From positions 1 to 64,000 of the forward strand of contig CALMWC010000011.1 of the NCBI GenBank assembly GCA_937801655.1: 64,000 nucleotides of DNA, given 5' to 3'. The stretch comes from an uncultured Gammaproteobacteria bacterium. GTDB lineage: Bacteria; Pseudomonadota; Gammaproteobacteria; Steroidobacterales; UBA11654. Positions 1-64,000 of this stretch are shown piece by piece (the first letter of the stretch is position 1; each line of letters opens with the position of its first letter). Both the position numbers and the translations under genes were made by a program. The notes under the pieces are model-generated. The model was given only the letters and a program-made list of their open reading frames with translations. It did not search any database and had not been told where the DNA came from.

Positions 1-574
1 AATTTTCTGTTATCAAAACCCCAGGACTAATAAAACCAATAACAATATTTGTATTTTTATTCTCTGCAATTAAATACTTGGTCATAATATTAATGCTTGC
101 TTTAGTAGAGCTATAAACTCCCATACCTGGCGTAATTCTTTTGCCATCAAAGCTTCCACCAAGCATATTATAGAGTGTACCGCTTCCTTGCTTTCTGAAA
201 CCAGTTATTGCCACTTGGGAGCCAAATAGTGTTCCTAATGAATTGGTATCAATCATACTGTGTATTAAGCTTTCAGGAACTTCATGAATTTTACTTTGAC
301 CTGAGGCATAACCAGCATTATTGATCCAGTAATCGACTGTACCAAATTCACTTTTTGCTAAATCCCATAATGCTTCCACTTGATTCTTGTCAGAAATATC
401 ACACACCTGACCAATAATTCTACCTTCATATTTATTATTCATTTCTTCAGTAACACCAGCAATATCTGCTTGTCTTCGACTTGTGATAACTACATCATGA
501 CCCAGTTTTGCAAATTCATTGGCAAGTCCTCTGCCAACTCCTTTTGTACTTCCTGTAATAACTACGCTAGACAT
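1..574 (-). CDS. Short-chain dehydrogenase/reductase, cut by the window edge
   Basis: Partial gene: about 191 codons are visible and the C-terminus lies beyond the window start. The translation begins MSSVVITGSTKGVGRG, which has the glycine-rich NAD(P)-binding motif of classical SDRs. An NNAG motif follows near residue 88 and a YSSTK catalytic Tyr/Lys motif near residue 155. It is probably a cytoplasmic NAD(P)-dependent oxidoreductase of unknown substrate. It lies 22 bases downstream of a second SDR on the same strand, so the two are likely cotranscribed, perhaps with a role beside the neighbouring beta-oxidation genes. The family is clear; the substrate is not. Confidence 0.8.
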   Translation of the reverse strand, partial: MSSVVITGSTKGVGRGLANEFAKLGHDVVITSRRQADIAGVTEEMNNKYEGRIIGQVCDISDKNQVEALWDLAKSEFGTVDYWINNAGYASGQSKIHEVPESLIHSMIDTNSLGTLFGSQVAITGFRKQGSGTLYNMLGGSFDGKRITPGMGVYSSTKASINIMTKYLIAENKNTNIVIGFISPGVLITEN

Positions 575-596
575 AACTGATCTGTTTTGATTCTTA

Positions 597-1358
597 TTAG
601 AGTCTTTGTGCACCATCTAAATCAATGCATCTTCCAGAATAATAGTCATTCTCAAAAATGAATTCAGCTGCCTTAGCCACTTCATCGGGTTCACCAATCC
701 TACCGAGTGGAATCATCTTAGCCAATCCCTCTAGAACATTTTCTGGCATTGAGGCAACCATTTCAGTATTGATAAATCCCGGAGCAATTGAGTTCACACG
801 GATACCATATTTAGACAATTCTTTTGCCCAAACAACTGCCATTGATTGAACTCCAGCTTTGGTAGCGGAGTAATTTGTTTGCCCAAAATTACCATGCCTT
901 GCTACACTTGAAATATTGATGATTACTCCTTTAGACTCAGATTCTATCATCAGTTGTGCTGCCTCTCTTCCACAAAGAAATACTCCAGTAAGATTAAGAT
1001 CAATCACAGATTGCCATTCTTCAAGCGACATACGCTTAACAAATTCTCCATCTTTAAATTTAACCAACAAGCCATCTCGAGTCATTCCAGCATTATTAAT
1101 CGAACCATGCAGAGGACCAAGTTGAGAGACTATTGCGGTATAAGCTTCACCCACTTCTTCTTCCTTAGTGACATTGGCACTATAGGTCATAACTTCTGCG
1201 CCTTGAGATTCACAAGCTTCAACAGTAGAAGCTATTGATTCTTTATCAAGATCAATCAATCCAAGTTTACATTTATGCGCTGCAAGCCTTTTAGCCATAG
1301 CTGCTCCCAGTCCTCTTGCGGCACCGGTAATAATTATTGTTTTATTTGCAATATCCAT
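597..1358 (-). CDS. FabG-like short-chain dehydrogenase/reductase
   Basis: A 253-residue classical [11 protein letters not shown] cofactor loop near residue 12, NNAG near residue 88, SSV with the catalytic Ser, and YSATK with the catalytic Tyr and Lys. The family reduces 3-oxoacyl or oxidises 3-hydroxyacyl substrates with NAD(P)H. I chose the ATG at 1358 because a GAGGG ribosome site sits just before it; an ATG 24 bases further upstream lacks one. It is divergent from the thiolase at 1506, with which it shares a short regulatory region, so a role in acyl-CoA or hydroxyacyl metabolism is plausible. The exact substrate cannot be told from sequence. Confidence 0.85.
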
Positions 1359-1460
1359 ATTATCCCTCTGTTTAGAATTCATAAAATATGAATTGTAACC
1401 GATATAAATCTATTTTTTTATATCTATAATTAATTTTTAACTTAAAAACAAATTATAACT

Positions 1461-1490
1461 TTGGTAATATATCATCCAGAATATTACCAA
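1461..1490. promoter_or_regulatory. Perfect inverted repeat upstream of the thiolase operon
   Basis: TTGGTAATAT at 1461-1470 is exactly complementary, in reverse, to ATATTACCAA at 1481-1490, with 10 bases between. The right arm ends just before the GAGAGGG ribosome site (1492-1498 region) of the thiolase gene and lies in the divergent gap to the SDR at 1358. It could be an operator for a dimeric repressor, or an mRNA hairpin near the ribosome site. The arms are 20 bases apart start to start, about two helical turns, which suits a protein dimer. No regulator is identified. Confidence 0.55.
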
Positions 1491-1505
1491 ATGAGAGGGT
1501 GCAAT

Positions 1506-2717
1506 ATGACGGACGCATATATTTTTGATCATGTAAGGACGCCAAGAGGCAAAGGAAAAAGTGATGGCTCATTGCATGAAGTCACTCCTATAGAACTTGT
1601 CACACAAGTTTTAAAATCTTTAAAAAATAGAAATAATTTAGACACCAGTCGGATTGATGATGTCATTATGGGTGTGGTGGGCAGCCAAGGTGAGCAAGCT
1701 TCAAATCCTGCTAGAGTGGGAGCCATAAATGCCGGTTATGATGAAAAGGCAGCTGGTAAACAACTTAATAGATTCTGTGCTTCAGGTCTGGAAGCAGTGA
1801 ACTCAGCTGCAGCTCAAATTATGTCTGGAATGTCAGATCTTTGCATTGGCGGGGGACTGGAATCTATGTCCAGAGTCCCTATGAATTCTGTTGGCGGTGC
1901 GCTTGGAGTCGACCCACAAGTCGCTTATGGAAACTATATAGTTCCTCAAGGGATTAGTGCTGATCTTATTGCTACAAAGTATGGTTTTAATCGTGATGAT
2001 GTTGATTCTTATGCTGTTGAGAGTCAAAAAAGAGCATCCAATGCTCGAGATAAGGGATATTTCAATAACTCAATCGTTCCAGTGGTAGATCTGCATGGCG
2101 AAGTACTATTAGATCATGATGAAGCAATTCGAAGTGGCACAACCATGGAGGATTTAGCAAAACTAAAACCCTCTTTTTCAGACTTAGGGACCACCTATGG
2201 TTTTGATTCTGTGGCCATACAAAGATACCCAGAGGTCGAGAGAATGGAGCATATTCATCACGCAGGAAATTCAAGTGTAATAGTTGATGGATCTTCAGTT
2301 GTTCTTATAGGAACAAAAGAAGTGGGTAAAGAGCTGGGATTAAAGCCAAGAGCAAGAATTGTTGGATTTTCTTCCACTGGAACTGAGCCCACGATCATGT
2401 TGACAGGACCTGGACCTTCTGCAAAGAAAGTTCTGAAAAGATGCGGTATGACAAAGAATGATATTGATCTTTTTGAACTCAATGAAGCTTTTGCAGTTGT
2501 GGTACTTCGTTATATGCAAGAGATGGATATTTCACACGATCAAATTAATGTGAATGGAGGAGCTATAGCTATGGGTCATCCCTTGGGTGCTACTGGTGCC
2601 ATGGTCTTGGGAACAATGCTTGATGAAATGGAGAGACAAGACCTGAATACTGGATTGGTTAATTTATGCATCGGTGGTGGAATGGGAACCTCAACCATCA
2701 TTGAACGTTGTAATTGA
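1506..2717 (+). CDS. Acetyl-CoA C-acyltransferase (thiolase)
   Basis: A 403-residue thiolase, the usual family length. The nucleophile Cys91 sits in NRFCASG, GGGLESMS follows, and the C-terminal half has NEAFA, GGAIAMGHPLGATG (catalytic His) and CIGGGMGTST (second Cys). It would cleave 3-ketoacyl-CoA with CoA, or condense acetyl-CoA in reverse. The ATG at 1506 has a good GAGAGGG ribosome site; an in-frame start at 1461 would fall inside the inverted repeat and add a non-family N-terminus. A fused hydratase/dehydrogenase follows after 27 bases, so together they cover the last three steps of beta-oxidation. Whether it is FadA- or FadI-type, or a biosynthetic thiolase, is not settled. Confidence 0.92.
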   Translation: MTDAYIFDHVRTPRGKGKSDGSLHEVTPIELVTQVLKSLKNRNNLDTSRIDDVIMGVVGSQGEQASNPARVGAINAGYDEKAAGKQLNRFCASGLEAVNSAAAQIMSGMSDLCIGGGLESMSRVPMNSVGGALGVDPQVAYGNYIVPQGISADLIATKYGFNRDDVDSYAVESQKRASNARDKGYFNNSIVPVVDLHGEVLLDHDEAIRSGTTMEDLAKLKPSFSDLGTTYGFDSVAIQRYPEVERMEHIHHAGNSSVIVDGSSVVLIGTKEVGKELGLKPRARIVGFSSTGTEPTIMLTGPGPSAKKVLKRCGMTKNDIDLFELNEAFAVVVLRYMQEMDISHDQINVNGGAIAMGHPLGATGAMVLGTMLDEMERQDLNTGLVNLCIGGGMGTSTIIERCN

Positions 2718-2744
2718 GTTGCGGCAGGTAAACAAGGAAAACTA

Positions 2745-4886
2745 ATGAGTGAAAATATAAAAATAAATATTGATTCAGATGGCATCGCTATTCTAGAAAT
2801 GGATGTTCAAGACAGACCCATGAATGTGATTACATCTGATTTTGCTAAAGAATTGGGTGAGCGTGTTGAGCAAGTCATCAATGATGAAAGTATTATTGGT
2901 GCCATCATCACTTCATCAAAAAATGATTTTATGGCTGGAGCTGATCTTAAATCCATGTTGCCATCCCTAATGAAGCTTACTAACGCTTCAGAGATGGTAG
3001 ATGCAGTTGTGAAAAGCAATGGTGTTTCAAGAAATATTGAAACTAGCGGTAAACCTTTTGTTGCTGCCATCAATGGCACTGCCCTAGGCGGTGGTCTGGA
3101 GATTTGTTTGGCTTGTCATCATCGTATTGCCATAGATAGACCCGATGCTGTTTTGGGGTTACCCGAAGTTTTAGTAGGTTTATTGCCTGGAGGCGGAGGC
3201 ACTCAAAGACTTCCAAGAATGATAGGAGTTCAAAATGCATTGGAACTTATGACTCAAGGAAAACACATTAAGCCAGCAGTCGCTAAATCGATGGGCATTG
3301 TTGATGAGCTCTCCTCAAAAGAAGATCTCATTAGTAAAGCCAAGCAATGGATTATTGATGTCGGAGATCCGGTTAAGCCATGGGATAAAAAAGGATTTAA
3401 AATACCAGGAGGATTTGATCCAAATACAACATCAACCATTCAGGTATTCTCCATTGTTAATGCAATGGTGGCTAAAAATACCAATCATAATTATCCCGCA
3501 CCCATATCAATCGTATCCTCTGTTTATGAAGGCTGTCAGGTTCCAATTGATACAGGCTTAAGAATAGAATCTAAATATTTTGTGAAACTACTTCGTGATC
3601 CAGTTGCGGGAAATATGATAAGAAGTTTATTTATTAATAAGCAGTCTGCAGATAAATTAAGAGCAAGACCAAAAGGTATTGAGAAATCCAAAGTGACTAA
3701 TTTAGGAATGCTTGGAGCAGGCATGATGGGTTCGGGTATAGCATTAGTCAGTGCTCAGGCTGGAATCAATGTGGTTCTTTTGGACTCAACCATAGAGAGT
3801 GCAACTAAAGGTAAGGCATATACTGAAAAGTATTTAGAAAAAAGTATTTCGTTGAAGAAAATGACATCAGAAAAAGCAAAAGCAATCATTGACCGGATTC
3901 ATGTAACCACTGATTACAATGATCTAAAAGATTGCGATCTTATTATTGAGGCAGTATTTGAGAATAGAGAAATTAAGGCTGATGTCACTGAGAAGACTGA
4001 AAAAGTAATAGCGGATTCAGTTATTTTCGCCTCGAATACCTCAACTTTGCCAATCACGGGGCTTGCTGAAGCATCAAGCAGACCTAAGAGTTTTATCGGT
4101 ATGCATTTTTTCTCCCCAGTAGAGAGGATGCCTCTAGTAGAAATTATTATGGGAGAGGAGTCTTCAGATGAAGCTTTGGCTAAATCACTCGATTACATAC
4201 AACAAATCAGAAAGACACCAATGGTTATTAACGACAGTCGAGGATTCTTTACATCAAGAGTTTTTAGTCAGGCCTGCAACGAAGCTAATGAAATGTTAAG
4301 AGAAGGTGTACTGCCTGCATTGATTGAAAATGCTGCTAGGCAAGCAGGCTATCCAGTTGGTCCTTTAGCCGTACAGGATGAGACCAGCATAGAGTTAGGC
4401 CATAAGATTCATGTTCAAACTATTGAAGACATTGGAGATGAGTACAAACCTCAATCAGCGGTAGATGTTGCAGAAAAAATGTATGAACTTGGAAGGCTGG
4501 GCAAGAAATATCGAAAAGGTTTTTATGAGTATCCGGAAGACGGACCAAAAAAAATATGGTCAGGGTTAGCAGAAGCATTTCCAGTATCTGAAACACAGCC
4601 TGATCTTCAGTTAATTAAAGATAGGCTGATGACAATCCAATCATTGGATGCGTATCGATGTCTCGAAGAAAATGTATTGACCTCTCCAGATGATGGAGAC
4701 ATCGGTTCTATATTTGGTTGGGGCTTTCCACCATGGTCAGGAGGTGTTTTTTCTTATATTGATACTATAGGCATTAAAGTATTTGTAGAAAGATGTGATG
4801 ATTTTCATAAACGATTTGGTGAACGATTTAAGGTTCCAGATAGCCTCAGAGAACGTGCCAATAAGAATGAGTCTTTTTATTCCTAG
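2745..4886 (+). CDS. Fused enoyl-CoA hydratase / 3-hydroxyacyl-CoA dehydrogenase
   Basis: 713 residues, the size of FadB/FadJ alpha subunits. Residues about 1-200 are a crotonase domain with the oxyanion-hole segments AGADLKSM and NGTALGGGLE and the catalytic region GLPEVLVGLLPGGGGTQRLPR. Residues about 315-500 form an NAD-binding domain starting LGAGMMGSGIAL, with the catalytic His in GMHFFSPVERMPLVEII. The rest is the hydroxyacyl-CoA dehydrogenase C-terminal repeat. It hydrates enoyl-CoA and oxidises the 3-hydroxyacyl-CoA for the thiolase encoded just upstream. That thiolase-first order differs from the fadBA order of Escherichia coli. The gene is intact. Confidence 0.92.
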   Translation: MSENIKINIDSDGIAILEMDVQDRPMNVITSDFAKELGERVEQVINDESIIGAIITSSKNDFMAGADLKSMLPSLMKLTNASEMVDAVVKSNGVSRNIETSGKPFVAAINGTALGGGLEICLACHHRIAIDRPDAVLGLPEVLVGLLPGGGGTQRLPRMIGVQNALELMTQGKHIKPAVAKSMGIVDELSSKEDLISKAKQWIIDVGDPVKPWDKKGFKIPGGFDPNTTSTIQVFSIVNAMVAKNTNHNYPAPISIVSSVYEGCQVPIDTGLRIESKYFVKLLRDPVAGNMIRSLFINKQSADKLRARPKGIEKSKVTNLGMLGAGMMGSGIALVSAQAGINVVLLDSTIESATKGKAYTEKYLEKSISLKKMTSEKAKAIIDRIHVTTDYNDLKDCDLIIEAVFENREIKADVTEKTEKVIADSVIFASNTSTLPITGLAEASSRPKSFIGMHFFSPVERMPLVEIIMGEESSDEALAKSLDYIQQIRKTPMVINDSRGFFTSRVFSQACNEANEMLREGVLPALIENAARQAGYPVGPLAVQDETSIELGHKIHVQTIEDIGDEYKPQSAVDVAEKMYELGRLGKKYRKGFYEYPEDGPKKIWSGLAEAFPVSETQPDLQLIKDRLMTIQSLDAYRCLEENVLTSPDDGDIGSIFGWGFPPWSGGVFSYIDTIGIKVFVERCDDFHKRFGERFKVPDSLRERANKNESFYS

Positions 4887-4887
4887 A

Positions 4888-4933
4888 AAGAATTTGTTAG
4901 TAGAAAAAATCTTTTTTAGATTCTTGTTTTTTT
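4888..4933 (+). terminator. Possible weak intrinsic terminator after the beta-oxidation pair
   Basis: AAGAAT at 4888-4893 can pair with ATTCTT at 4920-4925, followed by G and a run of seven T. The loop is long and A/T-rich, so the hairpin would be weak, and chance matches are common in DNA this AT-rich. Its place between two operons makes it worth noting, no more. Confidence 0.28.
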
Positions 4934-4991
4934 CAGTAAAACATATAATCTATATTTCTTAATACTACTTATTAACTCAAAGGGGAAAAAG

Positions 4992-5333
4992 ATGTCTAGT
5001 AATATGGGCGGATCTTCTAAAGATAAGGTCACAAATACAGGTAAACCTCTCGGCTCGATCAAACATGCTCAATCCAAAGCAGTAAAAAGCTGGATCAAAA
5101 ATGAGCTGAAACAACAAACAACACGATTCAAAAAGATTTTAGAGCATATGGATGAAATTGCTCCAAAAAGAGATAAATGGATTGCTAATTTTCTTGAAAC
5201 AATAACAACTCGTGGAACAAATATTGATGGCGATCTTCGAAATGTTGTTGCCAAAGAGGACTTACCTAAAAAACCAAAAAGAAAGTTCAGAGTAACTTAT
5301 GAATCAAAAGATCTTAAAGGATTCAAACACTAA
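4992..5333 (+). CDS. Small basic protein of unknown function
   Basis: 113 residues and I do not recognise the family. It is lysine-rich, has no signal peptide or membrane segment, and reads as mostly helical in residues about 25-75 with a basic C-terminal tail (KKPKRKFR). A strong AAAGGGG ribosome site precedes the ATG, which supports real translation. It lies 18 bases upstream of a bicupin and a CoA-transferase in the same direction, so it is probably the first gene of that operon. A nucleic-acid-binding or accessory-subunit role is possible on charge alone, but I would not assign one. Confidence 0.7.
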   Translation: MSSNMGGSSKDKVTNTGKPLGSIKHAQSKAVKSWIKNELKQQTTRFKKILEHMDEIAPKRDKWIANFLETITTRGTNIDGDLRNVVAKEDLPKKPKRKFRVTYESKDLKGFKH

Positions 5334-5351
5334 AAAAAGGAAGAATGAATT

Positions 5352-6248
5352 ATGCCTAGACCACACATAGAACCATATGACGAAAGGCCAGCACCTTTCA
5401 AAAGAATGACTTTGCCAGGGTTTGGTAAAGGAATGCATTATAAAGTTTTAAGCATGGATACTGAAACAGGTGCATGCTCATTAAAAGTTAAATTTGAAAG
5501 TGGGTATAAATTACCCCCAGGCATGAGTTATGCAGAGCTAGAAATGTTTGTTGTTTCGGGTTCTATCACTTATGGCGATACTACTTATGGAGATGGTTAC
5601 TATTTCTTGATTCCACCTGGAGTCAGTATGCCAGAAATGAGAGTGAAGAAAGGCGCTGTGGTGATAATGTTTTATAATTATGGTGAACCAAGCTTTATTC
5701 CTTCAGACGAAGACCATCCATTGGCTGAAAGGTATAGATTGTCAATCGTTGACTCAATGAAGGATATTAATTGGATGCCAGGGAACAGGATTGTGCCTTC
5801 AGTAGCATCTGGATGCATGTTGAAACCACTGAAGTATGATCCTGATACTGAAGCGCATACATTTCTTTACTGCATGACACCAGGATTCAGTCAAGATAAT
5901 ATTTCTTATCACGATTGTTGTGAGGAGTCTTATCATATTTGGGGAACTTCTTGGATGATGCAATTTGGTGATCTTCCAACAGGAGGCTATTTTTGGAGAC
6001 CTCCATATATTAATCATGGCGCATTCGCCAGCAAAAATGGGATTATTGCGATAGGCAGAACGGATGCTCATCTGCACAACTATTTTCATCATAATCCTTG
6101 GACAACGCCTAAGGAAAATGCTGATAGAGCGTCTGCAAGATTGAGAAGATTGAGACCCTCTTTATATGAATGGACTAGATCACCAGATGGACATAATCAT
6201 TTCACTGACTTTGAGTATCCTCACTATCATGATCATGATCATGACTAA
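5352..6248 (+). CDS. Bicupin-fold protein with His/Asp-rich tail
   Basis: 298 residues with two cupin-like halves. The first (about 45-125) has ELEMFVVSGSITYGD and a GDGYYFLIPPG turn. The second (about 160-260) has HDCCEESYHIWG, a spaced His/Glu/His set able to bind a metal, then PPYINHGAF. It resembles ChrR-type or DUF4437-type cupins, but I cannot fix the family. The C-terminus is rich in His and Asp (HYHDHDHD), encoded partly by a six-base tandem repeat. No signal peptide is seen. It sits between a small unknown gene and a CaiB-type CoA-transferase, suggesting a metal-dependent step (isomerase or dioxygenase type) in one small pathway; that is inference. Confidence 0.7.
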   Translation: MPRPHIEPYDERPAPFKRMTLPGFGKGMHYKVLSMDTETGACSLKVKFESGYKLPPGMSYAELEMFVVSGSITYGDTTYGDGYYFLIPPGVSMPEMRVKKGAVVIMFYNYGEPSFIPSDEDHPLAERYRLSIVDSMKDINWMPGNRIVPSVASGCMLKPLKYDPDTEAHTFLYCMTPGFSQDNISYHDCCEESYHIWGTSWMMQFGDLPTGGYFWRPPYINHGAFASKNGIIAIGRTDAHLHNYFHHNPWTTPKENADRASARLRRLRPSLYEWTRSPDGHNHFTDFEYPHYHDHDHD

Positions 6249-6291
6249 ATGAAAAACTGCTAAAGGTTTTATCCTATAAGCAAATGAAAAA

Positions 6292-7488
6292 ATGTCTGGA
6301 CCATTAGAAGGAGTTAAAATACTCGAATTAACCAGTGTCGTACTGGGGCCTTGGGCTGCTCAAATTATGGGTGATATGGGTGCAGAAATCATTAAAGTTG
6401 AGGCACCTTTTGGTGATAGCAACCGTCAATTAGGTGCTTATAGAAATAAAGGCATGGCAGCACTTTATTTATCTAATAATAGAAATAAAAGAAGTTTGGT
6501 TTTAGATTTAAAGCAAGAATCAGCGAGGAATGCTTTACTAGAAATCATCAAAGATTGTGATATTTTCTTACACAATAATAGACCCCAAGTGATGACTAAA
6601 CTTAGATTGGAGTATGATGACTTAAAAGCAGTTAATCCAAGTATTGTTTATTGCGGTACTTATGGGTATAGCAAGCATGGACCTTATGGTAAGAAAGGTG
6701 CTTTGGATGATTCAATACAAGGAGCCAGTGGCATTGCAAGTCTGAATGAACTGGTACTGGGCGAACCTAAATACTTGCCAACAGTTATTGCAGATAAAAC
6801 AACCGCTATTACTGTTGTCTATTCTATTTTAGCAGCACTTTTCTACAAAGAAAGAACAGGTGAAGGGCAAGAAATTGAAGTTCCTATGTTTGAAACTATG
6901 GTTAACTTTACTATGGCGGAGCATCTTTGGGGCGAGGTTTTTGAACCACCTCTAGCTAAGGCAGGCTATACAAGGTTAATGTCTCATCATAGAAAGCCAT
7001 ACAAAACTAAAGATGGATATATTTCTGTTTTACCTTACATGAATAATCATTGGAAAATATTTTGTGAAAAGGCAGACAGGCATGATTTGATTGATGATGA
7101 GCGTTTTAAGGATCTTTCATCCAGAGTAACTAATATTGATGATACATATTCTGAGACAGGGAAGATTCTAGCAACTAAAACCACTAAGGAATGGCTTGAT
7201 ATCCTAGAAGAAACAAAAGTACCAGCAATTGAAGTTAATTCACTCGATGATCTTTTCACTGATCCTCATTTAGATGCAGTAGATTTCTGGAAAGAAGTAG
7301 AGCATCCAAGCGAAGGAAAACTCAAAATGCCAGGTTTTCCTGCTCGATTTTCGAAAACACCCGCTAGCATAAGGAAACATGCTCCTAAACTAGGAGAACA
7401 CAGTCTAGATATTCTTGAAGAAGCCGGTATAGATAAAAAAACAATCAGTGAGATGATTGATTCAAAGGCTACATTAGTATCAGATTAG
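6292..7488 (+). CDS. CaiB/BaiF (family III) CoA-transferase
   Basis: 398 residues, normal for family III CoA-transferases, which move CoA between carboxylic acids through an aspartyl-CoA intermediate. The N-terminus has the hallmark GVKILELTSVVLGPWAAQIM, then MGAEIIKVEAP, NRNKRSLVLDLK and the Asp-containing GALDDSIQGASG near residue 145, the expected place of the catalytic Asp. It ends the little operon begun at 4992. The acid it activates cannot be told. Its stop overlaps the stop of the convergent peroxiredoxin gene by four bases. Confidence 0.9.
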   Translation: MSGPLEGVKILELTSVVLGPWAAQIMGDMGAEIIKVEAPFGDSNRQLGAYRNKGMAALYLSNNRNKRSLVLDLKQESARNALLEIIKDCDIFLHNNRPQVMTKLRLEYDDLKAVNPSIVYCGTYGYSKHGPYGKKGALDDSIQGASGIASLNELVLGEPKYLPTVIADKTTAITVVYSILAALFYKERTGEGQEIEVPMFETMVNFTMAEHLWGEVFEPPLAKAGYTRLMSHHRKPYKTKDGYISVLPYMNNHWKIFCEKADRHDLIDDERFKDLSSRVTNIDDTYSETGKILATKTTKEWLDILEETKVPAIEVNSLDDLFTDPHLDAVDFWKEVEHPSEGKLKMPGFPARFSKTPASIRKHAPKLGEHSLDILEEAGIDKKTISEMIDSKATLVSD

Positions 7489-8024
7489 CTTTGTAGGCTT
7501 TTTAATTCATCAATGACTTCTTGAGTATGTGAGTCAGGATTTACATTTTTATAATGCTTAACCACTGTTCCCTCAGGATCAATGATAAAAGATTCTCTTT
7601 TAGCTATAGTCATCATCATGAAAGTTCCCATAACTCCATATTCTTCAGCACATTCTTTTGTTACATCTGCAAGAATGGGATAAGGCAGACTATATTTCTC
7701 ACTAAATTCTTTATGAGAGCTAACATCATCAAGGCTTACACCTAATATTTGGGTATCCAATCCCTTGAATTCAAAAATGTTGTCCCTAAAACTGCACGCC
7801 TCTGTGGTACAACCAGGTGTATCATCTTTTGGGTAGAAGAATAAAACAACCCACTGACCTCTATAATCTTTGAGTGTATGCCATTTTCCATTTTGGTCTT
7901 GTAAATTAAAATTTGGAGCCACTTGACCTATATTTATCTCTTCATTGGCCTGAGACTGGTTTGTGAATGAGAAGGCCAATAAAAATATTGGAATAATAAG
8001 AAAGAATTTTATTTTTTGAATCAT
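7485..8024 (-). CDS. Exported thioredoxin-dependent peroxiredoxin (BCP/PrxQ type)
   Basis: 179 residues from the ATG at 8024, chosen because AAGGTG lies at proper spacing before it; an in-frame GTG nine bases earlier is less likely. Residues about 1-27 form a signal peptide (hydrophobic core, then SQA-N), so the enzyme should be periplasmic, unlike the usual cytoplasmic BCP. The thioredoxin-fold part has FFYPKDDTPGCTTEACSFRD with the peroxidatic Cys72 and a second Cys77 placed as in PrxQ. It would reduce hydroperoxides. Divergent from the patatin gene and convergent with the CoA-transferase. Confidence 0.88.
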   Translation of the reverse strand: MIQKIKFFLIIPIFLLAFSFTNQSQANEEINIGQVAPNFNLQDQNGKWHTLKDYRGQWVVLFFYPKDDTPGCTTEACSFRDNIFEFKGLDTQILGVSLDDVSSHKEFSEKYSLPYPILADVTKECAEEYGVMGTFMMMTIAKRESFIIDPEGTVVKHYKNVNPDSHTQEVIDELKSLQS

Positions 8025-8098
8025 TGGTTTCACCTTAAAAAAAACATAAACTAATTTATTAATAAAGATTTAACAGTTTACAACTTTAGTTATTAATT

Positions 8099-9250
8099 AT
8101 GGATAATATATTCGAAAATAAATTGGGATTGGTTTTGCCTGGAGGAGGAGCAAGAGGTGCTTATCAGGTAGGAGTATTAAAAGCCATTAGTGAAATTTTA
8201 CCTGATTCCAGTAAAAACCCTTTTCCAATAATGAGCGGAACCTCAGTTGGGGCTATTAATGCTGCATTATTAGCAGCTGAATCAGACTCTTTTAATAATG
8301 GGGTGATAAAGCTAAATGATATTTGGGGTAGTTTTAGCTCCGACAGGATCTATAAAACAAATCCTATGAGTTTATTTTTAAATAGTCTTCATTGGCTATT
8401 AACTTTAATTACTGCAGGTATTTTAGTTAAAAATCCTAAATCACTTCTCAATAATGATCCATTAGAGAAAATGCTTAAGGAAACCCTCGATTTTGAAGGG
8501 ATTCAATTGAATATAGATAAAAAAAATATTGAAGCCATTGCAGTGACTTGTGCAAGCTATAGCAGAAGGAGCACTTCAACATTTGTTCAATCTAATAATT
8601 CAAATCTGATATGGAAGAAATTTCATCGTGAAGGAAAGAATGCAGTTATTAATATTTCACATCTTATGGCAAGTGTGGCATTACCTCTTATTTTTCCAGC
8701 AAAAATAATAGAGCATCAATATTTTGGTGATGGTGCAATGAGGCAAGCAACTCCATTGTCACCAGCAATTAGATTGGGTGCAAATAAGCTTTTAATTATC
8801 ACAACAAATGAAAGTCATCGAGATATAAAACCTAAACATAAGCAACCCATACATCCTTCGATTGCCGAAATTGGTGGTTATATGCTTGACGCATTATTTT
8901 CTGATGGTCTTTATTCTGATTTAGAGCGATTAGATAGGATCAATCAAATTGTAGACAATAATGATTCAAGTGTAAAAACTAATAATAAGAAAATGAAAAA
9001 GATTGATTATTTAGTAATTTCACCATCAAAGAGCATCAATGAAATAGCACAAAATCACTATCATCAGATGCCTTTATCTATTAGGTTAATCTTGAGAGGG
9101 CTCGGTGTTAAGAATAATAGAAATTCTGATTTAGTTAGTTTTTTATTATTTGAGTCTTTATTTACTAAATCATTAATAGAGTTGGGTTATGAAGATGGAA
9201 TGACTCTTAAAAATGAGATACTAGATTTGACACAGGTGAATGAGTCTTAA
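8099..9250 (+). CDS. Patatin-like phospholipase
   Basis: 383 residues. The N-terminus has LVLPGGGARGAYQVGVL (oxyanion glycines), the nucleophile elbow GTSVG with Ser49, and a DGA motif (FGDGAMRQATPL) supplying the Asp of the Ser-Asp dyad. The family cleaves acyl ester bonds of lipids. There is no signal peptide; a hydrophobic stretch at about residues 96-115 may associate with membrane. Residues 235-335 match no motif I know. Its last codons overlap the stop of the mgtE remnant on the other strand, sharing TTAA. Confidence 0.88.
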   Translation: MDNIFENKLGLVLPGGGARGAYQVGVLKAISEILPDSSKNPFPIMSGTSVGAINAALLAAESDSFNNGVIKLNDIWGSFSSDRIYKTNPMSLFLNSLHWLLTLITAGILVKNPKSLLNNDPLEKMLKETLDFEGIQLNIDKKNIEAIAVTCASYSRRSTSTFVQSNNSNLIWKKFHREGKNAVINISHLMASVALPLIFPAKIIEHQYFGDGAMRQATPLSPAIRLGANKLLIITTNESHRDIKPKHKQPIHPSIAEIGGYMLDALFSDGLYSDLERLDRINQIVDNNDSSVKTNNKKMKKIDYLVISPSKSINEIAQNHYHQMPLSIRLILRGLGVKNNRNSDLVSFLLFESLFTKSLIELGYEDGMTLKNEILDLTQVNES

Positions 9251-9420
9251 ATTATATAGGGTAAAAATAGAGTTGCTAACCCTAGGAAAGTAATAAAACC
9301 AAGTACATCGGTTAATGTTGTCATCATGACACCACCTGCAAGAGCTGGATCAATACCAATCTTTTTTAGGAAGAAGGGAATTGAGACACCTCTCATTGTT
9401 TCAGTCAATAAAAATAATCC
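9247..9420 (-). pseudogene. mgtE: C-terminal remnant of a MgtE-type magnesium transporter
   Basis: Reading the minus strand from about 9420 to the stop at 9247 gives TETMRGVSIPFFLKKIGIDP, then ALAGGVMMTTLTDVLGFITF and LGLATLFLPYII-stop. This matches the last roughly 50 residues of MgtE channels (conserved IDPALAGG and TDVLGF). The rest of the gene, normally about 450 codons, is missing: directly upstream is the 3' end of lptB, into which the frame runs without a start of its own. In many gammaproteobacteria lptB is followed by rpoN, hpf, ptsN, rapZ and mgtE, so this looks like the scar of a deletion joining lptB to the mgtE tail. Confidence 0.75.
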
Positions 9421-9444
9421 ATCTTTTTTAACAGAAATATAACT

Positions 9445-10170
9445 TTACAATATGAAGTTTTCACCCAAATAAACTTTTTTCACTTCTGAGTTGGATAAGA
9501 TTTGTTCAGGACTGCCTGATGCAATTAAAGATCCATCATTCACAATATATCCTCTATTACATATTTTTAGTGTCTCTCTGACATTATGATCAGTTATTAA
9601 AATCCCAATACCATCATTGGATAGATTTTTTATAATTCTTTGTATATCAATTACTGATATTGGGTCAACACCAGCAAAAGGTTCATCAAGGAGTATAAAT
9701 TTAGGCTCCATAGCTAGAGTTCTTGCAATTTCAACTCTTCTTCTTTCTCCACCAGATAAACTGATTCCATCTGTGCCTCTAATATCATTTAGATTAAGTT
9801 GATCTAACAGCTGATTAAGTAAATTCTCCATTCCCGATGTATTTAACTCTTTTCTGGTTTGCAGCACAGCAAGAATATTATCTTCCACAGACAGTTTTCT
9901 AAATACTGATGCTTCTTGAGGGAGGTACCCTAAGCCTTTTCTTGCTCTCTCATGAATTGGTAAGTTGGTGAGATTATATTCATCTAATATTATTTTCCCT
10001 AATTCTGGCTTAACTAAGCCTACTACCATATAAAATGCTGTAGTTTTTCCTGCACCATTTGGTCCAAGTAATCCAATAATCTCTCCACTTTTTATATTAA
10101 AGCTGAGATTTTTTACAACTTTTCTGGAGCTGTAGGATTTTTCTAATTCTTCTGCAATTAAAATACTCAA
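9445..10170 (-). CDS. lptB: LPS export ABC transporter ATPase LptB
   Basis: 241 residues, normal for LptB. Walker A is GPNGAGKTT near residue 36, the signature is [13 protein letters not shown], and Walker B is [13 protein letters not shown], followed by the switch His in [10 protein letters not shown]. LptB powers LptFG to extract lipopolysaccharide from the inner membrane. It follows lptC by 18 bases. lptA, normally between lptC and lptB, is absent here, and lptFG is not in this window. The gene ends next to the mgtE remnant. Confidence 0.95.
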
Positions 10171-10188
10171 AATTTACTACTCAGTGTT

Positions 10189-10737
10189 TTAATTTTGGAT
10201 ATTAACATTAATATTTGAGCTAAATTTTAACTTATTATCTTTCAGCTGAGCACTCAAACCTTTAGCTTCTATTATATTATTATTGATTTCTATAATAACC
10301 TTTCTATTAGTAGCAACTGTAAATGTATTAGGGTTAATCTCAAGATAATCAGTTGAAATCTTTGAATTATTATTTTCAGTATTATTTCTTATTAAAACAT
10401 TTCCAGAGAGTGATAATATATTCATATCAGAAATAATTTGACCTCTATCTGATGTGACAATCCAATTAACATCTTCATCAGTATATGTAAGTTTAACTTG
10501 CTCAAGAAAGATTTGATTATTTAAATCATTCGCTTTAGCTTTTTTTGAGAATATTTTATATGAAAAATTTCCATTTTCACTGCTACCCAAAAGTTCTGCA
10601 TTTTTTACTATAAATTCGACTTCTTTTGTTACTTGATTCTCTTCTTCAGTATTTTCATTGGGAGAAAACAAATAGAGCAAAGTCGAAACAGCCGCTAATA
10701 CAGATAAGATAATGAAATTTATGAAGAAAGTTTTCAA
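10189..10737 (-). CDS. lptC: LPS export protein LptC
   Basis: 182 residues with one N-terminal membrane segment (about 5-24) and a periplasmic beta-jellyroll-like part rich in alternating beta strands (YTDEDVNWIVTSDRGQI, LSLSGNVLIRN), as in LptC. It receives LPS from LptBFG and passes it to LptA. Sequence is weakly conserved in this family, so position between kdsD and lptB is a large part of the call. It is 13 bases from kdsD, so kdsC is missing from its usual place. It could conceivably combine LptC and LptA roles, but its length is that of LptC alone. Confidence 0.85.
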   Translation of the reverse strand: MKTFFINFIILSVLAAVSTLLYLFSPNENTEEENQVTKEVEFIVKNAELLGSSENGNFSYKIFSKKAKANDLNNQIFLEQVKLTYTDEDVNWIVTSDRGQIISDMNILSLSGNVLIRNNTENNNSKISTDYLEINPNTFTVATNRKVIIEINNNIIEAKGLSAQLKDNKLKFSSNINVNIQN

Positions 10738-10750
10738 TTTTATATAATCA

Positions 10751-11731
10751 TTACATTAATCCAGCTCTGAATAGGTCATGTATATTCAGGGCTCCAACTA
10801 TTTTATTGTTTTTTGCAACAATTAATGAGGTTACTTTCTTATCTTGTAAAATCTCTACAGCATTAGTAGCCAATTGATTAGGAGAAATTACCAAAGGTTT
10901 TTTATTCATAACTTGATGCATTAGTGTATTTTCTATGTCTACTTTCTTTTCTAAAGTTCTTCTTAGGTCACCATCAGTAAAAATTCCAGTTAATTCATTT
11001 TTATCATTAACGACAGCTGTCATACCTAGTGCTTTTTGAGACATTTCTATCAACCCAATAGATAGTTTATCACTCTCATAAACATAAGGAATTTCATCTC
11101 CTATATGCATAATATCTTTTACTGAAAGTAGTAGTTTTTTACCTAAAGTTCCTCCAGGATGAGATTTAGCAAAATCTTCTTCTGAGAAACCTTTTCTTTC
11201 TAATAAGGCTACCGCAATTGCATCACCCATTGCTAGAGCTGCTGTTGTGCTTGCTGTAGGAGCTAAATTCATAGGGCATGCTTCTTCTTTAACTGAAACA
11301 TTTATATGGCTAGCAGAGGCTTTTGCTAACTTAGATTCTTTATTTCCAGTAAGAGAAATAATTGGGATCTTCATTTTTTTTAGGACTGGTAGAAGTTCTA
11401 TGATTTCTTGAGATTCTCCAGAATTAGATAGAGCTATGATAATGTCGTTTTCATCTATCATTCCAAGGTCACCATGAAGCGCTTCACTGGGGCTGACAAA
11501 AAATGAAGGAGTGCCTGTACTAGCAAAGGTTGCAGCAATTTTATCTGCAATATGACCAGATTTACCTACACCCATAACAATTATTTTGCCTTTGCACTGA
11601 ATGCATGCATTGCAGGCAGACTCAAAGTCTTTATCAAGATAGTTTTTAAGCTCACTTATTGCTTCGGATTCAATATCAAGAACTCTTTTTCCTATTTCTA
11701 TAAAACTAAAATTTTCTTTTTTTTCTTGCAA
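10751..11731 (-). CDS. kdsD: Arabinose-5-phosphate isomerase KdsD
   Basis: 326 residues: an N-terminal SIS domain (GKIIVMGVGKSGHIADKIAA, PSEALHGDLGMI) and two C-terminal CBS domains (about 205-325). It converts ribulose-5-phosphate to arabinose-5-phosphate, the first step to Kdo of LPS. First gene of the minus-strand run kdsD-lptC-lptB, divergent from ibaG across an 88-base gap that must hold both promoters. The Kdo-8-phosphate phosphatase gene kdsC, usually next, is absent. Confidence 0.93.
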   Translation of the reverse strand: MQEKKENFSFIEIGKRVLDIESEAISELKNYLDKDFESACNACIQCKGKIIVMGVGKSGHIADKIAATFASTGTPSFFVSPSEALHGDLGMIDENDIIIALSNSGESQEIIELLPVLKKMKIPIISLTGNKESKLAKASASHINVSVKEEACPMNLAPTASTTAALAMGDAIAVALLERKGFSEEDFAKSHPGGTLGKKLLLSVKDIMHIGDEIPYVYESDKLSIGLIEMSQKALGMTAVVNDKNELTGIFTDGDLRRTLEKKVDIENTLMHQVMNKKPLVISPNQLATNAVEILQDKKVTSLIVAKNNKIVGALNIHDLFRAGLM

Positions 11732-11819
11732 AGTTTTAATATTTTGAATTGTTATCTCTATATAATTACTGTTTTAAATATATAGACAGTTTATCTTAAA
11801 ATAAAATTAAGGATATAAA

Positions 11820-12050
11820 ATGAATATTGAAGAAATTAAGAATTTAATACAAAAATCTATCATAGGCGCTGAAGTTATTGTAAATAGCGATGATAATGTT
11901 CACTTTGAGGCTATTATAATTTCTGACTTATTTATAGCTAAGACTCTTATACAACGACATCAAATGATTTATCAGAGTTTAGGAAGCAAAATGGACTCTG
12001 AAATACATGCTTTATCAATTAAAGCTTTGACCAAAGAAGAAAGTAATTAA
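11820..12050 (+). CDS. ibaG: BolA-family protein IbaG
   Basis: 76 residues, the size of the YrbA/IbaG subgroup of BolA proteins. The pattern GAEVIVNSDDNVHFEAIIISDLF followed by RHQMIYQSLGSKMDSEIHALSIKAL matches the family core, with the helix-turn-helix-like RHQ-MIYQ segment and the closing HAL-I-A. BolA proteins pair with monothiol glutaredoxins to carry Fe-S clusters. Its place just before murA is the conserved gammaproteobacterial arrangement and confirms the subgroup. Confidence 0.92.
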   Translation: MNIEEIKNLIQKSIIGAEVIVNSDDNVHFEAIIISDLFIAKTLIQRHQMIYQSLGSKMDSEIHALSIKALTKEESN

Positions 12051-12085
12051 AATTATTTTTCTAAAAATAATGTAGGTAGATTTTT

Positions 12086-13342
12086 TTGCAAAAATTAAAA
12101 ATAAAAGGTGGAAGATCCTTATCTGGTGAGATTAATATTTCTGGATCCAAGAATGCAGCATTACCAATAATAGCATCCAGTATCTTATCCTCTAGCTGTC
12201 TAAAAATTAGTAATATACCAAAATTACATGATGTTTCTACAATGATTGAGTTGCTGAAAACAATGGGTGCCTCTTTTACAAATCAAGGAGATTGTTGTTT
12301 AAGAATAGAGGCAAATAATTTGAATAATTGCATTGCTCCCTATCATTTAGTTAAAACAATGAGAGCATCAATATTAGTGCTAGGCCCCTTACTTGCTAAG
12401 TATGGAAAAGCCCGTGTCTCTCTTCCAGGTGGTTGTGCTATTGGCGCTCGACCAGTAAATTTACACATAGATGGCTTGAGAAAGATGGGCGCTGAAATAA
12501 AAATTAATGAAGGCTATATAGATGCAAAAGTAAATAAACTTAAAGGAGCTAAAATCTCTTTGGATCCCATTACTGTCACAGGAACTGCTAATCTAATGAT
12601 GGCCGCAACGTTAGCTGAAGGGAAAACAACTATAGAAAATGCAGCTATTGAACCTGAGATTATAAATTTAGGAGAGTGCCTGCAATCTATGGGTGCATAT
12701 ATTGATGGTTTGGGAACAAGAGTTATTTCTATTGAAGGAGTTGATCATCTTGGAGAGGTTGATCATGAGGTTATCCCAGATAGGATTGAGGCTGCTACTT
12801 TTTTAATCGCGGCATGTGTTACTAAAGGATCTTTGAGAGTAAATAGAGTGCAAATAGATCATTTGGATTCAGTGATTGATTTACTGAAAAGAGCTGGCGC
12901 AAAGATTTCACTTAGTGAAAATCAAATTGATATAAGTTTAAAAGGAAATATTAAGCCTATTAATTTTATAACTAATCCATACCCAGGAGTCCCAACTGAT
13001 GTTCAGGCGCAATTAATGGTTCTAAGTGTACTCGCAGAGGGAGATTCGAAAATAACAGAAACTATTTTTGAGAATAGGTTAATGCATGTTTTAGAACTGC
13101 AAAGAATGGGAGCCAATATTAATCTAGATAAAAATATAGCTTATATAAAAGGCGTAAGAAATCTTAGTGCAGCGCCTGTAATGGCGACTGATTTAAGAGC
13201 ATCTGCCGCACTTGTATTGGCTGGTTTAGCTGCAAAAGGGGAAACAATTATTGATCGAATTTATCATATCGATAGGGGCTATGAAGAAATAGATCAAAAG
13301 TTATTTCAATTAGGAGCGAAAGTTCTTAGATTAGACTCCTGA
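12086..13342 (+). CDS. murA: UDP-N-acetylglucosamine 1-carboxyvinyltransferase MurA
   Basis: 418 residues, normal length. The start is TTG: the N-terminus MQKLKIKGGRSLSGEINISG aligns with other MurA proteins and no in-frame ATG is available; AGGTAG precedes it. The loop GGCAIGARPVNLH contains the catalytic Cys that fosfomycin alkylates. KNAAL and the RGYEEIDQKL end are conserved. It commits UDP-GlcNAc to peptidoglycan using phosphoenolpyruvate. It follows ibaG by 35 bases; the usual hisG-hisD neighbours are absent. Confidence 0.96.
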   Translation: MQKLKIKGGRSLSGEINISGSKNAALPIIASSILSSSCLKISNIPKLHDVSTMIELLKTMGASFTNQGDCCLRIEANNLNNCIAPYHLVKTMRASILVLGPLLAKYGKARVSLPGGCAIGARPVNLHIDGLRKMGAEIKINEGYIDAKVNKLKGAKISLDPITVTGTANLMMAATLAEGKTTIENAAIEPEIINLGECLQSMGAYIDGLGTRVISIEGVDHLGEVDHEVIPDRIEAATFLIAACVTKGSLRVNRVQIDHLDSVIDLLKRAGAKISLSENQIDISLKGNIKPINFITNPYPGVPTDVQAQLMVLSVLAEGDSKITETIFENRLMHVLELQRMGANINLDKNIAYIKGVRNLSAAPVMATDLRASAALVLAGLAAKGETIIDRIYHIDRGYEEIDQKLFQLGAKVLRLDS

Positions 13343-13420
13343 TTAATTATATATTCATGTATAATCGCGACGACAATTTATTGGGGTGAAGATGCACTTA
13401 TTGAATATTAAGAGGGATTA

Positions 13421-14008
13421 ATGAGTAAAGTAGGTAGAAGAAAATTTTTATCAATAGCTACTAGTGTTACTGGTGCTGTTGGTGGAATATTTGCTCTTAC
13501 ACCATTTGTATTATCCTTCCAGCCAAGCAAAAGAGCAAAAGCGCTAGGGGCTGCAATAAAAATTAATATAGAGAAAATTGAACCTGGATCCATTGTTAAA
13601 GTGATATGGAAAGGTATGCCAGTATGGATATTACATCGTTCTGAAAAAATGCTCGATAAGATTGACTCCTCTATTGATGAATTGAGAGATCCTAATTCAG
13701 AATTATCAGTGCAACCTAACTTTGCAAAAAATACTTTTAGGTCTATTAAGCCAGAATATTTAGTCGTTGAAGGCGTATGCACACATCTTGGATGTGCGCC
13801 TATTGAAAAATTTGCAATTGCACCAGCCGACATGGGACCTGATTGGGAGGGTGGTTTTTTCTGCCCCTGTCATGGATCAAAATTCGATCTCTCAGGAAGA
13901 GTCTTTTCTGGTGTTCCAGCTCCATCAAATCTAAGAATACCTCCTCATCACTATGAGAATGAGACAACTCTTATAATTGGTGAGAATCAAGAGGAAGAAA
14001 ATGTCTAG
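13421..14008 (+). CDS. petA: Ubiquinol-cytochrome c reductase Rieske iron-sulfur subunit
   Basis: 195 residues. The N-terminus GRRKFLSIATS is a twin-arginine signal-anchor followed by a membrane segment (about 12-32). The cluster motifs are CTHLGC and CPCHGS (2 Cys and 2 His bind the 2Fe-2S centre), then a PAPSNLRIPPH tail. It is the electron acceptor at the quinol-oxidising site of the bc1 complex. A TATAAT at 13360-13365 could be the -10 of the petABC promoter, though I see no good -35. It overlaps petB by eight bases. Confidence 0.95.
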   Translation: MSKVGRRKFLSIATSVTGAVGGIFALTPFVLSFQPSKRAKALGAAIKINIEKIEPGSIVKVIWKGMPVWILHRSEKMLDKIDSSIDELRDPNSELSVQPNFAKNTFRSIKPEYLVVEGVCTHLGCAPIEKFAIAPADMGPDWEGGFFCPCHGSKFDLSGRVFSGVPAPSNLRIPPHHYENETTLIIGENQEEENV

Positions 14009-15251
14009 TGATAATAAACAAGAAGTATATTTTTCTAACCCTATTCTTAAATGGGTTGATGAAAGGTTCCCTCTTTCAAAAGTTTTAAGAGAGCATGCTA
14101 CAGAGTATTATGCGTCAAAGAACTTTAATATTTGGTACATTTTTGGAGTGTTATCTACTGTAGTTCTAGTTTTGATGTTGATAACTGGGCTGTTTCTAAC
14201 TATGAATTATAAGCCATCTGCAGCTGAGGCTTTTAATTCTGTTGAGTATATTATGCGTTCAGTTGAATATGGATGGCTTATGAGATATATGCATTCAACT
14301 GGAGCTTCTTTTTTCTTTATAGTTTTATATCTACATATGTTCAGAGGGATGCTTTATGGCTCTTATAAAAATCCTAGAGAGTTGATTTGGTTGCTAGGTA
14401 TGATGCTCTATTTTTGCTTAATGGCTGAAGCTTTTCTGGGATATATTTTACCATGGGGAAATATGTCCTACTGGGCAGCTCAAGTTATTGTTAATTTATT
14501 TGGAACCATTCCTTTCATAGGCGATACTTTAGTTGAATGGATTAGAGGCGATTATTATATTTCAGATATTACTCTAAATCGTTTCTTTGCCTTGCATGTT
14601 ATTGCAATGCCTTTAGCAATTCTTGGTTTAGTTTTTGCACATATTGTTGCATTGCATCACATCGGATCAAACAACCCTGATGGCATTGAAATTAAAGACA
14701 ATAAAGACGCACAAGGTAAACCTATCGATGGAGTTGCTTTTCATCCATTTCATACAAGTAAAGATTTGGTTTGGATTATAATTTTCTTAATCCTTTACTT
14801 TGGGGCAGTATTCTTTGCACCAGAAATGGGTGGTTTATTCTTAGAGGTTGATAATTTTGAACCCGCAAATCCATTAAAAACTCCTGAGCATATTGTTCCT
14901 TCTTGGTACTTTACTCCCTATTATGCGATCTTAAGATCCATCCCTGATCCATTACTTGGGTTTATAGCTCTAGTTTCAGCAGTTGTTTGTTTTGTTTTTT
15001 TACCGTGGTTGGATAAGTGTAAGGTTAAATCTATAAGGTATAGAGGTTGGCAGTACAAAGTAGCACTAGCTATTTTTGTTATTTCATTTGTATCACTCGG
15101 ATATTTAGGCATGCAACCTTCCTCAGGTATTTATTTGATCTTAGCCAGAGTATTTACAGTGCTTTATTTTTCTTTTTTTCTATTGATGCCTTTTTACACA
15201 CGTTTAGAAAAAACAAAGCCTGTGCCAGATCGAGTTGTCTATAAAAAATGA
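14001..15251 (+). CDS. petB: Cytochrome b of the bc1 complex
   Basis: 416 residues, multi-pass. The ATG at 14001 follows GAGGAAG and overlaps the end of petA (ATGTCTAG). Two pairs of haem-binding His lie in helices B and D (MHSTG, LHMF; ALHVIAM, ALHHIG). The quinol-site motif usually written PEWY reads PSWY here (PSWYFTPYYAILR); the Glu is also replaced in other gammaproteobacteria, often as PVWY. It moves electrons from quinol to the haems and sets up proton translocation. Translationally coupled to petC by ATGA. Confidence 0.95.
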   Translation: MSSDNKQEVYFSNPILKWVDERFPLSKVLREHATEYYASKNFNIWYIFGVLSTVVLVLMLITGLFLTMNYKPSAAEAFNSVEYIMRSVEYGWLMRYMHSTGASFFFIVLYLHMFRGMLYGSYKNPRELIWLLGMMLYFCLMAEAFLGYILPWGNMSYWAAQVIVNLFGTIPFIGDTLVEWIRGDYYISDITLNRFFALHVIAMPLAILGLVFAHIVALHHIGSNNPDGIEIKDNKDAQGKPIDGVAFHPFHTSKDLVWIIIFLILYFGAVFFAPEMGGLFLEVDNFEPANPLKTPEHIVPSWYFTPYYAILRSIPDPLLGFIALVSAVVCFVFLPWLDKCKVKSIRYRGWQYKVALAIFVISFVSLGYLGMQPSSGIYLILARVFTVLYFSFFLLMPFYTRLEKTKPVPDRVVYKK

Positions 15252-15922
15252 AGATTTTTAATAAAGTAATACTGTTGTCTTTTTTTCTATCACTATTTAG
15301 TGTTGTTTATTCTGCTTCTTCTGTTGAGAAAAAATCTGATGATTATTTGCCAGCCTTAAATGATATTACTGATTCAAAATCTTTACAAAGAGGAGCTAGA
15401 AACTTCTTTAATTATTGTGCTGCATGCCATTCACTAAAATATGTCAGATATAATCAAATGGCTAAAGATATTGGCATCTCAGAAGAGCAACTAAATAGCT
15501 ATTTAATATTTACAGGGGCAGCCCCTCAAGATGTTATTTCTATGAATATGCTTGCGGAAGATGGCGATCGATGGTTTGGAAAGGCTCCTCCTGATTTATC
15601 CATGATCACAAGAGTGAATTCGAATACTTATGTCTTTAACTTTCTTAGGTCTTTTTATCCTGACAAGAACTCTCCTACGGGTGCAAATAATAAAGTTAAA
15701 GATGCAACAAGTATGCCTAATGTATTATGGGTACTTCAAGATGAAATGGATAAGAAAGAATTTGATTCATTCGTTCTTGATATTGTAAATTTCCTGGATT
15801 ATGCAGGCGAACCAATCAAAGCAAAAAGGAAATCTTTAGGCATATGGGTGATATCTTTTTTATTCATTTTTCTAATTCTTAGTTTTGCGTTGTATAAAGA
15901 TATCTGGAAAGAAGTTAAATAG
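15248..15922 (+). CDS. petC: Cytochrome c1
   Basis: 224 residues: a signal peptide (1-23), a CAACH haem-attachment motif near residue 59, a likely Met ligand in DATSMPNVLW, and a C-terminal anchor helix (about 197-217) ending in KDIWKEVK. It passes electrons from the Rieske centre to soluble cytochrome c. Last gene of petABC, starting within the petB stop (ATGA overlap). The order petABC then sspA is the common gammaproteobacterial one. Confidence 0.94.
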   Translation: MKIFNKVILLSFFLSLFSVVYSASSVEKKSDDYLPALNDITDSKSLQRGARNFFNYCAACHSLKYVRYNQMAKDIGISEEQLNSYLIFTGAAPQDVISMNMLAEDGDRWFGKAPPDLSMITRVNSNTYVFNFLRSFYPDKNSPTGANNKVKDATSMPNVLWVLQDEMDKKEFDSFVLDIVNFLDYAGEPIKAKRKSLGIWVISFLFIFLILSFALYKDIWKEVK

Positions 15923-15954
15923 TTTATTATTGAAATGGTTTTAAGAGGTTAATT

Positions 15955-16584
15955 ATGACAAATGTCTCAAATAGAAGATCTATGATGGGTTTGTATTCAG
16001 GTAATACCTGTATTCGTTCGCATCAAGTAAGATTTGTTTTATCAGAAAAAGGAATATTAACTGAAATCAATAATATTGATGGATCAAAAGTTCCTGAAGA
16101 TTTAATAGCATTGAATCCCTTCGCTACATTACCAACATTAATCGATAGAGAATTAGTGTTATATGATTCAACAGTAATTATCGAATATCTAGATGAAAGA
16201 TATCCTCATCCTCCTTTAATGCCTGTTAGTCCTGTAGAAAGAGCAAAAATTAGATTGGCCCTAGCTTCACTTGAAAAAGAAATTGTTGGGCCTGCTATTC
16301 AGTTAGATCTTGCTATCGGTACAAGGAATGAAAATGCAGAAAGAAAAAAATTGAAGTCAATACTAAATTCATCAGCAGATATGTTTGATGCTAATAAATT
16401 TTTTCTTAATGATGATTTTACAATAGTGGATTGTGTTTTAGCTCCCATACTATGGAGGTTAGATTATTTTGGAATATCATTATCTAATGACCATAAAAGT
16501 ATAATGGAATATTCTGAAAGAGTATTTTTAAGAGATACTTTTAAAGAAAGCTTGAGTGAAGATGAAGAGGAAATGCAACTATAA
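15955..16584 (+). CDS. sspA: Stringent starvation protein A (glutathione S-transferase fold)
   Basis: 209 residues. A thioredoxin-like N-terminal half (LYSGNTCIRSHQVRFVLSEKG, then NPFATLPTLIDRELVLYDSTVIIEYLDERYP) and an all-helical C-terminal half, as in SspA, which binds RNA polymerase. The position right after petC is the conserved one and separates it from other GST-like proteins. sspB, usually next, is missing; rsmI follows after 28 bases. Confidence 0.9.
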   Translation: MTNVSNRRSMMGLYSGNTCIRSHQVRFVLSEKGILTEINNIDGSKVPEDLIALNPFATLPTLIDRELVLYDSTVIIEYLDERYPHPPLMPVSPVERAKIRLALASLEKEIVGPAIQLDLAIGTRNENAERKKLKSILNSSADMFDANKFFLNDDFTIVDCVLAPILWRLDYFGISLSNDHKSIMEYSERVFLRDTFKESLSEDEEEMQL

Positions 16585-16612
16585 TTATTTTTTATTTCGT
16601 TGAGATATCTTA

Positions 16613-17446
16613 ATGGTAGGGGAATTATTTATAGTCTCAACTCCTATTGGTAATCTGAACGATATTACATTAAGAGCAATTCAAACCATTAAAGATGTAG
16701 ACTTTATTCTTGCTGAAGACACAAGAGTTGCTAGAAAATTATTAAATCATCTTGGAATCAAAGCTAATCTTCAGTCACTCAATGAACACAATGAGTTAAA
16801 AAAAATTCCTATTGTCTTAAGCCATTTATTAAAAGGTAAGAATATTGCACTTATCTCTGATGCAGGAACACCCTTGATAAGTGATCCAGGATTTCAGTTA
16901 GTTAAAAGAGCTAAAAAAGAATCATTAAGAGTAATACCTATACCCGGTTGTTCAGCTGCGATCGCAGCCTTGACAGCTTCAGGTGTTCCAACCGATAGAT
17001 TTTATTTCTATGGATTTTTACCGAAGACTAAAAATAAACGTCTCGATGCTCTCAAAACATTAGTTACTAAAGAAGAGTCAATTATTTTATATGAATCAGT
17101 TCATCGATTAAGTTCCTCAATTGAAGATATGATCAAAGTTTTTGGTAAAAGCCATATTGCAGTTTTATGTAAAGAAATAACAAAACTACATGAGGAGTTT
17201 ATCGGGAATAACCTCGAGGAGATTAGATTATTTTTAATGGATAATCCATCTAAAATAAAGGGTGAGTTTACCCTAATTTTGAATGGTAAGGAATCTTCCG
17301 AGGAACCCAATACTGAAAAAATTGATAGCATCCTTAAGGAATTATTGCCTATAGTTTCAGTTAAAGTTGCAGTGAAGATATGTTCTATATCCACAGGCTA
17401 TAATAAAAATAAAATCTATAAACGAGCTATAGAGTTAAAATCTTGA
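16613..17446 (+). CDS. rsmI: 16S rRNA 2'-O-ribose C1402 methyltransferase RsmI
   Basis: 277 residues, normal length. Tetrapyrrole-methylase fold with VSTPIGNLNDITLRA, LAEDTRVARKLLNHLGI, LISDAGTPLISDPG and IPGCSAAIAALTASG. It methylates C1402 of 16S rRNA together with RsmH, whose gene is only about 2 kb downstream. The pairing rsmI then rnpB then mraZ is also seen in Pseudomonas-type genomes. Confidence 0.95.
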   Translation: MVGELFIVSTPIGNLNDITLRAIQTIKDVDFILAEDTRVARKLLNHLGIKANLQSLNEHNELKKIPIVLSHLLKGKNIALISDAGTPLISDPGFQLVKRAKKESLRVIPIPGCSAAIAALTASGVPTDRFYFYGFLPKTKNKRLDALKTLVTKEESIILYESVHRLSSSIEDMIKVFGKSHIAVLCKEITKLHEEFIGNNLEEIRLFLMDNPSKIKGEFTLILNGKESSEEPNTEKIDSILKELLPIVSVKVAVKICSISTGYNKNKIYKRAIELKS

Positions 17447-17449
17447 AAC

Positions 17450-17478
17450 TTGTATTTTGTTTATCAGTGTTGAATAAT
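17450..17478 (+). promoter_or_regulatory. Probable sigma-70 promoter of rnpB
   Basis: TTGTAT at 17450-17455 and AATAAT at 17473-17478 are separated by exactly 17 bases. The -10 ends about five bases before the expected 5' end of RNase P RNA, which supports it. In AT-rich DNA such boxes also occur by chance. Confidence 0.55.
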
Positions 17479-17482
17479 CGCA

Positions 17483-17820
17483 GATGGAGTTGACTAGGCA
17501 ATCGCCCAATTCTTATTGGGAGGAAAGTCCGGGCTCTAACGGGTACGATGCCAGGTAATACCTGGAAGGCGTGAGCCTATGGAAAGTGCATCAGAAAATA
17601 AACCGCTTTAATTTAGTAAGGGTGAAAAGGTGCGGTAAGAGCGCACCGCATAAATGGTAACATTTATGGCATTGCAAACCCCATCGAGAGCAAGACCAAA
17701 TATAGGAGTAATGATTTCCCGTGATCACTCCAGGGTAGGTTGCTAGAGGTACTTGGTGACAAGTATCCTAGATGAATGATTGTCCAAGACAGAACCCGGC
17801 TTATCGGTTAACTCCACATT
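17483..17820 (+). ncRNA. rnpB: RNase P RNA, type A
   Basis: About 338 bases. The conserved cores are visible: GAGGAAAGTCCGGGCT near 17520, GCCAGGTAATACCTGG, GGGTGAAAAGGTGCGGTAAG with AGCGCACCGC, GAGAGCAAGACCAAATA, and the 3' core AGACAGAACCCGGCTTATCG. The ends pair as helix P1 (TGGAGTTGAC with GTTAACTCCA), which sets the borders to within a few bases. It is the catalytic RNA that trims tRNA 5' ends. It fills the only long gene-free stretch of the window. Confidence 0.97.
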
Positions 17821-17853
17821 CCTCAATCAATGTCTTTTTTTACTATCTTTTAA

Positions 17854-17881
17854 TTGACATCATAAACTAATGACATATAGT
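17854..17881 (+). promoter_or_regulatory. Probable promoter of the division/cell-wall cluster
   Basis: A consensus TTGACA at 17854-17859 and TATAGT at 17876-17881, spacer 16. It lies after rnpB and before mraZ, and the MraZ-type repeats begin exactly at its downstream end, so a repressor bound there would block it. Confidence 0.65.
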
Positions 17882-17905
17882 GTTATTTAGTGGTAAAAAG
17901 TGGGA
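17881..17905 (+). promoter_or_regulatory. MraZ box: three direct repeats with 10-base period
   Basis: TGTTA (17881), TGGTA (17891) and TGGGA (17901), each preceded by AG and separated by five bases. Known MraZ operators are TGGGN repeats with five-base spacers upstream of mraZ, so this is very likely the autoregulatory site. The first repeat is degenerate. It overlaps the end of the -10 and the expected transcription start. Confidence 0.75.
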
Positions 17906-17931
17906 TATATATCTTGATCCTATTAATAAAT

Positions 17932-18381
17932 ATGATATTTCGTGGCTTAAATAAAATAAATCTTGATTCCAAGGGTAGAATTTCTATCCCTTCGAACTAT
18001 AAGGCGATCTTAACAAAGAGAGTAATAAAAAAATTAATTTGTACTATTGATCTAGATAATTGTCTATTACTTTACCCTTATAAGAACTGGGAAAAAATTG
18101 AAAAGAATATTATGGAATTGCCTTCTTTAGATAGGAACTCTAGAAATCTGCAAAGACTTCTCGTAGGGCATGCAGCAGAAATAGAAATTGACTCTAGTTC
18201 AAGAGTTTTGATCCCTAGAGAATTAAGAGAATTTGCTGCTTTAGAGAAAGAAGCTATGTTTGTAGGGCAAGGCAATAAGTTTGAGTTATGGAATTATAAA
18301 AAATGGTGTTCATTGAGAGATGAATGGCTAACTACAAAAGAAATTAAATTGCCTGAAGCATTTAATGACTTATCAATTTAG
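17932..18381 (+). CDS. mraZ: Transcriptional regulator MraZ
   Basis: 149 residues from the ATG at 17932 (MIFRGLNKINLDSKGRISIP), which matches the family start; an in-frame GTG at 17890 would fall inside the operator. Two SpoVT/AbrB-like halves each carry the DSKGR or DSSSR signature (LDSKGRISIP; IDSSSRVLIPRELREFA). It represses its own operon by binding the repeats just upstream. Next gene is ftsZ, not rsmH as in almost every other dcw cluster I know. Confidence 0.94.
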   Translation: MIFRGLNKINLDSKGRISIPSNYKAILTKRVIKKLICTIDLDNCLLLYPYKNWEKIEKNIMELPSLDRNSRNLQRLLVGHAAEIEIDSSSRVLIPRELREFAALEKEAMFVGQGNKFELWNYKKWCSLRDEWLTTKEIKLPEAFNDLSI

Positions 18382-18400
18382 AATTTAACGGAGAGTATAA

Positions 18401-19537
18401 ATGAGTGGATTTGCCTTTGAATTAGTGGATACAGAAAGCCAAAAGGCAAATATAAAAGTCATAGGGGTTGGGGGAAGTGGAGGAAATGCAGTATCTCATA
18501 TGGTTAATCATGGAATCCAAGGAGTAGATTTTCTCTGTGCAAATACAGATGCTCAAGATTTAACTAAATCCAATGTCCAAACAAAAATTCAAATTGGAAT
18601 AGAGACAACAAAAGGATTGGGAGCTGGAATGGACCCCAATGTTGGAAGAATATCAGCTGAGGAAAGTAAAAAAGATATAGAAAATGCTATTCAGGGTGCT
18701 GATATGCTTTTCATTACTGCAGGTTTTGGTGGGGGCACCGGAACAGGGGCAAGTCCCGTTATTGCTAAAATTGCTAAAGAAATGAATATTTTGACCGTAG
18801 CAGTTGTAACGAAGCCTTTTTATTTTGAAGGAGTCTTAAGATCTGAGTATGCAGAAAGTGGTATAGAAGAGTTGGAGAAAAATGTAGATTCGTTAATTAT
18901 TGTTCCAAATGATAAATTACAAGAATTAGGAAAAACGATAAGCATGATTAATGCTTTTGAAGCAGCGGATGATATTTTATTGAATTCAGTCCAAGGGATA
19001 GTTGAGCTGATTACTATTCCAGGTAAAATTAATTTGGACTTTGCTGATGTCAGAGCTGTAATGCTTAATAAAGGTAGAGGGATAATGGGATCAGCTATTG
19101 CAAAAGGTCCTGATAGAGCTAAAAAAGCCATAGAGGAAGCCGTTAATAGCCCTTTACTTGAAGATGCTAATTTAGAGGGAGCTGAAGGCATACTATTAAA
19201 TGTTACTTTTGGAGATGCATCGTTTGAGATTTCAGAATTTAATGAAATTGGTAATTTTGTGAGAAGTTATGCTTCCGATGAAGCAAAAGTTATAGTTGGA
19301 ACTTCTGTTGACGAATCCATGTCAGATTCTATTAGGGTTACTATTGTTGCTACAGGTTTAGGTGAAAGGTTAGAGAATCAAGAAACAAATTTTAGAAATT
19401 ATGATAATCCTATAACTCAAAGAAGACCATTAATCGAGACACAAGATTTATTTCAGGATCAAGAAGTGAGTCCAATACATGATGTAGAATCAGAAATATT
19501 GGATGTGCCAAACTATCTAAAAAGACAGGATGATTAA
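18401..19537 (+). CDS. ftsZ: Cell division protein FtsZ
   Basis: 378 residues. The GTP-binding loop is [10 protein letters not shown] near residue 107, the catalytic T7 loop is [11 protein letters not shown] near 208, and the C-terminal peptide [13 protein letters not shown] is the conserved FtsA/ZipA-binding tail. It polymerises into the Z-ring. A good GGAGAG ribosome site precedes the ATG. Its place between mraZ and rsmH is odd: ftsZ normally follows ftsA, but here ftsA is followed directly by lpxC. The gene looks fully functional. Confidence 0.97.
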
Positions 19538-19572
19538 TTTATTTTATAAAATTTAATTCTTGATAATTATCA

Positions 19573-20502
19573 ATGCCTGATTTAATTCATCAGCCAGTTT
19601 TATTAAAGGAATCTCTGACGAATCTTGTAAGAAATCATTCAGGTAATTATCTTGATGCAACTGCTGGTTTTGGAGGTCATTCTTCTGGAATATTGGACAT
19701 TATCAATCAAGAAGGAATCTTAGTTTCAAATGATAGAGACCAAGATTCTATCAACTATATAACTAAAAAATTCTCTGGAAATCCTAATATTCAGATACTT
19801 AAATCTAACTTTAGTCAAATCAGTCAGGCTTTAAAGAAGAAGAATATGGAATTACAATTTGATGGAATAATGGCGGATCTTGGAATGTCATCCTATCAGT
19901 TAGATAATGCAGAACGTGGGTTTAGCTTTATGAGAAAAGGCAACTTAGATATGCGTATGGACCAAAAACAAGGTATTTCAGCTAAGGATTGGATTAATAC
20001 AGCTTCAGAAAATGATATTGCTAATGTTATTTGGAGATATGGCGAGGAAAGTTCTTCTAGAAAAATTGCTAGTGAGATAGTAAAAAAAAGAAAGATAAAA
20101 TTAATTCGAACAACAGAAAATCTTTGTGAGATTATTATGGAGGTCAAAAAAAATACTTTTTATAAAAATAAAAAACATCCAGCTACAAAAACATTTCAAG
20201 GTATAAGGATTTTTATAAATAATGAATTAGGAGAGCTTGAATTATTTTTAGAAAACAGTCTGGAACTATTAAAACCAAAAGGAAGGCTTTGTATTATAAG
20301 TTTTCATTCCTTAGAGGACAGAATAGTAAAACGTTTTTTTAGAGATCAATCAAGAATTGATCCTAATTTATCAAGATTACCTAATGTTCAAGATACTAGC
20401 AGTCTTAAAGTGATTGCTAAAAAAATAAAACCAACGGCATCTGAAATAAGACTTAACCCTAGATCAAGAAGTGCAGTACTTCGAGTAGCAGAGAGGATTT
20501 AG
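19573..20502 (+). CDS. rsmH: 16S rRNA m4C1402 methyltransferase RsmH
   Basis: 309 residues. MPDLIHQPVLLKESL start, SAM-binding DATAGFGGHS, DLGMSSYQLDNAERGFSF, and SFHSLEDRIVKRFF are hallmarks. It N4-methylates C1402 of 16S rRNA, the base also modified by RsmI. It follows ftsZ by 35 bases and precedes ftsL by five. Confidence 0.96.
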   Translation: MPDLIHQPVLLKESLTNLVRNHSGNYLDATAGFGGHSSGILDIINQEGILVSNDRDQDSINYITKKFSGNPNIQILKSNFSQISQALKKKNMELQFDGIMADLGMSSYQLDNAERGFSFMRKGNLDMRMDQKQGISAKDWINTASENDIANVIWRYGEESSSRKIASEIVKKRKIKLIRTTENLCEIIMEVKKNTFYKNKKHPATKTFQGIRIFINNELGELELFLENSLELLKPKGRLCIISFHSLEDRIVKRFFRDQSRIDPNLSRLPNVQDTSSLKVIAKKIKPTASEIRLNPRSRSAVLRVAERI

Positions 20503-20507
20503 TTAGC

Positions 20508-20801
20508 ATGAGAAGTGAATGGTACAAAAGATCTTTCTTAGTATTTCTTATGGTATTTATTTCGGGATTATTTGAGATAGATATTCATTTTAAGAAACGA
20601 GAGTATTTCAAGAAATATCAATCCTTGGTTCAAGATAAGCTTCAGTTAGAGATTGATTGGAGAAAAATACAGATTACTCTTTCAGAAACTTCTTCGGGTT
20701 TATCTTTAGAAAAAGATGCTCAGGTAAAAGCAAAGATGATTATTTTGGATCCATCCTTAGCAAAAATTATGATATTGAATGACCAAGAAACAAAAAAATA
20801 A
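20508..20801 (+). CDS. ftsL: Cell division protein FtsL
   Basis: 97 residues: a short cytoplasmic N-terminus, one membrane helix (about 9-26), then a charged helical periplasmic part (FKKYQSLVQDKLQLEIDWRKIQI) like the FtsL coiled coil that pairs with FtsB. Sequence is barely conserved in this family, so place between rsmH and ftsI decides the call. Overlaps ftsI by 23 bases. Confidence 0.88.
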   Translation: MRSEWYKRSFLVFLMVFISGLFEIDIHFKKREYFKKYQSLVQDKLQLEIDWRKIQITLSETSSGLSLEKDAQVKAKMIILDPSLAKIMILNDQETKK

Positions 20802-22467
20802 AAATAAATTTATTAGGAATCGATTCCTTTTTCTTTCTTTAATCCTGATTGCTTCATTGGTTTTGTTACTATCAAGGTCTTTTTATCTTCAGTATATTGA
20901 AAAAGATTATTTGAATACTGAAGGAGAAAAAAGACATATTAGACTTGAAAGAATTGCTTCGAATAGAGGTAATATTTTTGATCGTAGATCTACTCTATTA
21001 GCAGTCAGTACACCCATTTACAATGTTGTAGTGGATCCAAAGAAATTCATTGAATCTAAGACATACAATCAGCAAATTCAGTTACTAAGCAATATTCTTT
21101 CGATGAATGTAAAAGCTATTGATAGCGCTATTAAAAAGAGATCTAACCGAAGACATTTGATCATTAAAAAAGAAATAACTGATAATCAAATTGAGCAAAT
21201 TCGTTCAAATAAATGGAGAAATTATCTTTATCTTGAGAAAAGTTATAAGCGCTTTAATCCATCTGGTGAAGTAACAGGTCAGTTTTTAGGCTTCACGGAT
21301 CTTAATGATAAAGGACAGGAAGGGCTGGAGTTAATGTTGAATGATTACTTGGTAGGTAAAGATGGTATCAAGAAAGTACTCAAGGATAGAAAACAAAATA
21401 TAGTTCGAGATTTAGAATTCCTTCAAGCTGCTAGGGATGGAAATGATATTTATACTAGTATTGATCTGCGTATCCAATTTATTGCTCATAGGGCACTTAG
21501 CAATGGATTAAAGAAATATAAAGCTAAAGCTGCTTCAGCAATTGTTATGGATATTAGAACAGGAGAGATTCTAGCTATGGTTAATCAACCTTCAGCTGAT
21601 CCTAATAATCGAAGTTTAAGGCAAGCAAAATACTTTAAAAATAGAGTGGTTACCGATCAATTTGAGCCAGGCTCAACATTCAAACCTTTGATAGTAGCTA
21701 CCGGTATTGAGAATAAAGTATTCAGTTCTAAAGACACAATAGACACGACTCCATTTTATATTGGAAAAAAATTGATCGGTGAAGATAATCGTTGTTCAAG
21801 CCAAAAAGTGACACCTGAAAAGATATTGGTCAATTCTTGTAATGCTGGTACAGCTAGAATGTCTTTACAAACTGAAAGTAAATTATTTTCTCAAATGCTC
21901 AATAATCTAGGTATAGGGAGAGTTACAGCTTCAGGTTTTCCTGGTGAGGCCTCAGGCACCCTTGACGATAACTATGATCGTTGGAGAGACATTAGACGTG
22001 CATCTCTTTCATATGGATATGGAGTGGATGTAACTTTATTGCAATTAGCGAGTATTTATTCTGTCATAGCTAACAAGGGAATCAAGAACCATGTAAGCAT
22101 TGAAAGGATAGAGGGAGAACCTGTTTCAGAAAGAGTTTTTTCTGAAGAAACAGCTAAAGAGTTATTACTTATGCTAGAACAAGTAGTCGAAAATGGAGTC
22201 AGAAGAGCTAAGGTTAATGGCTATAGAATTGGAGGCAAAACTGGAACGGTTCAAATTTATTCTTCAGGTTATTCAAGAGAGTCTCATAATGGAATATTTG
22301 TTGGAATTGCACCCATTAGTGAACCTAGAATTGTAACAGCAGTTATAGTCAATGAACCCGGTGGCGATCAGTATTACGGAGGACAAGTTGCTGCTCCTAT
22401 ATTTTCATCTATTGCATCTGCCTCACTAAGGATATTAGGTATTGCACCTGATAAGGTCAATAATTAA
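20779..22467 (+). CDS. ftsI: Peptidoglycan transpeptidase FtsI (PBP3)
   Basis: 562 residues: a membrane anchor (about 16-33), a dimerisation domain with RGNIFDRR, and the transpeptidase with STFK (catalytic Ser), SCN and KTGT motifs in the right order. It cross-links septal peptidoglycan with FtsW. In the usual cluster murE and murF follow; here a 62-base gap leads straight to mraY. Confidence 0.96.
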   Translation: MTKKQKNKNKFIRNRFLFLSLILIASLVLLLSRSFYLQYIEKDYLNTEGEKRHIRLERIASNRGNIFDRRSTLLAVSTPIYNVVVDPKKFIESKTYNQQIQLLSNILSMNVKAIDSAIKKRSNRRHLIIKKEITDNQIEQIRSNKWRNYLYLEKSYKRFNPSGEVTGQFLGFTDLNDKGQEGLELMLNDYLVGKDGIKKVLKDRKQNIVRDLEFLQAARDGNDIYTSIDLRIQFIAHRALSNGLKKYKAKAASAIVMDIRTGEILAMVNQPSADPNNRSLRQAKYFKNRVVTDQFEPGSTFKPLIVATGIENKVFSSKDTIDTTPFYIGKKLIGEDNRCSSQKVTPEKILVNSCNAGTARMSLQTESKLFSQMLNNLGIGRVTASGFPGEASGTLDDNYDRWRDIRRASLSYGYGVDVTLLQLASIYSVIANKGIKNHVSIERIEGEPVSERVFSEETAKELLLMLEQVVENGVRRAKVNGYRIGGKTGTVQIYSSGYSRESHNGIFVGIAPISEPRIVTAVIVNEPGGDQYYGGQVAAPIFSSIASASLRILGIAPDKVNN

Positions 22468-22529
22468 GAACTAAACATTAATCATTCATATAGAATAATA
22501 AAGTATAGAATTACCACAAAGGATAAGAA

Positions 22530-23609
22530 TTGTTTTTATTTTTTTCAGAACAGTTAACTGATTTTTTTTCAGCTTTTAATGCTTTCACTTATATCACTAC
22601 TAGGGGGATCTTAAGTGCTTTGTCAGCCTTAATAATTTCATTTGTCTTTGGGCCAATATTAATTAGATCACTTAGTAATAATAAGATTGGTGAGAATATA
22701 AGATCAGATGGACCAGAAACACATTCATTAAAATCAGGAACACCGACTATGGGTGGTTTAATCATATTATTATCTATAACAGTGAGTACATTGATATGGA
22801 GTGATTTAAGCAATCCATATATTCTCAATATATTAATATCCACTTTACTTTTTGGACTGATAGGTTTCATAGATGATTTCTCTAAACTTAAAGGTAATCC
22901 TAATGGCATGAAAGCTTCTGTTAAGATTTCTCTTCAGATTTTAATTGCATCTTTATCGGTATATTTTTTAAATTTTTATAGTGGGACTGAAATCAATACA
23001 GAATTGCTTATCCCTTTTACTAATAATTTTAATATAGATCTAGGTATATTATTTTTCCCCTTTATTGTTTTTGTGATTGTGGGTGCAAGCAATGCAGTTA
23101 ATTTGACCGATGGTCTTGATGGTTTAGCAATCATGCCAGTTGCAATGATAGCAATTGCACTAGGAGTCTTTGCTTACGTTACTGGCAATATTAATTTTGC
23201 TAATTATCTAGATTTACCTTTTTTGAATGATTCGGGTGAAGTATTTGTTATTTGCTGTGCTATTGCGGGTTCTGGATTAGGCTTTCTTTGGTTTAATACT
23301 TATCCAGCTGAAGTTTTTATGGGCGATGTCGGAGCTCTCTCGTTAGGAGCTGCTTTAGGGCTGATTGCAGTGATTGTGAAGCAAGAGTTAGTCCTAGCAA
23401 TTATGGGTGGTGTTTTTATTATTGAGACTTTTTCAGTTATTCTTCAAGTGGGATCATTTAAGCTAAGGGGTAAGAGGATATTCAATATGGCTCCAATTCA
23501 TCATCATTTTGAGCTGAAGGGTTGGGCTGAGCCTAAAGTCATTGTCCGCTTTTGGATCATTACAGTCTTTTTAGTTTTAATAGCATTATCAAGCTTGAAA
23601 ATTAGATAG
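22530..23609 (+). CDS. mraY: Phospho-N-acetylmuramoyl-pentapeptide transferase MraY
   Basis: 359 residues with about ten membrane helices. TTG start, preceded by AAAGGA; the N-terminus aligns with other MraY proteins. The active-site motifs are FIDDFSKL, NLTDGLDGLA and FMGDVGALSLGA, and the HHH motif is APIHHHFELKGW. It makes lipid I. murD, normally next, is absent: ftsW starts 28 bases on. Confidence 0.96.
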   Translation: MFLFFSEQLTDFFSAFNAFTYITTRGILSALSALIISFVFGPILIRSLSNNKIGENIRSDGPETHSLKSGTPTMGGLIILLSITVSTLIWSDLSNPYILNILISTLLFGLIGFIDDFSKLKGNPNGMKASVKISLQILIASLSVYFLNFYSGTEINTELLIPFTNNFNIDLGILFFPFIVFVIVGASNAVNLTDGLDGLAIMPVAMIAIALGVFAYVTGNINFANYLDLPFLNDSGEVFVICCAIAGSGLGFLWFNTYPAEVFMGDVGALSLGAALGLIAVIVKQELVLAIMGGVFIIETFSVILQVGSFKLRGKRIFNMAPIHHHFELKGWAEPKVIVRFWIITVFLVLIALSSLKIR

Positions 23610-23637
23610 AAGTAATCAAACATTTATTTGGAAAAAC

Positions 23638-24795
23638 TTGAAGCCTAATAGAAAACAACATGAACTTTGGGAAGGTGTTGATAAGCTTTTCTTAATTGCA
23701 ATTGTCTTTTTATTATTTGCAGGGATCATGATGCTTGCATCAGCTTCAATGCCAATCGCTGATAGAGATCTAGGTGATCCATATGGCTATGTATTTAAGC
23801 AATCATTTGCAATAGTAATGGGTTTAATATCTGGACTGATTATTTTTTATATTCCTAGTCAAATTTTAGAGAAATTTGGAATCATACTACCCATTATTGC
23901 AATACTATTACTATCAATGGTTTATATTCCAGAAATAGGTATAAATAGAAATGGAGCTACTAGATGGATTAATTTAGGTGTTGGACCTAATATTCAGGTG
24001 GTTGATCCAGCTAGATTATTATTTTTAATTTATATTTCTGGTTATTGTTATCGTCAACAAAAAGAACTTAGGGAAGGCTTTGTAAGTCTTTTAAAACCCA
24101 TGATTTTTATAGTACCAGCTTGTTTTTTACTTCTTTTACAACCAGATTTTGGATCGACAGTGGTGCTATTGACTGTAACTGCAGCTCTCTTTTTTCTTGC
24201 AGGATTTAAGCTAAGATATTTCTTTTTATTGATAATAATTTTAGCTTTATTATTCTCAGCATTAGTTTATTTTTCTCCTTATAAATTAGCAAGAGTAGCT
24301 TCTTTTATGGATCCATGGTCAATGGCTGATAAGGGTGGCTATCAACTAGTTAATTCACTCATTGCGATTGGATCGGGTGGTTTTTTTGGGGTTGGATTAG
24401 GAGAAGGAGTTCAGAAACTTTTCTATCTACCCGAAGCCCATACTGATTTTATTTTTGCAATTATTGCTGAAGAATTAGGTTTAATGGGAACAATACTGTT
24501 TTTATTTTTCTATTCTTTATTAATTTCTAGAGTTTTCTTGATAGCCTTTAAAGCAATATCCATTGAAAGATTATTTCAAGGTTATCTTTGTTTTTCGATA
24601 GGAATATGGATTTCAATTCAGGTGATTATTAATTTAGGTGTAAACATGGGCTTATTACCAACTAAAGGCCTAATATTGCCCCTGATTAGTTATGGTAGCA
24701 GTAGTATGATAATGACATTGATAACCTTAGCAATTGTATTGAGAATTGGATGTGAAATCCCTAGAGAGAAAATAAATAAAAAAATTAATGCCTGA
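23638..24795 (+). CDS. ftsW: Septal peptidoglycan glycosyltransferase FtsW
   Basis: 385 residues, about ten membrane helices, SEDS family. Typical segments are GATRWINLG, LLLQPDFGSTVVL, the catalytic-Asp region HTDFIFAIIAEELG, and the C-terminal LPLISYGSSSM. It polymerises lipid II at the septum with FtsI. The start is TTG, with a weak ribosome site, and could shift a few codons. Overlaps murG by eight bases. Confidence 0.94.
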   Translation: MKPNRKQHELWEGVDKLFLIAIVFLLFAGIMMLASASMPIADRDLGDPYGYVFKQSFAIVMGLISGLIIFYIPSQILEKFGIILPIIAILLLSMVYIPEIGINRNGATRWINLGVGPNIQVVDPARLLFLIYISGYCYRQQKELREGFVSLLKPMIFIVPACFLLLLQPDFGSTVVLLTVTAALFFLAGFKLRYFFLLIIILALLFSALVYFSPYKLARVASFMDPWSMADKGGYQLVNSLIAIGSGGFFGVGLGEGVQKLFYLPEAHTDFIFAIIAEELGLMGTILFLFFYSLLISRVFLIAFKAISIERLFQGYLCFSIGIWISIQVIINLGVNMGLLPTKGLILPLISYGSSSMIMTLITLAIVLRIGCEIPREKINKKINA

Positions 24796-25996
24796 AAAGA
24801 AAAAGTATAAAATAATCATTGCCGCTGGAGGAACAGGGGGGCATGTTTTCCCAGCAATAGCCCTTGCGAAAAAGTTTAAATCTGATGGACATAAAACAGT
24901 AATTGTCGCTACTGGTAATGACCTCGAAAAGAAAATATTTGAGGACCATGATATTGAGAACATTTTTTTTGAAAGCAAACTTAAGGATCAATCAACTTTC
25001 TCGAAATTTCTATCTGCCATGGGATTCTCTCTCTTATCTCTTGATGATGATAAGGGGATTGCCAAATTTGTTAAAGAATTCACACCACAATTAATTTTAG
25101 GAATGGGCGGTTATGCCTCTTTCGATGTTCTTCAATCGGGAAAGTTATGTGCGACAATAGATGATAATGGTGATGGTATATTTATGCCTGAAGATATTAA
25201 TGAGCCTTATATAGCTATTCACGAGCAGAATGCGAAGGCTGGCAGAGCAAACAGAGTGATTGCAGTGAGTACAGCAAGAGGTATCATTGAAGGTTTAGAA
25301 GGAGCGTTTGACTGGAAGACTACTTTTTTTCTACTTTCGACCGATGACCATGTCTTTCTTGGTAATCCAGTAAGGAATGAGATCCTCAATATCAATCGAA
25401 AGGTCAGATCATTTAAAGAATATTCAAAAAGTCCTAGAATCTTGGTTTTAGGAGGGAGTCAAGGTGCTCGCTCAGTTAATTATGCAATCCCAGAAGTAAT
25501 AAAACAGCTCTCCAAAGAGATGAATATTGAAGTCATGCATCAAACAGGTGAACTTGATTATGAGGAAATATGTCAAATGTATAAAGAGAATGAATTATGT
25601 ATAAAAGTATTCCCTTTCATTAAGGATATGGCTGAAGCCTATGAATGGGCTGATTTGGTCATAGGAAGGTCAGGGGCTATGACAGTTGCAGAACTTTCAG
25701 CAACAGGTATGCCTTCAATTTTAATCCCATATCCTCATGCAACAGATAACCATCAATGGTTTAATGCACAATTTATTGCAAAAAAAGGAGGAGCTGAAGT
25801 TATTTTAGATAAAGATTTAAAGTTAGATATTCTAGTAAAAGCAATAAAGAAGATTTTTTTACAGGAAGGTATTCTTAGTGAAATGTCAGAAGCAACGTTT
25901 GATGAGACTTTTGTTAATGCCACCAAGAATATAGCTCAATTTTGCTATAAAAAGATAGAACAACTCCCTTTAAAGAATATCAAGGGTTATATGTGA
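24788..25996 (+). CDS. murG: Lipid II synthase MurG with EF-hand-like insertion
   Basis: 402 residues, about 45 more than Escherichia coli MurG (355). The core is intact: AAGGTGGHVFPA, LGMGGYASF, HEQNAKAG, GNPVR, LVLGGSQGARSVN, GRSGAMTVAEL and PYPHATDNHQ. It transfers GlcNAc to lipid I at the inner face of the membrane. Between GGYA (about 110) and HEQN (145) there are about 18 extra residues containing DDNGDGIFMPED (125-136). This fits a 12-residue EF-hand loop: Asp125, Asn127, Asp129, Gly130 and a final Asp136. Another dozen extra residues lie before GNPVR. Active-site residues appear kept. murC, the usual next gene, is absent. Confidence 0.93.
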   Translation: MPEKKKYKIIIAAGGTGGHVFPAIALAKKFKSDGHKTVIVATGNDLEKKIFEDHDIENIFFESKLKDQSTFSKFLSAMGFSLLSLDDDKGIAKFVKEFTPQLILGMGGYASFDVLQSGKLCATIDDNGDGIFMPEDINEPYIAIHEQNAKAGRANRVIAVSTARGIIEGLEGAFDWKTTFFLLSTDDHVFLGNPVRNEILNINRKVRSFKEYSKSPRILVLGGSQGARSVNYAIPEVIKQLSKEMNIEVMHQTGELDYEEICQMYKENELCIKVFPFIKDMAEAYEWADLVIGRSGAMTVAELSATGMPSILIPYPHATDNHQWFNAQFIAKKGGAEVILDKDLKLDILVKAIKKIFLQEGILSEMSEATFDETFVNATKNIAQFCYKKIEQLPLKNIKGYM

Positions 25997-26879
25997 GTGA
26001 AATTACTAAAAAAATCAAAGACCGGTCTCTTTTTAATGAACCATTATCTAAACACACATCATGGAAAGTAGGAGGACCGGCTGATACCTTTTTCATACCT
26101 AATAATCGTGATGAGTTATCACAATTCTTGAAATCAAACCATGATAAGCCTATTACATGGTTAGGTAATGGAACTAATGTTTTATTTAGAGATGGAGGTA
26201 TTAGAGGTTCTGTTATTTCCACTAAGAAATCTCTAAATAATATAAAGATGGAAGCTGAAAATTCTTGCAGAGTGGAAGCAGGAGCTTCATGTATGGATTT
26301 AGCATTATTTGCTGAGAAGAATAAATTAGGTCCAGCAGCATTCTTCTCTGGAATTCCAGGATCAATCGGAGGGGCTCTAGTAATGAATGCAGGCTCTTTT
26401 GGTCATGAAACTTGGGATTTTGTGGAATCTCTAGAGGTTATTGACCAAACTGGAACTATACATAACTTAAATCCAAAGGATTTCAAATTTTCCTATAGAG
26501 ATGTTAAATTTCCCTTTCCTCTCTGGTTTTTATCTTGCCTAATGCAATTTTCTGAATCTGAGAATAACCACTAAATCTGAATTGAAGGATTATCGAGATC
26601 AGAGGCTTAAAACACAGCCTCTTAGTGAGGATACTTGTGGCTCAGTTTTTAAGAATCCTAAAAAAGGACATGCTGGAGACTCTAATAGAAAGAGCTGGCC
26701 TTAAGGGACATAAAATTGGTGGCTGTTCAATATCAACAAAGCATGCAAATTTCATCGTGAATGAAGGGGGTGCCACATCAAAAAATATAGAAGATTTAAT
26801 TAAGTATGTTCAAAAGGCTGTTAGAAAGAAACATAATATAGACTTAGAAACCGAAGTTCGAATCCTAGGAGAGCATTAG
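25993..26879 (+). pseudogene. murB: UDP-N-acetylenolpyruvoylglucosamine reductase MurB, two frameshifts
   Basis: Starts at a GTG overlapping the murG stop. Frame 1 gives the FAD domain (HTSWKVGGPAD, LGNGTNVLFRDGG, FFSGIPGSIGGALVMNAGSF, FSYRDVKFP) and then stops at 26574. Homology continues in frame 2 near 26549 (LKDYRDQ, TQPLSEDTCGSVFKNPKKG, with the catalytic Ser), then in frame 3 from about 26674 (LIERAGLKGHKIGGCSIS, KHANFIVNEGGAT, catalytic Glu) to 26879. Each break looks like one extra base; removing both gives a normal 294-residue MurB. MurB is usually essential, so sequencing or assembly error is at least as likely as true decay. Confidence 0.88.
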
Positions 26880-26882
26880 ATA

Positions 26883-27815
26883 ATGAGCTTAAAAGAAGAA
26901 AATGAAGATAAATTTGGCAAAGTAGCCGTTCTTTATGGAGGTCATTCTTCAGAAAGAGATATTTCTCTAATTACTGGTAAAGCAGTTCATGAAGCATTAC
27001 TTAATTGCACTGTTGATTCACATCTAATTGATACTAGGGATGGGTTTATTGATCAATTGGTTCAAGATGATTTTAAATCTGCTTGGATTGCTCTCCATGG
27101 GTCTGATGGAGAAGATGGAAAAATACAAAGCATACTTAATTTATTGGGTATCAAATATACGGGGGCTAATACTTTAAGCTGCTCAATGACTATGAATAAG
27201 CTATTTTCAAAAAATATTCTTATTTCGAATGGCTTCCAAACTCCTGATTTTGTTCTTATAGATGATGAAAAAGACTATGAGTTTATTGAAAGTAGATTAG
27301 AGACACCTTTTGTTATGAAGCCATGTTCTCAAGGTTCTAGCATCGGAGTTTTTATTATTAAAGAAAAGAAAGATTTTAAAGAAAAATTGAAAGAGCTTTT
27401 GCAATTTAATGATTGGATTATTGCAGAGAAATATTATAAAGGTTCTGAATACACAGCAGGATTATTAAATGGTGAGGTATTACCATTGGTAAAAATTAAT
27501 GCTAGTAATGAAGAATTTTATAATTATGAAGCTAAATATTTTAGCGAAGATACTACATATATATGCCCAAGCGAATTAGATCAAAGTATAGAAAGTAAAG
27601 TTAAAGAAACTTGTTCAGATGTTTTCAATTTATTTAATATCAATAGTTGGGGTCGATTGGATTTTTTTATTAATGATGATAATCAACCTGTTTTTCTTGA
27701 ACTCAATACTGTTCCAGGCATGACTTCACATAGCTTAGTTCCAATGGCGGCAAAAGAAATAGGCATTAATTTTAATAATTTATGCTTAGAGATTTTAAGA
27801 ACTAGCACTGATTAA
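26883..27815 (+). CDS. ddl: D-alanine--D-alanine ligase
   Basis: 310 residues, an ATP-grasp ligase of DdlB length. VAVLYGGHSSERDISL, ALHGSDGEDGKIQ, PCSQGSSIGV, GRLDFFIN and the metal-binding FLELNTVPGMTSHSL are all present. It makes the D-Ala-D-Ala end of the stem peptide. Starts three bases after murB and ends one base before ftsQ. Confidence 0.95.
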   Translation: MSLKEENEDKFGKVAVLYGGHSSERDISLITGKAVHEALLNCTVDSHLIDTRDGFIDQLVQDDFKSAWIALHGSDGEDGKIQSILNLLGIKYTGANTLSCSMTMNKLFSKNILISNGFQTPDFVLIDDEKDYEFIESRLETPFVMKPCSQGSSIGVFIIKEKKDFKEKLKELLQFNDWIIAEKYYKGSEYTAGLLNGEVLPLVKINASNEEFYNYEAKYFSEDTTYICPSELDQSIESKVKETCSDVFNLFNINSWGRLDFFINDDNQPVFLELNTVPGMTSHSLVPMAAKEIGINFNNLCLEILRTSTD

Positions 27816-27816
27816 A

Positions 27817-28566
27817 GTGAATTTATTAAGAAATAATAAGAGGAAAAATAAAAGAGTTAGAAAGTATTATTTTTCAAAGAAAAAAAATACCTCTAAAAAA
27901 ATAAAACCAATTAAAATTCTATTAAGTATTACTGCTATATCATTATTAGTGGCCACTTATTTTGTTCTTAATAGACCAATAGAGACCATTGATTTGAATG
28001 GTGATTTTAAACGTGTATCAAAGAAAGTGATTCAGAATAATATCTCTAATATCACTGGACAAGGTTATTTAAATTTTAATATCAATGAATTAAAGCTAAC
28101 AATAGAATCAGTTAGCTGGGTTCAATCAGCAACAGTTGTAAAGAAGTGGCCAGATAAAATTGAGGTTACCATTATTGAAGATGATGTTATTGGACTATGG
28201 AATAATCAGTCAGTATTAAACTCATCAGGCGAAGTCTTTAATGTAGATAAACGAACTATTCCTTCAAATTTAATAAAATTCTATGGCCCTGAAGGCACAA
28301 ATAAAACTGTTTATGAGAATTATATTATTTTTAATAATGAGCTTATTGGAAGAGGGTTAATATTGGAGTCAATGGAGTTTAGTGTCCTTGGATCATGGTC
28401 TTTCACTATAAGACCTAAAATTAAGATAAAATTAGGGAAAAGTGAGCTAAGTCAAAGATTTGATCGATTTTTATTAGTTTGGGATGAATCTCTTTTAGAT
28501 AATTATGATCAAATATCATATATTGATTTTAGGTACACTGAAGGCTTTGCATTGAAGAGAAAATAA
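27817..28566 (+). CDS. ftsQ: Cell division protein FtsQ
   Basis: 249 residues: a very basic cytoplasmic N-terminus (about 1-30), one membrane helix (about 33-49), a POTRA domain starting RPIETIDLNGDFKRVSKKVI with VSWVQSATVVKKWPDKIEVTI, then the FtsQ beta domain (SSGEVFNVD). It links FtsBL to the divisome. GTG start immediately after ddl. Position between ddl and ftsA agrees. Confidence 0.93.
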   Translation: MNLLRNNKRKNKRVRKYYFSKKKNTSKKIKPIKILLSITAISLLVATYFVLNRPIETIDLNGDFKRVSKKVIQNNISNITGQGYLNFNINELKLTIESVSWVQSATVVKKWPDKIEVTIIEDDVIGLWNNQSVLNSSGEVFNVDKRTIPSNLIKFYGPEGTNKTVYENYIIFNNELIGRGLILESMEFSVLGSWSFTIRPKIKIKLGKSELSQRFDRFLLVWDESLLDNYDQISYIDFRYTEGFALKRK

Positions 28567-28584
28567 TAAGATTAAATAATAAGA

Positions 28585-29814
28585 ATGTCTAAATATAAAA
28601 CAAATGAGATTATTGCAGCAGTTGATATTGGAACATCAAAAATAGTTGTTCTGATAGCAGAAATTAATGAAGAAGATCAACTAAAGATTATCGGGGTGGG
28701 TATAGAAAAATCAGTAGGATTAAAAAAAGGAGTTGTAATTAATCTTGAAGCGACTGTTGATTCAATACACAGCGCTATAAGGCAAGCAGAGGAATTAGCT
28801 GGTTGCGAGATTAATACTGTTTTTGCTGGCATAGCTGGGAACCATGTTAGAAGCTATGATGGACATGGTTTTGTCAGAATCAATAAAGGAGAGGTATCTC
28901 AGAGTGATATTGATGGGGCAATAGATGCATCTAAAGCCATGAAGATTCCAGATGAAGAACACATACTTCACGTTCTGCCTAAGGACTTTATCATTGATGG
29001 CCAAGATGGGATTAGTGACCCAATAGGTATGTCTGGTGTTAGATTAGAAGCGGATGTTCATATTGTAACTGTCTCAAAGAGTGCTGAGGAAAATATTATT
29101 AAATCCTTAGAACGTTGTAACCTAGAAGTACAGGAAATTGTTTTAGAGCCTCTGGCTTCCAGTCTTTCAGTTTTATCGCATGATGAAAAAGATCTAGGGG
29201 TTTGCTTGGTTGATATTGGAGGTGGAACATCTGATATTGCTGTTTTTAAGGATGGGCAAATAATTACTACGAGAGTTATCCCTATTGGTGGTGATCATGT
29301 GACCAAAGACATTGCACATGAGCTAAGAACGCCACAAGATGAGGCTGAAGAATTAAAATTAAAATATGCATGCACACCTGAGATGTTAGATGAACTAAAA
29401 ATGATAGAAATACCTAGTCTGGGCGATAGACCTCCAAGAAGAACTGATTTAATGGTTTTGGCTAAGGTAGTTGAGCAAAGATATAATGAGTTATTCGAAG
29501 TCATCCTAGCTGAAATAGGAAAAATAAATTTTGGGAGTTTAAGAGCAGGAGTTGTTTTAACAGGCGGTACTTCTCAGTTAGACGGATGCACAAAGATAGC
29601 TGAGCAAATATTTCAATCAGATGTGAGAATTGGCTCTCCGAGACCAATGAGTGGGGCCTTTGAAACTATAGATAGTCCAATACATTCAACAGGAGCGGGT
29701 TTATTACTCTATGCATTGAATAAATATAAAATTAACCCCCTTAGTCTCGAACAACAAAAAATATCTCAATCTTTTTTTGAGAAAGTAAAATCATGGTTTG
29801 ATTCAAATTTATAA
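28585..29814 (+). CDS. ftsA: Cell division protein FtsA
   Basis: 409 residues, actin fold. VDIGTSKIVVLIAE (phosphate 1), the 1C subdomain, VDIGGGTSDIAVF (phosphate 2), VLTGGTSQLDG (adenosine motif), and a C-terminal amphipathic helix (FFEKVKSWFDSNL) for membrane binding. It tethers FtsZ. Here it is followed by lpxC with no ftsZ between; ftsZ lies 10 kb upstream in the same run. Confidence 0.96.
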   Translation: MSKYKTNEIIAAVDIGTSKIVVLIAEINEEDQLKIIGVGIEKSVGLKKGVVINLEATVDSIHSAIRQAEELAGCEINTVFAGIAGNHVRSYDGHGFVRINKGEVSQSDIDGAIDASKAMKIPDEEHILHVLPKDFIIDGQDGISDPIGMSGVRLEADVHIVTVSKSAEENIIKSLERCNLEVQEIVLEPLASSLSVLSHDEKDLGVCLVDIGGGTSDIAVFKDGQIITTRVIPIGGDHVTKDIAHELRTPQDEAEELKLKYACTPEMLDELKMIEIPSLGDRPPRRTDLMVLAKVVEQRYNELFEVILAEIGKINFGSLRAGVVLTGGTSQLDGCTKIAEQIFQSDVRIGSPRPMSGAFETIDSPIHSTGAGLLLYALNKYKINPLSLEQQKISQSFFEKVKSWFDSNL

Positions 29815-29899
29815 AATTAACAGTATAAATATGTTTGTAGCAGCTTCTTTATGGTATCTTGAATTGCTTTATTTATATGATTTAAAAGGATTTATTTAA

Positions 29900-30814
29900 A
29901 TGCTTCAGCAACGAACTATAGGGAAAAGTATTTCTGCATCTGGTGTAGGGTTACACTCAGGTAAGAAGGTTAATATGACTCTTCGTCCTGCAAATGAAAA
30001 CATAGGTATTGTTTTTAGGCGAGTTGACTTAGAACCAATTCAAGAAATTGAAGCCAAAGCAGAGTTTGTTTCTGATACGGTGCTTGGTACGACCATTACT
30101 AAAAATAGTGCTTCTGTGATGACAGTTGAACATCTTTTAGCTGCTTTTTCCGGATTAGGTATAGACAATGTCTATGTGGATCTAAAGGGACCTGAGATAC
30201 CTATAATGGATGGAAGTTGTATTTCATTTATATTATTAATTGAATCAGCTGGCATCAAAGAGCAAGATTCTCCTAAAAAGTTTCTTCGTATCAAGAAAAA
30301 TGTACGTGTTGAGGATGGGGAGAAATTTGCTGAGTTTAAACCATATGATGGGTATCGAATTTCATTTGAGATCGAATTTGACCACCCAATGATAAAAAAT
30401 AATATTACTCGATTGAGTCTAGATTTTTCTACTTTGACTTTCTTAAGAGAGATTAGTCGTGCTAGAACTTTTGGGTTTTTAAAAGAAATAGAAACATTGC
30501 GATCTAAAAACTTAGCTTTGGGTGGCAGTCTAGATAATGCCATAGTGCTTGATGAGTATAGGATATTAAATCAGGATGGACTGAGATTTGATGATGAATT
30601 AGTAAGGCATAAGATTTTAGATGTTGTTGGTGACCTTTATTTGATGGGGCATATCTTGGTAGGAGAATTTAATGGATTTAAATCGGGACATGATCTTAAT
30701 AACCAATTAATAATGAAATTATATTCAGATAAATCAGCTTGGGAAGAAATAGATGAATCAGAAATTAAAGACATTCCAATTTCATATTGGACAGCGGCTT
30801 TAGGTAAAATCTAA
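29900..30814 (+). CDS. lpxC: UDP-3-O-acyl-N-acetylglucosamine deacetylase LpxC
   Basis: 304 residues. The zinc ligands are in MTVEHLLAAFSGLGIDN and HKILDVVGDLYLMGH (His and Asp), and the catalytic His in SGHDLNNQL. IPIMDGS is conserved. It commits the cell to lipid A synthesis. The 85-base gap after ftsA may hold its own promoter. Its stop overlaps that of the convergent dciA gene by four bases (CTAA). Confidence 0.96.
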   Translation: MLQQRTIGKSISASGVGLHSGKKVNMTLRPANENIGIVFRRVDLEPIQEIEAKAEFVSDTVLGTTITKNSASVMTVEHLLAAFSGLGIDNVYVDLKGPEIPIMDGSCISFILLIESAGIKEQDSPKKFLRIKKNVRVEDGEKFAEFKPYDGYRISFEIEFDHPMIKNNITRLSLDFSTLTFLREISRARTFGFLKEIETLRSKNLALGGSLDNAIVLDEYRILNQDGLRFDDELVRHKILDVVGDLYLMGHILVGEFNGFKSGHDLNNQLIMKLYSDKSAWEEIDESEIKDIPISYWTAALGKI

Positions 30815-31101
30815 TTTTTAGTGTATGTCCTGAATTTTATTTTTTTAGGATTGATATCTAGATTGCTACATATTTTCTTTATATTGCTATCTTCATATCT
30901 AAGTCTTGCTGATATTTCATTGCTTTGAGTTTCTATAATTAAAGTATTTCTCTCATTCAAATAAGCAGCAACTATATACTGACCATAGGTGTTAATATTT
31001 TTCTGTAAATACTTAGTAAGGAGTGTCTTATCTTTAAGAACATCAGAAAAATTATCAATTTTTTTAAATCCTTTTCCGATTATTTCTGAGATATGTTTCA
31101 T
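30811..31101 (-). CDS. DciA/DUF721 family protein
   Basis: 96 residues. The region LTKYLQKNINTYGQYIVAAYLNERNTLIIETQSNEISARLRYEDSNI fits the KH-like DUF721 domain: a helix, then strands with a closing SAEWA-like helix (here NEISARLRY). DciA loads the replicative helicase in bacteria without DnaC. A minus-strand DUF721 gene between lpxC and secA is the usual gammaproteobacterial arrangement, which raises confidence above sequence alone. Confidence 0.75.
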   Translation of the reverse strand: MKHISEIIGKGFKKIDNFSDVLKDKTLLTKYLQKNINTYGQYIVAAYLNERNTLIIETQSNEISARLRYEDSNIKKICSNLDINPKKIKFRTYTKN

Positions 31102-31223
31102 TACTATTACGAATTCTAATAACTAAGGTAATTAAATTTTGTTCTATCTAGGTATAATAGCGTTCTTAATAAATCTATAAAAGAATTGAATGATAAAGGC
31201 ATCTAAAATATTAATCTAATTTT

Positions 31224-33950
31224 ATGAGTATTAGCTTCAGTAACATTTTTAAAAAGGTATTTGGCAGTAGCAATGAGAGACTGCTAAGTCAGTATTCTAA
31301 GACGATAGATAACATTAATGCTCTAGAAGAATCTCTAAAAAATCTTAGCGATGAAGATTTAAGAAATAAATCTGATCAACTTAAAATAAAATATAATAAA
31401 AATAAGAATTTAGATGAAATTCTTCCGGAAGCTTTTGCTGTAGTCAGAGAGGCATCTCAGAGGACAATTGGACTTAGACATTATGATGTTCAGCTAATTG
31501 GTGGTTTAGTTCTGCATAATGGAAAGATCTCTGAAATGAAAACAGGAGAGGGAAAAACCTTAGTCTCAACCTTGCCTGCATATCTTAATGCACTCACAGG
31601 TACGGGAGTTCATATTGTTACTGTTAATGAATATTTAGCAGAAAGAGATTCTGATTGGATGAGACCTATTTATGAATTCTTAGGCTTATCAGTGGGATTT
31701 ATTCATTCTGAACAAACACAATCAGATAAAAGAGCAGCTTACAATTGTGATATTACCTATGGAACCAATAATGAATTTGGATTTGATTATTTGAGGGATA
31801 ATTTATCTTATGATGAGCAATCCCAAGCTCAAGGCCAGCTTGGCTTTGCTATTGTGGATGAAGTGGATTCTATTTTGATTGATGAAGCTAGAACACCATT
31901 GATTATTTCTGGTCAAGCAGATCAAGGTACAGACTTGTATCTTAGAATGAATCAAATTGTTGATAAACTAAAACCCGCGCTCAGTGAAGATGAAACAATG
32001 GATTACACGATAGATGAGAAATCTAAACAAGTTTATTTAACTGAAGAAGGACATACTAATATCGAGAATATACTCATTGAACTAAAAATTCTCAGTTTAG
32101 GTGAAAGTCTGTATGACCCTAAAAATATTAAGCTAATGCATCACATCAATGCTGCAATTAGAGCACATAAATTATTTAAAAAAGATGTTGATTACATTGT
32201 TAAAGATGGGGAAGTGATTATAGTCGATGAATTCACCGGCAGAACCATGACAGGAAGAAGGTGGTCAGATGGACTGCATCAAGCTGTTGAAGCGAAAGAA
32301 GGACTGAGTATCAAGGAAGAAAATCAAACGGTAGCATCCATTACCTTTCAAAATTATTTTAGGCTGTATGAAAAACTATCAGGAATGACAGGTACCGCTG
32401 ATACAGAGGCATTTGAATTTCAACAGATTTATGGATTGGAAGTTGTGGTTATACCTACCCATGAAAAAATGGTAAGAGACGATTCATCAGATCTTGTTTA
32501 TCTCAACAGAAAGGGAAAATTTGAAAATATAATTAAAGATATAAAAGAAAGAAAATCAAGTGGCCAGCCTATCTTAGTTGGAACAGCTTCAATTGAAAAC
32601 AGTGAGTATATTTCAAGCCTTCTTGTAAAAGAGAATATAAAACATGAAGTGTTAAATGCTAAACAGCATAAAAAAGAATCAATTATTATTGCACAAGCCG
32701 GCCAACCTGGAGCTGTAACAATAGCTACCAATATGGCTGGAAGAGGAACGGATATAGTTTTGGGGGGTAATTTTGAGGCAGAGATAAAATTATCGGGTAA
32801 GAAAGTGGATGCAGAAAAAACAGAAGAGTTAAGGCAACAATGGGTAAAAAGAAATAGACGAGTAATTGATTCTGGAGGATTGCATATCATTGGAACAGAA
32901 AGACATGAATCCAGAAGAATTGATAATCAGCTCAGGGGACGATCAGGAAGACAAGGCGATCCAGGTTCAACTAGATTTTATTTATCAATGGAGGATGACC
33001 TACTAAGAATATTTGGTGATCCAGAAAGAACCAAAACCATGCTATCAAGAGTGGGCATGGAAGAAGGAGAAGCAATTGAGAGTAAACTTTTAACAAAACA
33101 AATAGAGAGAGCTCAAAGAAAGGTTGAGTCACATAATTTTGATATCAGAAAAAATCTTCTCGAGTATGATGATGTTGCCAATGATCAAAGATCAGTTATA
33201 TATCAGTTAAGAAATGATATTTTATCATCTGATACTATTGAAGATATTATCTCTGGTATCAGTAAGGAGTCTATCCAAGAATTAACAATACAATATGTGA
33301 GTACAGACTCTCAAGAAGAAGAATGGGACCTTGAAGGATTGTCTCAATCAATTTTTAATGATTTTTTGATTACACTAGATTTGGAAACCATAATTAATCA
33401 AGATGATTCTATTGGATCTGATCAGATTTGGAAAATAATTCATGATGAGTTTAAGAAAAACTATAGTGCAAAAGAACATGAAGTTGGGGAAAGACCAATG
33501 AGAGAAATTGAGAAAGCAGTTATGCTCCAACAGTTGGATTTTTATTGGAGGGAGCATTTGGCTGCTATGGATCATTTAAGGCAAGGAATACATTTAAGGG
33601 GTTACGCACAGAAGAATCCCAAGCAAGAGTATAAGAGAGAATCTTTTGAAATGTTTGCATACATGATGGATCAATTAAAGTTTAATGTGATTAGTATTTT
33701 ATCTAGAGCAAAGTTTAAGGGCGAGGAAGATGCTGCTGCTGTCAATGAACAATTACCAAAATTTGATGATGTTGAATTAAAACATCAAGAATCATCAGTC
33801 TTTAAAGCAACATCAAACCAGTCAGATTCAGGACGAAAAGAACCCATGAAGTCGACTTTTATTAGAGAGGATAAAAAAGTTGGTAGAAATGAACCATGCC
33901 CATGTGGATCAGGTAAAAAATATAAGAAATGTCATGGTATCCCTCAGTAA
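31224..33950 (+). CDS. secA: Preprotein translocase ATPase SecA
   Basis: 908 residues, full length. Walker A is MKTGEGKTL, the DEAD-like box is [28 protein letters not shown] and [10 protein letters not shown] are motifs V-VI, and the end [20 protein letters not shown] is the zinc-binding SecB/lipid tail. It drives protein export through SecYEG. Divergent from dciA, followed 31 bases later by mutT, the standard neighbour. Confidence 0.98.
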
Positions 33951-33981
33951 AATTTTCTAAGTATTTATTATATAAAAGAAC

Positions 33982-34368
33982 ATGTTGCAGGTATCGATTG
34001 GAATAATAAAGAACTCTAGTGATCAAATTCTTGTAAGCAATAGAGAAAAGAAAAACATCTACAATGATCATTGGGAATTTCCAGGAGGCAAACTCCAAGA
34101 TAGAGAGTTACCTGAAGAGGCCTTGGTTAGAGAACTAAATGAGGAGTTGGGGGTAGTTCCAATGCAATTTTTTCATATTGATAATATTAAATACCATTAC
34201 ACTGACTTCACGGTTGAACTTATACCATTTATCATAGAGAAATATTCAGGCGTGATAACAAGTAAAGAGGGACAGGGATTAAAATGGTTTTCATTAGAAC
34301 AACTCAACCAGATAAAAATTATACCTGCTAGCAAACCTATTATTAAATATCTGTTAGCTAATAATTAG
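33982..34368 (+). CDS. mutT: 8-oxo-dGTP diphosphatase MutT
   Basis: 128 residues, Nudix fold. The Nudix box runs GGKLQDRELPEEALVRELNE followed by ELGV, with all consensus Gly, Glu and Arg residues. It removes oxidised dGTP from the pool. The position after secA is the classic one. Its stop shares TTAG with the convergent zapD gene. Confidence 0.92.
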   Translation: MLQVSIGIIKNSSDQILVSNREKKNIYNDHWEFPGGKLQDRELPEEALVRELNEELGVVPMQFFHIDNIKYHYTDFTVELIPFIIEKYSGVITSKEGQGLKWFSLEQLNQIKIIPASKPIIKYLLANN

Positions 34369-35126
34369 CAAAGAGAAATCTTAAAATTAACATTGGACTT
34401 ATGCTGTTTTGAATCATCAGAATTAGTATCATATTCAAAGAATCGAACGGCAATTAAATGTTTTCCACCGCTTATTTCTGGATAAATGGATTTATCTTTC
34501 AAGAAAATTCTAACAAGTGAAATTTGAGTTTTTCTTTCAATTTGATGATTATAAAGGCCGTCAACTGCAACTGTTCCTATAGGTTCAGCGCTTTCTCTAA
34601 TCAGCCATAAAAGTTTTTCAATTCCTTTACAGATTGGAGCTATGACACTAATCCATGAATTAAGAAGGCGCTTTACTTTGACATCACTGGAATCAAGCCA
34701 ATGTTTATATTTAGGCATATCAAATTCAGCTTTTCCACCTGGAAGCGTATGGCGATGAAGTAAACTTGAGATGAATTCATTATTTCTTAATGGCTCTAGA
34801 TAGCCTGTTCCTATAGTGTCTACATTATTTTTAATATTTTCAAGATCTGAAAGTATATTTGCTGCAATATCTGAATCAGCATCAGGTACACTTTGGAATC
34901 TCTCCATTTGTACAATAAATCTTTCAAGATCAGCCAGCACCTCTCTTCTTACATCCGTTCTTGATAAAATTGAGTAGATTTCTAATAAACTATGAATGGA
35001 TGATCTAATGGCCCAGGGTCCTGAGGATTCTTGAGAGAAATATTTAAGTCTCTCATACAAAAATTCAATTCTCATGAAAGTTCTTAACCTTTCATTTAGA
35101 GGTAGTTCATAAATTCCTTTTGTCAT
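34365..35126 (-). CDS. zapD: Cell division protein ZapD
   Basis: 253 residues, the usual size of ZapD/YacF. YELPLNERLRTFMRIEFLYERL at the start, RSDVKREVLADLER-like and FISSLLHRHTLPGGKAEFDMPKYKHWL in the middle are family hallmarks. It bundles FtsZ filaments. Encoded 34 bases after coaE on the minus strand; the small zinc protein gene yacG that often follows is missing. Confidence 0.94.
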   Translation of the reverse strand: MTKGIYELPLNERLRTFMRIEFLYERLKYFSQESSGPWAIRSSIHSLLEIYSILSRTDVRREVLADLERFIVQMERFQSVPDADSDIAANILSDLENIKNNVDTIGTGYLEPLRNNEFISSLLHRHTLPGGKAEFDMPKYKHWLDSSDVKVKRLLNSWISVIAPICKGIEKLLWLIRESAEPIGTVAVDGLYNHQIERKTQISLVRIFLKDKSIYPEISGGKHLIAVRFFEYDTNSDDSKQHKSNVNFKISLC

Positions 35127-35160
35127 ATAAATTCTTACTTTTTAAAGGGTGGTTTAGTAT

Positions 35161-35781
35161 TTACTTTTTATAAGTTCTAATCAAATCTAAATAAAAATTA
35201 TGGATTTTCTTAACTTGATCTTCTAATTTTAACAATGAGTTATTTTTTTCATTTATCACTATTTCATTAGCAAATTTTAATCTTGTTTCTCTATCGATTT
35301 GATTACTCAGTATATTTTTAGCATATTCTTCAGTAACCCCATCTCGTTTCATTAATCTCTCCATCTGAGTTTCAGTTGAACAATCCACTACTAATATTCT
35401 ATTGGTAAACTCTTGAAATCCTGATTCAATCAAAAGAGGAACCTCAATAATTTTATATTCACCTCTTCTGCTCTTTATTTCAGCTTGTATAGTGCTCAGA
35501 ACTTTTGGATGAATGATTGATTCAAGTTTTTCTTTTTTACTTTTACTATTAAAAACAATAGTGCCTAATTTTTTTCTATCAATATCACCATTTTCACCAG
35601 TTATATTTTCCCCAAAATACTCAATAACTTCTGAGTATGCTGAGCCATTTATTTTTGTTAAATCATGTGAAATTTGATCAGCATCAATAATCGGTATAGA
35701 TAAATTTGAAAAAAACTTACACACAGTACTTTTGCCAGAAGCAATTCCGCCAGTCAAGCCTATGATTAGAGAATCTTTCAT
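35161..35781 (-). CDS. coaE: Dephospho-CoA kinase
   Basis: 206 residues. The P-loop is GLTGGIASGKSTV, then IDADQISHDL, FNSKSKKEKLESIIHP and VPLLIESGF. It phosphorylates dephospho-CoA in the last step of CoA synthesis. Divergent from sucC across 99 bases; paired with zapD as usual, though the pilD gene often upstream is absent. Confidence 0.95.
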   Translation of the reverse strand: MKDSLIIGLTGGIASGKSTVCKFFSNLSIPIIDADQISHDLTKINGSAYSEVIEYFGENITGENGDIDRKKLGTIVFNSKSKKEKLESIIHPKVLSTIQAEIKSRRGEYKIIEVPLLIESGFQEFTNRILVVDCSTETQMERLMKRDGVTEEYAKNILSNQIDRETRLKFANEIVINEKNNSLLKLEDQVKKIHNFYLDLIRTYKK

Positions 35782-35880
35782 AAAAAATAACTAAAAAATA
35801 TGTTTAATTACATTATAGTTTAGATCAAAATAGCCTAGTTGTAATAAGTTCTATTTTAAATAACTATTTTTCTTAGCTTT

Positions 35881-37044
35881 ATGAATCTACATGAGTATCA
35901 ATCAAAGCAAATATTTTTAGAATCGGGTATACCCGTCTTGGATGGTGGAATTGCAGTAAGTCCAGATGAAGCCTTTGAAATTGCTAAAAATCTTTCCACA
36001 AATACTTGGGTTGTAAAGGCACAAGTTCATGCTGGAGGGAGAGGAAAAGTGGGCGGTGTTAAGATCACCAAGAACATCGATGAAGTTAAGGATCTTGCTG
36101 AAAACATGTTGGGTACGAGACTTATTACTAAACAAACAGATATCAATGGCCTTCCAATTAATCATGTTTATATTGAAGCAGGCACTGAGATTATTGCAGA
36201 ATATTATTTTAGTTTGGTTATTGATCGAGCTAAAGAAACATGGACATTCATTGTTTCATCAGAGGGCGGAATGGATATAGAAGCAGTTGCAGATGATACT
36301 CCAGAAAAAATAATTAGATACTCAATAGATCCAAGTAAAGGTCTGTGTAATGATTCATTGCGCTCATTAGCAGAAAAGCTGAATTTCATGAACCACTTAT
36401 CGGACGAATTTATTGATTTTGCAAAAAAAGTATTTGAATTAGCTAAAAAAACAGATGCAAACCTAATTGAGGTTAATCCATTAATTATTGATGGAGATAA
36501 CCATTTGGTGGCTTTGGATTCAAAAATAGCGATTGAGGATAATGCTCTTTTTAGACAGCCTGAATTATATGAGTTAAGAGATCCAGAACAAGAGAATAAG
36601 CTAGAGGAAAAAGCATCTAACAATGATCTTAGCTATGTTTCTTTGGACGGCAATATTGCCTGCATGGTTAATGGTGCTGGTTTAGCGATGGCGACTATGG
36701 ATCTCATTAAGATTCATGGAGGCAGTCCAGCAAATTTCCTTGATGTCGGTGGTGGAGCCACTACCGAGAGAGTGACAGCTGCATTTGAGATTATTTTAGA
36801 AAATCCAAATGTTAAAGCTATTTTAGTGAATATTTTTGGTGGGATTGTGAGGTGTGATGTTATAGCTGATGGCATTATTAATGCAGTCAAGTCATCCAAT
36901 ATAACCATACCTATTATTGTAAGATTGGAAGGCACTAATGTAGAAAATGGTAAACTGAAATTAGAAGAATCTGGTTTGAAAATAATATCAGCTAATGACC
37001 TTACGGATGCAGCAGTTAAAGTAGTTGCATCTGCTGGAGTGTAA
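35881..37044 (+). CDS. sucC: Succinate-CoA ligase, beta subunit
   Basis: 387 residues. NLHEYQSKQIF start, ATP-grasp segments VKAQVHAGGRGKVGGV, EVNPLIIDGDNHLVALDSK, and GGATTERVTAAFEII near the end. With SucD it interconverts succinyl-CoA and succinate with NTP formation in the TCA cycle. The sucAB genes that often precede it are absent. sucD starts three bases after its stop. Confidence 0.97.
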   Translation: MNLHEYQSKQIFLESGIPVLDGGIAVSPDEAFEIAKNLSTNTWVVKAQVHAGGRGKVGGVKITKNIDEVKDLAENMLGTRLITKQTDINGLPINHVYIEAGTEIIAEYYFSLVIDRAKETWTFIVSSEGGMDIEAVADDTPEKIIRYSIDPSKGLCNDSLRSLAEKLNFMNHLSDEFIDFAKKVFELAKKTDANLIEVNPLIIDGDNHLVALDSKIAIEDNALFRQPELYELRDPEQENKLEEKASNNDLSYVSLDGNIACMVNGAGLAMATMDLIKIHGGSPANFLDVGGGATTERVTAAFEIILENPNVKAILVNIFGGIVRCDVIADGIINAVKSSNITIPIIVRLEGTNVENGKLKLEESGLKIISANDLTDAAVKVVASAGV

Positions 37045-37047
37045 ATT

Positions 37048-37917
37048 ATGAGTGTATTAATTAATTCTTCTTCAAAAATATTATGCCAAGGCATTACTGG
37101 TAGCCAAGGGACATTTCATACACAGCAGTGTATAGAATATGGAAGCTCGGTGGTTGCAGGAGTGACTCCTGGGAGAGGCGGTCAAAATCACTTGGACGTT
37201 CCTGTTTTTAATTCTGTTAAAGAAGCTAAAGAGAATTTAGAGATAGATGTCAGCATGATTTTTGTTCCTGCAAAATTTGCATCCGAGGCGATTATGGCTG
37301 CAATAGATGCTGAAATTGGATTGATTGTTTGTATAACAGAAGGGATACCTGTGCAAGATATGATTGCGGTGAAAGCTAAAATTAAGGATTCCAATTCAAA
37401 GTTAATTGGGCCTAATTGTCCTGGAATTATTACTCCTGACGAATCTAAAATCGGAATTATGCCAGGATTTATTCATAAGAAAGGTACTGTTGGTATTATT
37501 TCAAGATCAGGGACTTTGACTTATGAAGCAGTTCATCAAACAACTCACTATGGTATGGGACAGAGCACATGCATTGGTATTGGTGGCGACCCTATTAAAG
37601 GGCTAAATTTTATTGATTGTCTAGAGTTATTTGAGGCTGATCCTGATACTAAAGGCATTGTCATGGTAGGAGAAATTGGTGGATCAGATGAGGAAAAAGC
37701 TGCAATTTTTATCAAAGATAATATTTCAAAACCTGTTGTGGCTTATATTGCTGGTGTATCAGCGCCACCAGGGAAAAGAATGGGCCATGCTGGAGCGATT
37801 GTTACTGGCAAGGAAGGAACAGCGTCTGCCAAATATGAAGCTCTAAATGAAGCAGGAGTTCATACTGTTGAATCTCTAGCGTTGATTGGTGAGAAAATGT
37901 ATTCAGTTCTGAAATAG
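37048..37917 (+). CDS. sucD: Succinate-CoA ligase, alpha subunit
   Basis: 289 residues. CoA-binding N-terminal Rossmann part ([28 protein letters not shown]), [12 protein letters not shown], and the phosphohistidine loop [10 protein letters not shown]. Forms the alpha2beta2 or alphabeta enzyme with SucC. Ends five bases before the convergent bamD stop. Confidence 0.97.
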
Positions 37918-37922
37918 GTTTT

Positions 37923-38714
37923 TTACCAGATTTTATACCAAGGCTCTTTAACCTCATTATCAATTGTCTGAACCAATGAATCAGGAGCATTAGCTAGATA
38001 AATGCTTTCGGCGTTTCCTGCTAAATCAGACATCCCTAAATTTCTATAACCATCCGCAATAATTTTTAAAGACTTAATTGTGGCAGGCGCTCCATTGTAT
38101 TGCTCAATAGAAAATTTTGCTCTATTGATTGCTGCAACATAGGCTCCTCTTTCCATATAATGTTGAGCCACATGATTTTCATACTTTGCCAGTCTATTTC
38201 TAAGAAAAATCATTCTTTGTCTAGAATCATCAACATAAACACTATTTGGATATCTGCGAATGAGTTGAGAAAATACTGAGAAAGATTCCTCTGCTTTGAT
38301 TGGAGACCGTTTCGTTAAATCCACATCAAAGACATCATGATACCAAGAATGTTGCCCTTCAAAGAGAGCTAGTCCTCTCATATATAGCGCGTAATCCACT
38401 CGAGGATGAGTTGGGTTTTCTTTTTCAAATTGTTTTGCTTCATCAATTGCTTCTTCAAATGCTGCACTCCTATAGTGAGCAAATATAAGATCTAATTGAG
38501 CTTGTTTTGCCTGATTGCTGAATGGAAATGAAGTTGTTAATACCTCTAGGTAATTAGTTGCATTTCTGTAGTTACCATTTTCCATGGAGTTTGTTGCTTT
38601 CTCATAAATAATATCCGCAGATGATCTTAAGTCTGTTACTTCATCTTTACTGCATCCCGCAATTAAAAAACAGGACATGAGAAATATAGAGAATGTTTTT
38701 ATTTGTGTTTTCAA
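37923..38714 (-). CDS. bamD: Outer membrane assembly lipoprotein BamD
   Basis: 263 residues. Lipoprotein signal with lipobox LIAGC (Cys at about 21), then five TPR-like repeats including YEKATNSMENGNYRNATNYLE and ADFAFAHYRS-type segments, with the family motif YALYMRGLALFEG. It is the essential partner of BamA for outer membrane protein folding. Back to back with rluD, the normal arrangement. Confidence 0.95.
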   Translation of the reverse strand: MKTQIKTFSIFLMSCFLIAGCSKDEVTDLRSSADIIYEKATNSMENGNYRNATNYLEVLTTSFPFSNQAKQAQLDLIFAHYRSAAFEEAIDEAKQFEKENPTHPRVDYALYMRGLALFEGQHSWYHDVFDVDLTKRSPIKAEESFSVFSQLIRRYPNSVYVDDSRQRMIFLRNRLAKYENHVAQHYMERGAYVAAINRAKFSIEQYNGAPATIKSLKIIADGYRNLGMSDLAGNAESIYLANAPDSLVQTIDNEVKEPWYKIW

Positions 38715-38803
38715 AATTCTAAAACTAGTTATTTGTTTAAGTTAAAAAAATAATATGGAATTATAGCTTAAAATTAGATTAAAAGAATTCTACTAATAAA
38801 GAT

Positions 38804-39796
38804 ATGGATCAAAAGAAAATAATAATTACCGTTGATGAGAAGTTAGCAGAAGTAAGAATTGATAAAGCAATCAGTAGTATTTTGAAAGAATTTTCTAGGA
38901 TGAACATTAAACACTGGATTAATTCTGGGAATATTTTAGTCAATGAAGAGAAGGTTGAGCCCAAGACAAAATTAGTCATAGGTCAAACTGTTAGTGTTGA
39001 ACCTATCTTTGAAGACAGAAAAGAAACTGTTTCTGAGTCTATGGATCTTGATATTGTTTTTGAAGACGATCATATGATCATCATCAATAAGCCCTATGGA
39101 CTAGTTGTACATCCAGGCACAGGTAACATGGAAGGGACATTACAGAATGGACTTTTGCACCATCATTCAGCTTTGAGTAAGTTACCTAGAGCAGGCTTAA
39201 TTCATAGGCTTGATAAAAATACAAGTGGCCTTTTAATCATTGCTAAAACCAATGAATCGTTTAATGCTTTAGTTTCTGACCTTCAAGAGAGAGTCATTAC
39301 TAGAGAATATCGTGCCATTTGTGTTGGGGTTATGACCAGTGGTGGAACAGTTGATGCTAACTTATCAAGAGATCCTAATAATAGAATACGCTTTAAAATC
39401 ATGAATCAAGGAAAAAGGGCGATAACGCATTACCGGGTGCTGAAAAAATTCAAAAATCATACTTTTTTAGGACTAAGGCTAGAGACAGGAAGAACCCATC
39501 AAATTAGAGCCCATCTTTCACACATAAAATATCCTTTGATAGGTGACCCACTCTATGGCGGAAGATTCTTTATTCCCAAAGGTGCAAAAGAAGACCTGAT
39601 TTTAAAATTAAAGAATTTTAAAAGACAGGCTTTGCATGCTTGCCTACTTTCTTTTGATCATCCTATTGAGAAGAAAAAAATGAAATTCGAGTCCATGTTA
39701 CCTTCCGATATGGAATCAATTTTATTAGAGATGTCTGAAGGGTCTTTAACAAAGGAGTCAGCAAATAAATTAGTCTATCCTGAAGTTAAAGTTTAG
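38804..39796 (+). CDS. rluD: 23S rRNA pseudouridine synthase RluD
   Basis: 330 residues. An N-terminal S4 domain (about 15-65), then the RluA-type catalytic domain with AGLIHRLDKNTSGLLIIAK (catalytic Asp in HRLDK), RTHQIRAHLSH and IGDPLYGG. It modifies U1911, 1915 and 1917 of 23S rRNA. Divergent from bamD, which supports RluD rather than RluA or RluC. The yfiH gene often following is absent. Confidence 0.94.
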   Translation: MDQKKIIITVDEKLAEVRIDKAISSILKEFSRMNIKHWINSGNILVNEEKVEPKTKLVIGQTVSVEPIFEDRKETVSESMDLDIVFEDDHMIIINKPYGLVVHPGTGNMEGTLQNGLLHHHSALSKLPRAGLIHRLDKNTSGLLIIAKTNESFNALVSDLQERVITREYRAICVGVMTSGGTVDANLSRDPNNRIRFKIMNQGKRAITHYRVLKKFKNHTFLGLRLETGRTHQIRAHLSHIKYPLIGDPLYGGRFFIPKGAKEDLILKLKNFKRQALHACLLSFDHPIEKKKMKFESMLPSDMESILLEMSEGSLTKESANKLVYPEVKV

Positions 39797-39871
39797 ATAT
39801 TTTTGTAGCACTGGAGTAAGATACTGAAATTTTAGATATAAAATTTTAATCAATAGTAAGAATTATAATTT

Positions 39872-40186
39872 ATGCCCATATATGAATATCAGTGTCGGAA
39901 ATGCGAGCATCTTTTTGATGCGTTGCAAAAAATTAATGAAGAGCCTCTTGTTGATTGCCCTAGCTGCGGTGAAAGTACTCTAAAGCGGTTGATTTCAGCT
40001 CCTAATTTTAGATTGAAAGGAAAAGGATGGTATGAAACTGATTTTAAAAAAGAAAATCAAAAAAATTTAGCAGATGCTAAAGAAGATAAGTCTTCAAAGA
40101 TAGAAGATAAAGATACAAAGAAAAAATCAGATGTACCTGAAAAAAAGAAAGCAATCAAAGATAAAGCACCAAAAGATAAAGAGTAA
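39872..40186 (+). CDS. FmdB-like zinc-ribbon protein
   Basis: 104 residues. MPIYEYQCRKCEHLFD and DCPSCGE supply two CxxC pairs (about 8-11 and 29-32) of an FmdB/CxxC regulatory zinc ribbon. The second half is a low-complexity Lys/Asp/Glu tail. Proteins of this kind commonly sit right before DUF502 and aspS in gammaproteobacteria, as here. Function is unknown; regulation or folding help are suggestions in the literature of the family. Confidence 0.85.
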   Translation: MPIYEYQCRKCEHLFDALQKINEEPLVDCPSCGESTLKRLISAPNFRLKGKGWYETDFKKENQKNLADAKEDKSSKIEDKDTKKKSDVPEKKKAIKDKAPKDKE

Positions 40187-40247
40187 TATACTAGGTCAAT
40201 GCTTTTGAAGATTATTTTTAATTAAGCAGAAATATTGAAGAATTAAG

Positions 40248-40880
40248 ATGAAGAGAATAAGACGCATAATTGTAGCAGGCCTATTGGTCTGGTTGCCATT
40301 GGGAGTCACGATATTTATTATAAGATTGCTGTTGGATCTTCTAGGCCAAACTTACAACATTATTCCAGAATTTTTGAGACCAGAGAACCTACTTGGATTC
40401 TCCATTCCAGGGTTTGAAATCCTATTATCAGTTATCATCATTTTTGGTACAGGATTGATAGCTGCAAATTTTATTGGTAAAAGCCTTGTTGACTGGTGGG
40501 AATCTTTTCTTGATAAAATTCCTCTAGTTAGAAATATTTATTCGCCGCTTAAGAAGTTTGCTGAGCTAGTACTGACAGATCAAACACAAGCGTTCACAAA
40601 AGTTCTATTAATTGAATACCCTAGAAAGGGTTTGTATAGTCTGTGTTTTCAAACATCAAATAATCTTGGAGAAATAGAAACAAAGAGTGGTAAAGATGTG
40701 GTTTGTGTTTTTGTTCCAACAACCCCAAACCCAACTTCTGGGTTAATCTTAATGGTTCCTCAAGAAGATGTTATTGAATTAGATATGAGCGTCGAAGATG
40801 GATTAAAAATGATAATTTCATTAGGTGTGGTTGTTCCTGGCGAGCATTTAAATAAAATTCAAAGAAAAGACTTACCATGA
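40248..40880 (+). CDS. DUF502 family membrane protein
   Basis: 210 residues with two membrane helices (about 7-30 and 55-75), then a soluble domain with [40 protein letters not shown], the family hallmark. The role is unknown. Its stop overlaps the start of aspS by four bases (ATGA), so the two are translationally coupled. Confidence 0.9.
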
Positions 40881-42661
40881 TAGAAAATAGAAAAGTTAGA
40901 ACAGGTTATTGCGAAGAAGTAGGGACAAAAACTATTGGAGAATCAGTTACAGTTGCTGGATGGGTTCATCGAAGAAGAGATCATGGAGGTGTTATTTTTG
41001 TTGATCTTCGTGATACTAGTGGTTTATTGCAATTAGTTTTTAATCCTGAGGATAAGGAACTCTTTCAGCAAGCTGAGAAGATAAGAAATGAGTTTGTTAT
41101 TTCAGTTAGTGGTTTAGTCAGAGATAGGCCAGAAGGAACAATTAATTCTGAAATGCCAACTGGAGCGATAGAAATTCTTGTCAATGATATGAGTGTTTTA
41201 AACGCATCATTAACACCACCATTTCATCATGATGAAAATGCGAATGAAGACACTCGATTAAAATATCGCTATTTGGATCTTCGAAGAAGTGAAATGGCTG
41301 ATAAACTCAAGATACGTCATAATATTGTTCGTTCATTAAGAAATTTTTTAGATCAAAAAAAGTTTATAGAGATTGAAACACCAATACTTACTAAAGCCAC
41401 ACCTGAAGGAGCAAGAGATTATCTTGTGCCTAGTAGAACTCATAAAGGTGAATTCTTTGCACTCCCACAGTCCCCACAACTCTTCAAGCAGCTGATCATG
41501 ATGTCTGGATTTGATAAATACTACCAAGTGGCCCGTTGCTTTAGAGATGAAGATTTGAGAGCAGATCGACAACCTGAATTTACACAATTGGATATTGAGA
41601 TGTCTTTTGTGAATCAAGAAGAAGTTAGAGAGATCATGGAAGCTATGGTTAAAAATCTTTTTGAAGAAGTGCTTGATCATCAGTTTGATCATGATTTTGA
41701 AAAAATTTCATATCAAGATGCAATGCATCGATATGGTTCTGACCGTCCTCATATGGGAATTGATTTAGAGTTACAAGATGTCAGTGATTTAATGAAAAGT
41801 GTTGAATTTAAAGTATTCTCAGGACCTGCTAATGAAAGTAATTCAAGAGTAGCTTGTTTGAAACTTGAAAGTGCAACTGGAATTACAAGAAAGCAGATCG
41901 ATGGCTATACAGCTTTTGTAGGCGAATTTGGAGCAAAAGGATTAGCTTATATAAAAGTACAGAATATCAGTCAAGGTCTTGAGGGTTTGCAATCTCCCAT
42001 TCTTAAGTTTTTAGATGAATCAACTATTAATGCACTTCTTCAAAGGCTCAACCCTCAAGATGGAGATATTATTTTCTTTGGAGCAGACAAGTCAAATATT
42101 GTAAATGCGTCATTAGGTGCTTTGAGAGTCAAATTAGCTGAAGACTTTAACTTAATCAAAGAAGGTTGGTTTCCAGTTTGGGTTGTTGATTTCCCTATGT
42201 TTCATTGGGATTCTAGAGATAAAAGATGGATGTCTGAACATCATCCCTTCACTTCGCCAATAAACTCATCACATGATGCATTGATAGAAAATCCAGGTGA
42301 TGCCTTATCCAGAGGCTATGACTTGGTACTGAATGGCAGTGAAATTGGCGGAGGATCAATAAGAATTCACTCTCAAGCCATGCAACAAGCTGTTTTTAAA
42401 GTCTTGGGAATTGATCCTGAAGAGGCTAATGAGAAATTTGGATTTTTTCTTGAAGCTCTCAAGTATGGTTGTCCACCTCATGGAGGTATTGCCTTTGGGG
42501 TGGATCGAATAGTGATGCTAATGACTGGATCTACTAGCATTCGTGAGGTTATAGCTTTTCCAAAAACACAAACGGCTAGCTGTCTTTTAACTGATGCACC
42601 GAGTCAAGCAGGTAAAGGACAGTTAAAAGAACTGGGAATATCAATTAAGGCAATAAAATAA
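40877..42661 (+). CDS. aspS: Aspartyl-tRNA synthetase
   Basis: 594 residues, bacterial type. OB-fold anticodon domain ([21 protein letters not shown]), class II motifs [43 protein letters not shown] and [13 protein letters not shown], plus the bacterial GAD insertion (about 300-400). Charges tRNA-Asp (or Asp and Asn if the cell uses the amidotransferase route). Intact; coupled to the DUF502 gene. Confidence 0.98.
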
Positions 42662-42744
42662 ATACAAAGAATTGAATATTTTCATTCTAATTTGTTTGTA
42701 GATCATTGATAATAGCCTTCAATTTTTAATGAAAGATCACTTGA

Positions 42745-43629
42745 ATGTCTCAAAATAAATCCATTACCAGATACTTAGGTCTAATATATCAAGCAGGAAA
42801 AGTTAGACTAGGCTTTCTAATCATGGCGTGTGCTCTCGCTGGTATAGCTGTTTCACCCTCATCAGACTTAAATGGTTTAGAAATATTTGCTCTGGCTGTC
42901 TATGTGCTTATTGCATCATCAACGTCTGGAGCTTTTAATCAATGGTATGAGAGAGATATAGATGCCATCATGGAAAGAACCAAAGATAGACCGTTTGTCA
43001 CAAAAGAATTACCCCCAACCAATGCTTGGACTGTATGGTTGATGCTTATTAGTTTATTAGCTCTATATGCCACCTATAAGGTGAGCAATCTAGAGGCAGC
43101 GATTTATTTATTTGCGGGTATTTTTACTTACGGTATTGTCTATACCATCTGGCTCAAAAGAAGAACATGGATGAATATTGTAATTGGTGGTTTGTCTGGT
43201 AGTTTCGCTGTATTGGTTGGCTCAGCAGCAACTGGCAACACTTTTGCTATGGGACCATTGATTCTTTCCATTGTTTTGTTTTTATGGACACCACCTCATT
43301 TTTGGGCTTTAGCCATTGGCTATAAGGAAGACTATGCAAAGGCCAAAATACCAATGTTACCCGTTGTTGTTGGCGATAGAGTTACCAGTCAGGCTATTTT
43401 CTGGCATACATTGATTTTAGTCATTCTCTCATTATCATTAGTTTTTTATGGCATGGGTTGGATCTATTTTATTTTTGCTTTGAGTGGCGGTGGCTACTTT
43501 CTCTATTGTTCTTTTTTACTTTTAAGAGAGCAGTCAAAGTCTTTAGCTAGAAAGACATTCTTTTCTTCAATATTTCATCTTGGACTTCTTTTATTAGGTA
43601 CTATGTTTGATGCTATGATATTCGACTAA
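42745..43629 (+). CDS. cyoE: Haem O synthase (protohaem IX farnesyltransferase)
   Basis: 294 residues, about eight to nine membrane helices, UbiA superfamily. The prenyl-diphosphate motif is NQWYERDIDAIMERTKDRP; YTIWLKRRTWMNIVIGGLSG and LFLWTPPHFWALAIGYKEDY are CtaB/CyoE hallmarks. Converts haem b to haem o for terminal oxidases. The oxidase genes themselves are not in the window. Could equally be named ctaB. Confidence 0.93.
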   Translation: MSQNKSITRYLGLIYQAGKVRLGFLIMACALAGIAVSPSSDLNGLEIFALAVYVLIASSTSGAFNQWYERDIDAIMERTKDRPFVTKELPPTNAWTVWLMLISLLALYATYKVSNLEAAIYLFAGIFTYGIVYTIWLKRRTWMNIVIGGLSGSFAVLVGSAATGNTFAMGPLILSIVLFLWTPPHFWALAIGYKEDYAKAKIPMLPVVVGDRVTSQAIFWHTLILVILSLSLVFYGMGWIYFIFALSGGGYFLYCSFLLLREQSKSLARKTFFSSIFHLGLLLLGTMFDAMIFD

Positions 43630-43653
43630 TTAATATTTTAGGTTGATGTCTTT

Positions 43654-45309
43654 ATGAGTAAAACAATTCAAGTATTTTTTTGTATAGCTATTCTTGGTTC
43701 CACATCTTGTTCTTTTCAACAGCCGGTTCAGTTTGAAGATATCAGTTTTAATGCGGGCGTTGCTGATGTCGCCGTTAATAGCTCAGGGCCCTCTTTCATA
43801 GATTACGATAATGATGGCGATATCGATATATATGTTAATACTGAGTATCACGGAGAAAATCAAGGCAATCGACTTTTTGAAAATGATGGAAGTGGTAATT
43901 TTATTGATGTTGCAGTTGAAAGAGGTGTCGATAATAAATATGCACTAGGACGGGGCACTTCTTGGGGTGATTATGATAATGATGGTGATATGGATTTGAT
44001 TGTTTCAAATTTACCTTCATCAGGAGGACCTAAGATTCCACCTACAACACTCTTTAAAAATCTATTGATAGAAACTGGTTCTGCTAATTTTAAAAATGCC
44101 ACCATAGAATCAAAATTATTTAGAGCCAATGTAAAAGAAGATCGAGAGATTGGTGGTATCGGAGATACAGGTGCCGGTGTTGCTTGGGCTGATTACGATA
44201 ACGATGGCGATTTAGACCTTTATTGGAAGTGTGCTGATTATGAAATTGATAATGCATTGTTTCGTAATAATGGGGATGGAACTTTTACTGATGTGACGGA
44301 AGAGGCAGGCGCTGGAATAATAGATTTAGTTGTGGAAGCTGGCTCTCAAGGCTCACCCAATTGGACTGATGTTAATCAAGATGGCTGGATAGATCTCTTG
44401 GTCACAAATGAAGGTTCTGAAAAGATATTATTTTTAAATCAAGCAAACGGTACTTTTAAGAACATTACAAGATCTTTTAGGGCTCCAAGCGGTACTGTTT
44501 TTTTAAATCCTGGTAATGCTAATGGGGCTTGTATTGGAGACATAGATAATGATGGTGATATGGACGTTTTTTTACCAACAGCAGATCAGTCTAATAGGCT
44601 TTATATAAGTCTTCTAAGTGATACTGGAAGTTTGTCATATAAGGATATATCGCTTTCTTCTGGTATAGATCATAAATCAGGCGCTAGAGGCTGCACTATG
44701 GGTGATTTTGATAATGATGGATTGATTGATATCTATGTCAATAATGGTGGATTGCAGAATACTCTAATCAATGATGTCATCAATCTACCAATTTTTGTTC
44801 AATTCTATATTGCAATTGAACCAGCCTATAACAAGCTATTCAAAAATAATGGCGATCTAACTTTCAGTGATGTAACAAAAAATTCTGGTTCAGAAGTCTT
44901 AGGAATAGGTAGTGGGGTAGGCAATGCTGATTTGGATGATGATGGTTTTCTAGATTTGTTCTTAACCAATAGAACATTTTATAATTCTGACAAACAAATT
45001 ACAGAATCTGACCGTAATTACCTTTTAAGAAATAAAGGCAATGAAAATAATTGGATTAAAATTCAGCTTACTGGAACCAAAAGTAATACTAATGCTTATG
45101 GAGCTAGAGTCAAAGTTATGGCTGGCGATTCTATACAATACCGAGAACACACAAGCGCCCATGGCTATAATTCAGCCAATGATTATCGATTGCATTTCGG
45201 ATTGGCTGATGAAGAGAGTATAGATTCTATTGAAATTATTTGGCCCAGTGGCGAGAGACAACTCTTGACAGATATTGCAGTTAATCAAACATTATCAATT
45301 GAAGAATAA
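43654..45309 (+). CDS. FG-GAP/VCBS repeat protein with ASPIC/UnbV domain
   Basis: 551 residues, exported: a hydrophobic N-terminus with a Cys (GSTSC) that could be a weak lipobox. Seven calcium-binding FG-GAP-type loops of the pattern DxDNDGDxD are visible (DYDNDGDIDIYVN, DYDNDGDMDLIV, DYDNDGDLDLYW, DVNQDGWIDLLV, DIDNDGDMDVFL, DFDNDGLIDIYV, DLDDDGFLDLFL), predicting a seven-bladed beta propeller. The end (NWIKIQLTGTKSN, YRLHFGLADEESIDSIEIIW) is an ASPIC/UnbV domain. Function unknown; such proteins are common in marine bacteria. It may be cotranscribed with the amine oxidase that follows. Confidence 0.88.
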   Translation: MSKTIQVFFCIAILGSTSCSFQQPVQFEDISFNAGVADVAVNSSGPSFIDYDNDGDIDIYVNTEYHGENQGNRLFENDGSGNFIDVAVERGVDNKYALGRGTSWGDYDNDGDMDLIVSNLPSSGGPKIPPTTLFKNLLIETGSANFKNATIESKLFRANVKEDREIGGIGDTGAGVAWADYDNDGDLDLYWKCADYEIDNALFRNNGDGTFTDVTEEAGAGIIDLVVEAGSQGSPNWTDVNQDGWIDLLVTNEGSEKILFLNQANGTFKNITRSFRAPSGTVFLNPGNANGACIGDIDNDGDMDVFLPTADQSNRLYISLLSDTGSLSYKDISLSSGIDHKSGARGCTMGDFDNDGLIDIYVNNGGLQNTLINDVINLPIFVQFYIAIEPAYNKLFKNNGDLTFSDVTKNSGSEVLGIGSGVGNADLDDDGFLDLFLTNRTFYNSDKQITESDRNYLLRNKGNENNWIKIQLTGTKSNTNAYGARVKVMAGDSIQYREHTSAHGYNSANDYRLHFGLADEESIDSIEIIWPSGERQLLTDIAVNQTLSIEE

Positions 45310-45331
45310 AAAACATAGTAGAAATATCTCT

Positions 45332-46768
45332 ATGATTTCATACAAAAGAAGATTGGCTCTAAAATCATTAGCTGCGCTTCCTGCTTCAGCACTATTTGCC
45401 AATCGACTAAGAGCTAAAACACATTCTGATGTTATTGTTATTGGTGCAGGTTTATCAGGGCTATCAGCAGCATTAATTTTACAAGATGAAGGCTATAAGG
45501 TAACCGTTCTTGAAGCAGACAATAGAGTGGGTGGCAGGGTCTTATCAGAAAGACGAGTACCTGGAAGCCCTGAAACTGGAGGAACTGCTTTCGGTTCTGG
45601 TTATGCCAGAATTATTGATATTGCCCAGCGATTAGGCGTTGAGCTCATTGATCTTAATCCAATCATGCCTTATTTTAGAAATCGAGAGCTGGCATTGGAT
45701 CAGAAAATTATTCCAATGAATGAATGGCCAGAACATCCCAAAAACCTTCTACCAAAAGAAATGAAGCAATTACCACCCAATGCTTTCTTTCATCAATTTT
45801 TAGGGAAACGAAACCCCTTAGAGGTAAATGATGACTGGATGGATGAAAAGAATTTCATTCATGATATTTCTGTTCACGATTGGTTGATAAAAGAAGGTTT
45901 TGATTCCGATTTTATTAATCTGGTGTATAACCTGAATATCACTCATGGGCATACCGCAAAAGATGTCTCAGTTTTAATGTTGATGTTTGTTAATGCATTT
46001 AGTAACTCTCAAAGCCGACTTGGAAAAAGCACTAGCTATACTGCAAAAGGTGGGAATATGAGTATCCCTGAAGCGATGGCAGATAATTTGAATGAATCCG
46101 TTTTGATGAATAAGTCAGTCAGAGCCATTTCAACACAGTCCACAAAGGCTGAGGTGATTTGTGAAGATGGTGTCAAATATCAAGCAGATCATGTCGTTTG
46201 CTCTATTCCATTCCCTGTCTTGAAGAATATTGATATTTCTCCTGCTATCAAGGGACCTCAAGCAGAGGCTATACAGAAGCTTCGCTCCCAGAAAATTAAT
46301 ATGTTACACCTTGTGCCCAAGTCAAAATTTTGGGAAGAGGATGGCATGAGTCCAAGCATGTATACAGACGGTTATGCAGGGATGGTTCTAGCTGAAAGAA
46401 AAGGCTCTTCTCCAGAGGATGTTACTAGCTTAACTGCTTGGTTAAGAGGGGGTATTGCTGAGCAATTGGATTTAATGAGCGAAAAGGAAGCTATTAGATC
46501 TGTATTAAATGCCATTGAAGAGTTGAGGCCTAATGCCAAAGATCAATTGGAACCTGTGGCTTATCATTCATGGTCTCTTAATCCTTATTCACAGGGAGAT
46601 TGGTCGTATTGGGGTCCAGGACAAATTTCAGAATTTGGACAATATGTTAGAAACCCTCATGGCCAAATTCATTTTTGTGGCGAGCATACTGCAGTATCAA
46701 ATAGAGGCATGGAAGGCGCAATGGAGTCAGGAGAAAGAGTGGCGTTTGAAATTATGGGAATTATTTAG
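45332..46768 (+). CDS. Exported flavin amine oxidase
   Basis: 478 residues from the ATG at 45332. An upstream in-frame ATG at 45275 would overlap the preceding gene and put extra residues before the signal. The N-terminus YKRRLALKSLAALPASALFA looks like an RR-containing signal. Then comes the FAD motif VIGAGLSGLSAALILQDEGY with E-A-DNRVGGR, and the C-terminal flavin segment FCGEHTAVSNRGMEGAMESG. It fits the flavin monoamine oxidase family, which oxidises amines to aldehydes and ammonia. A periplasmic place is inferred. Substrate unknown. Confidence 0.87.
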   Translation: MISYKRRLALKSLAALPASALFANRLRAKTHSDVIVIGAGLSGLSAALILQDEGYKVTVLEADNRVGGRVLSERRVPGSPETGGTAFGSGYARIIDIAQRLGVELIDLNPIMPYFRNRELALDQKIIPMNEWPEHPKNLLPKEMKQLPPNAFFHQFLGKRNPLEVNDDWMDEKNFIHDISVHDWLIKEGFDSDFINLVYNLNITHGHTAKDVSVLMLMFVNAFSNSQSRLGKSTSYTAKGGNMSIPEAMADNLNESVLMNKSVRAISTQSTKAEVICEDGVKYQADHVVCSIPFPVLKNIDISPAIKGPQAEAIQKLRSQKINMLHLVPKSKFWEEDGMSPSMYTDGYAGMVLAERKGSSPEDVTSLTAWLRGGIAEQLDLMSEKEAIRSVLNAIEELRPNAKDQLEPVAYHSWSLNPYSQGDWSYWGPGQISEFGQYVRNPHGQIHFCGEHTAVSNRGMEGAMESGERVAFEIMGII

Positions 46769-46771
46769 CTT

Positions 46772-47557
46772 TTACCAAGGAATAGTTCTTCCGTCTTCAT
46801 AGTCAATAAATTTCCCATTGTCATCCATGGTTAGACTGTCAATTAATGCAACCATTTTAGTGACACTTTCTTCAGTTTCTATGGCGCCAGGTATCTTCAT
46901 TCCAGGCGTTGTATTAACCATTCCGGGTGAAATAAGAACTGACAAAATATTTTTTCTTTTAGTTTCAAAAGAAAGGGTATATATCATACTATTCAACGCT
47001 GCTTTACTCATAGCGTAGCTATACATCATTGGCATTTTTAATCTTTCACCAAAAGAACTTGCTTTGCTTGACATAGCAATAATCTTTCCATTTTTTGATT
47101 TTTCTACATTAGGCATGAAGGCTTGAATTATTTTTAAAGGACCGATAGCATTAATTTCAAAGCTTTGTCTAGTAATGTCTTCTTCTACACCTGAGATCTT
47201 TTTGAAGCCTGATTTATATCTAGGGGTCAATGCAGCATTACTTAATAAGAGGTCAATGGCTTGATCACTATACTTTTCAGCCAGAGCATTGATGTCTTTA
47301 TTACTAGTCACATCTAATTTTTCAACCACAACATTGGGATTATTTTTTGCAAAATCATTCAACTCTTTAGAGGTTTCTGGTTTTCTAGTTGTAGCAATCA
47401 CATTCCATTTTTTTTCGCTATATTGTTTAACAAACTCAAGTCCAATATTTCTATTAGAGCCCGTAATTAATAATGTTGGTTGTTTATTATCAAATGCTTC
47501 TATTTCAAAAGATAAAAGATTTACCATTACACCAATTGTTATTAAAAAAATTTTCAC
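46772..47557 (-). CDS. SDR-family oxidoreductase with N-terminal signal-like segment
   Basis: 261 residues. The first 22 (hydrophobic core, then EIEAFDNKQ) look like a signal peptide or anchor before an otherwise normal SDR: LLITGSNRNIGLEFVKQY cofactor loop, LLSNAAL in place of NNAG, and YSYAMSKAALNSM with the catalytic Tyr and Lys. It resembles the carbonyl-reductase/sniffer subgroup. If exported it would need a cofactor outside the cytoplasm, which is odd for the family. Convergent with the amine oxidase at three bases. Confidence 0.82.
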   Translation of the reverse strand: MKIFLITIGVMVNLLSFEIEAFDNKQPTLLITGSNRNIGLEFVKQYSEKKWNVIATTRKPETSKELNDFAKNNPNVVVEKLDVTSNKDINALAEKYSDQAIDLLLSNAALTPRYKSGFKKISGVEEDITRQSFEINAIGPLKIIQAFMPNVEKSKNGKIIAMSSKASSFGERLKMPMMYSYAMSKAALNSMIYTLSFETKRKNILSVLISPGMVNTTPGMKIPGAIETEESVTKMVALIDSLTMDDNGKFIDYEDGRTIPW

Positions 47558-47563
47558 AATATT

Positions 47564-48160
47564 TTATTGAGGTTTTTGATTATGGCCTATGGGTGGAAAA
47601 CTACTAGGATCACATCCTTGTGGTGCTGATACCAAGACACTTTGATATAGTTTATCTTCAGTTTCTATGCTTTCTTTAGTCACACCAGCTATTTTTTCCC
47701 AATCACTGGGTTGAAAGACTTTCTCCTCTAATTCAAATGTAGAGTGACGATTGGAGGCCAACATATTTAGAAATACATCAAGAAAAGCATGGGCTTCCTT
47801 TTTGAATATATCAACTTCATATAATCCTGATTTAATAAGATCTTCTTTAGCCTGACTCAGTTTATTTAAAGCTTCCTCCATAGCTTTTAACCCATTACTT
47901 AGACTATCTAATTTATCTATATATTCTTGATTATTAGGCTCTATATGAGGAGCTAATAGATCATGAAGAATATAATCTTGTGTCACTAAGCGTTTGAGTG
48001 AGGAATCTAAATAACTGCAACACATGACGTAAAAATTAATCAATCCCGGGTCGACATGACCGTCAGCTAAGCTTTTTGTAAATGCCCTTCTAACTTGTGA
48101 TAAATGAGTTCTCTCAGTCATTACATGAGTTTGATAGTCTTTGTTAGCTGTTGTTTTCAT
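47564..48160 (-). CDS. Helical protein, possibly hemerythrin-like
   Basis: 198 residues from ATG 48160. Mostly alpha helical, no signal peptide. A spaced set of His and acidic residues (YILHDLLAPHIE near 65; HAFLDVFLNMLASNRHSTFELEEKVFQP near 125-155) recalls the HHE four-helix fold, in which H and E/D bind a di-iron or cation site. The match is by eye and weak. It lies between a paraoxonase-like gene and an SDR on the same strand. Confidence 0.5.
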   Translation of the reverse strand: MKTTANKDYQTHVMTERTHLSQVRRAFTKSLADGHVDPGLINFYVMCCSYLDSSLKRLVTQDYILHDLLAPHIEPNNQEYIDKLDSLSNGLKAMEEALNKLSQAKEDLIKSGLYEVDIFKKEAHAFLDVFLNMLASNRHSTFELEEKVFQPSDWEKIAGVTKESIETEDKLYQSVLVSAPQGCDPSSFPPIGHNQKPQ

Positions 48161-48167
48161 ATTTCTA

Positions 48168-49250
48168 TTATAGATCACAAATTAATAACTTTTTATCATC
48201 AATTGACCCCATAAATAATCTATTTTTCCATATAGTACCAACACTAGCGGTTGAGAGATCATTTCCTTCACTTAAGAAGAGTTCATCTATTTTTGGCTTA
48301 GATCCAAGGGACTCAAATTCCCAGTTAAATCGTAATACTTGAGAAGGAGCCGGAATAACCTTTTCACTTTGAAAGGATATGAAGTGTTGAATCAGTGCTA
48401 TTACTTTGGGTATAGCCGCGACAACTATATCACCCTTATCCGTGATATTAATATTGTCTGGTGAGCCACTTATTTTTATAGTTTCTAATTTATTTAACTC
48501 TCCGTTTCCAGAATCAATAGAAAAAATTGCAATTCTTTGTGCGGTTGTTTCAGAGGCAAATAAATATTCTTGATTGTTGGAAACATTGATTCCAGAAACT
48601 TGAGATAAGTTTTTTGCGGCAATGACGACTGTGTTTCCATTAAAATAAGCAATTTTAGACATGGGCCTTCCTAATTGTTCTTGGATTTTCCCAAACATTG
48701 TTTGAGCTCCCTTATCATTACCCAAATAAAACTTATCTTGAGCCACTAAGACAAGAGCGTTAGGGCTCTTAAAGGCATTATCTATAACCGTTTGTTGATA
48801 ATCGAATAAACCACTTCTTCCTTCGGAAAATAATTCAACAGTTTCATCTCCAGATTCCCTATTTTTTGGATGATTGATGACCCCTAGATGTCTTTGACCA
48901 TTTTTATCAATATACAAGCTAATACCATGCGGCCTAAGGTGATCAGGCTGCTGACTTAATGCTGGCTGCAATTCATAAGGCGTTTCATTTAAATTGATTT
49001 TTACTATTGTCCCTTGGACATCTTCTCCTTTGATTAGGGCTGCACGATCTTCTAAAGAGAGATAAGCTATGCCTCTTTCATAGTCAATTTTAATATCTTC
49101 GGCACTTCCATCCATGGGTAAAACTGAACAGAGATCAGGTGTTTTGGCTGTCAAAGTTTTAAAAACATCCATTCTATTAGCCATGTAGAGTGAGAAAATT
49201 ATAATCAGAATAAATACTGATATTATTATTTTAAGTATTCTTTTAATCAT
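48168..49250 (-). CDS. Paraoxonase/arylesterase-like beta-propeller protein
   Basis: 360 residues: one N-terminal membrane segment (about 5-24), then features of the serum paraoxonase (PON) family: SAEDIKIDYERGIAYLS, LRPHGISLYID, GVINHP, TVELFSEG, NALVLVAQDKFYLGND, GINVSNNQEYLFASETTA and PDNINITDKGDIVVAAIP. In PON proteins the Asn and Asp of such segments bind the catalytic calcium, and lactones or esters are hydrolysed. Bacterial relatives are poorly studied. It would face the periplasm. Divergent from an MFS transporter across a gap holding a tandem repeat. Confidence 0.75.
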   Translation of the reverse strand: MIKRILKIIISVFILIIIFSLYMANRMDVFKTLTAKTPDLCSVLPMDGSAEDIKIDYERGIAYLSLEDRAALIKGEDVQGTIVKINLNETPYELQPALSQQPDHLRPHGISLYIDKNGQRHLGVINHPKNRESGDETVELFSEGRSGLFDYQQTVIDNAFKSPNALVLVAQDKFYLGNDKGAQTMFGKIQEQLGRPMSKIAYFNGNTVVIAAKNLSQVSGINVSNNQEYLFASETTAQRIAIFSIDSGNGELNKLETIKISGSPDNINITDKGDIVVAAIPKVIALIQHFISFQSEKVIPAPSQVLRFNWEFESLGSKPKIDELFLSEGNDLSTASVGTIWKNRLFMGSIDDKKLLICDL

Positions 49251-49296
49251 AATGAGGTATTAATTCTTTTCTTCAGTTCCATATAAATTAATTATT

Positions 49297-49316
49297 CATG
49301 TAACAACATGTAACAA
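49297..49316 (+). repeat. Tandem direct repeat CATGTAACAA x2 in a divergent promoter region
   Basis: Two exact copies of CATGTAACAA, head to tail, one helical turn each, in the gap between the paraoxonase-like and MFS genes. An AACAAG...CTTGTT inverted pair overlaps the second copy. This could be a binding site for a regulator of either gene. No other copy was noticed in the window, though I did not search exhaustively. Confidence 0.45.
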
Positions 49317-49366
49317 GATTAAAATCTTACTTGTTATTCTCATCACTATCGAGCAATATTTATTCT

Positions 49367-50701
49367 ATGAAAATTGAATCAAAACCAGCTAATTATTCTC
49401 CTGAAGAATTTGGTATAAAGTTTGGGCCTTGGCAATTAATGCCTGATATTGAGAAGAGGCATTTATACACCTTGTTCTTTGGAGCTTTTTTTGGCATCGC
49501 AACCATGGCCTTTGTTAATGTTTTTGGGCCTTATATTTTTGATAACATACTCAATATTCCTAAATCAGAGCAGGGTAAATTAGCAGGTAATTTGACTGCA
49601 GTCCAAGAAATTGTAGTGCTTTCTGTAATTGGTTTCTGTGGCGCTCTATCCGATCGTGTTGGCAGGAGGTTGGTGTACTCTATTGGTTTTTTAATTTTAG
49701 GAGTAGGGTATTTCTTATATCCCTTAGCTTCCACTTCAACTGAACTCATAATATTTAGAACAATAGTTGCACTTGGGTGTGCTTGTAATACTGTGATGTT
49801 GCCTACTGTAGCTAACGATTACACTCATGAGGTAACTCGGGGTAAGATGATTGCGACTACCTCTATTTTTAATGGTCTGGGTCTAGTTCTTTTGATCAGT
49901 ACTTTTAGGAACCTTCCTAGTGAATTTAGCGAGATGGGTTATGACCCAGTTTGGTCAGGTATTTATACCGCTTGGGTTGTTTCTGGTTTAGTAGTTTTTG
50001 TAGCAACGGTATTATTCTTTAATCTAAAAAAAGGAGCGCCAGCTCAGGCTTCGAATAAAGAACCTTACTTTGCAACACTTAAGATTGCTTTCAAGGCAGC
50101 TAGAGATCCAAGAATTGCTCTAGCTTATACTGCAGGTGTTGTTTCAAGAGGTGATTTATCCGTTGTCAGTACTTTTTTTACTTTATGGCTTTATCAGACA
50201 GGAATCTCTCAAGGAATGTCAGGACCTGAAGCTATGAAAACAGCAGGCGGTTTTTATGTAATGGTGCAGGCATTTGCGCTTCCTGGTGCTTTTTTAATCA
50301 GTACTTTTATAGATAAAATAGATCGTGTGGTTAACCTTGCAATAGCTATGGCTGTGGCCGCAGTCGGTTATTTATATTTAGGCTATATTGATAATCCTCT
50401 GAGCAGTCAAATGTATTTTGGCGCTGCCTTACTTGGATTGGGAGAAATCTTTGCTAATTTATCTGCAATATCTCTAATTGGTAGTTCAGCACCTGCCAAA
50501 GGTCGTGGCGCTGTAATTGGAGGCTTCAGTTTTTTTGGAGCACTAGGTATATTTATTGTTGCCTTTGTTGGTGGAAGATTATTCGATTCCATCGGCCCAA
50601 CAGCTCCATTTACCATGGTGGGTATTGCTAATGCTGGTTTATTGATACTTGCTTTAGTTGTGCTATTTATAGAAAAGAAGAAAAAAGATTCTCAAATATA
50701 G
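49367..50701 (+). CDS. Major facilitator superfamily transporter
   Basis: 444 residues from ATG 49367 (an earlier in-frame TTG at 49331 is less likely). About twelve membrane helices. The loop 2-3 motif GFCGALSDRVGRRLVYSIG is the MFS signature and FIDKIDRVVNLAIAMA its repeat. Substrate unknown. A DUF1838 protein follows after nine bases in the same direction, so they likely share a transcript. Confidence 0.87.
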   Translation: MKIESKPANYSPEEFGIKFGPWQLMPDIEKRHLYTLFFGAFFGIATMAFVNVFGPYIFDNILNIPKSEQGKLAGNLTAVQEIVVLSVIGFCGALSDRVGRRLVYSIGFLILGVGYFLYPLASTSTELIIFRTIVALGCACNTVMLPTVANDYTHEVTRGKMIATTSIFNGLGLVLLISTFRNLPSEFSEMGYDPVWSGIYTAWVVSGLVVFVATVLFFNLKKGAPAQASNKEPYFATLKIAFKAARDPRIALAYTAGVVSRGDLSVVSTFFTLWLYQTGISQGMSGPEAMKTAGGFYVMVQAFALPGAFLISTFIDKIDRVVNLAIAMAVAAVGYLYLGYIDNPLSSQMYFGAALLGLGEIFANLSAISLIGSSAPAKGRGAVIGGFSFFGALGIFIVAFVGGRLFDSIGPTAPFTMVGIANAGLLILALVVLFIEKKKKDSQI

Positions 50702-50710
50702 GGGGAAAGA

Positions 50711-51706
50711 ATGAAACGAAGACAGTTTTTTAAAAATGTTGGAACGCTAGGTGCCTTCAGTGCCGGAGCAGCAGCCCTTAATCTATTTTCAGAAACAGCA
50801 AAGGCAGATTTACCTTCTGCCTATGGCAGTGCAATGGGTAAAGACTTAAAAGGGCCTTACCTAGATTTAGGTACCGGAGTAGGGAATAAGTTTGCTTACG
50901 CAAGACTCAATGGGGACTTGGATGAAACCAAACAAAAATATGGCTGGTTCAAAGGCTATATAATGGCCATTAGGCCAAACAAACCCATCCTTGATGTTTT
51001 GGGTGTTGCAGGTTTTGGAGTATCTCGATTGGAGAAACAAGCCGATGGTTCTTTTGCAAAAATTCTTAGAGAAGTTGCTTTTTATACCGATCTTCGTTCT
51101 GGTGAAATCCTTGAAGAATGGAAAAATCCTATCACTAATGAGTGGGTCAAAGTGGTTCCAATTGCCAATGATCCTTTCAATTATGTGATTGAGGATCATT
51201 TTCCTTCGCCACCAAAATTTGGAGATTTAAATCAAGAAGAGCCACCAAAGATTCCATTTATCTTGCCATGGCAACAAAGAGGAAATCGCTTGGACATGGA
51301 GATACATATCAATCTTTTTTATCCCAATGCTTTGAATCCAAAAAAATGGGTTAGAGAATCTTCAGGACCTATGGTTCCGGTATCGGAAGCCTTTGCTTAT
51401 CATGTCGACGCCAATCATATGCAGGATTCTAGTATGACTACTTTGCCATTTAATGGTACATGGAATAGAGTTACTCCTTGGCTACCTTGGATGTTAATGG
51501 GACAAACACCAGGGCATATGCTTTATTCAGCTTTTATGGGCTCAGGAGAAGATTTAGAACAAGTGCACAGTCGACAACTTCTAGACTATGTTGAGAAAAA
51601 TTATAATAAATATTTCACAGCTCCAGAAACATATGACCCTAAAACTCCCAGTCTTTCAAGCTTGGAACTTTATGCTATAGAGCAAGAGCCAATGGAAATC
51701 AAATAA
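50711..51706 (+). CDS. DUF1838 family protein with Tat-type signal
   Basis: 331 residues. MKRRQFFKNVGTLGAFSAG with AKA at about 32 is a twin-arginine-like signal peptide, so export in folded form is likely. The mature part (FPSPPKFGDLNQEEPPKIPF, TPWLPWMLMGQTPGHMLYSA, SGEDLEQVH) looks like the DUF1838 family, whose role is unknown. It follows an MFS transporter in a probable operon and precedes a TetR regulator. Confidence 0.72.
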   Translation: MKRRQFFKNVGTLGAFSAGAAALNLFSETAKADLPSAYGSAMGKDLKGPYLDLGTGVGNKFAYARLNGDLDETKQKYGWFKGYIMAIRPNKPILDVLGVAGFGVSRLEKQADGSFAKILREVAFYTDLRSGEILEEWKNPITNEWVKVVPIANDPFNYVIEDHFPSPPKFGDLNQEEPPKIPFILPWQQRGNRLDMEIHINLFYPNALNPKKWVRESSGPMVPVSEAFAYHVDANHMQDSSMTTLPFNGTWNRVTPWLPWMLMGQTPGHMLYSAFMGSGEDLEQVHSRQLLDYVEKNYNKYFTAPETYDPKTPSLSSLELYAIEQEPMEIK

Positions 51707-51803
51707 CATAATTTTATTTAAAATTATCGGAATAAAGAGACAGCTTAGACATTACTAAGGTTCTTGGTATAAGATTAGATTCAAAAGAGTAATTAAAAAA
51801 AGA

Positions 51804-52460
51804 ATGCCAAAAACAAAATTAAAAACAAAACCAAGAAAGAGACTAACACCAAGCGACCGTGAAAAAGAGATCGTAGAAGAAGCTGTCCAGTTCTTTGCTG
51901 AAGTTGGTTTTGAGGGAAAGACGAGAGATTTAGCAAAACGAATTGGCATCACACAACCTCTACTGTATCGTTATTTTCCAAATAAAGAGGATCTTATTGA
52001 GCGGGTCTATAAGGAAGTATTCCTAAATTGGATCAATCCTGAATGGTCTATAAAACTCAAGGATAGGTCTGTACCTCTGCAGCAAAGATTGATTGATTTT
52101 TATCTGTCTTATGCGACAACAGTGCATCGTTATGAGTGGATAAGGATATATTTTTTCTCAGGCTTGATGGGTAAGCCACTCAACCGAAGATACATTAGGT
52201 TAGCAGAAGATGAATTCCTTAAACCGATATGTGAAGAAATTAGAGTGGAATGTAATTTACCTGATGTTAAGAAAATACCTATTACCCCACTTGAATTGGA
52301 GAGATTATGGGTCATGCATGGTGGTTTATTCTACTATGCCGTTAGAAAGAATATTTATCATGCCAATGTATTAAATGATTTTGAGGCAATTGTAAGTACC
52401 TCGGTACAAGTGATGCTTGAAGGTGCTAAATCTATTGATATCAAGGAATTTGATTTATAA
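51804..52460 (+). CDS. TetR-family transcriptional regulator
   Basis: 218 residues. After a basic N-terminal extension comes the TetR helix-turn-helix: EEAVQFFAEVGFEGKTRDLA, KRIGITQPLLYRYFPNKEDL. The C-terminal ligand domain is not recognisable. It may control the MFS/DUF1838 genes upstream or the catabolic genes beyond. It ends 12 bases before the convergent hydrolase gene. Confidence 0.88.
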   Translation: MPKTKLKTKPRKRLTPSDREKEIVEEAVQFFAEVGFEGKTRDLAKRIGITQPLLYRYFPNKEDLIERVYKEVFLNWINPEWSIKLKDRSVPLQQRLIDFYLSYATTVHRYEWIRIYFFSGLMGKPLNRRYIRLAEDEFLKPICEEIRVECNLPDVKKIPITPLELERLWVMHGGLFYYAVRKNIYHANVLNDFEAIVSTSVQVMLEGAKSIDIKEFDL

Positions 52461-52472
52461 AAAGATCATTGC

Positions 52473-53237
52473 CTATATTTTTAAAAACGCTCTTAAGTGT
52501 TTAATAAAATCTTCTTGACGCTCTAAAGGAGAGACATGTTGTGCAGGTGAAAGCCACTCCACTTGTGTTTTTTTAATATTTTCATCCAACCAAGAAACGG
52601 CTTCTTTGAATAAAATATTATCTTCTCTACCACACATAATTAAGGTATCGCTATCAATCAAAGATGCATAGTCTTCTGTATTAGCTAAAGCAAGAGCTTC
52701 ACAGGCTAACGCATAACCTTCGTCTGACATTGAATTAATAACAGACCTACAGTATTTGATCTCAGATGAATTATGCGATAGAAAATCAGGCGTAAAAAAT
52801 GCTTCTAGGAGTTTCTCCTTCATGGTTGATACACCCTGACTCCTTGCAATACTTGCTCTTTGTGCCCAGTTTTTTTTCCATTCTTGAGAATATTTTGTTG
52901 TGGTGTCTATTAGTATTAGTTTTTCAACTACATCTGGATTATGAGCGGCTAAATGTTGTGCAACCATACCACCAATGGATAGACCCACAAAACTTGCTTT
53001 TGAAATCTTATTTCTCTTGAGTGCCTTAATGAGGTCTGAGGATAGATCTTCAATATTATATGGATATTCTGGAGGTGGATTGATTCCATGACCCGGTAAA
53101 TCATACGTCAAGGTTTGTGCCACAGTTGATAATTCTTCGATGCAAAAGTTCCATAAGTTATGATCGAGTCCTAATGAATGGATAAAAATAATTGGATGAC
53201 CTTGGCCATGAGTATAAAAATGAATTTCATTATTCAT
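52473..53237 (-). CDS. Alpha/beta hydrolase (enol-lactonase/RutD-like)
   Basis: 254 residues. Oxyanion segment FIHSLGLDHNLWN, nucleophile elbow GLSIGG (Ser87), acid Asp206 in GREDN, and His234 in AQHVSPLER form a full triad. The size and pattern match 3-oxoadipate enol-lactonase and RutD-type hydrolases. Its start overlaps the end of the dehydrogenase gene by eight bases, so it belongs to the minus-strand operon of the catabolic island. Confidence 0.85.
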   Translation of the reverse strand: MNNEIHFYTHGQGHPIIFIHSLGLDHNLWNFCIEELSTVAQTLTYDLPGHGINPPPEYPYNIEDLSSDLIKALKRNKISKASFVGLSIGGMVAQHLAAHNPDVVEKLILIDTTTKYSQEWKKNWAQRASIARSQGVSTMKEKLLEAFFTPDFLSHNSSEIKYCRSVINSMSDEGYALACEALALANTEDYASLIDSDTLIMCGREDNILFKEAVSWLDENIKKTQVEWLSPAQHVSPLERQEDFIKHLRAFLKI

Positions 53238-54132
53238 CTTTATCTGCTCCTTCTTGATCTATTTTTTTTAAGGTTTCATAAACTGCTGCTGTATCCTCTT
53301 CTTCTAGACCCATCTCTAAGGCTAATTCATAAAGCTCTTCTGTGGCAGAAAATAAAGGAGTAGAAACACTATAAAGGTCGATGAATTCTCTAATTAAAGT
53401 CATATCTTTCTTCCAAACATTCATTTTCATAGTTGCAGGTTTGTATTCTCTTTTCATCATCATGGGTGCACGGAGCTCAAATATCTTGGAGGTGCCTGCA
53501 CCAGAGGAGATCACTTCAAATATTTTATCTAGGTCAATGCCGGTTTGTTCAGCCAGTAAAATAGCCTCAGCGGAGGCTACGTTATGAATCGATACTAAAA
53601 AATTAGCTATTAGTTTAATTTTGCTGCCATTACCAAAGTCGCCTAGATAAAAGCAATCCTTAGAAAAAGAATTAAAAATTGATTCAATCTCTTTATAGCT
53701 CTGTTCATCGCCACTCGCATAAATCACAATATCAGCTCGAGAAGCTTGCTCACCAGTTCCACTAATAGGACAATCCAACAAATGAATGTTCTTAGAAATT
53801 AATTTTTCTTTGTTTTTAGACTTGCAAGCAATACCTAGAGTGCTCATCTCAATGATCGTTTTAACTGTTGTGTCTTTTAAAGAAACTAATCGATCAACTG
53901 TATCACTCAGAGATTGTTCATTTGGCAGACAAGTTATAATCACATCAGAGCTTCTAAGTAACTCTTTAAGACTCGTTGAGATTGTCAGTGGTTGTCCATT
54001 GTTTTCGATAAGTTTATTTTGATCAATATCAAAACCAATAACTTGATGATTGCTTGAAAGTAGATGCTTTGAAATTGCTGATCCAATAATGCCTAAACCA
54101 ACAACTCCAATTTGAAAAGATTTCTCTTGCAT
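53230..54132 (-). CDS. Beta-hydroxyacid dehydrogenase (3-hydroxyisobutyrate dehydrogenase family)
   Basis: 300 residues. GVVGLGIIGSAISKHL binds NAD(P), DCPISGTGEQA is the substrate loop, and GNGSKIKLIANFL has the catalytic Lys. The C-terminal all-helical part follows. The family oxidises small beta-hydroxyacids such as tartronate semialdehyde or 3-hydroxyisobutyrate. A second, different member lies at 56711-57589, so the island has two. It comes 32 bases after the flavin monooxygenase. Confidence 0.88.
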   Translation of the reverse strand: MQEKSFQIGVVGLGIIGSAISKHLLSSNHQVIGFDIDQNKLIENNGQPLTISTSLKELLRSSDVIITCLPNEQSLSDTVDRLVSLKDTTVKTIIEMSTLGIACKSKNKEKLISKNIHLLDCPISGTGEQASRADIVIYASGDEQSYKEIESIFNSFSKDCFYLGDFGNGSKIKLIANFLVSIHNVASAEAILLAEQTGIDLDKIFEVISSGAGTSKIFELRAPMMMKREYKPATMKMNVWKKDMTLIREFIDLYSVSTPLFSATEELYELALEMGLEEEDTAAVYETLKKIDQEGADKDE

Positions 54133-54164
54133 GATAATTAGCCTAACTGCTTATAGTTTCAATC

Positions 54165-55241
54165 TTATTGATTGAGCTTAGGCATAACTTCCTTTGACAT
54201 TAATTCCATAGATCTTTTTGAAAGTTCAGGTTCAACCCAATCATGAGCCGCATAAACAAGTGTACCAAAATCCCCAGTTTTTTCTTTGAACGACTCAATT
54301 TGTTCAACCACACTATCAACTGTTCCAGTTATAACTAATGAATCAAGAACATAATCGAGAGTTACATCTGAATCCGCCATATCTCTGTCATGCTTAAATA
54401 AATCAGGTCTGCCATTTCCAATAAGCTTTTTCATCATTTGTTTAAAATAAAAATGATAAGGTCCATCAGGTCCTTTGCCATATCTTTGTGCTGTTTTTTC
54501 ATCGTCAGCAACAAAAATACTTTTTGCTACTCTCCAATTTTCCGTTTTCGCTTCATAGCCTCCTAGTTCACAACCTTTCTTATACATTGGCCAATGAGAA
54601 GCTACCCATATTGGTTGTAGAAAATTCGCTGAAATTGGTGTCCATCCTCTTTGTGCAGCTAAGACGATTCCTTTTGAGAAGGGCGCTACAACTGTCACAA
54701 CTATGGGCGGATGTGGTTTTTGATAAGGGGAGACTATAATGCCTTGTCCTGTTTCTTTATCCAGATTCAACTCTGTTGAGATGTTCCAATATTTACCCTC
54801 TAGATTATATGGTGCCTCTTTATTCCAAATATCCAATATATGGTTGATTGATTCGACAAACATTTCAGTTCTATCTTTATCTAAATTACCAAATATCTCA
54901 GCATCAGATAAGAGTCCACCGGGACTGATACCAAATAGAAATCTTCCTTCCAGCATGTTATCGATCATTGCTACTTGAGCAGCTATTCCTGCTGGATGAT
55001 TGTTCGGTAGATTAACGGTACCGCTCCCAAGTTTAATATTTTTTGTGTCATTGATTAGGCTAGCAATAAATATAAGACATGAAGTTACTGGCTCAGCTTT
55101 GTCTGTGACATGTTCACCAATAAATGCTTCATCGAAACCTAACTGATCAGCCAGGATGATAGCTTCCCTATCTTCACGAAGTACTTCTGTGTAACTTCGT
55201 TCAGGAGGGTGCAAGGGCATTGTAAAAATCGATAATTTCAT
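54165..55241 (-). CDS. LLM-class flavin-dependent monooxygenase
   Basis: 358 residues, luciferase-like fold. MKLSIFTMPLHPPERSYTEV, ADQLGFDEAFIGEHV, LGSGTVNLPNNHPAGIAAQVAMIDNMLEGRFLFGISPGG and VASHWPMYKKGCELGG are typical of bacterial luciferase-like (limonene-monooxygenase-type) enzymes. They use reduced FMN and O2 to oxidise organic substrates; RutA belongs to the same superfamily. First gene of a minus-strand operon, divergent from the triple-RidA gene. No flavin reductase gene is seen nearby. Confidence 0.88.
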   Translation of the reverse strand: MKLSIFTMPLHPPERSYTEVLREDREAIILADQLGFDEAFIGEHVTDKAEPVTSCLIFIASLINDTKNIKLGSGTVNLPNNHPAGIAAQVAMIDNMLEGRFLFGISPGGLLSDAEIFGNLDKDRTEMFVESINHILDIWNKEAPYNLEGKYWNISTELNLDKETGQGIIVSPYQKPHPPIVVTVVAPFSKGIVLAAQRGWTPISANFLQPIWVASHWPMYKKGCELGGYEAKTENWRVAKSIFVADDEKTAQRYGKGPDGPYHFYFKQMMKKLIGNGRPDLFKHDRDMADSDVTLDYVLDSLVITGTVDSVVEQIESFKEKTGDFGTLVYAAHDWVEPELSKRSMELMSKEVMPKLNQ

Positions 55242-55265
55242 TATTTAAAAATTATATAAAAAGGT

Positions 55266-55289
55266 TATTTATTGATCACTTGATAAATA
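55266..55289. promoter_or_regulatory. Inverted repeat in the divergent control region of the catabolic island
   Basis: TATTTAT at 55266-55272 and ATAAATA at 55283-55289, spacer 10 (containing TGATCA). The 135-base gap 55242-55376 separates the flavin monooxygenase and triple-RidA genes and must hold both promoters. Such an AT-only repeat can arise by chance; location is its main merit. Confidence 0.35.
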
Positions 55290-55376
55290 GTATTATATCT
55301 CAGCATATATAACAATTAACATTAATTAATATTGAATGATATCTTTATAACAAGTGGAAAATATCAATGGTACTAA

Positions 55377-56696
55377 ATGACTGAAAAATTGGAAAAAACA
55401 ATCAAACCAAGAGCTATTTGGCCGGGTCTGAAAGATGGAGTTCCCAAGCCTATAATGCCATACAGTCCAGCTATTAAAGTAGGTGACTGGGTCTTTATTG
55501 CTGGTCAATTGGCCAGTGATTTTAAAACTGGTCTGCCAAGTGAAGTTATACCTAATAGTGAAAGTGGAGCTATCAGTGGTTTGGAGCTGCAATCTGATTT
55601 TATTTATAGAAATATTGAACAAACACTTCAAGCAACTGGTTGTAATATGAAAATGGATACCATGAAAACATGGGAGTGGTTTGTTTCCGAACACCCAAAT
55701 CAAAAAAGTTTCTTATCGTCTAATAATTCGCATCGCTTGGACATAAAACCTTATGAAAATTCGATGAACAGATCCTTTCAAGATTATCTGCCACCAAGAT
55801 CCTCCATAGGGATCAGTGAACTTATGTGGGTTGGGACCCAAATTGAGTTAGAGGTAATTTGTCTTGCTAGCCAAGATGAATCAATATATTTTTCTTTAGG
55901 TGGAGACCAATCAGAAAAATCTTCAATGCATACAGATGCCATTCGCAAAGGAGATTGGATTTTTACTAGCAATCAAAATGGAATGGATGAAGATGGTTTA
56001 TCCAATGATTCTATTGAATTACAAACTGAGCGCATGCTTGAAAAATTATTACAAATATCGGAAAAATCTGGCAGTAGTTTTGAACAATCAGTCAAAGCTG
56101 AAGTTTTTATAGGGGATTCTAGGGATTTCGCAGTTGTTGATAAGATATGGAAAAAATGGTTTCCTAACAATCCTCCTGCTCGATTTGTGCTCCCTCATTC
56201 GGGGATGAATCATCGTGATATAAAAGTAGAAGCTTCCCTGATGTTACTTACTGATGAGAGTCATTTAAAAAAAGAAGTTATCGAAGCTTCTGATGCTCCA
56301 AAACCATTAGGGCATGAGCCTCAAGCAATTAAAGTTGGTAATCTATTATTTTTTAGTACCCAAATGGCTTTTGATAATAATGGGAAGCTAGCGGAGGGCA
56401 TGACCAGAAATCCTGCAGCACCATGGTATGGAAGACCTGCACAGACTCAGATGAGATATATGATGGAGAATATTAATGCAATTTCTGAAGCTGCTGGCAC
56501 AACGGTTGAAAATATTGTAAGAAGAGCATGCTTTCATGATGATCTGCAATGGTTTGCTGAGTCCATAGAATCTTGGGCAAGCTATTTTCCTAATGATAAA
56601 CCTGCATCAACCACCATTGGCATGAATCATTCTCTAGGTATTGATGGAGCCAATACTTCATTGGATCTTATAGCTTTTGTGCCAGACGATGACTGA
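55377..56696 (+). CDS. Three fused RidA domains (single-chain RidA/YjgF protein)
   Basis: 439 residues, about three times a usual RidA. Domain 1 (about 26-165) has YSPAIKVGDWVFIAGQLASD and PPRSSIGISELMWVGTQIEL; domain 2 (184-291) has AIRKGDWIFTSNQ and PPARFVLPHSGMNHRDIKVE; domain 3 (314-435) has AIKVGNLLFFSTQMAFD and KPASTTIGMNH. The Arg that binds the substrate carboxylate in active RidA is present in domains 1 (Arg141) and 2 (Arg269) but is Ser411 in domain 3. RidA proteins are homotrimers with sites between subunits, so this looks like a covalent pseudo-trimer. Role unknown; RutC-type or enamine deaminase chemistry is suggested by neighbours. Confidence 0.85.
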   Translation: MTEKLEKTIKPRAIWPGLKDGVPKPIMPYSPAIKVGDWVFIAGQLASDFKTGLPSEVIPNSESGAISGLELQSDFIYRNIEQTLQATGCNMKMDTMKTWEWFVSEHPNQKSFLSSNNSHRLDIKPYENSMNRSFQDYLPPRSSIGISELMWVGTQIELEVICLASQDESIYFSLGGDQSEKSSMHTDAIRKGDWIFTSNQNGMDEDGLSNDSIELQTERMLEKLLQISEKSGSSFEQSVKAEVFIGDSRDFAVVDKIWKKWFPNNPPARFVLPHSGMNHRDIKVEASLMLLTDESHLKKEVIEASDAPKPLGHEPQAIKVGNLLFFSTQMAFDNNGKLAEGMTRNPAAPWYGRPAQTQMRYMMENINAISEAAGTTVENIVRRACFHDDLQWFAESIESWASYFPNDKPASTTIGMNHSLGIDGANTSLDLIAFVPDDD

Positions 56697-56710
56697 TAAT
56701 ATTAATCATA

Positions 56711-57589
56711 ATGAAAAAAACAATTAGCTTTCTAGGATTGGGGAAGATGGGTGCAGTGATGGCTCCCTTATTACTCCAAGCCGGACATCAACTTACGGTA
56801 TACAATCGTGATCCAAAAAAGGCCACTGCACTTGTTGACCAAGGCGCTAAGCTTGCATGCTCTCCACAACAGGCGTGTGATTCTTCAGACTTTATTTTTA
56901 CAATGCTAAGCGATGATAAAGCCATTCAATCCGTATTTTTTGATAATAAAGGACTTCTGAGCACAGATGTAACAGGAAAGTTATTTATTGATATGAGTAC
57001 TTTACAAGTTGAAACTGTAAAGATTCTCTCTGATGCCATCATAAAGCAAGGAGCTGACTTTATAGACGCACCTGTATCTGGAACAGTTGCTCCTGCTGCG
57101 GAAGGTAAATTGATGTTTTTTTGTGGCGGAGAAACTGCAGTGATTCAACGAGCAATGCCTTTGTTAGAGATTCTTTCTAGAAGAATTATCCATGCAGGTG
57201 ATATTGGCTCTGGTGCTTTATTGAAGTTGGTTGTTAATCTGCCTCTAGCAGTTTATTGGCAGTCGCTTGCTGAAGCCGTAAGCTTAGGATCATCAGGAGG
57301 ACTGAATGAGGATTTAATGCTGGATGCTATTGCGGACAGTTCTGCAGCATTAGCTGTCCTTTCTATGAAAATACCCACCATTTTAGGAGCCGATCTGCCC
57401 GTGGCTTTTGATATGAAAAGTATGGAAAAAGATTTAAATTCTATACTAATTACAGCACAACAATTAAACCTAAAATTACCAACTACAAATTCAACGCTTA
57501 GAAGTTATTCGGAAGCAATAGAAAAGGGCAATATGGGTGATAAAGATGCTGTAACTGTAGTGAACTATTTAAAGAATAAGGCCAAATAA
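56711..57589 (+). CDS. Beta-hydroxyacid dehydrogenase (HIBADH family), second copy
   Basis: 292 residues. SFLGLGKMGAVMAPLLLQAG binds the cofactor, DAPVSGTVAPAAEGKL is the substrate loop, and GSGALLKLVVNLPLAVYWQS holds the catalytic Lys. Clearly the same family as the gene at 53230 but differing throughout, so not a recent duplicate. 15 bases after the triple-RidA gene and 17 before the CocE-like gene: one operon. Confidence 0.88.
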   Translation: MKKTISFLGLGKMGAVMAPLLLQAGHQLTVYNRDPKKATALVDQGAKLACSPQQACDSSDFIFTMLSDDKAIQSVFFDNKGLLSTDVTGKLFIDMSTLQVETVKILSDAIIKQGADFIDAPVSGTVAPAAEGKLMFFCGGETAVIQRAMPLLEILSRRIIHAGDIGSGALLKLVVNLPLAVYWQSLAEAVSLGSSGGLNEDLMLDAIADSSAALAVLSMKIPTILGADLPVAFDMKSMEKDLNSILITAQQLNLKLPTTNSTLRSYSEAIEKGNMGDKDAVTVVNYLKNKAK

Positions 57590-57605
57590 AATAGGTATGT
57601 AGTAA

Positions 57606-59345
57606 ATGATACAAAAATCAGAAATAAGAGATGGGATGCAAATTGAATGGAATTATCCAATTGAAATGGACGATGGTTTAATTTTACGAGCCGATATATT
57701 CAGACCTATTGGTACTGGCAGTTACCCTGTCTTAATCACTTATGGCCCATATGCAAAAGGCCTTCCCTTTCAGCAAGGTTACCCAAGTGCTTGGGATAGA
57801 ATGGCAGAAAAGCATCCTGATGTAACACAAGGTTCAACCAATAAGTATCAAAACTGGGAAGTGGTAGATCCTGAGAAATGGGTGCCTGACGGCTATATAT
57901 GCATAAGAGTTGATTCCAGGGGTTGTGGTTGTTCACCAGGCTTTGTTGATCATTTTTCACCCAGAGAAACACAGGACTTCTCCAAATGCATTGAATGGGC
58001 AGGTGAGCTGGAATGGAGCAATGGGAAAGTAGGTTTGAACGGTGTTTCATATTTTGGTATTAATCAATGGCTGGTGGCTTCAAAACAGCCTAAATATTTA
58101 GAAGCAATGTGCATATGGGAAGGAGCCAGTGACTGGTATAGAGACATGACACATCATGGCGGTATTCTCAGTACTTTTTGGGCTAATTGGTTCGATATGC
58201 AAGTAAAAACAGTACAGTATGGCTTAGGTGAAAATGGTCCAAGAAATAATTTAACTGGTGAACTGATTTGTGGTAATGAAACCCATACGGAAGAAGAGTT
58301 GGCTCTAAATAGATGTCAGTTTGGTGATGAGATAAGAAGTCATCCATTTGTAGATGATTATCATCGTGAGCGATCAGCAGTTTGGGAAAATATCAAGGTT
58401 CCTCTTTTGTCAGCAGCCAATTGGGGTGGACAAGGGCTTCATTTAAGAGGCAATACTGAAGGTTATATAAGAGCAGCATCTAATCAGAAATGGCTCGAAA
58501 TTCATGGATTAGAGCATTGGACTGAATTTTATACCGACTATGGGGTCAAGTTACAAAAACGATTTTTTGGTCATTTTTTGAAAGGGGAGAATAACGACTG
58601 GGCTACTCAACCAAATGTTCAGTTACAGGTCAGACATCTTGACGGCTTTAAACAAAGAAATGAAAATCAATGGCCTATTGGTAGAACCGAGTGGCAGAAA
58701 CTTTATTTAAGTGCTGATAAAAAAATATCAACTGAATATGAATGCAAAGAATCAAATAGACTGGTTTTTAATGCAATGGGAGAGGGCATTGATTTTCAGT
58801 CTGAGCCGTTTAAAAATGAAACTGAGATTACAGGTCCTCTAGCACTAAAAATATTTGTGTCTTCTTCTACTAGTGACGTTGATATTTTTGTAGTGCTTCG
58901 TTTGTTTGGCCCTTCAAATAATGAAATTGTTTTTCAAGGTGCTGTCGATCCTAACACTCCTATTGCACAAGGTTGGCTGCGAGCTTCCCATAGAAAGTTA
59001 GATCGTGAACAATCTAAACCTTGGAGACCTTTTCATAGCCATGATGAATCTTGGCCCTTGAAAACGAATGAAATTGTAGAGATGGATATTGAAATATGGC
59101 CCACATCAATAGTGATTCCAGAAAACCATTATTTGACTTTATCCATTCAGGGTAAAGATTATGAATATCCACTTGCTGAGAATCAAACTTTATCTAATTT
59201 TAAAAATCAACTCACTGGATGTGGACCTTTCCTTCATGATGACTCAATAGATAGAGACGCTACTTTTGATGGAAAGACAACAATTCACTTTAATCCAGAT
59301 CATGCTTCTTACCTAATGGTTCCAATTATTCCTGAGAAGCAATGA
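57606..59345 (+). CDS. CocE/NonD-family serine hydrolase
   Basis: 579 residues. The N-terminal alpha/beta-hydrolase domain has RVDSRGCGCSPG and the elbow GVSYFG with Ser148; a His lies in HGLEHWTEF near 299. The C-terminal half (about 360-575) is the jelly-roll typical of CocE/X-prolyl dipeptidyl peptidases. Substrates of this family are esters or amides such as cocaine, glutaryl-7-ACA or X-Pro peptides. No signal peptide, so cytoplasmic. Two bases before the racemase-like gene. Confidence 0.87.
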   Translation: MIQKSEIRDGMQIEWNYPIEMDDGLILRADIFRPIGTGSYPVLITYGPYAKGLPFQQGYPSAWDRMAEKHPDVTQGSTNKYQNWEVVDPEKWVPDGYICIRVDSRGCGCSPGFVDHFSPRETQDFSKCIEWAGELEWSNGKVGLNGVSYFGINQWLVASKQPKYLEAMCIWEGASDWYRDMTHHGGILSTFWANWFDMQVKTVQYGLGENGPRNNLTGELICGNETHTEEELALNRCQFGDEIRSHPFVDDYHRERSAVWENIKVPLLSAANWGGQGLHLRGNTEGYIRAASNQKWLEIHGLEHWTEFYTDYGVKLQKRFFGHFLKGENNDWATQPNVQLQVRHLDGFKQRNENQWPIGRTEWQKLYLSADKKISTEYECKESNRLVFNAMGEGIDFQSEPFKNETEITGPLALKIFVSSSTSDVDIFVVLRLFGPSNNEIVFQGAVDPNTPIAQGWLRASHRKLDREQSKPWRPFHSHDESWPLKTNEIVEMDIEIWPTSIVIPENHYLTLSIQGKDYEYPLAENQTLSNFKNQLTGCGPFLHDDSIDRDATFDGKTTIHFNPDHASYLMVPIIPEKQ

Positions 59346-59346
59346 A

Positions 59347-60018
59347 ATGAGTGAGGCAAAGAAAGTAGCTCTCATTCATGCACTAGAGGAATCCAAACAA
59401 CCTGTTTGGGAATCTTTTTATGATCTTTGGCCTGAGGCAGTTTTAAGTAATTATTCAGATCTATCATTGTCAAAAGATCGAAACCTTGGTCAAAATGAGA
59501 ATACTATTGGCCAAAGAATTAGTAATTTAGCAAAAATGGCAGTATCTGAGAATGCAGATGCTATTTTATACACCTGTTCTGCTTTTGGCGATGAAATTAA
59601 TCAAGTGAAAGACCAATACAGTATTCCAATTCTCAGACCCAATGAAGCTGCATTTATTGATGCCATACAGTTAAAGCAAAAGATAAAAATAATGGTCACA
59701 TTTTTACCTTCTTTGGAATTGTTGACTCAAGAAATTAAAACCATGATGGTCGAGTCTAATACTGAATTAGAGGTTGAAGGAATTTATGTTGAAGAAGCGC
59801 TTAAGTCATTACAAAATGGTTTAGTGAATCAACACGATGATCTGATTGCAAAGATCGCATTAGATCAGACAGACGATTGCACAATTATTTTAGGTCAATT
59901 TTCTATGGCTTCGGCATTGTCAAATATCAGTGAGAAAAATTCTGATTTGAGAGTGTTGACAACTCCTGATTCATCCGTATTAAGACTGAAAAAAATTATA
60001 GAAGCTAGATTGCCTTAA
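59347..60018 (+). CDS. Asp/Glu-racemase superfamily protein with one catalytic Cys
   Basis: 223 residues. The pattern VALIHALEESKQPVWESFYDLWP, ADAILYTCSAFGDEI and IPILRPNEAAFIDAI fits the Asp/Glu/hydantoin racemase fold. The first catalytic Cys is present (Cys77), but the second, normally in a GC motif near the end, is Gln184 in LGQFSM. A one-Cys enzyme cannot do the usual two-base racemisation, so an isomerase, decarboxylase or lyase reaction is more likely. Ends in TTAA shared with the convergent amidohydrolase. Confidence 0.78.
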   Translation: MSEAKKVALIHALEESKQPVWESFYDLWPEAVLSNYSDLSLSKDRNLGQNENTIGQRISNLAKMAVSENADAILYTCSAFGDEINQVKDQYSIPILRPNEAAFIDAIQLKQKIKIMVTFLPSLELLTQEIKTMMVESNTELEVEGIYVEEALKSLQNGLVNQHDDLIAKIALDQTDDCTIILGQFSMASALSNISEKNSDLRVLTTPDSSVLRLKKIIEARLP

Positions 60019-61454
60019 TCAATCCAATTAAAACGACTTCTCTTTCTTAGGTATTGTCTCGCATTTGTTTCGTCTAGAAGTATCTCTTGAACTTGATCTG
60101 ACCTTTCAACTATCTTTCGATGATCCAGAGTTTGATGTTGTCCTCTTTTAACTATAACTTCTCCATGAACCATGACAGCTTCAATCGCATTTTGATTTGG
60201 ACCATTGCCATAAACTAAACTAGCAATTAATGAACCCATAGGACTAAGGTGACTTTCTTCCGTTCGATTGATTAAAACAAGATCAGCTTCTTTTCCAGTT
60301 TCAATGGAACCTATTTTATCATCCATCATTAAAGCTTTAGCTCCATCTATGGTAGCGAGTTCTAATGCTTGTTCAGCACTTCCATAGAGAACTTCCTCAC
60401 CAGTCCATTTAATATCCGTTTCAGACATCATTAATCTATGCTGATCTCCCATTCTTTGTGCAGTTAGATAACCTCTCATGGCTGTCCAAATGTTATGTCC
60501 ATATGCGACTACAGCACCATCTAGACCAAGTCCACAGGTGATATTAGAATCTAAAAAAGGCCTAGCATTGAAATTCACTAAACCTAATACTTGCTCCATA
60601 TCGGGTACTAAAGCAATCGAGGCACCAGCATCGGCTATCAGTTTTTCTTCTCCAGGTCTTAAGTTTTGTGCATGAGCAGCAATAACATTCGGGCCTAATA
60701 TTCCCACATGGTCCAACCATTCAAAAGACCCGCCTTCCCAACCTCTTCTTGCAGCTAAATATTTTTGATCAAATACTGCAGGAGCATGGATATCGAATTG
60801 TCGATTATTCTCATCAGTCCATTTCCATAACTCTATCAACTGATCGGGTTCACAATAGGTGATACCTATGGTTGAAGCCGTCACAGAAATTTTTTCATTT
60901 TCCCATTTTGACTTGATTCGTTCTGTTTCAGCTATCCCGGTATCCAGCGTTTCTCCAAAACCTTCAGGCACTGCATCCTTATCATTGATTGTCAGCCTAG
61001 CCATTCGACACCGAATACCAGAATCATCAACCGCTGCCAAAACTCCATCAATAGATTTTTTATGCAAATGGGTAAAGTGATCATCGGCAGTTGTAGTAAC
61101 CCCTCTTAAGGCTAGGTCCATAATAGAAGGCATAGCTGCATCGTAAGATCTTTCTTCATCACATGCACCAGTCATTGGATAATAGAATCCAAAAAGACGT
61201 TCCTCAAAAGTTGTTCCTTCTGCCATTCCTCTCATACAGCCTTGAATTAAATGTGAATGGACATTCACTAGGCCAGGTAGAATAACAAAACCTGAGCCTC
61301 CTAGGTTGTTATCAGATTCATATTCACACTCACTGAAAGCTCCAACAGATTCAATCTTGCCATCATTGATTGCGACATAACCGTCCATGAATACTCTCCG
61401 ATTCTCATCCATGGAGATTACTATTCCTCTCATTAATGTGTTACATGTTTTCAT
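60015..61454 (-). CDS. Amidohydrolase (cytosine-deaminase/chlorohydrolase-like)
   Basis: 479 residues, TIM-barrel metal hydrolase. Metal ligands fit: His66 and His68 in NVHSHLIQG, His223 in DIHAP, His261 in AHAQNL and Asp322 in GLGLDGA. The Glu that usually follows the third His in deaminases (HxxE) is not seen, and the usual GTDG reads GLDG. Family members deaminate or dechlorinate N-heterocycles (8-oxoguanine, S-adenosylhomocysteine, triazines). With the RidA and flavin monooxygenase genes it suggests a nitrogen-ring substrate. 28 bases before it lies the transporter on the same strand side. Confidence 0.87.
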   Translation of the reverse strand: MKTCNTLMRGIVISMDENRRVFMDGYVAINDGKIESVGAFSECEYESDNNLGGSGFVILPGLVNVHSHLIQGCMRGMAEGTTFEERLFGFYYPMTGACDEERSYDAAMPSIMDLALRGVTTTADDHFTHLHKKSIDGVLAAVDDSGIRCRMARLTINDKDAVPEGFGETLDTGIAETERIKSKWENEKISVTASTIGITYCEPDQLIELWKWTDENNRQFDIHAPAVFDQKYLAARRGWEGGSFEWLDHVGILGPNVIAAHAQNLRPGEEKLIADAGASIALVPDMEQVLGLVNFNARPFLDSNITCGLGLDGAVVAYGHNIWTAMRGYLTAQRMGDQHRLMMSETDIKWTGEEVLYGSAEQALELATIDGAKALMMDDKIGSIETGKEADLVLINRTEESHLSPMGSLIASLVYGNGPNQNAIEAVMVHGEVIVKRGQHQTLDHRKIVERSDQVQEILLDETNARQYLRKRSRFNWID

Positions 61455-61482
61455 TTCTTTCCTTTAGGCTAAATATTCTGAG

Positions 61483-62802
61483 TTAATTTTCTTTTAATGT
61501 GTCTTGATCTACATTATAGAAAAACATTAATACACAACTAATAATTAAAGTTATGACAGGAAAGCCTGCTGCTGAAAAATATATCATGTTTATTACATTA
61601 TCGGTTTGTATTGTTTCATTCGCATTGTATCCAGAGAAGCCAAGTATCAGTCCCAAAATAGAAGGGCCAATAGCAAATGAGAGTTTTTCAACCGTTGTGT
61701 ATACTCCTGCTAAAATACCTTCTCTGCGTTGACCACTATTTTGAAAGTCATATTGCATTGTGTCAGGCAACATTGATTGACCTACTAATAATAAACCACC
61801 AGCTCCTATACCTAGAAATATACCCCTTGCAATGATTTCAATATTGGTTTCTCCTTGAGAAGCCAATACCCATGATAAAGCTCCTAAGCCCCATAGTAAT
61901 GAAGCCAGGTAATACGCACTTTTTTTACCAATTTGTGAAACAACCCGAACCCAAATAGGTTGAGAGATAAACATTACGCTCCCTTGAATGAGAAAGTAGA
62001 AGCCAATGTAACTAAGTGAGAGACCCATAACTCTTGTAAAAAGATAGGGCAATGAACCAAGAAATATAGCGAACCCAGTTAGCTGAGTAACCTTAATACC
62101 CAAAAGTATTGCAAACGGTTTAATTTGAAATGCTGTTTTAAATTGTTTAAAAAAAGATGAAGTATTTTGCTGAGTAACCGATGTTTTTATATACGAAGCA
62201 CTTTTGGTTAATTGAAAACAGGCCATTCCTGCAAAAATCATAATGATTGCCAATGAGTTTGCCATGCCAGCATGACCTACGATGCCACTTCCAAAATAAA
62301 CAACCAAAGCTGGACCCAAAGCAGATCCTCCCAGTTGACCAGCAGCCACCGCCATAACTCGATAGGAGACGAGATTGGTTCTCGCATTGTAGTCATTTGT
62401 TATTTCTGATGGCATTGCCAAATAGGGAACATTGAAAACTGTATAGCCAGTCGCATTCAAGATGAGTGCAAACAATGTAATCATTACAATGTTAGGTGAA
62501 TCAGCGAATGCAGCTAGATTAAAAAGCAAAATGAAAGACCCAGCACACATGAATGTACCTAGAAATACATAAGGCCTTCTTTTACCCCAAGGGCTTTTAG
62601 TTCGATCACTAATCCTTCCCATTATGGGATCAGTTACTGCATCATAGATTTTAGACAATCCAATGAGAAGCCCAGCTGTTGTCGCATCAAGCTTCACAAA
62701 GTCAGTTAAATAAAGAAGAAGGAGTAAGCCGGTAGCTTGGAACATTAGAGAAACTGTTAGTGTTCCAATTCCCCAACCGAATCGTATTTTAAAAGGCAGC
62801 AT
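61483..62802 (-). CDS. GPH-family (MelB-like) MFS transporter
   Basis: 439 residues, about twelve membrane helices. KIYDAVTDPIMGRISDRTKSPWGKRRPYVFLG is the hallmark of glycoside-pentoside-hexuronide:cation symporters. These import sugars or glycosides, though many marine members have unknown substrates. It is between the acyl-CoA dehydrogenase (upstream) and the amidohydrolase (downstream) on one strand, with gaps of 14 and 28 bases, so likely supplies the substrate of the island. Confidence 0.88.
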   Translation of the reverse strand: MLPFKIRFGWGIGTLTVSLMFQATGLLLLLYLTDFVKLDATTAGLLIGLSKIYDAVTDPIMGRISDRTKSPWGKRRPYVFLGTFMCAGSFILLFNLAAFADSPNIVMITLFALILNATGYTVFNVPYLAMPSEITNDYNARTNLVSYRVMAVAAGQLGGSALGPALVVYFGSGIVGHAGMANSLAIIMIFAGMACFQLTKSASYIKTSVTQQNTSSFFKQFKTAFQIKPFAILLGIKVTQLTGFAIFLGSLPYLFTRVMGLSLSYIGFYFLIQGSVMFISQPIWVRVVSQIGKKSAYYLASLLWGLGALSWVLASQGETNIEIIARGIFLGIGAGGLLLVGQSMLPDTMQYDFQNSGQRREGILAGVYTTVEKLSFAIGPSILGLILGFSGYNANETIQTDNVINMIYFSAAGFPVITLIISCVLMFFYNVDQDTLKEN

Positions 62803-62816
62803 ATATTTTCCTTTGA

Positions 62817-63962
62817 CTAACTTCTTAATAGGTCTTTAGCTATCATACTTCTCATGGCTTCAGAAGTGCCTTCGTATATTCTCATAGGCCTTATATCTCG
62901 ATAGCAGCGCTCTAATATTGTTTCATCAGACAAACCAGCAGCACCATGAATTTGCATCGCACGATCCACAATTTTAGCTACCATTTCAGTTGCATATATT
63001 TTAGCCATGGCTGTTTGAATGAAAACTTTTTCACCTTCTTGTGCTCTTAAGGCAGCATCATAAACCATCAATCTGCAAGTGTGCAGTTCAATTGCTGAGT
63101 CAGCTATCATCCATTGGATGGCTTGCCTTGAGGATAATGGTTTACCAAATGTATGTCTTACTTTTGAATAATCTATTGCCATTTCTAAACAACGATCAGC
63201 AATACCCATAGCTCTGGCTGCAATTTGTATTCTTCCAGAGAAAAGATAATCCGTACCAGAGCTCCATGCTTCTCCTGGTTTGCCTAATAATTGTTTATTA
63301 TCAACCCAGCAATTATCAAAAAATAGTTCATAAGTTGATTGACCATGAATCATTTTTTGCTCTCTGCCAACCTTAAAGCCAGGTGCATCAGCATCAACAA
63401 TGACCCACTGCATACCATCATGTCTTTGCGTACCCTTTAGTCTGGTTAACACTAAGATAAAACGAGCTGTATTGGCTTTAAAAATCCAACATTTATTGCC
63501 ATTGATGACCCACCCTCCATCTTTTTCTTCAATGGTAGTTTGAATCCCTGCCATGTCTCCTCCAGCAATTGGTTCACTAAAAGCGCTGCTTCCATGAAAT
63601 TCTCCTTTGACAGAAGGAATCATGTATTTACTCTTTTGTTCTTCAGTGCCTAGTTCGTATAGCATCGATGCAAAAGAGGCTGAAAAAACACTGCATCCTG
63701 CTGTTGATCTATGAACTTGCTCAGTAACAATGCAATTGTCTAAAGGTCCCAAGCCAGCACCACCAGCATCTTCAGGAGTTTCTCTGGCAGTCAGCCCCAT
63801 TTCATGGACTTTTCCAGTTAACTCAAGATAGAGATCTTGAGGGAGCTCATATGAATTAGGCCTTTCTGGTAATTGTGTTTCCAGCGGTATCAGCTCATTA
63901 TCAACAAAACGTTTTACCGTATCTTGCAGCATGATGGTTTCTTCTGGTAGCTTATATTGCAT
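62817..63962 (-). CDS. Acyl-CoA dehydrogenase
   Basis: 381 residues, normal length. GLTARETPEDAGGAGLGPLD, FSEPIAGGDMAGI, the FAD/substrate segment GNKCWIFKANTARFILV, QIHGAAG-like MQIHGAAGLSDE, and the catalytic Glu364 in RIYEGTSEAM. It would introduce an alpha,beta double bond into an acyl-CoA. First gene of the minus-strand operon ending in the amidohydrolase. The start lies 38 bases from the window end, so further operon genes upstream are unlikely to be cut. Confidence 0.93.
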   Translation of the reverse strand: MQYKLPEETIMLQDTVKRFVDNELIPLETQLPERPNSYELPQDLYLELTGKVHEMGLTARETPEDAGGAGLGPLDNCIVTEQVHRSTAGCSVFSASFASMLYELGTEEQKSKYMIPSVKGEFHGSSAFSEPIAGGDMAGIQTTIEEKDGGWVINGNKCWIFKANTARFILVLTRLKGTQRHDGMQWVIVDADAPGFKVGREQKMIHGQSTYELFFDNCWVDNKQLLGKPGEAWSSGTDYLFSGRIQIAARAMGIADRCLEMAIDYSKVRHTFGKPLSSRQAIQWMIADSAIELHTCRLMVYDAALRAQEGEKVFIQTAMAKIYATEMVAKIVDRAMQIHGAAGLSDETILERCYRDIRPMRIYEGTSEAMRSMIAKDLLRS

Positions 63963-64000
63963 TATCTACTCTCACTATTATTAAACTCTATTTGGTCATT

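Follow-up and report, generated by a model that had tools for sequence, protein, structure and literature searches.

The window, the 64,000-nucleotide stretch of DNA analyzed here, contains an ATG-initiated open reading frame (55377..56696, +) that encodes a 439-residue protein with three consecutive RidA domains (PF01042). Domain 1 spans residues about 22-166 (55440..55874, +; Pfam stretch 55443-55862) and domain 2 spans residues about 180-294 (55914..56258, +; Pfam stretch 55932-56234), with the limits of both also guided by the secondary structure of the model; domain 3 spans residues about 299-436 (56271..56684, +; Pfam stretch 56292-56624). Summed over the whole 439-residue protein, the PF01042 score is 141.2 bits (cut-off 27.3), distributed over three stretches, and the TIGR00004 score is 140.8 (cut-off 106.25). 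The E values of the three PF01042 matches at the level of the genome are 4.9e-8, 1.2e-16, and 2.4e-13 for domains 1, 2, and 3, and the matches are therefore not due to chance. By profile the protein is not RutC: it scores 75.1 bits with the RutC equivalog model TIGR03610, below the cut-off of 169.1. Each domain contains a characteristic strand (KVGDWVF in domain 1, RKGDWIF in domain 2, and KVGNLLF in domain 3) and a motif at the carboxylate-binding position, which reads PPR141S, PPAR269F, and KPAS411TT, respectively. The preliminary description of this locus had reported three such domains with Arg141, Arg269, and Ser411 at this position, and the open reading frame and the PF01042 matches bear this out. 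Residues of E. coli RidA (Arg105, Tyr17, Gly31, and Glu120) are given in E. coli numbering and were mapped onto the 439-residue protein by eye; the Glu120/Glu122 column equivalences were verified in the domain alignment.

Genes around this open reading frame recur among 31 loci in which a relative of the three-domain protein is encoded. Downstream and on the same strand lies a dehydrogenase of the 3-hydroxyisobutyrate/tartronate-semialdehyde reductase family (56711..57589, +), with matches in 25 of the 31 loci. It is followed by an alpha/beta hydrolase of the CocE/NonD family (57606..59345, +); 25 of the 31 loci have this hydrolase gene on the strand of the RidA gene and downstream of it, at 63-96% identity. 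The CocE gene was not found in the available sequence of four loci (L016, L021, L022, and L026), of which L016 and L022 have less than 2.7 kb downstream; L014 and L033 break off before the gene could be scored. Next come an Asp/Glu racemase-like protein (59347..60018, +; Pfam score 26.1, below the cut-off of 31; 14 of 31 loci) and, on the opposite strand, an amidohydrolase of the 8-oxoguanine deaminase/atrazine chlorohydrolase type (60015..61454, -; 16 of 31 loci, four at 28-29% identity). On the other side, a luciferase-like flavin monooxygenase (54165..55241, -) is divergent from the three-domain gene, as it is in each of the 13 loci that contain it; its best solved match is 3,6-diketocamphane 1,6-monooxygenase, not RutA. 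Beyond it lie a second hydroxyacid dehydrogenase (53230..54132, -) of the same family as the first (each of the two queries also picks up genes of the other, and their counts are therefore not independent); an alpha/beta hydrolase nearest to 3-oxoadipate enol-lactonase, below the cut-off for that family (52473..53237, -; present in 11 of the 31 loci, in nine of which identity is just 25-29% or 40%); and a TetR-type regulator (51804..52460, +; 13 of 31 loci). By analogy with known pathways, this gene set suggests a catabolic cluster in which the three-domain RidA protein would serve as a dedicated step.

Several further features of these loci were recorded. The Asp/Glu racemase-like protein carries one Cys motif (YTCSAFG) and has ILGQFS at the place of the second, which proteins of this kind usually carry, and the PDB contains no sequence that matches it. 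Further upstream in the window, a DUF1838 protein with the N-terminus MKRRQFF (50711-51706) lies between an MFS transporter gene and the cluster's TetR gene, an order that is kept in loci L004 and L034. On the same strand as an arylesterase/lactonase-like gene, and overlapping its end, lies a gene for a 204-residue protein without a Pfam match at 1e-5 (47564-48178); L004 and L034 contain counterparts of the two. L021 (2837-4201) contains a second three-domain RidA gene, located off the operon beside genes for a PIF1-like helicase and a fatty-acid hydroxylase, in the same assembly as L004, which has the operon copy. At L016, an isochorismatase-domain gene (6770-7342) lies by a three-domain RidA gene that has no CocE neighbor; RutB is a member of the isochorismatase-domain family.

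The preliminary description had also proposed a database search for single-chain triple RidA proteins, and this shows that the architecture is not a local accident. Three overlapping searches gave 392, 892, and 432 matches, and the best 120 of each yielded 318 distinct proteins. Among the matches listed, all but one of the 318 are 415-489 residues long, and three PF01042 stretches were verified in three family members. An alignment of 317 full-length rows, the window protein included, underlies all family counts given here; of 320 rows, P0002 (a near-copy of the window's protein), P0020 (a 309-residue fragment), and P0122 (partial) were left out. Named sources among the matches listed include Parasphingopyxis, Novosphingobium, Beijerinckia, Pantoea, and one Thermoleophilia assembly. 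Where entries carry a name, 'RidA family protein' and 'enamine deaminase RidA' prevail, with 'hypothetical protein' once; most entries are unnamed. Distribution is patchy: of the ten genomes of the window's genus, three (G000, G007, and G009) contain the gene. At an E value of 1e-60, samples of 274 genomes of the class (query P0001) and 398 genomes of the phylum (query P0154) each gave a single hit, in both cases the genome from which the window comes. A plasmid search gave no match to the protein at 1e-10, and the 689 plasmid records matched at 1e-3 include none covering 80% of the query. Elsewhere in the window's genome (G000, 82% complete) no PF01042 match was found; a stand-alone RidA copy is present in eight of the ten genomes of the genus. 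The idea that the three-domain protein replaces stand-alone RidA was dropped, given the 82% completeness of G000 and the presence of both kinds in its congener G007. Judged by titles and the starts of abstracts, searches of the open-licence literature showed no account of this family or its gene cluster.

The architecture itself has been named before. Niehaus et al. (2015, PMC4433059) use '3x-RidA' for three tandem RidA domains, 'presumably covalently linked trimer units', with EF_0115 of Enterococcus faecalis as the example, so the earlier statement that no three-domain RidA had been described does not hold. No three-domain RidA beyond that report was found described in the open-licence literature, again by titles and abstract starts, and a search there for '3x-RidA' itself led to this one paper. 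As a descriptive class, 3x-RidA includes the window protein, which shares three RidA domains fused in tandem. A three-domain protein of E. faecalis examined here (L039:5440-6708), presumably of the EF_0115 type, in part to judge by its neighbor gene, is 22% identical to the window protein in a rough whole-chain alignment. A tree of individual domains was built from 47 rows: the three domains of ten family members, the three E. faecalis domains, and 14 single-domain proteins (L053 and L054, of 16, were left out because of wrong reading frames). The E. faecalis domains group together (100/100), and domains 1, 2, and 3 of the family each form a clade of their own (99/97, 100/100, and 100/99). Constraining the first E. 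faecalis domain to group with family domain 1 was rejected (p-AU 0.003, for a group named after the first tree had been seen). From these sequence groupings, three-domain RidA looks to have arisen at least twice, with an independent triplication in E. faecalis. The E. faecalis protein has Lys for Arg105 in domain 1 and Arg in domains 2 and 3, and is thus also unequal.

The AlphaFold2 model of the 439-residue protein (pTM 0.91) contains three RidA folds, and over nearly the whole chain its fold matches single-chain chorismatases (PDB 5a3k, 5ag3, and 4bps). Together with residue couplings between domain 3 and domain 1, which support ring closure, the pTM and the chorismatase match predict a trimeric barrel with clefts at the positions of those between subunits. 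Closure of the single chain into a ring like the RidA trimer is thus well supported as a prediction, in agreement with the pseudo-trimer of three folds for which the preliminary description had sought a structural model. Trimeric RidA, TdcF, and RutC have three chains and three equal sites, whereas the window protein has one chain and three unequal clefts.

The fold match raises the possibility that the protein resembles chorismatases in function too, with a cyclic enol-ether or a related carboxylate, not an enamine, as its substrate. This appears highly improbable: identity to the chorismatases in the fold alignment is 12% over about 330 residues, no chorismatase occurs among the 60 listed of 64 PDB sequences matched by the family profile, and no shikimate-pathway gene was found among the window neighbors scanned. 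Cyanuric acid hydrolase AtzD and barbiturase have a 'Toblerone' fold for which three concatenated YjgF-family units have been proposed (PMC3758960). Two further single-chain relatives of the YjgF trimer are therefore known: chorismatase, by the present fold match, and cyanuric acid hydrolase, by that proposal. Cyanuric acid hydrolase differs, according to the same source, in its four-strand units, its active site in the central barrel, its metal site, and its Ser-Lys dyad. It is not among the 50 fold matches listed for the model, an absence that does not exclude likeness. Cyanuric acid hydrolase and chorismatase were both considered as family assignments and not adopted.

Each cleft of the trimeric Rid protein AmnE combines alpha4, beta4, and beta5 from one subunit with loop 1, beta2, beta3, and beta6, plus alpha4, from its neighbor (PMC6742747). 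A second study states that the Glu is contributed by the neighboring subunit (PMC4960622). From the strands that carry them, Arg105 would lie on the first of these sides and Tyr17, Gly31, and Glu120 on the second. In a single chain, either domain i+1 or domain i-1 could lie against the Arg side of domain i. Strand topology alone gave contradictory answers as to the pairing, and couplings were used in its place.

A mean-field coupling analysis was performed on the 317 related sequences, a shallow depth for 439 positions. Five published inter-subunit contact pairs (from plant RidA and TdcF) were used as test sites in each of the three clefts, with contact numbers converted by eye at a tolerance of one residue and sides assigned by strand. 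Couplings at these contacts are higher for i+1 than for i-1 in 14 of 15 comparisons, with one contrary. The mean z at contacts is 3.07 for i+1 and 0.78 for i-1, compared to 1.50 at random inter-domain spots, and three i+1 contact values but no i-1 value exceed the 95% background. The top inter-domain coupling joins Ser30 of domain 1, which adjoins Tyr29, to Asp407 of domain 3, four residues before Ser411. Across whole faces, scored by mutual information, 52 of 4178 pairs have z > 4 for i+1 as against 7 of 4194 for i-1. Three disjoint subsets of the sequences favor i+1 in eight of nine comparisons, again with one contrary, and all 30 bootstraps (233 rows) do so. The pair Leu288-Ile380 (z 5.5) fits the reverse pairing.

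Most of the pairing signal comes from the cleft between domains 3 and 1 (cleft 3-1). Its whole-face score is 0.199 (12 pairs with z > 4), compared to 0.132 (five pairs) for cleft 1-2 and 0.037 (four pairs) for cleft 2-3; same-face control blocks reach up to 0.071 and five such pairs, so that only cleft 3-1 stands clear. In cleft 2-3 alone, i+1 wins at five of five contacts, yet no value lies above the 95% background. Because the direction of one cleft in a three-membered ring fixes the rest, the pairing at cleft 2-3 follows mainly from ring order. From the couplings at published contacts, we infer that the Arg side of each domain faces the Tyr/Gly/Glu side of the next. This arrangement is also favored because invariant residues then meet invariant residues and variable ones meet variable ones.

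On this pairing, the three clefts differ markedly in content across the 317 proteins. In cleft 1-2, position 141 is Ser in 273 and Arg in 18, position 185 is Tyr in 202 and His in 79, position 199 is Gly in 205, and Glu285 is present in 307. The Arg141 codon (55797..55799, +) thus encodes an Arg found solely in the window protein's branch: all 18 proteins with Arg141 belong to it and are at least 58% identical to the window protein, all others being at most 54% identical. This branch keeps Glu285 in cleft 1-2, without the Tyr and the Gly.

Cleft 2-3 holds the only invariant carboxylate-binding Arg, Arg269 (56181..56183, +; 317 of 317). Facing it would be His313 and Glu314 (56313..56318, +; 314 and 317 of 317), with Glu314 in place of RidA Tyr17. 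The position for Gly31 (328) is Thr or Gln in 304 of 317, and that for Glu120 (428) is Leu in 271 of 317.

Cleft 3-1 would combine Ser411, Thr412, and Thr413 (56607..56615, +; 317, 317, and 316 of 317), which replace the RidA Arg motif, with Tyr29 (55461..55463, +; the Tyr17 equivalent, 316 of 317), Gly43 (317 of 317), and Glu157 (55845..55847, +; the Glu120 equivalent by the domain alignment, 317 of 317). Arg344, Arg383, and His387 of domain 3 are likewise invariant (317 of 317 each), and domain 2 has Ala and Ile at the positions of Arg383 and His387. The cleft 3-1 residues and six further domain 3 residues are the same in all 27 copies compared, whether or not these lie in the operon; this check left out L024, L027, L031, L032, and L033, which lack a single open frame. 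At L032 (9872-11093), the three-domain gene is broken into pieces in several frames, as in a frameshifted copy or an assembly error.

The preliminary description had counted sites per domain, with Arg141 and Arg269 as the active pair and a decayed third site. Sites lie between domains, and across the 317 proteins the full set of Arg105, Tyr17, Gly31, and Glu120 equivalents occurs in none of the 951 clefts on the pairing adopted here; it is therefore likely, insofar as that pairing is correct, that no single cleft keeps the full canonical RidA set. Arg141, with its 18 occurrences, does not fit an active pair typical of the family. Decay of the third site into a docking face can appeal to the replacement of Arg by Ser411, but Ser411, Thr412, Arg344, Arg383, and His387 are all invariant. 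Furthermore, mean column entropy over the 317 rows is lowest, if only slightly, in domain 3 (1.06, against 1.14 in domain 2 and 1.42 in domain 1), and in the best 120 rows of the first search domain 3 is again lowest (0.77, 1.38, and 1.40). The invariant residues and the lowest entropy point to constraint and not decay, which makes such a docking face scarcely credible.

The reverse pairing would lead to a simpler functional story. Arg269 would then face Tyr29, Gly43, and Glu157, a combination carried by 316 of the 317 proteins, giving one fully conserved ordinary RidA site, two dead ones, and a conventional deaminase. Against this stand the couplings, in 14 of the 15 contact comparisons and eight of the nine subset comparisons. 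The reverse pairing also sets invariant Glu314 opposite variable position 141, and invariant Ser411-Thr412 opposite variable positions 185 and 199. We therefore regard it as improbable.

Biochemical data on RidA proteins bear on which cleft is the reaction centre. Arg105 is the only residue whose loss is reported to abolish RidA activity almost completely; Ala at Tyr17 or Glu120 had little effect (PMC4433059), and Rid4-7, which are without the Arg, show no deaminase activity (PMC8113886). Cleft 2-3 keeps this essential Arg, together with an invariant Glu in place of Tyr, and is for this reason the candidate for a single centre. The reading that we favor, with about even confidence, is a closed single-chain RidA ring with one working site, at cleft 2-3, for the deamination of enamines or imines or for mechanistically similar chemistry. 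Here, Arg269 would grip the carboxylate of an enamine, imine, or similar substrate in the manner of RidA Arg105, and the water may be positioned by Glu314 or His313. Cleft 3-1 would be a second conserved pocket, binding something else that the whole family needs.

Alternatively, cleft 3-1 itself (Ser411-Thr412-Thr413, Tyr29, Gly43, Glu157, and Arg383/His387) could be the reaction centre, with new chemistry that dispenses with the RidA Arg and with Arg269 in a structural role or at a second binding site. Conservation of these residues in 316-317 of 317 proteins is consistent with this proposal, as is the presence of Arg383 and His387 where domain 2 has Ala and Ile. The inactivity of RidA without Arg105 and of Rid4-7 argues against it, as does the equal invariance of Arg269; a centre at cleft 3-1 is rather unlikely.

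Purely by analogy, the cluster could follow the logic of the Rut pathway, passing from oxygenase to hydrolase to Rid protein to hydroxyacid dehydrogenase. In the Rut pathway, the substrate is oxygenated, hydrolyzed, deaminated, and reduced. In uracil breakdown, RutC deaminates 3-aminoacrylate (PMC8113886).

Taken in aggregate, the evidence describes a real, uncharacterized family of three-domain RidA proteins, in which the architecture is known and the apparent distribution of residues over the clefts, with two fixed pockets, is new. We tentatively suggest that fusion let evolution break the three-fold symmetry of the RidA trimer, producing two strictly conserved non-canonical pockets (Arg269/His313/Glu314 and Ser411-Thr412-Thr413/Tyr29/Glu157) that may carry out new or consecutive reactions in a not yet described catabolic route that includes the CocE/NonD and luciferase-like enzymes. 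If this is correct, the name RidA or enamine deaminase transfers to these proteins a function for which no pocket may be built. The family would then offer a natural test of the advantage that an oligomeric enzyme gains from breaking its symmetry, and the linked gene cluster would offer a route to the substrate.
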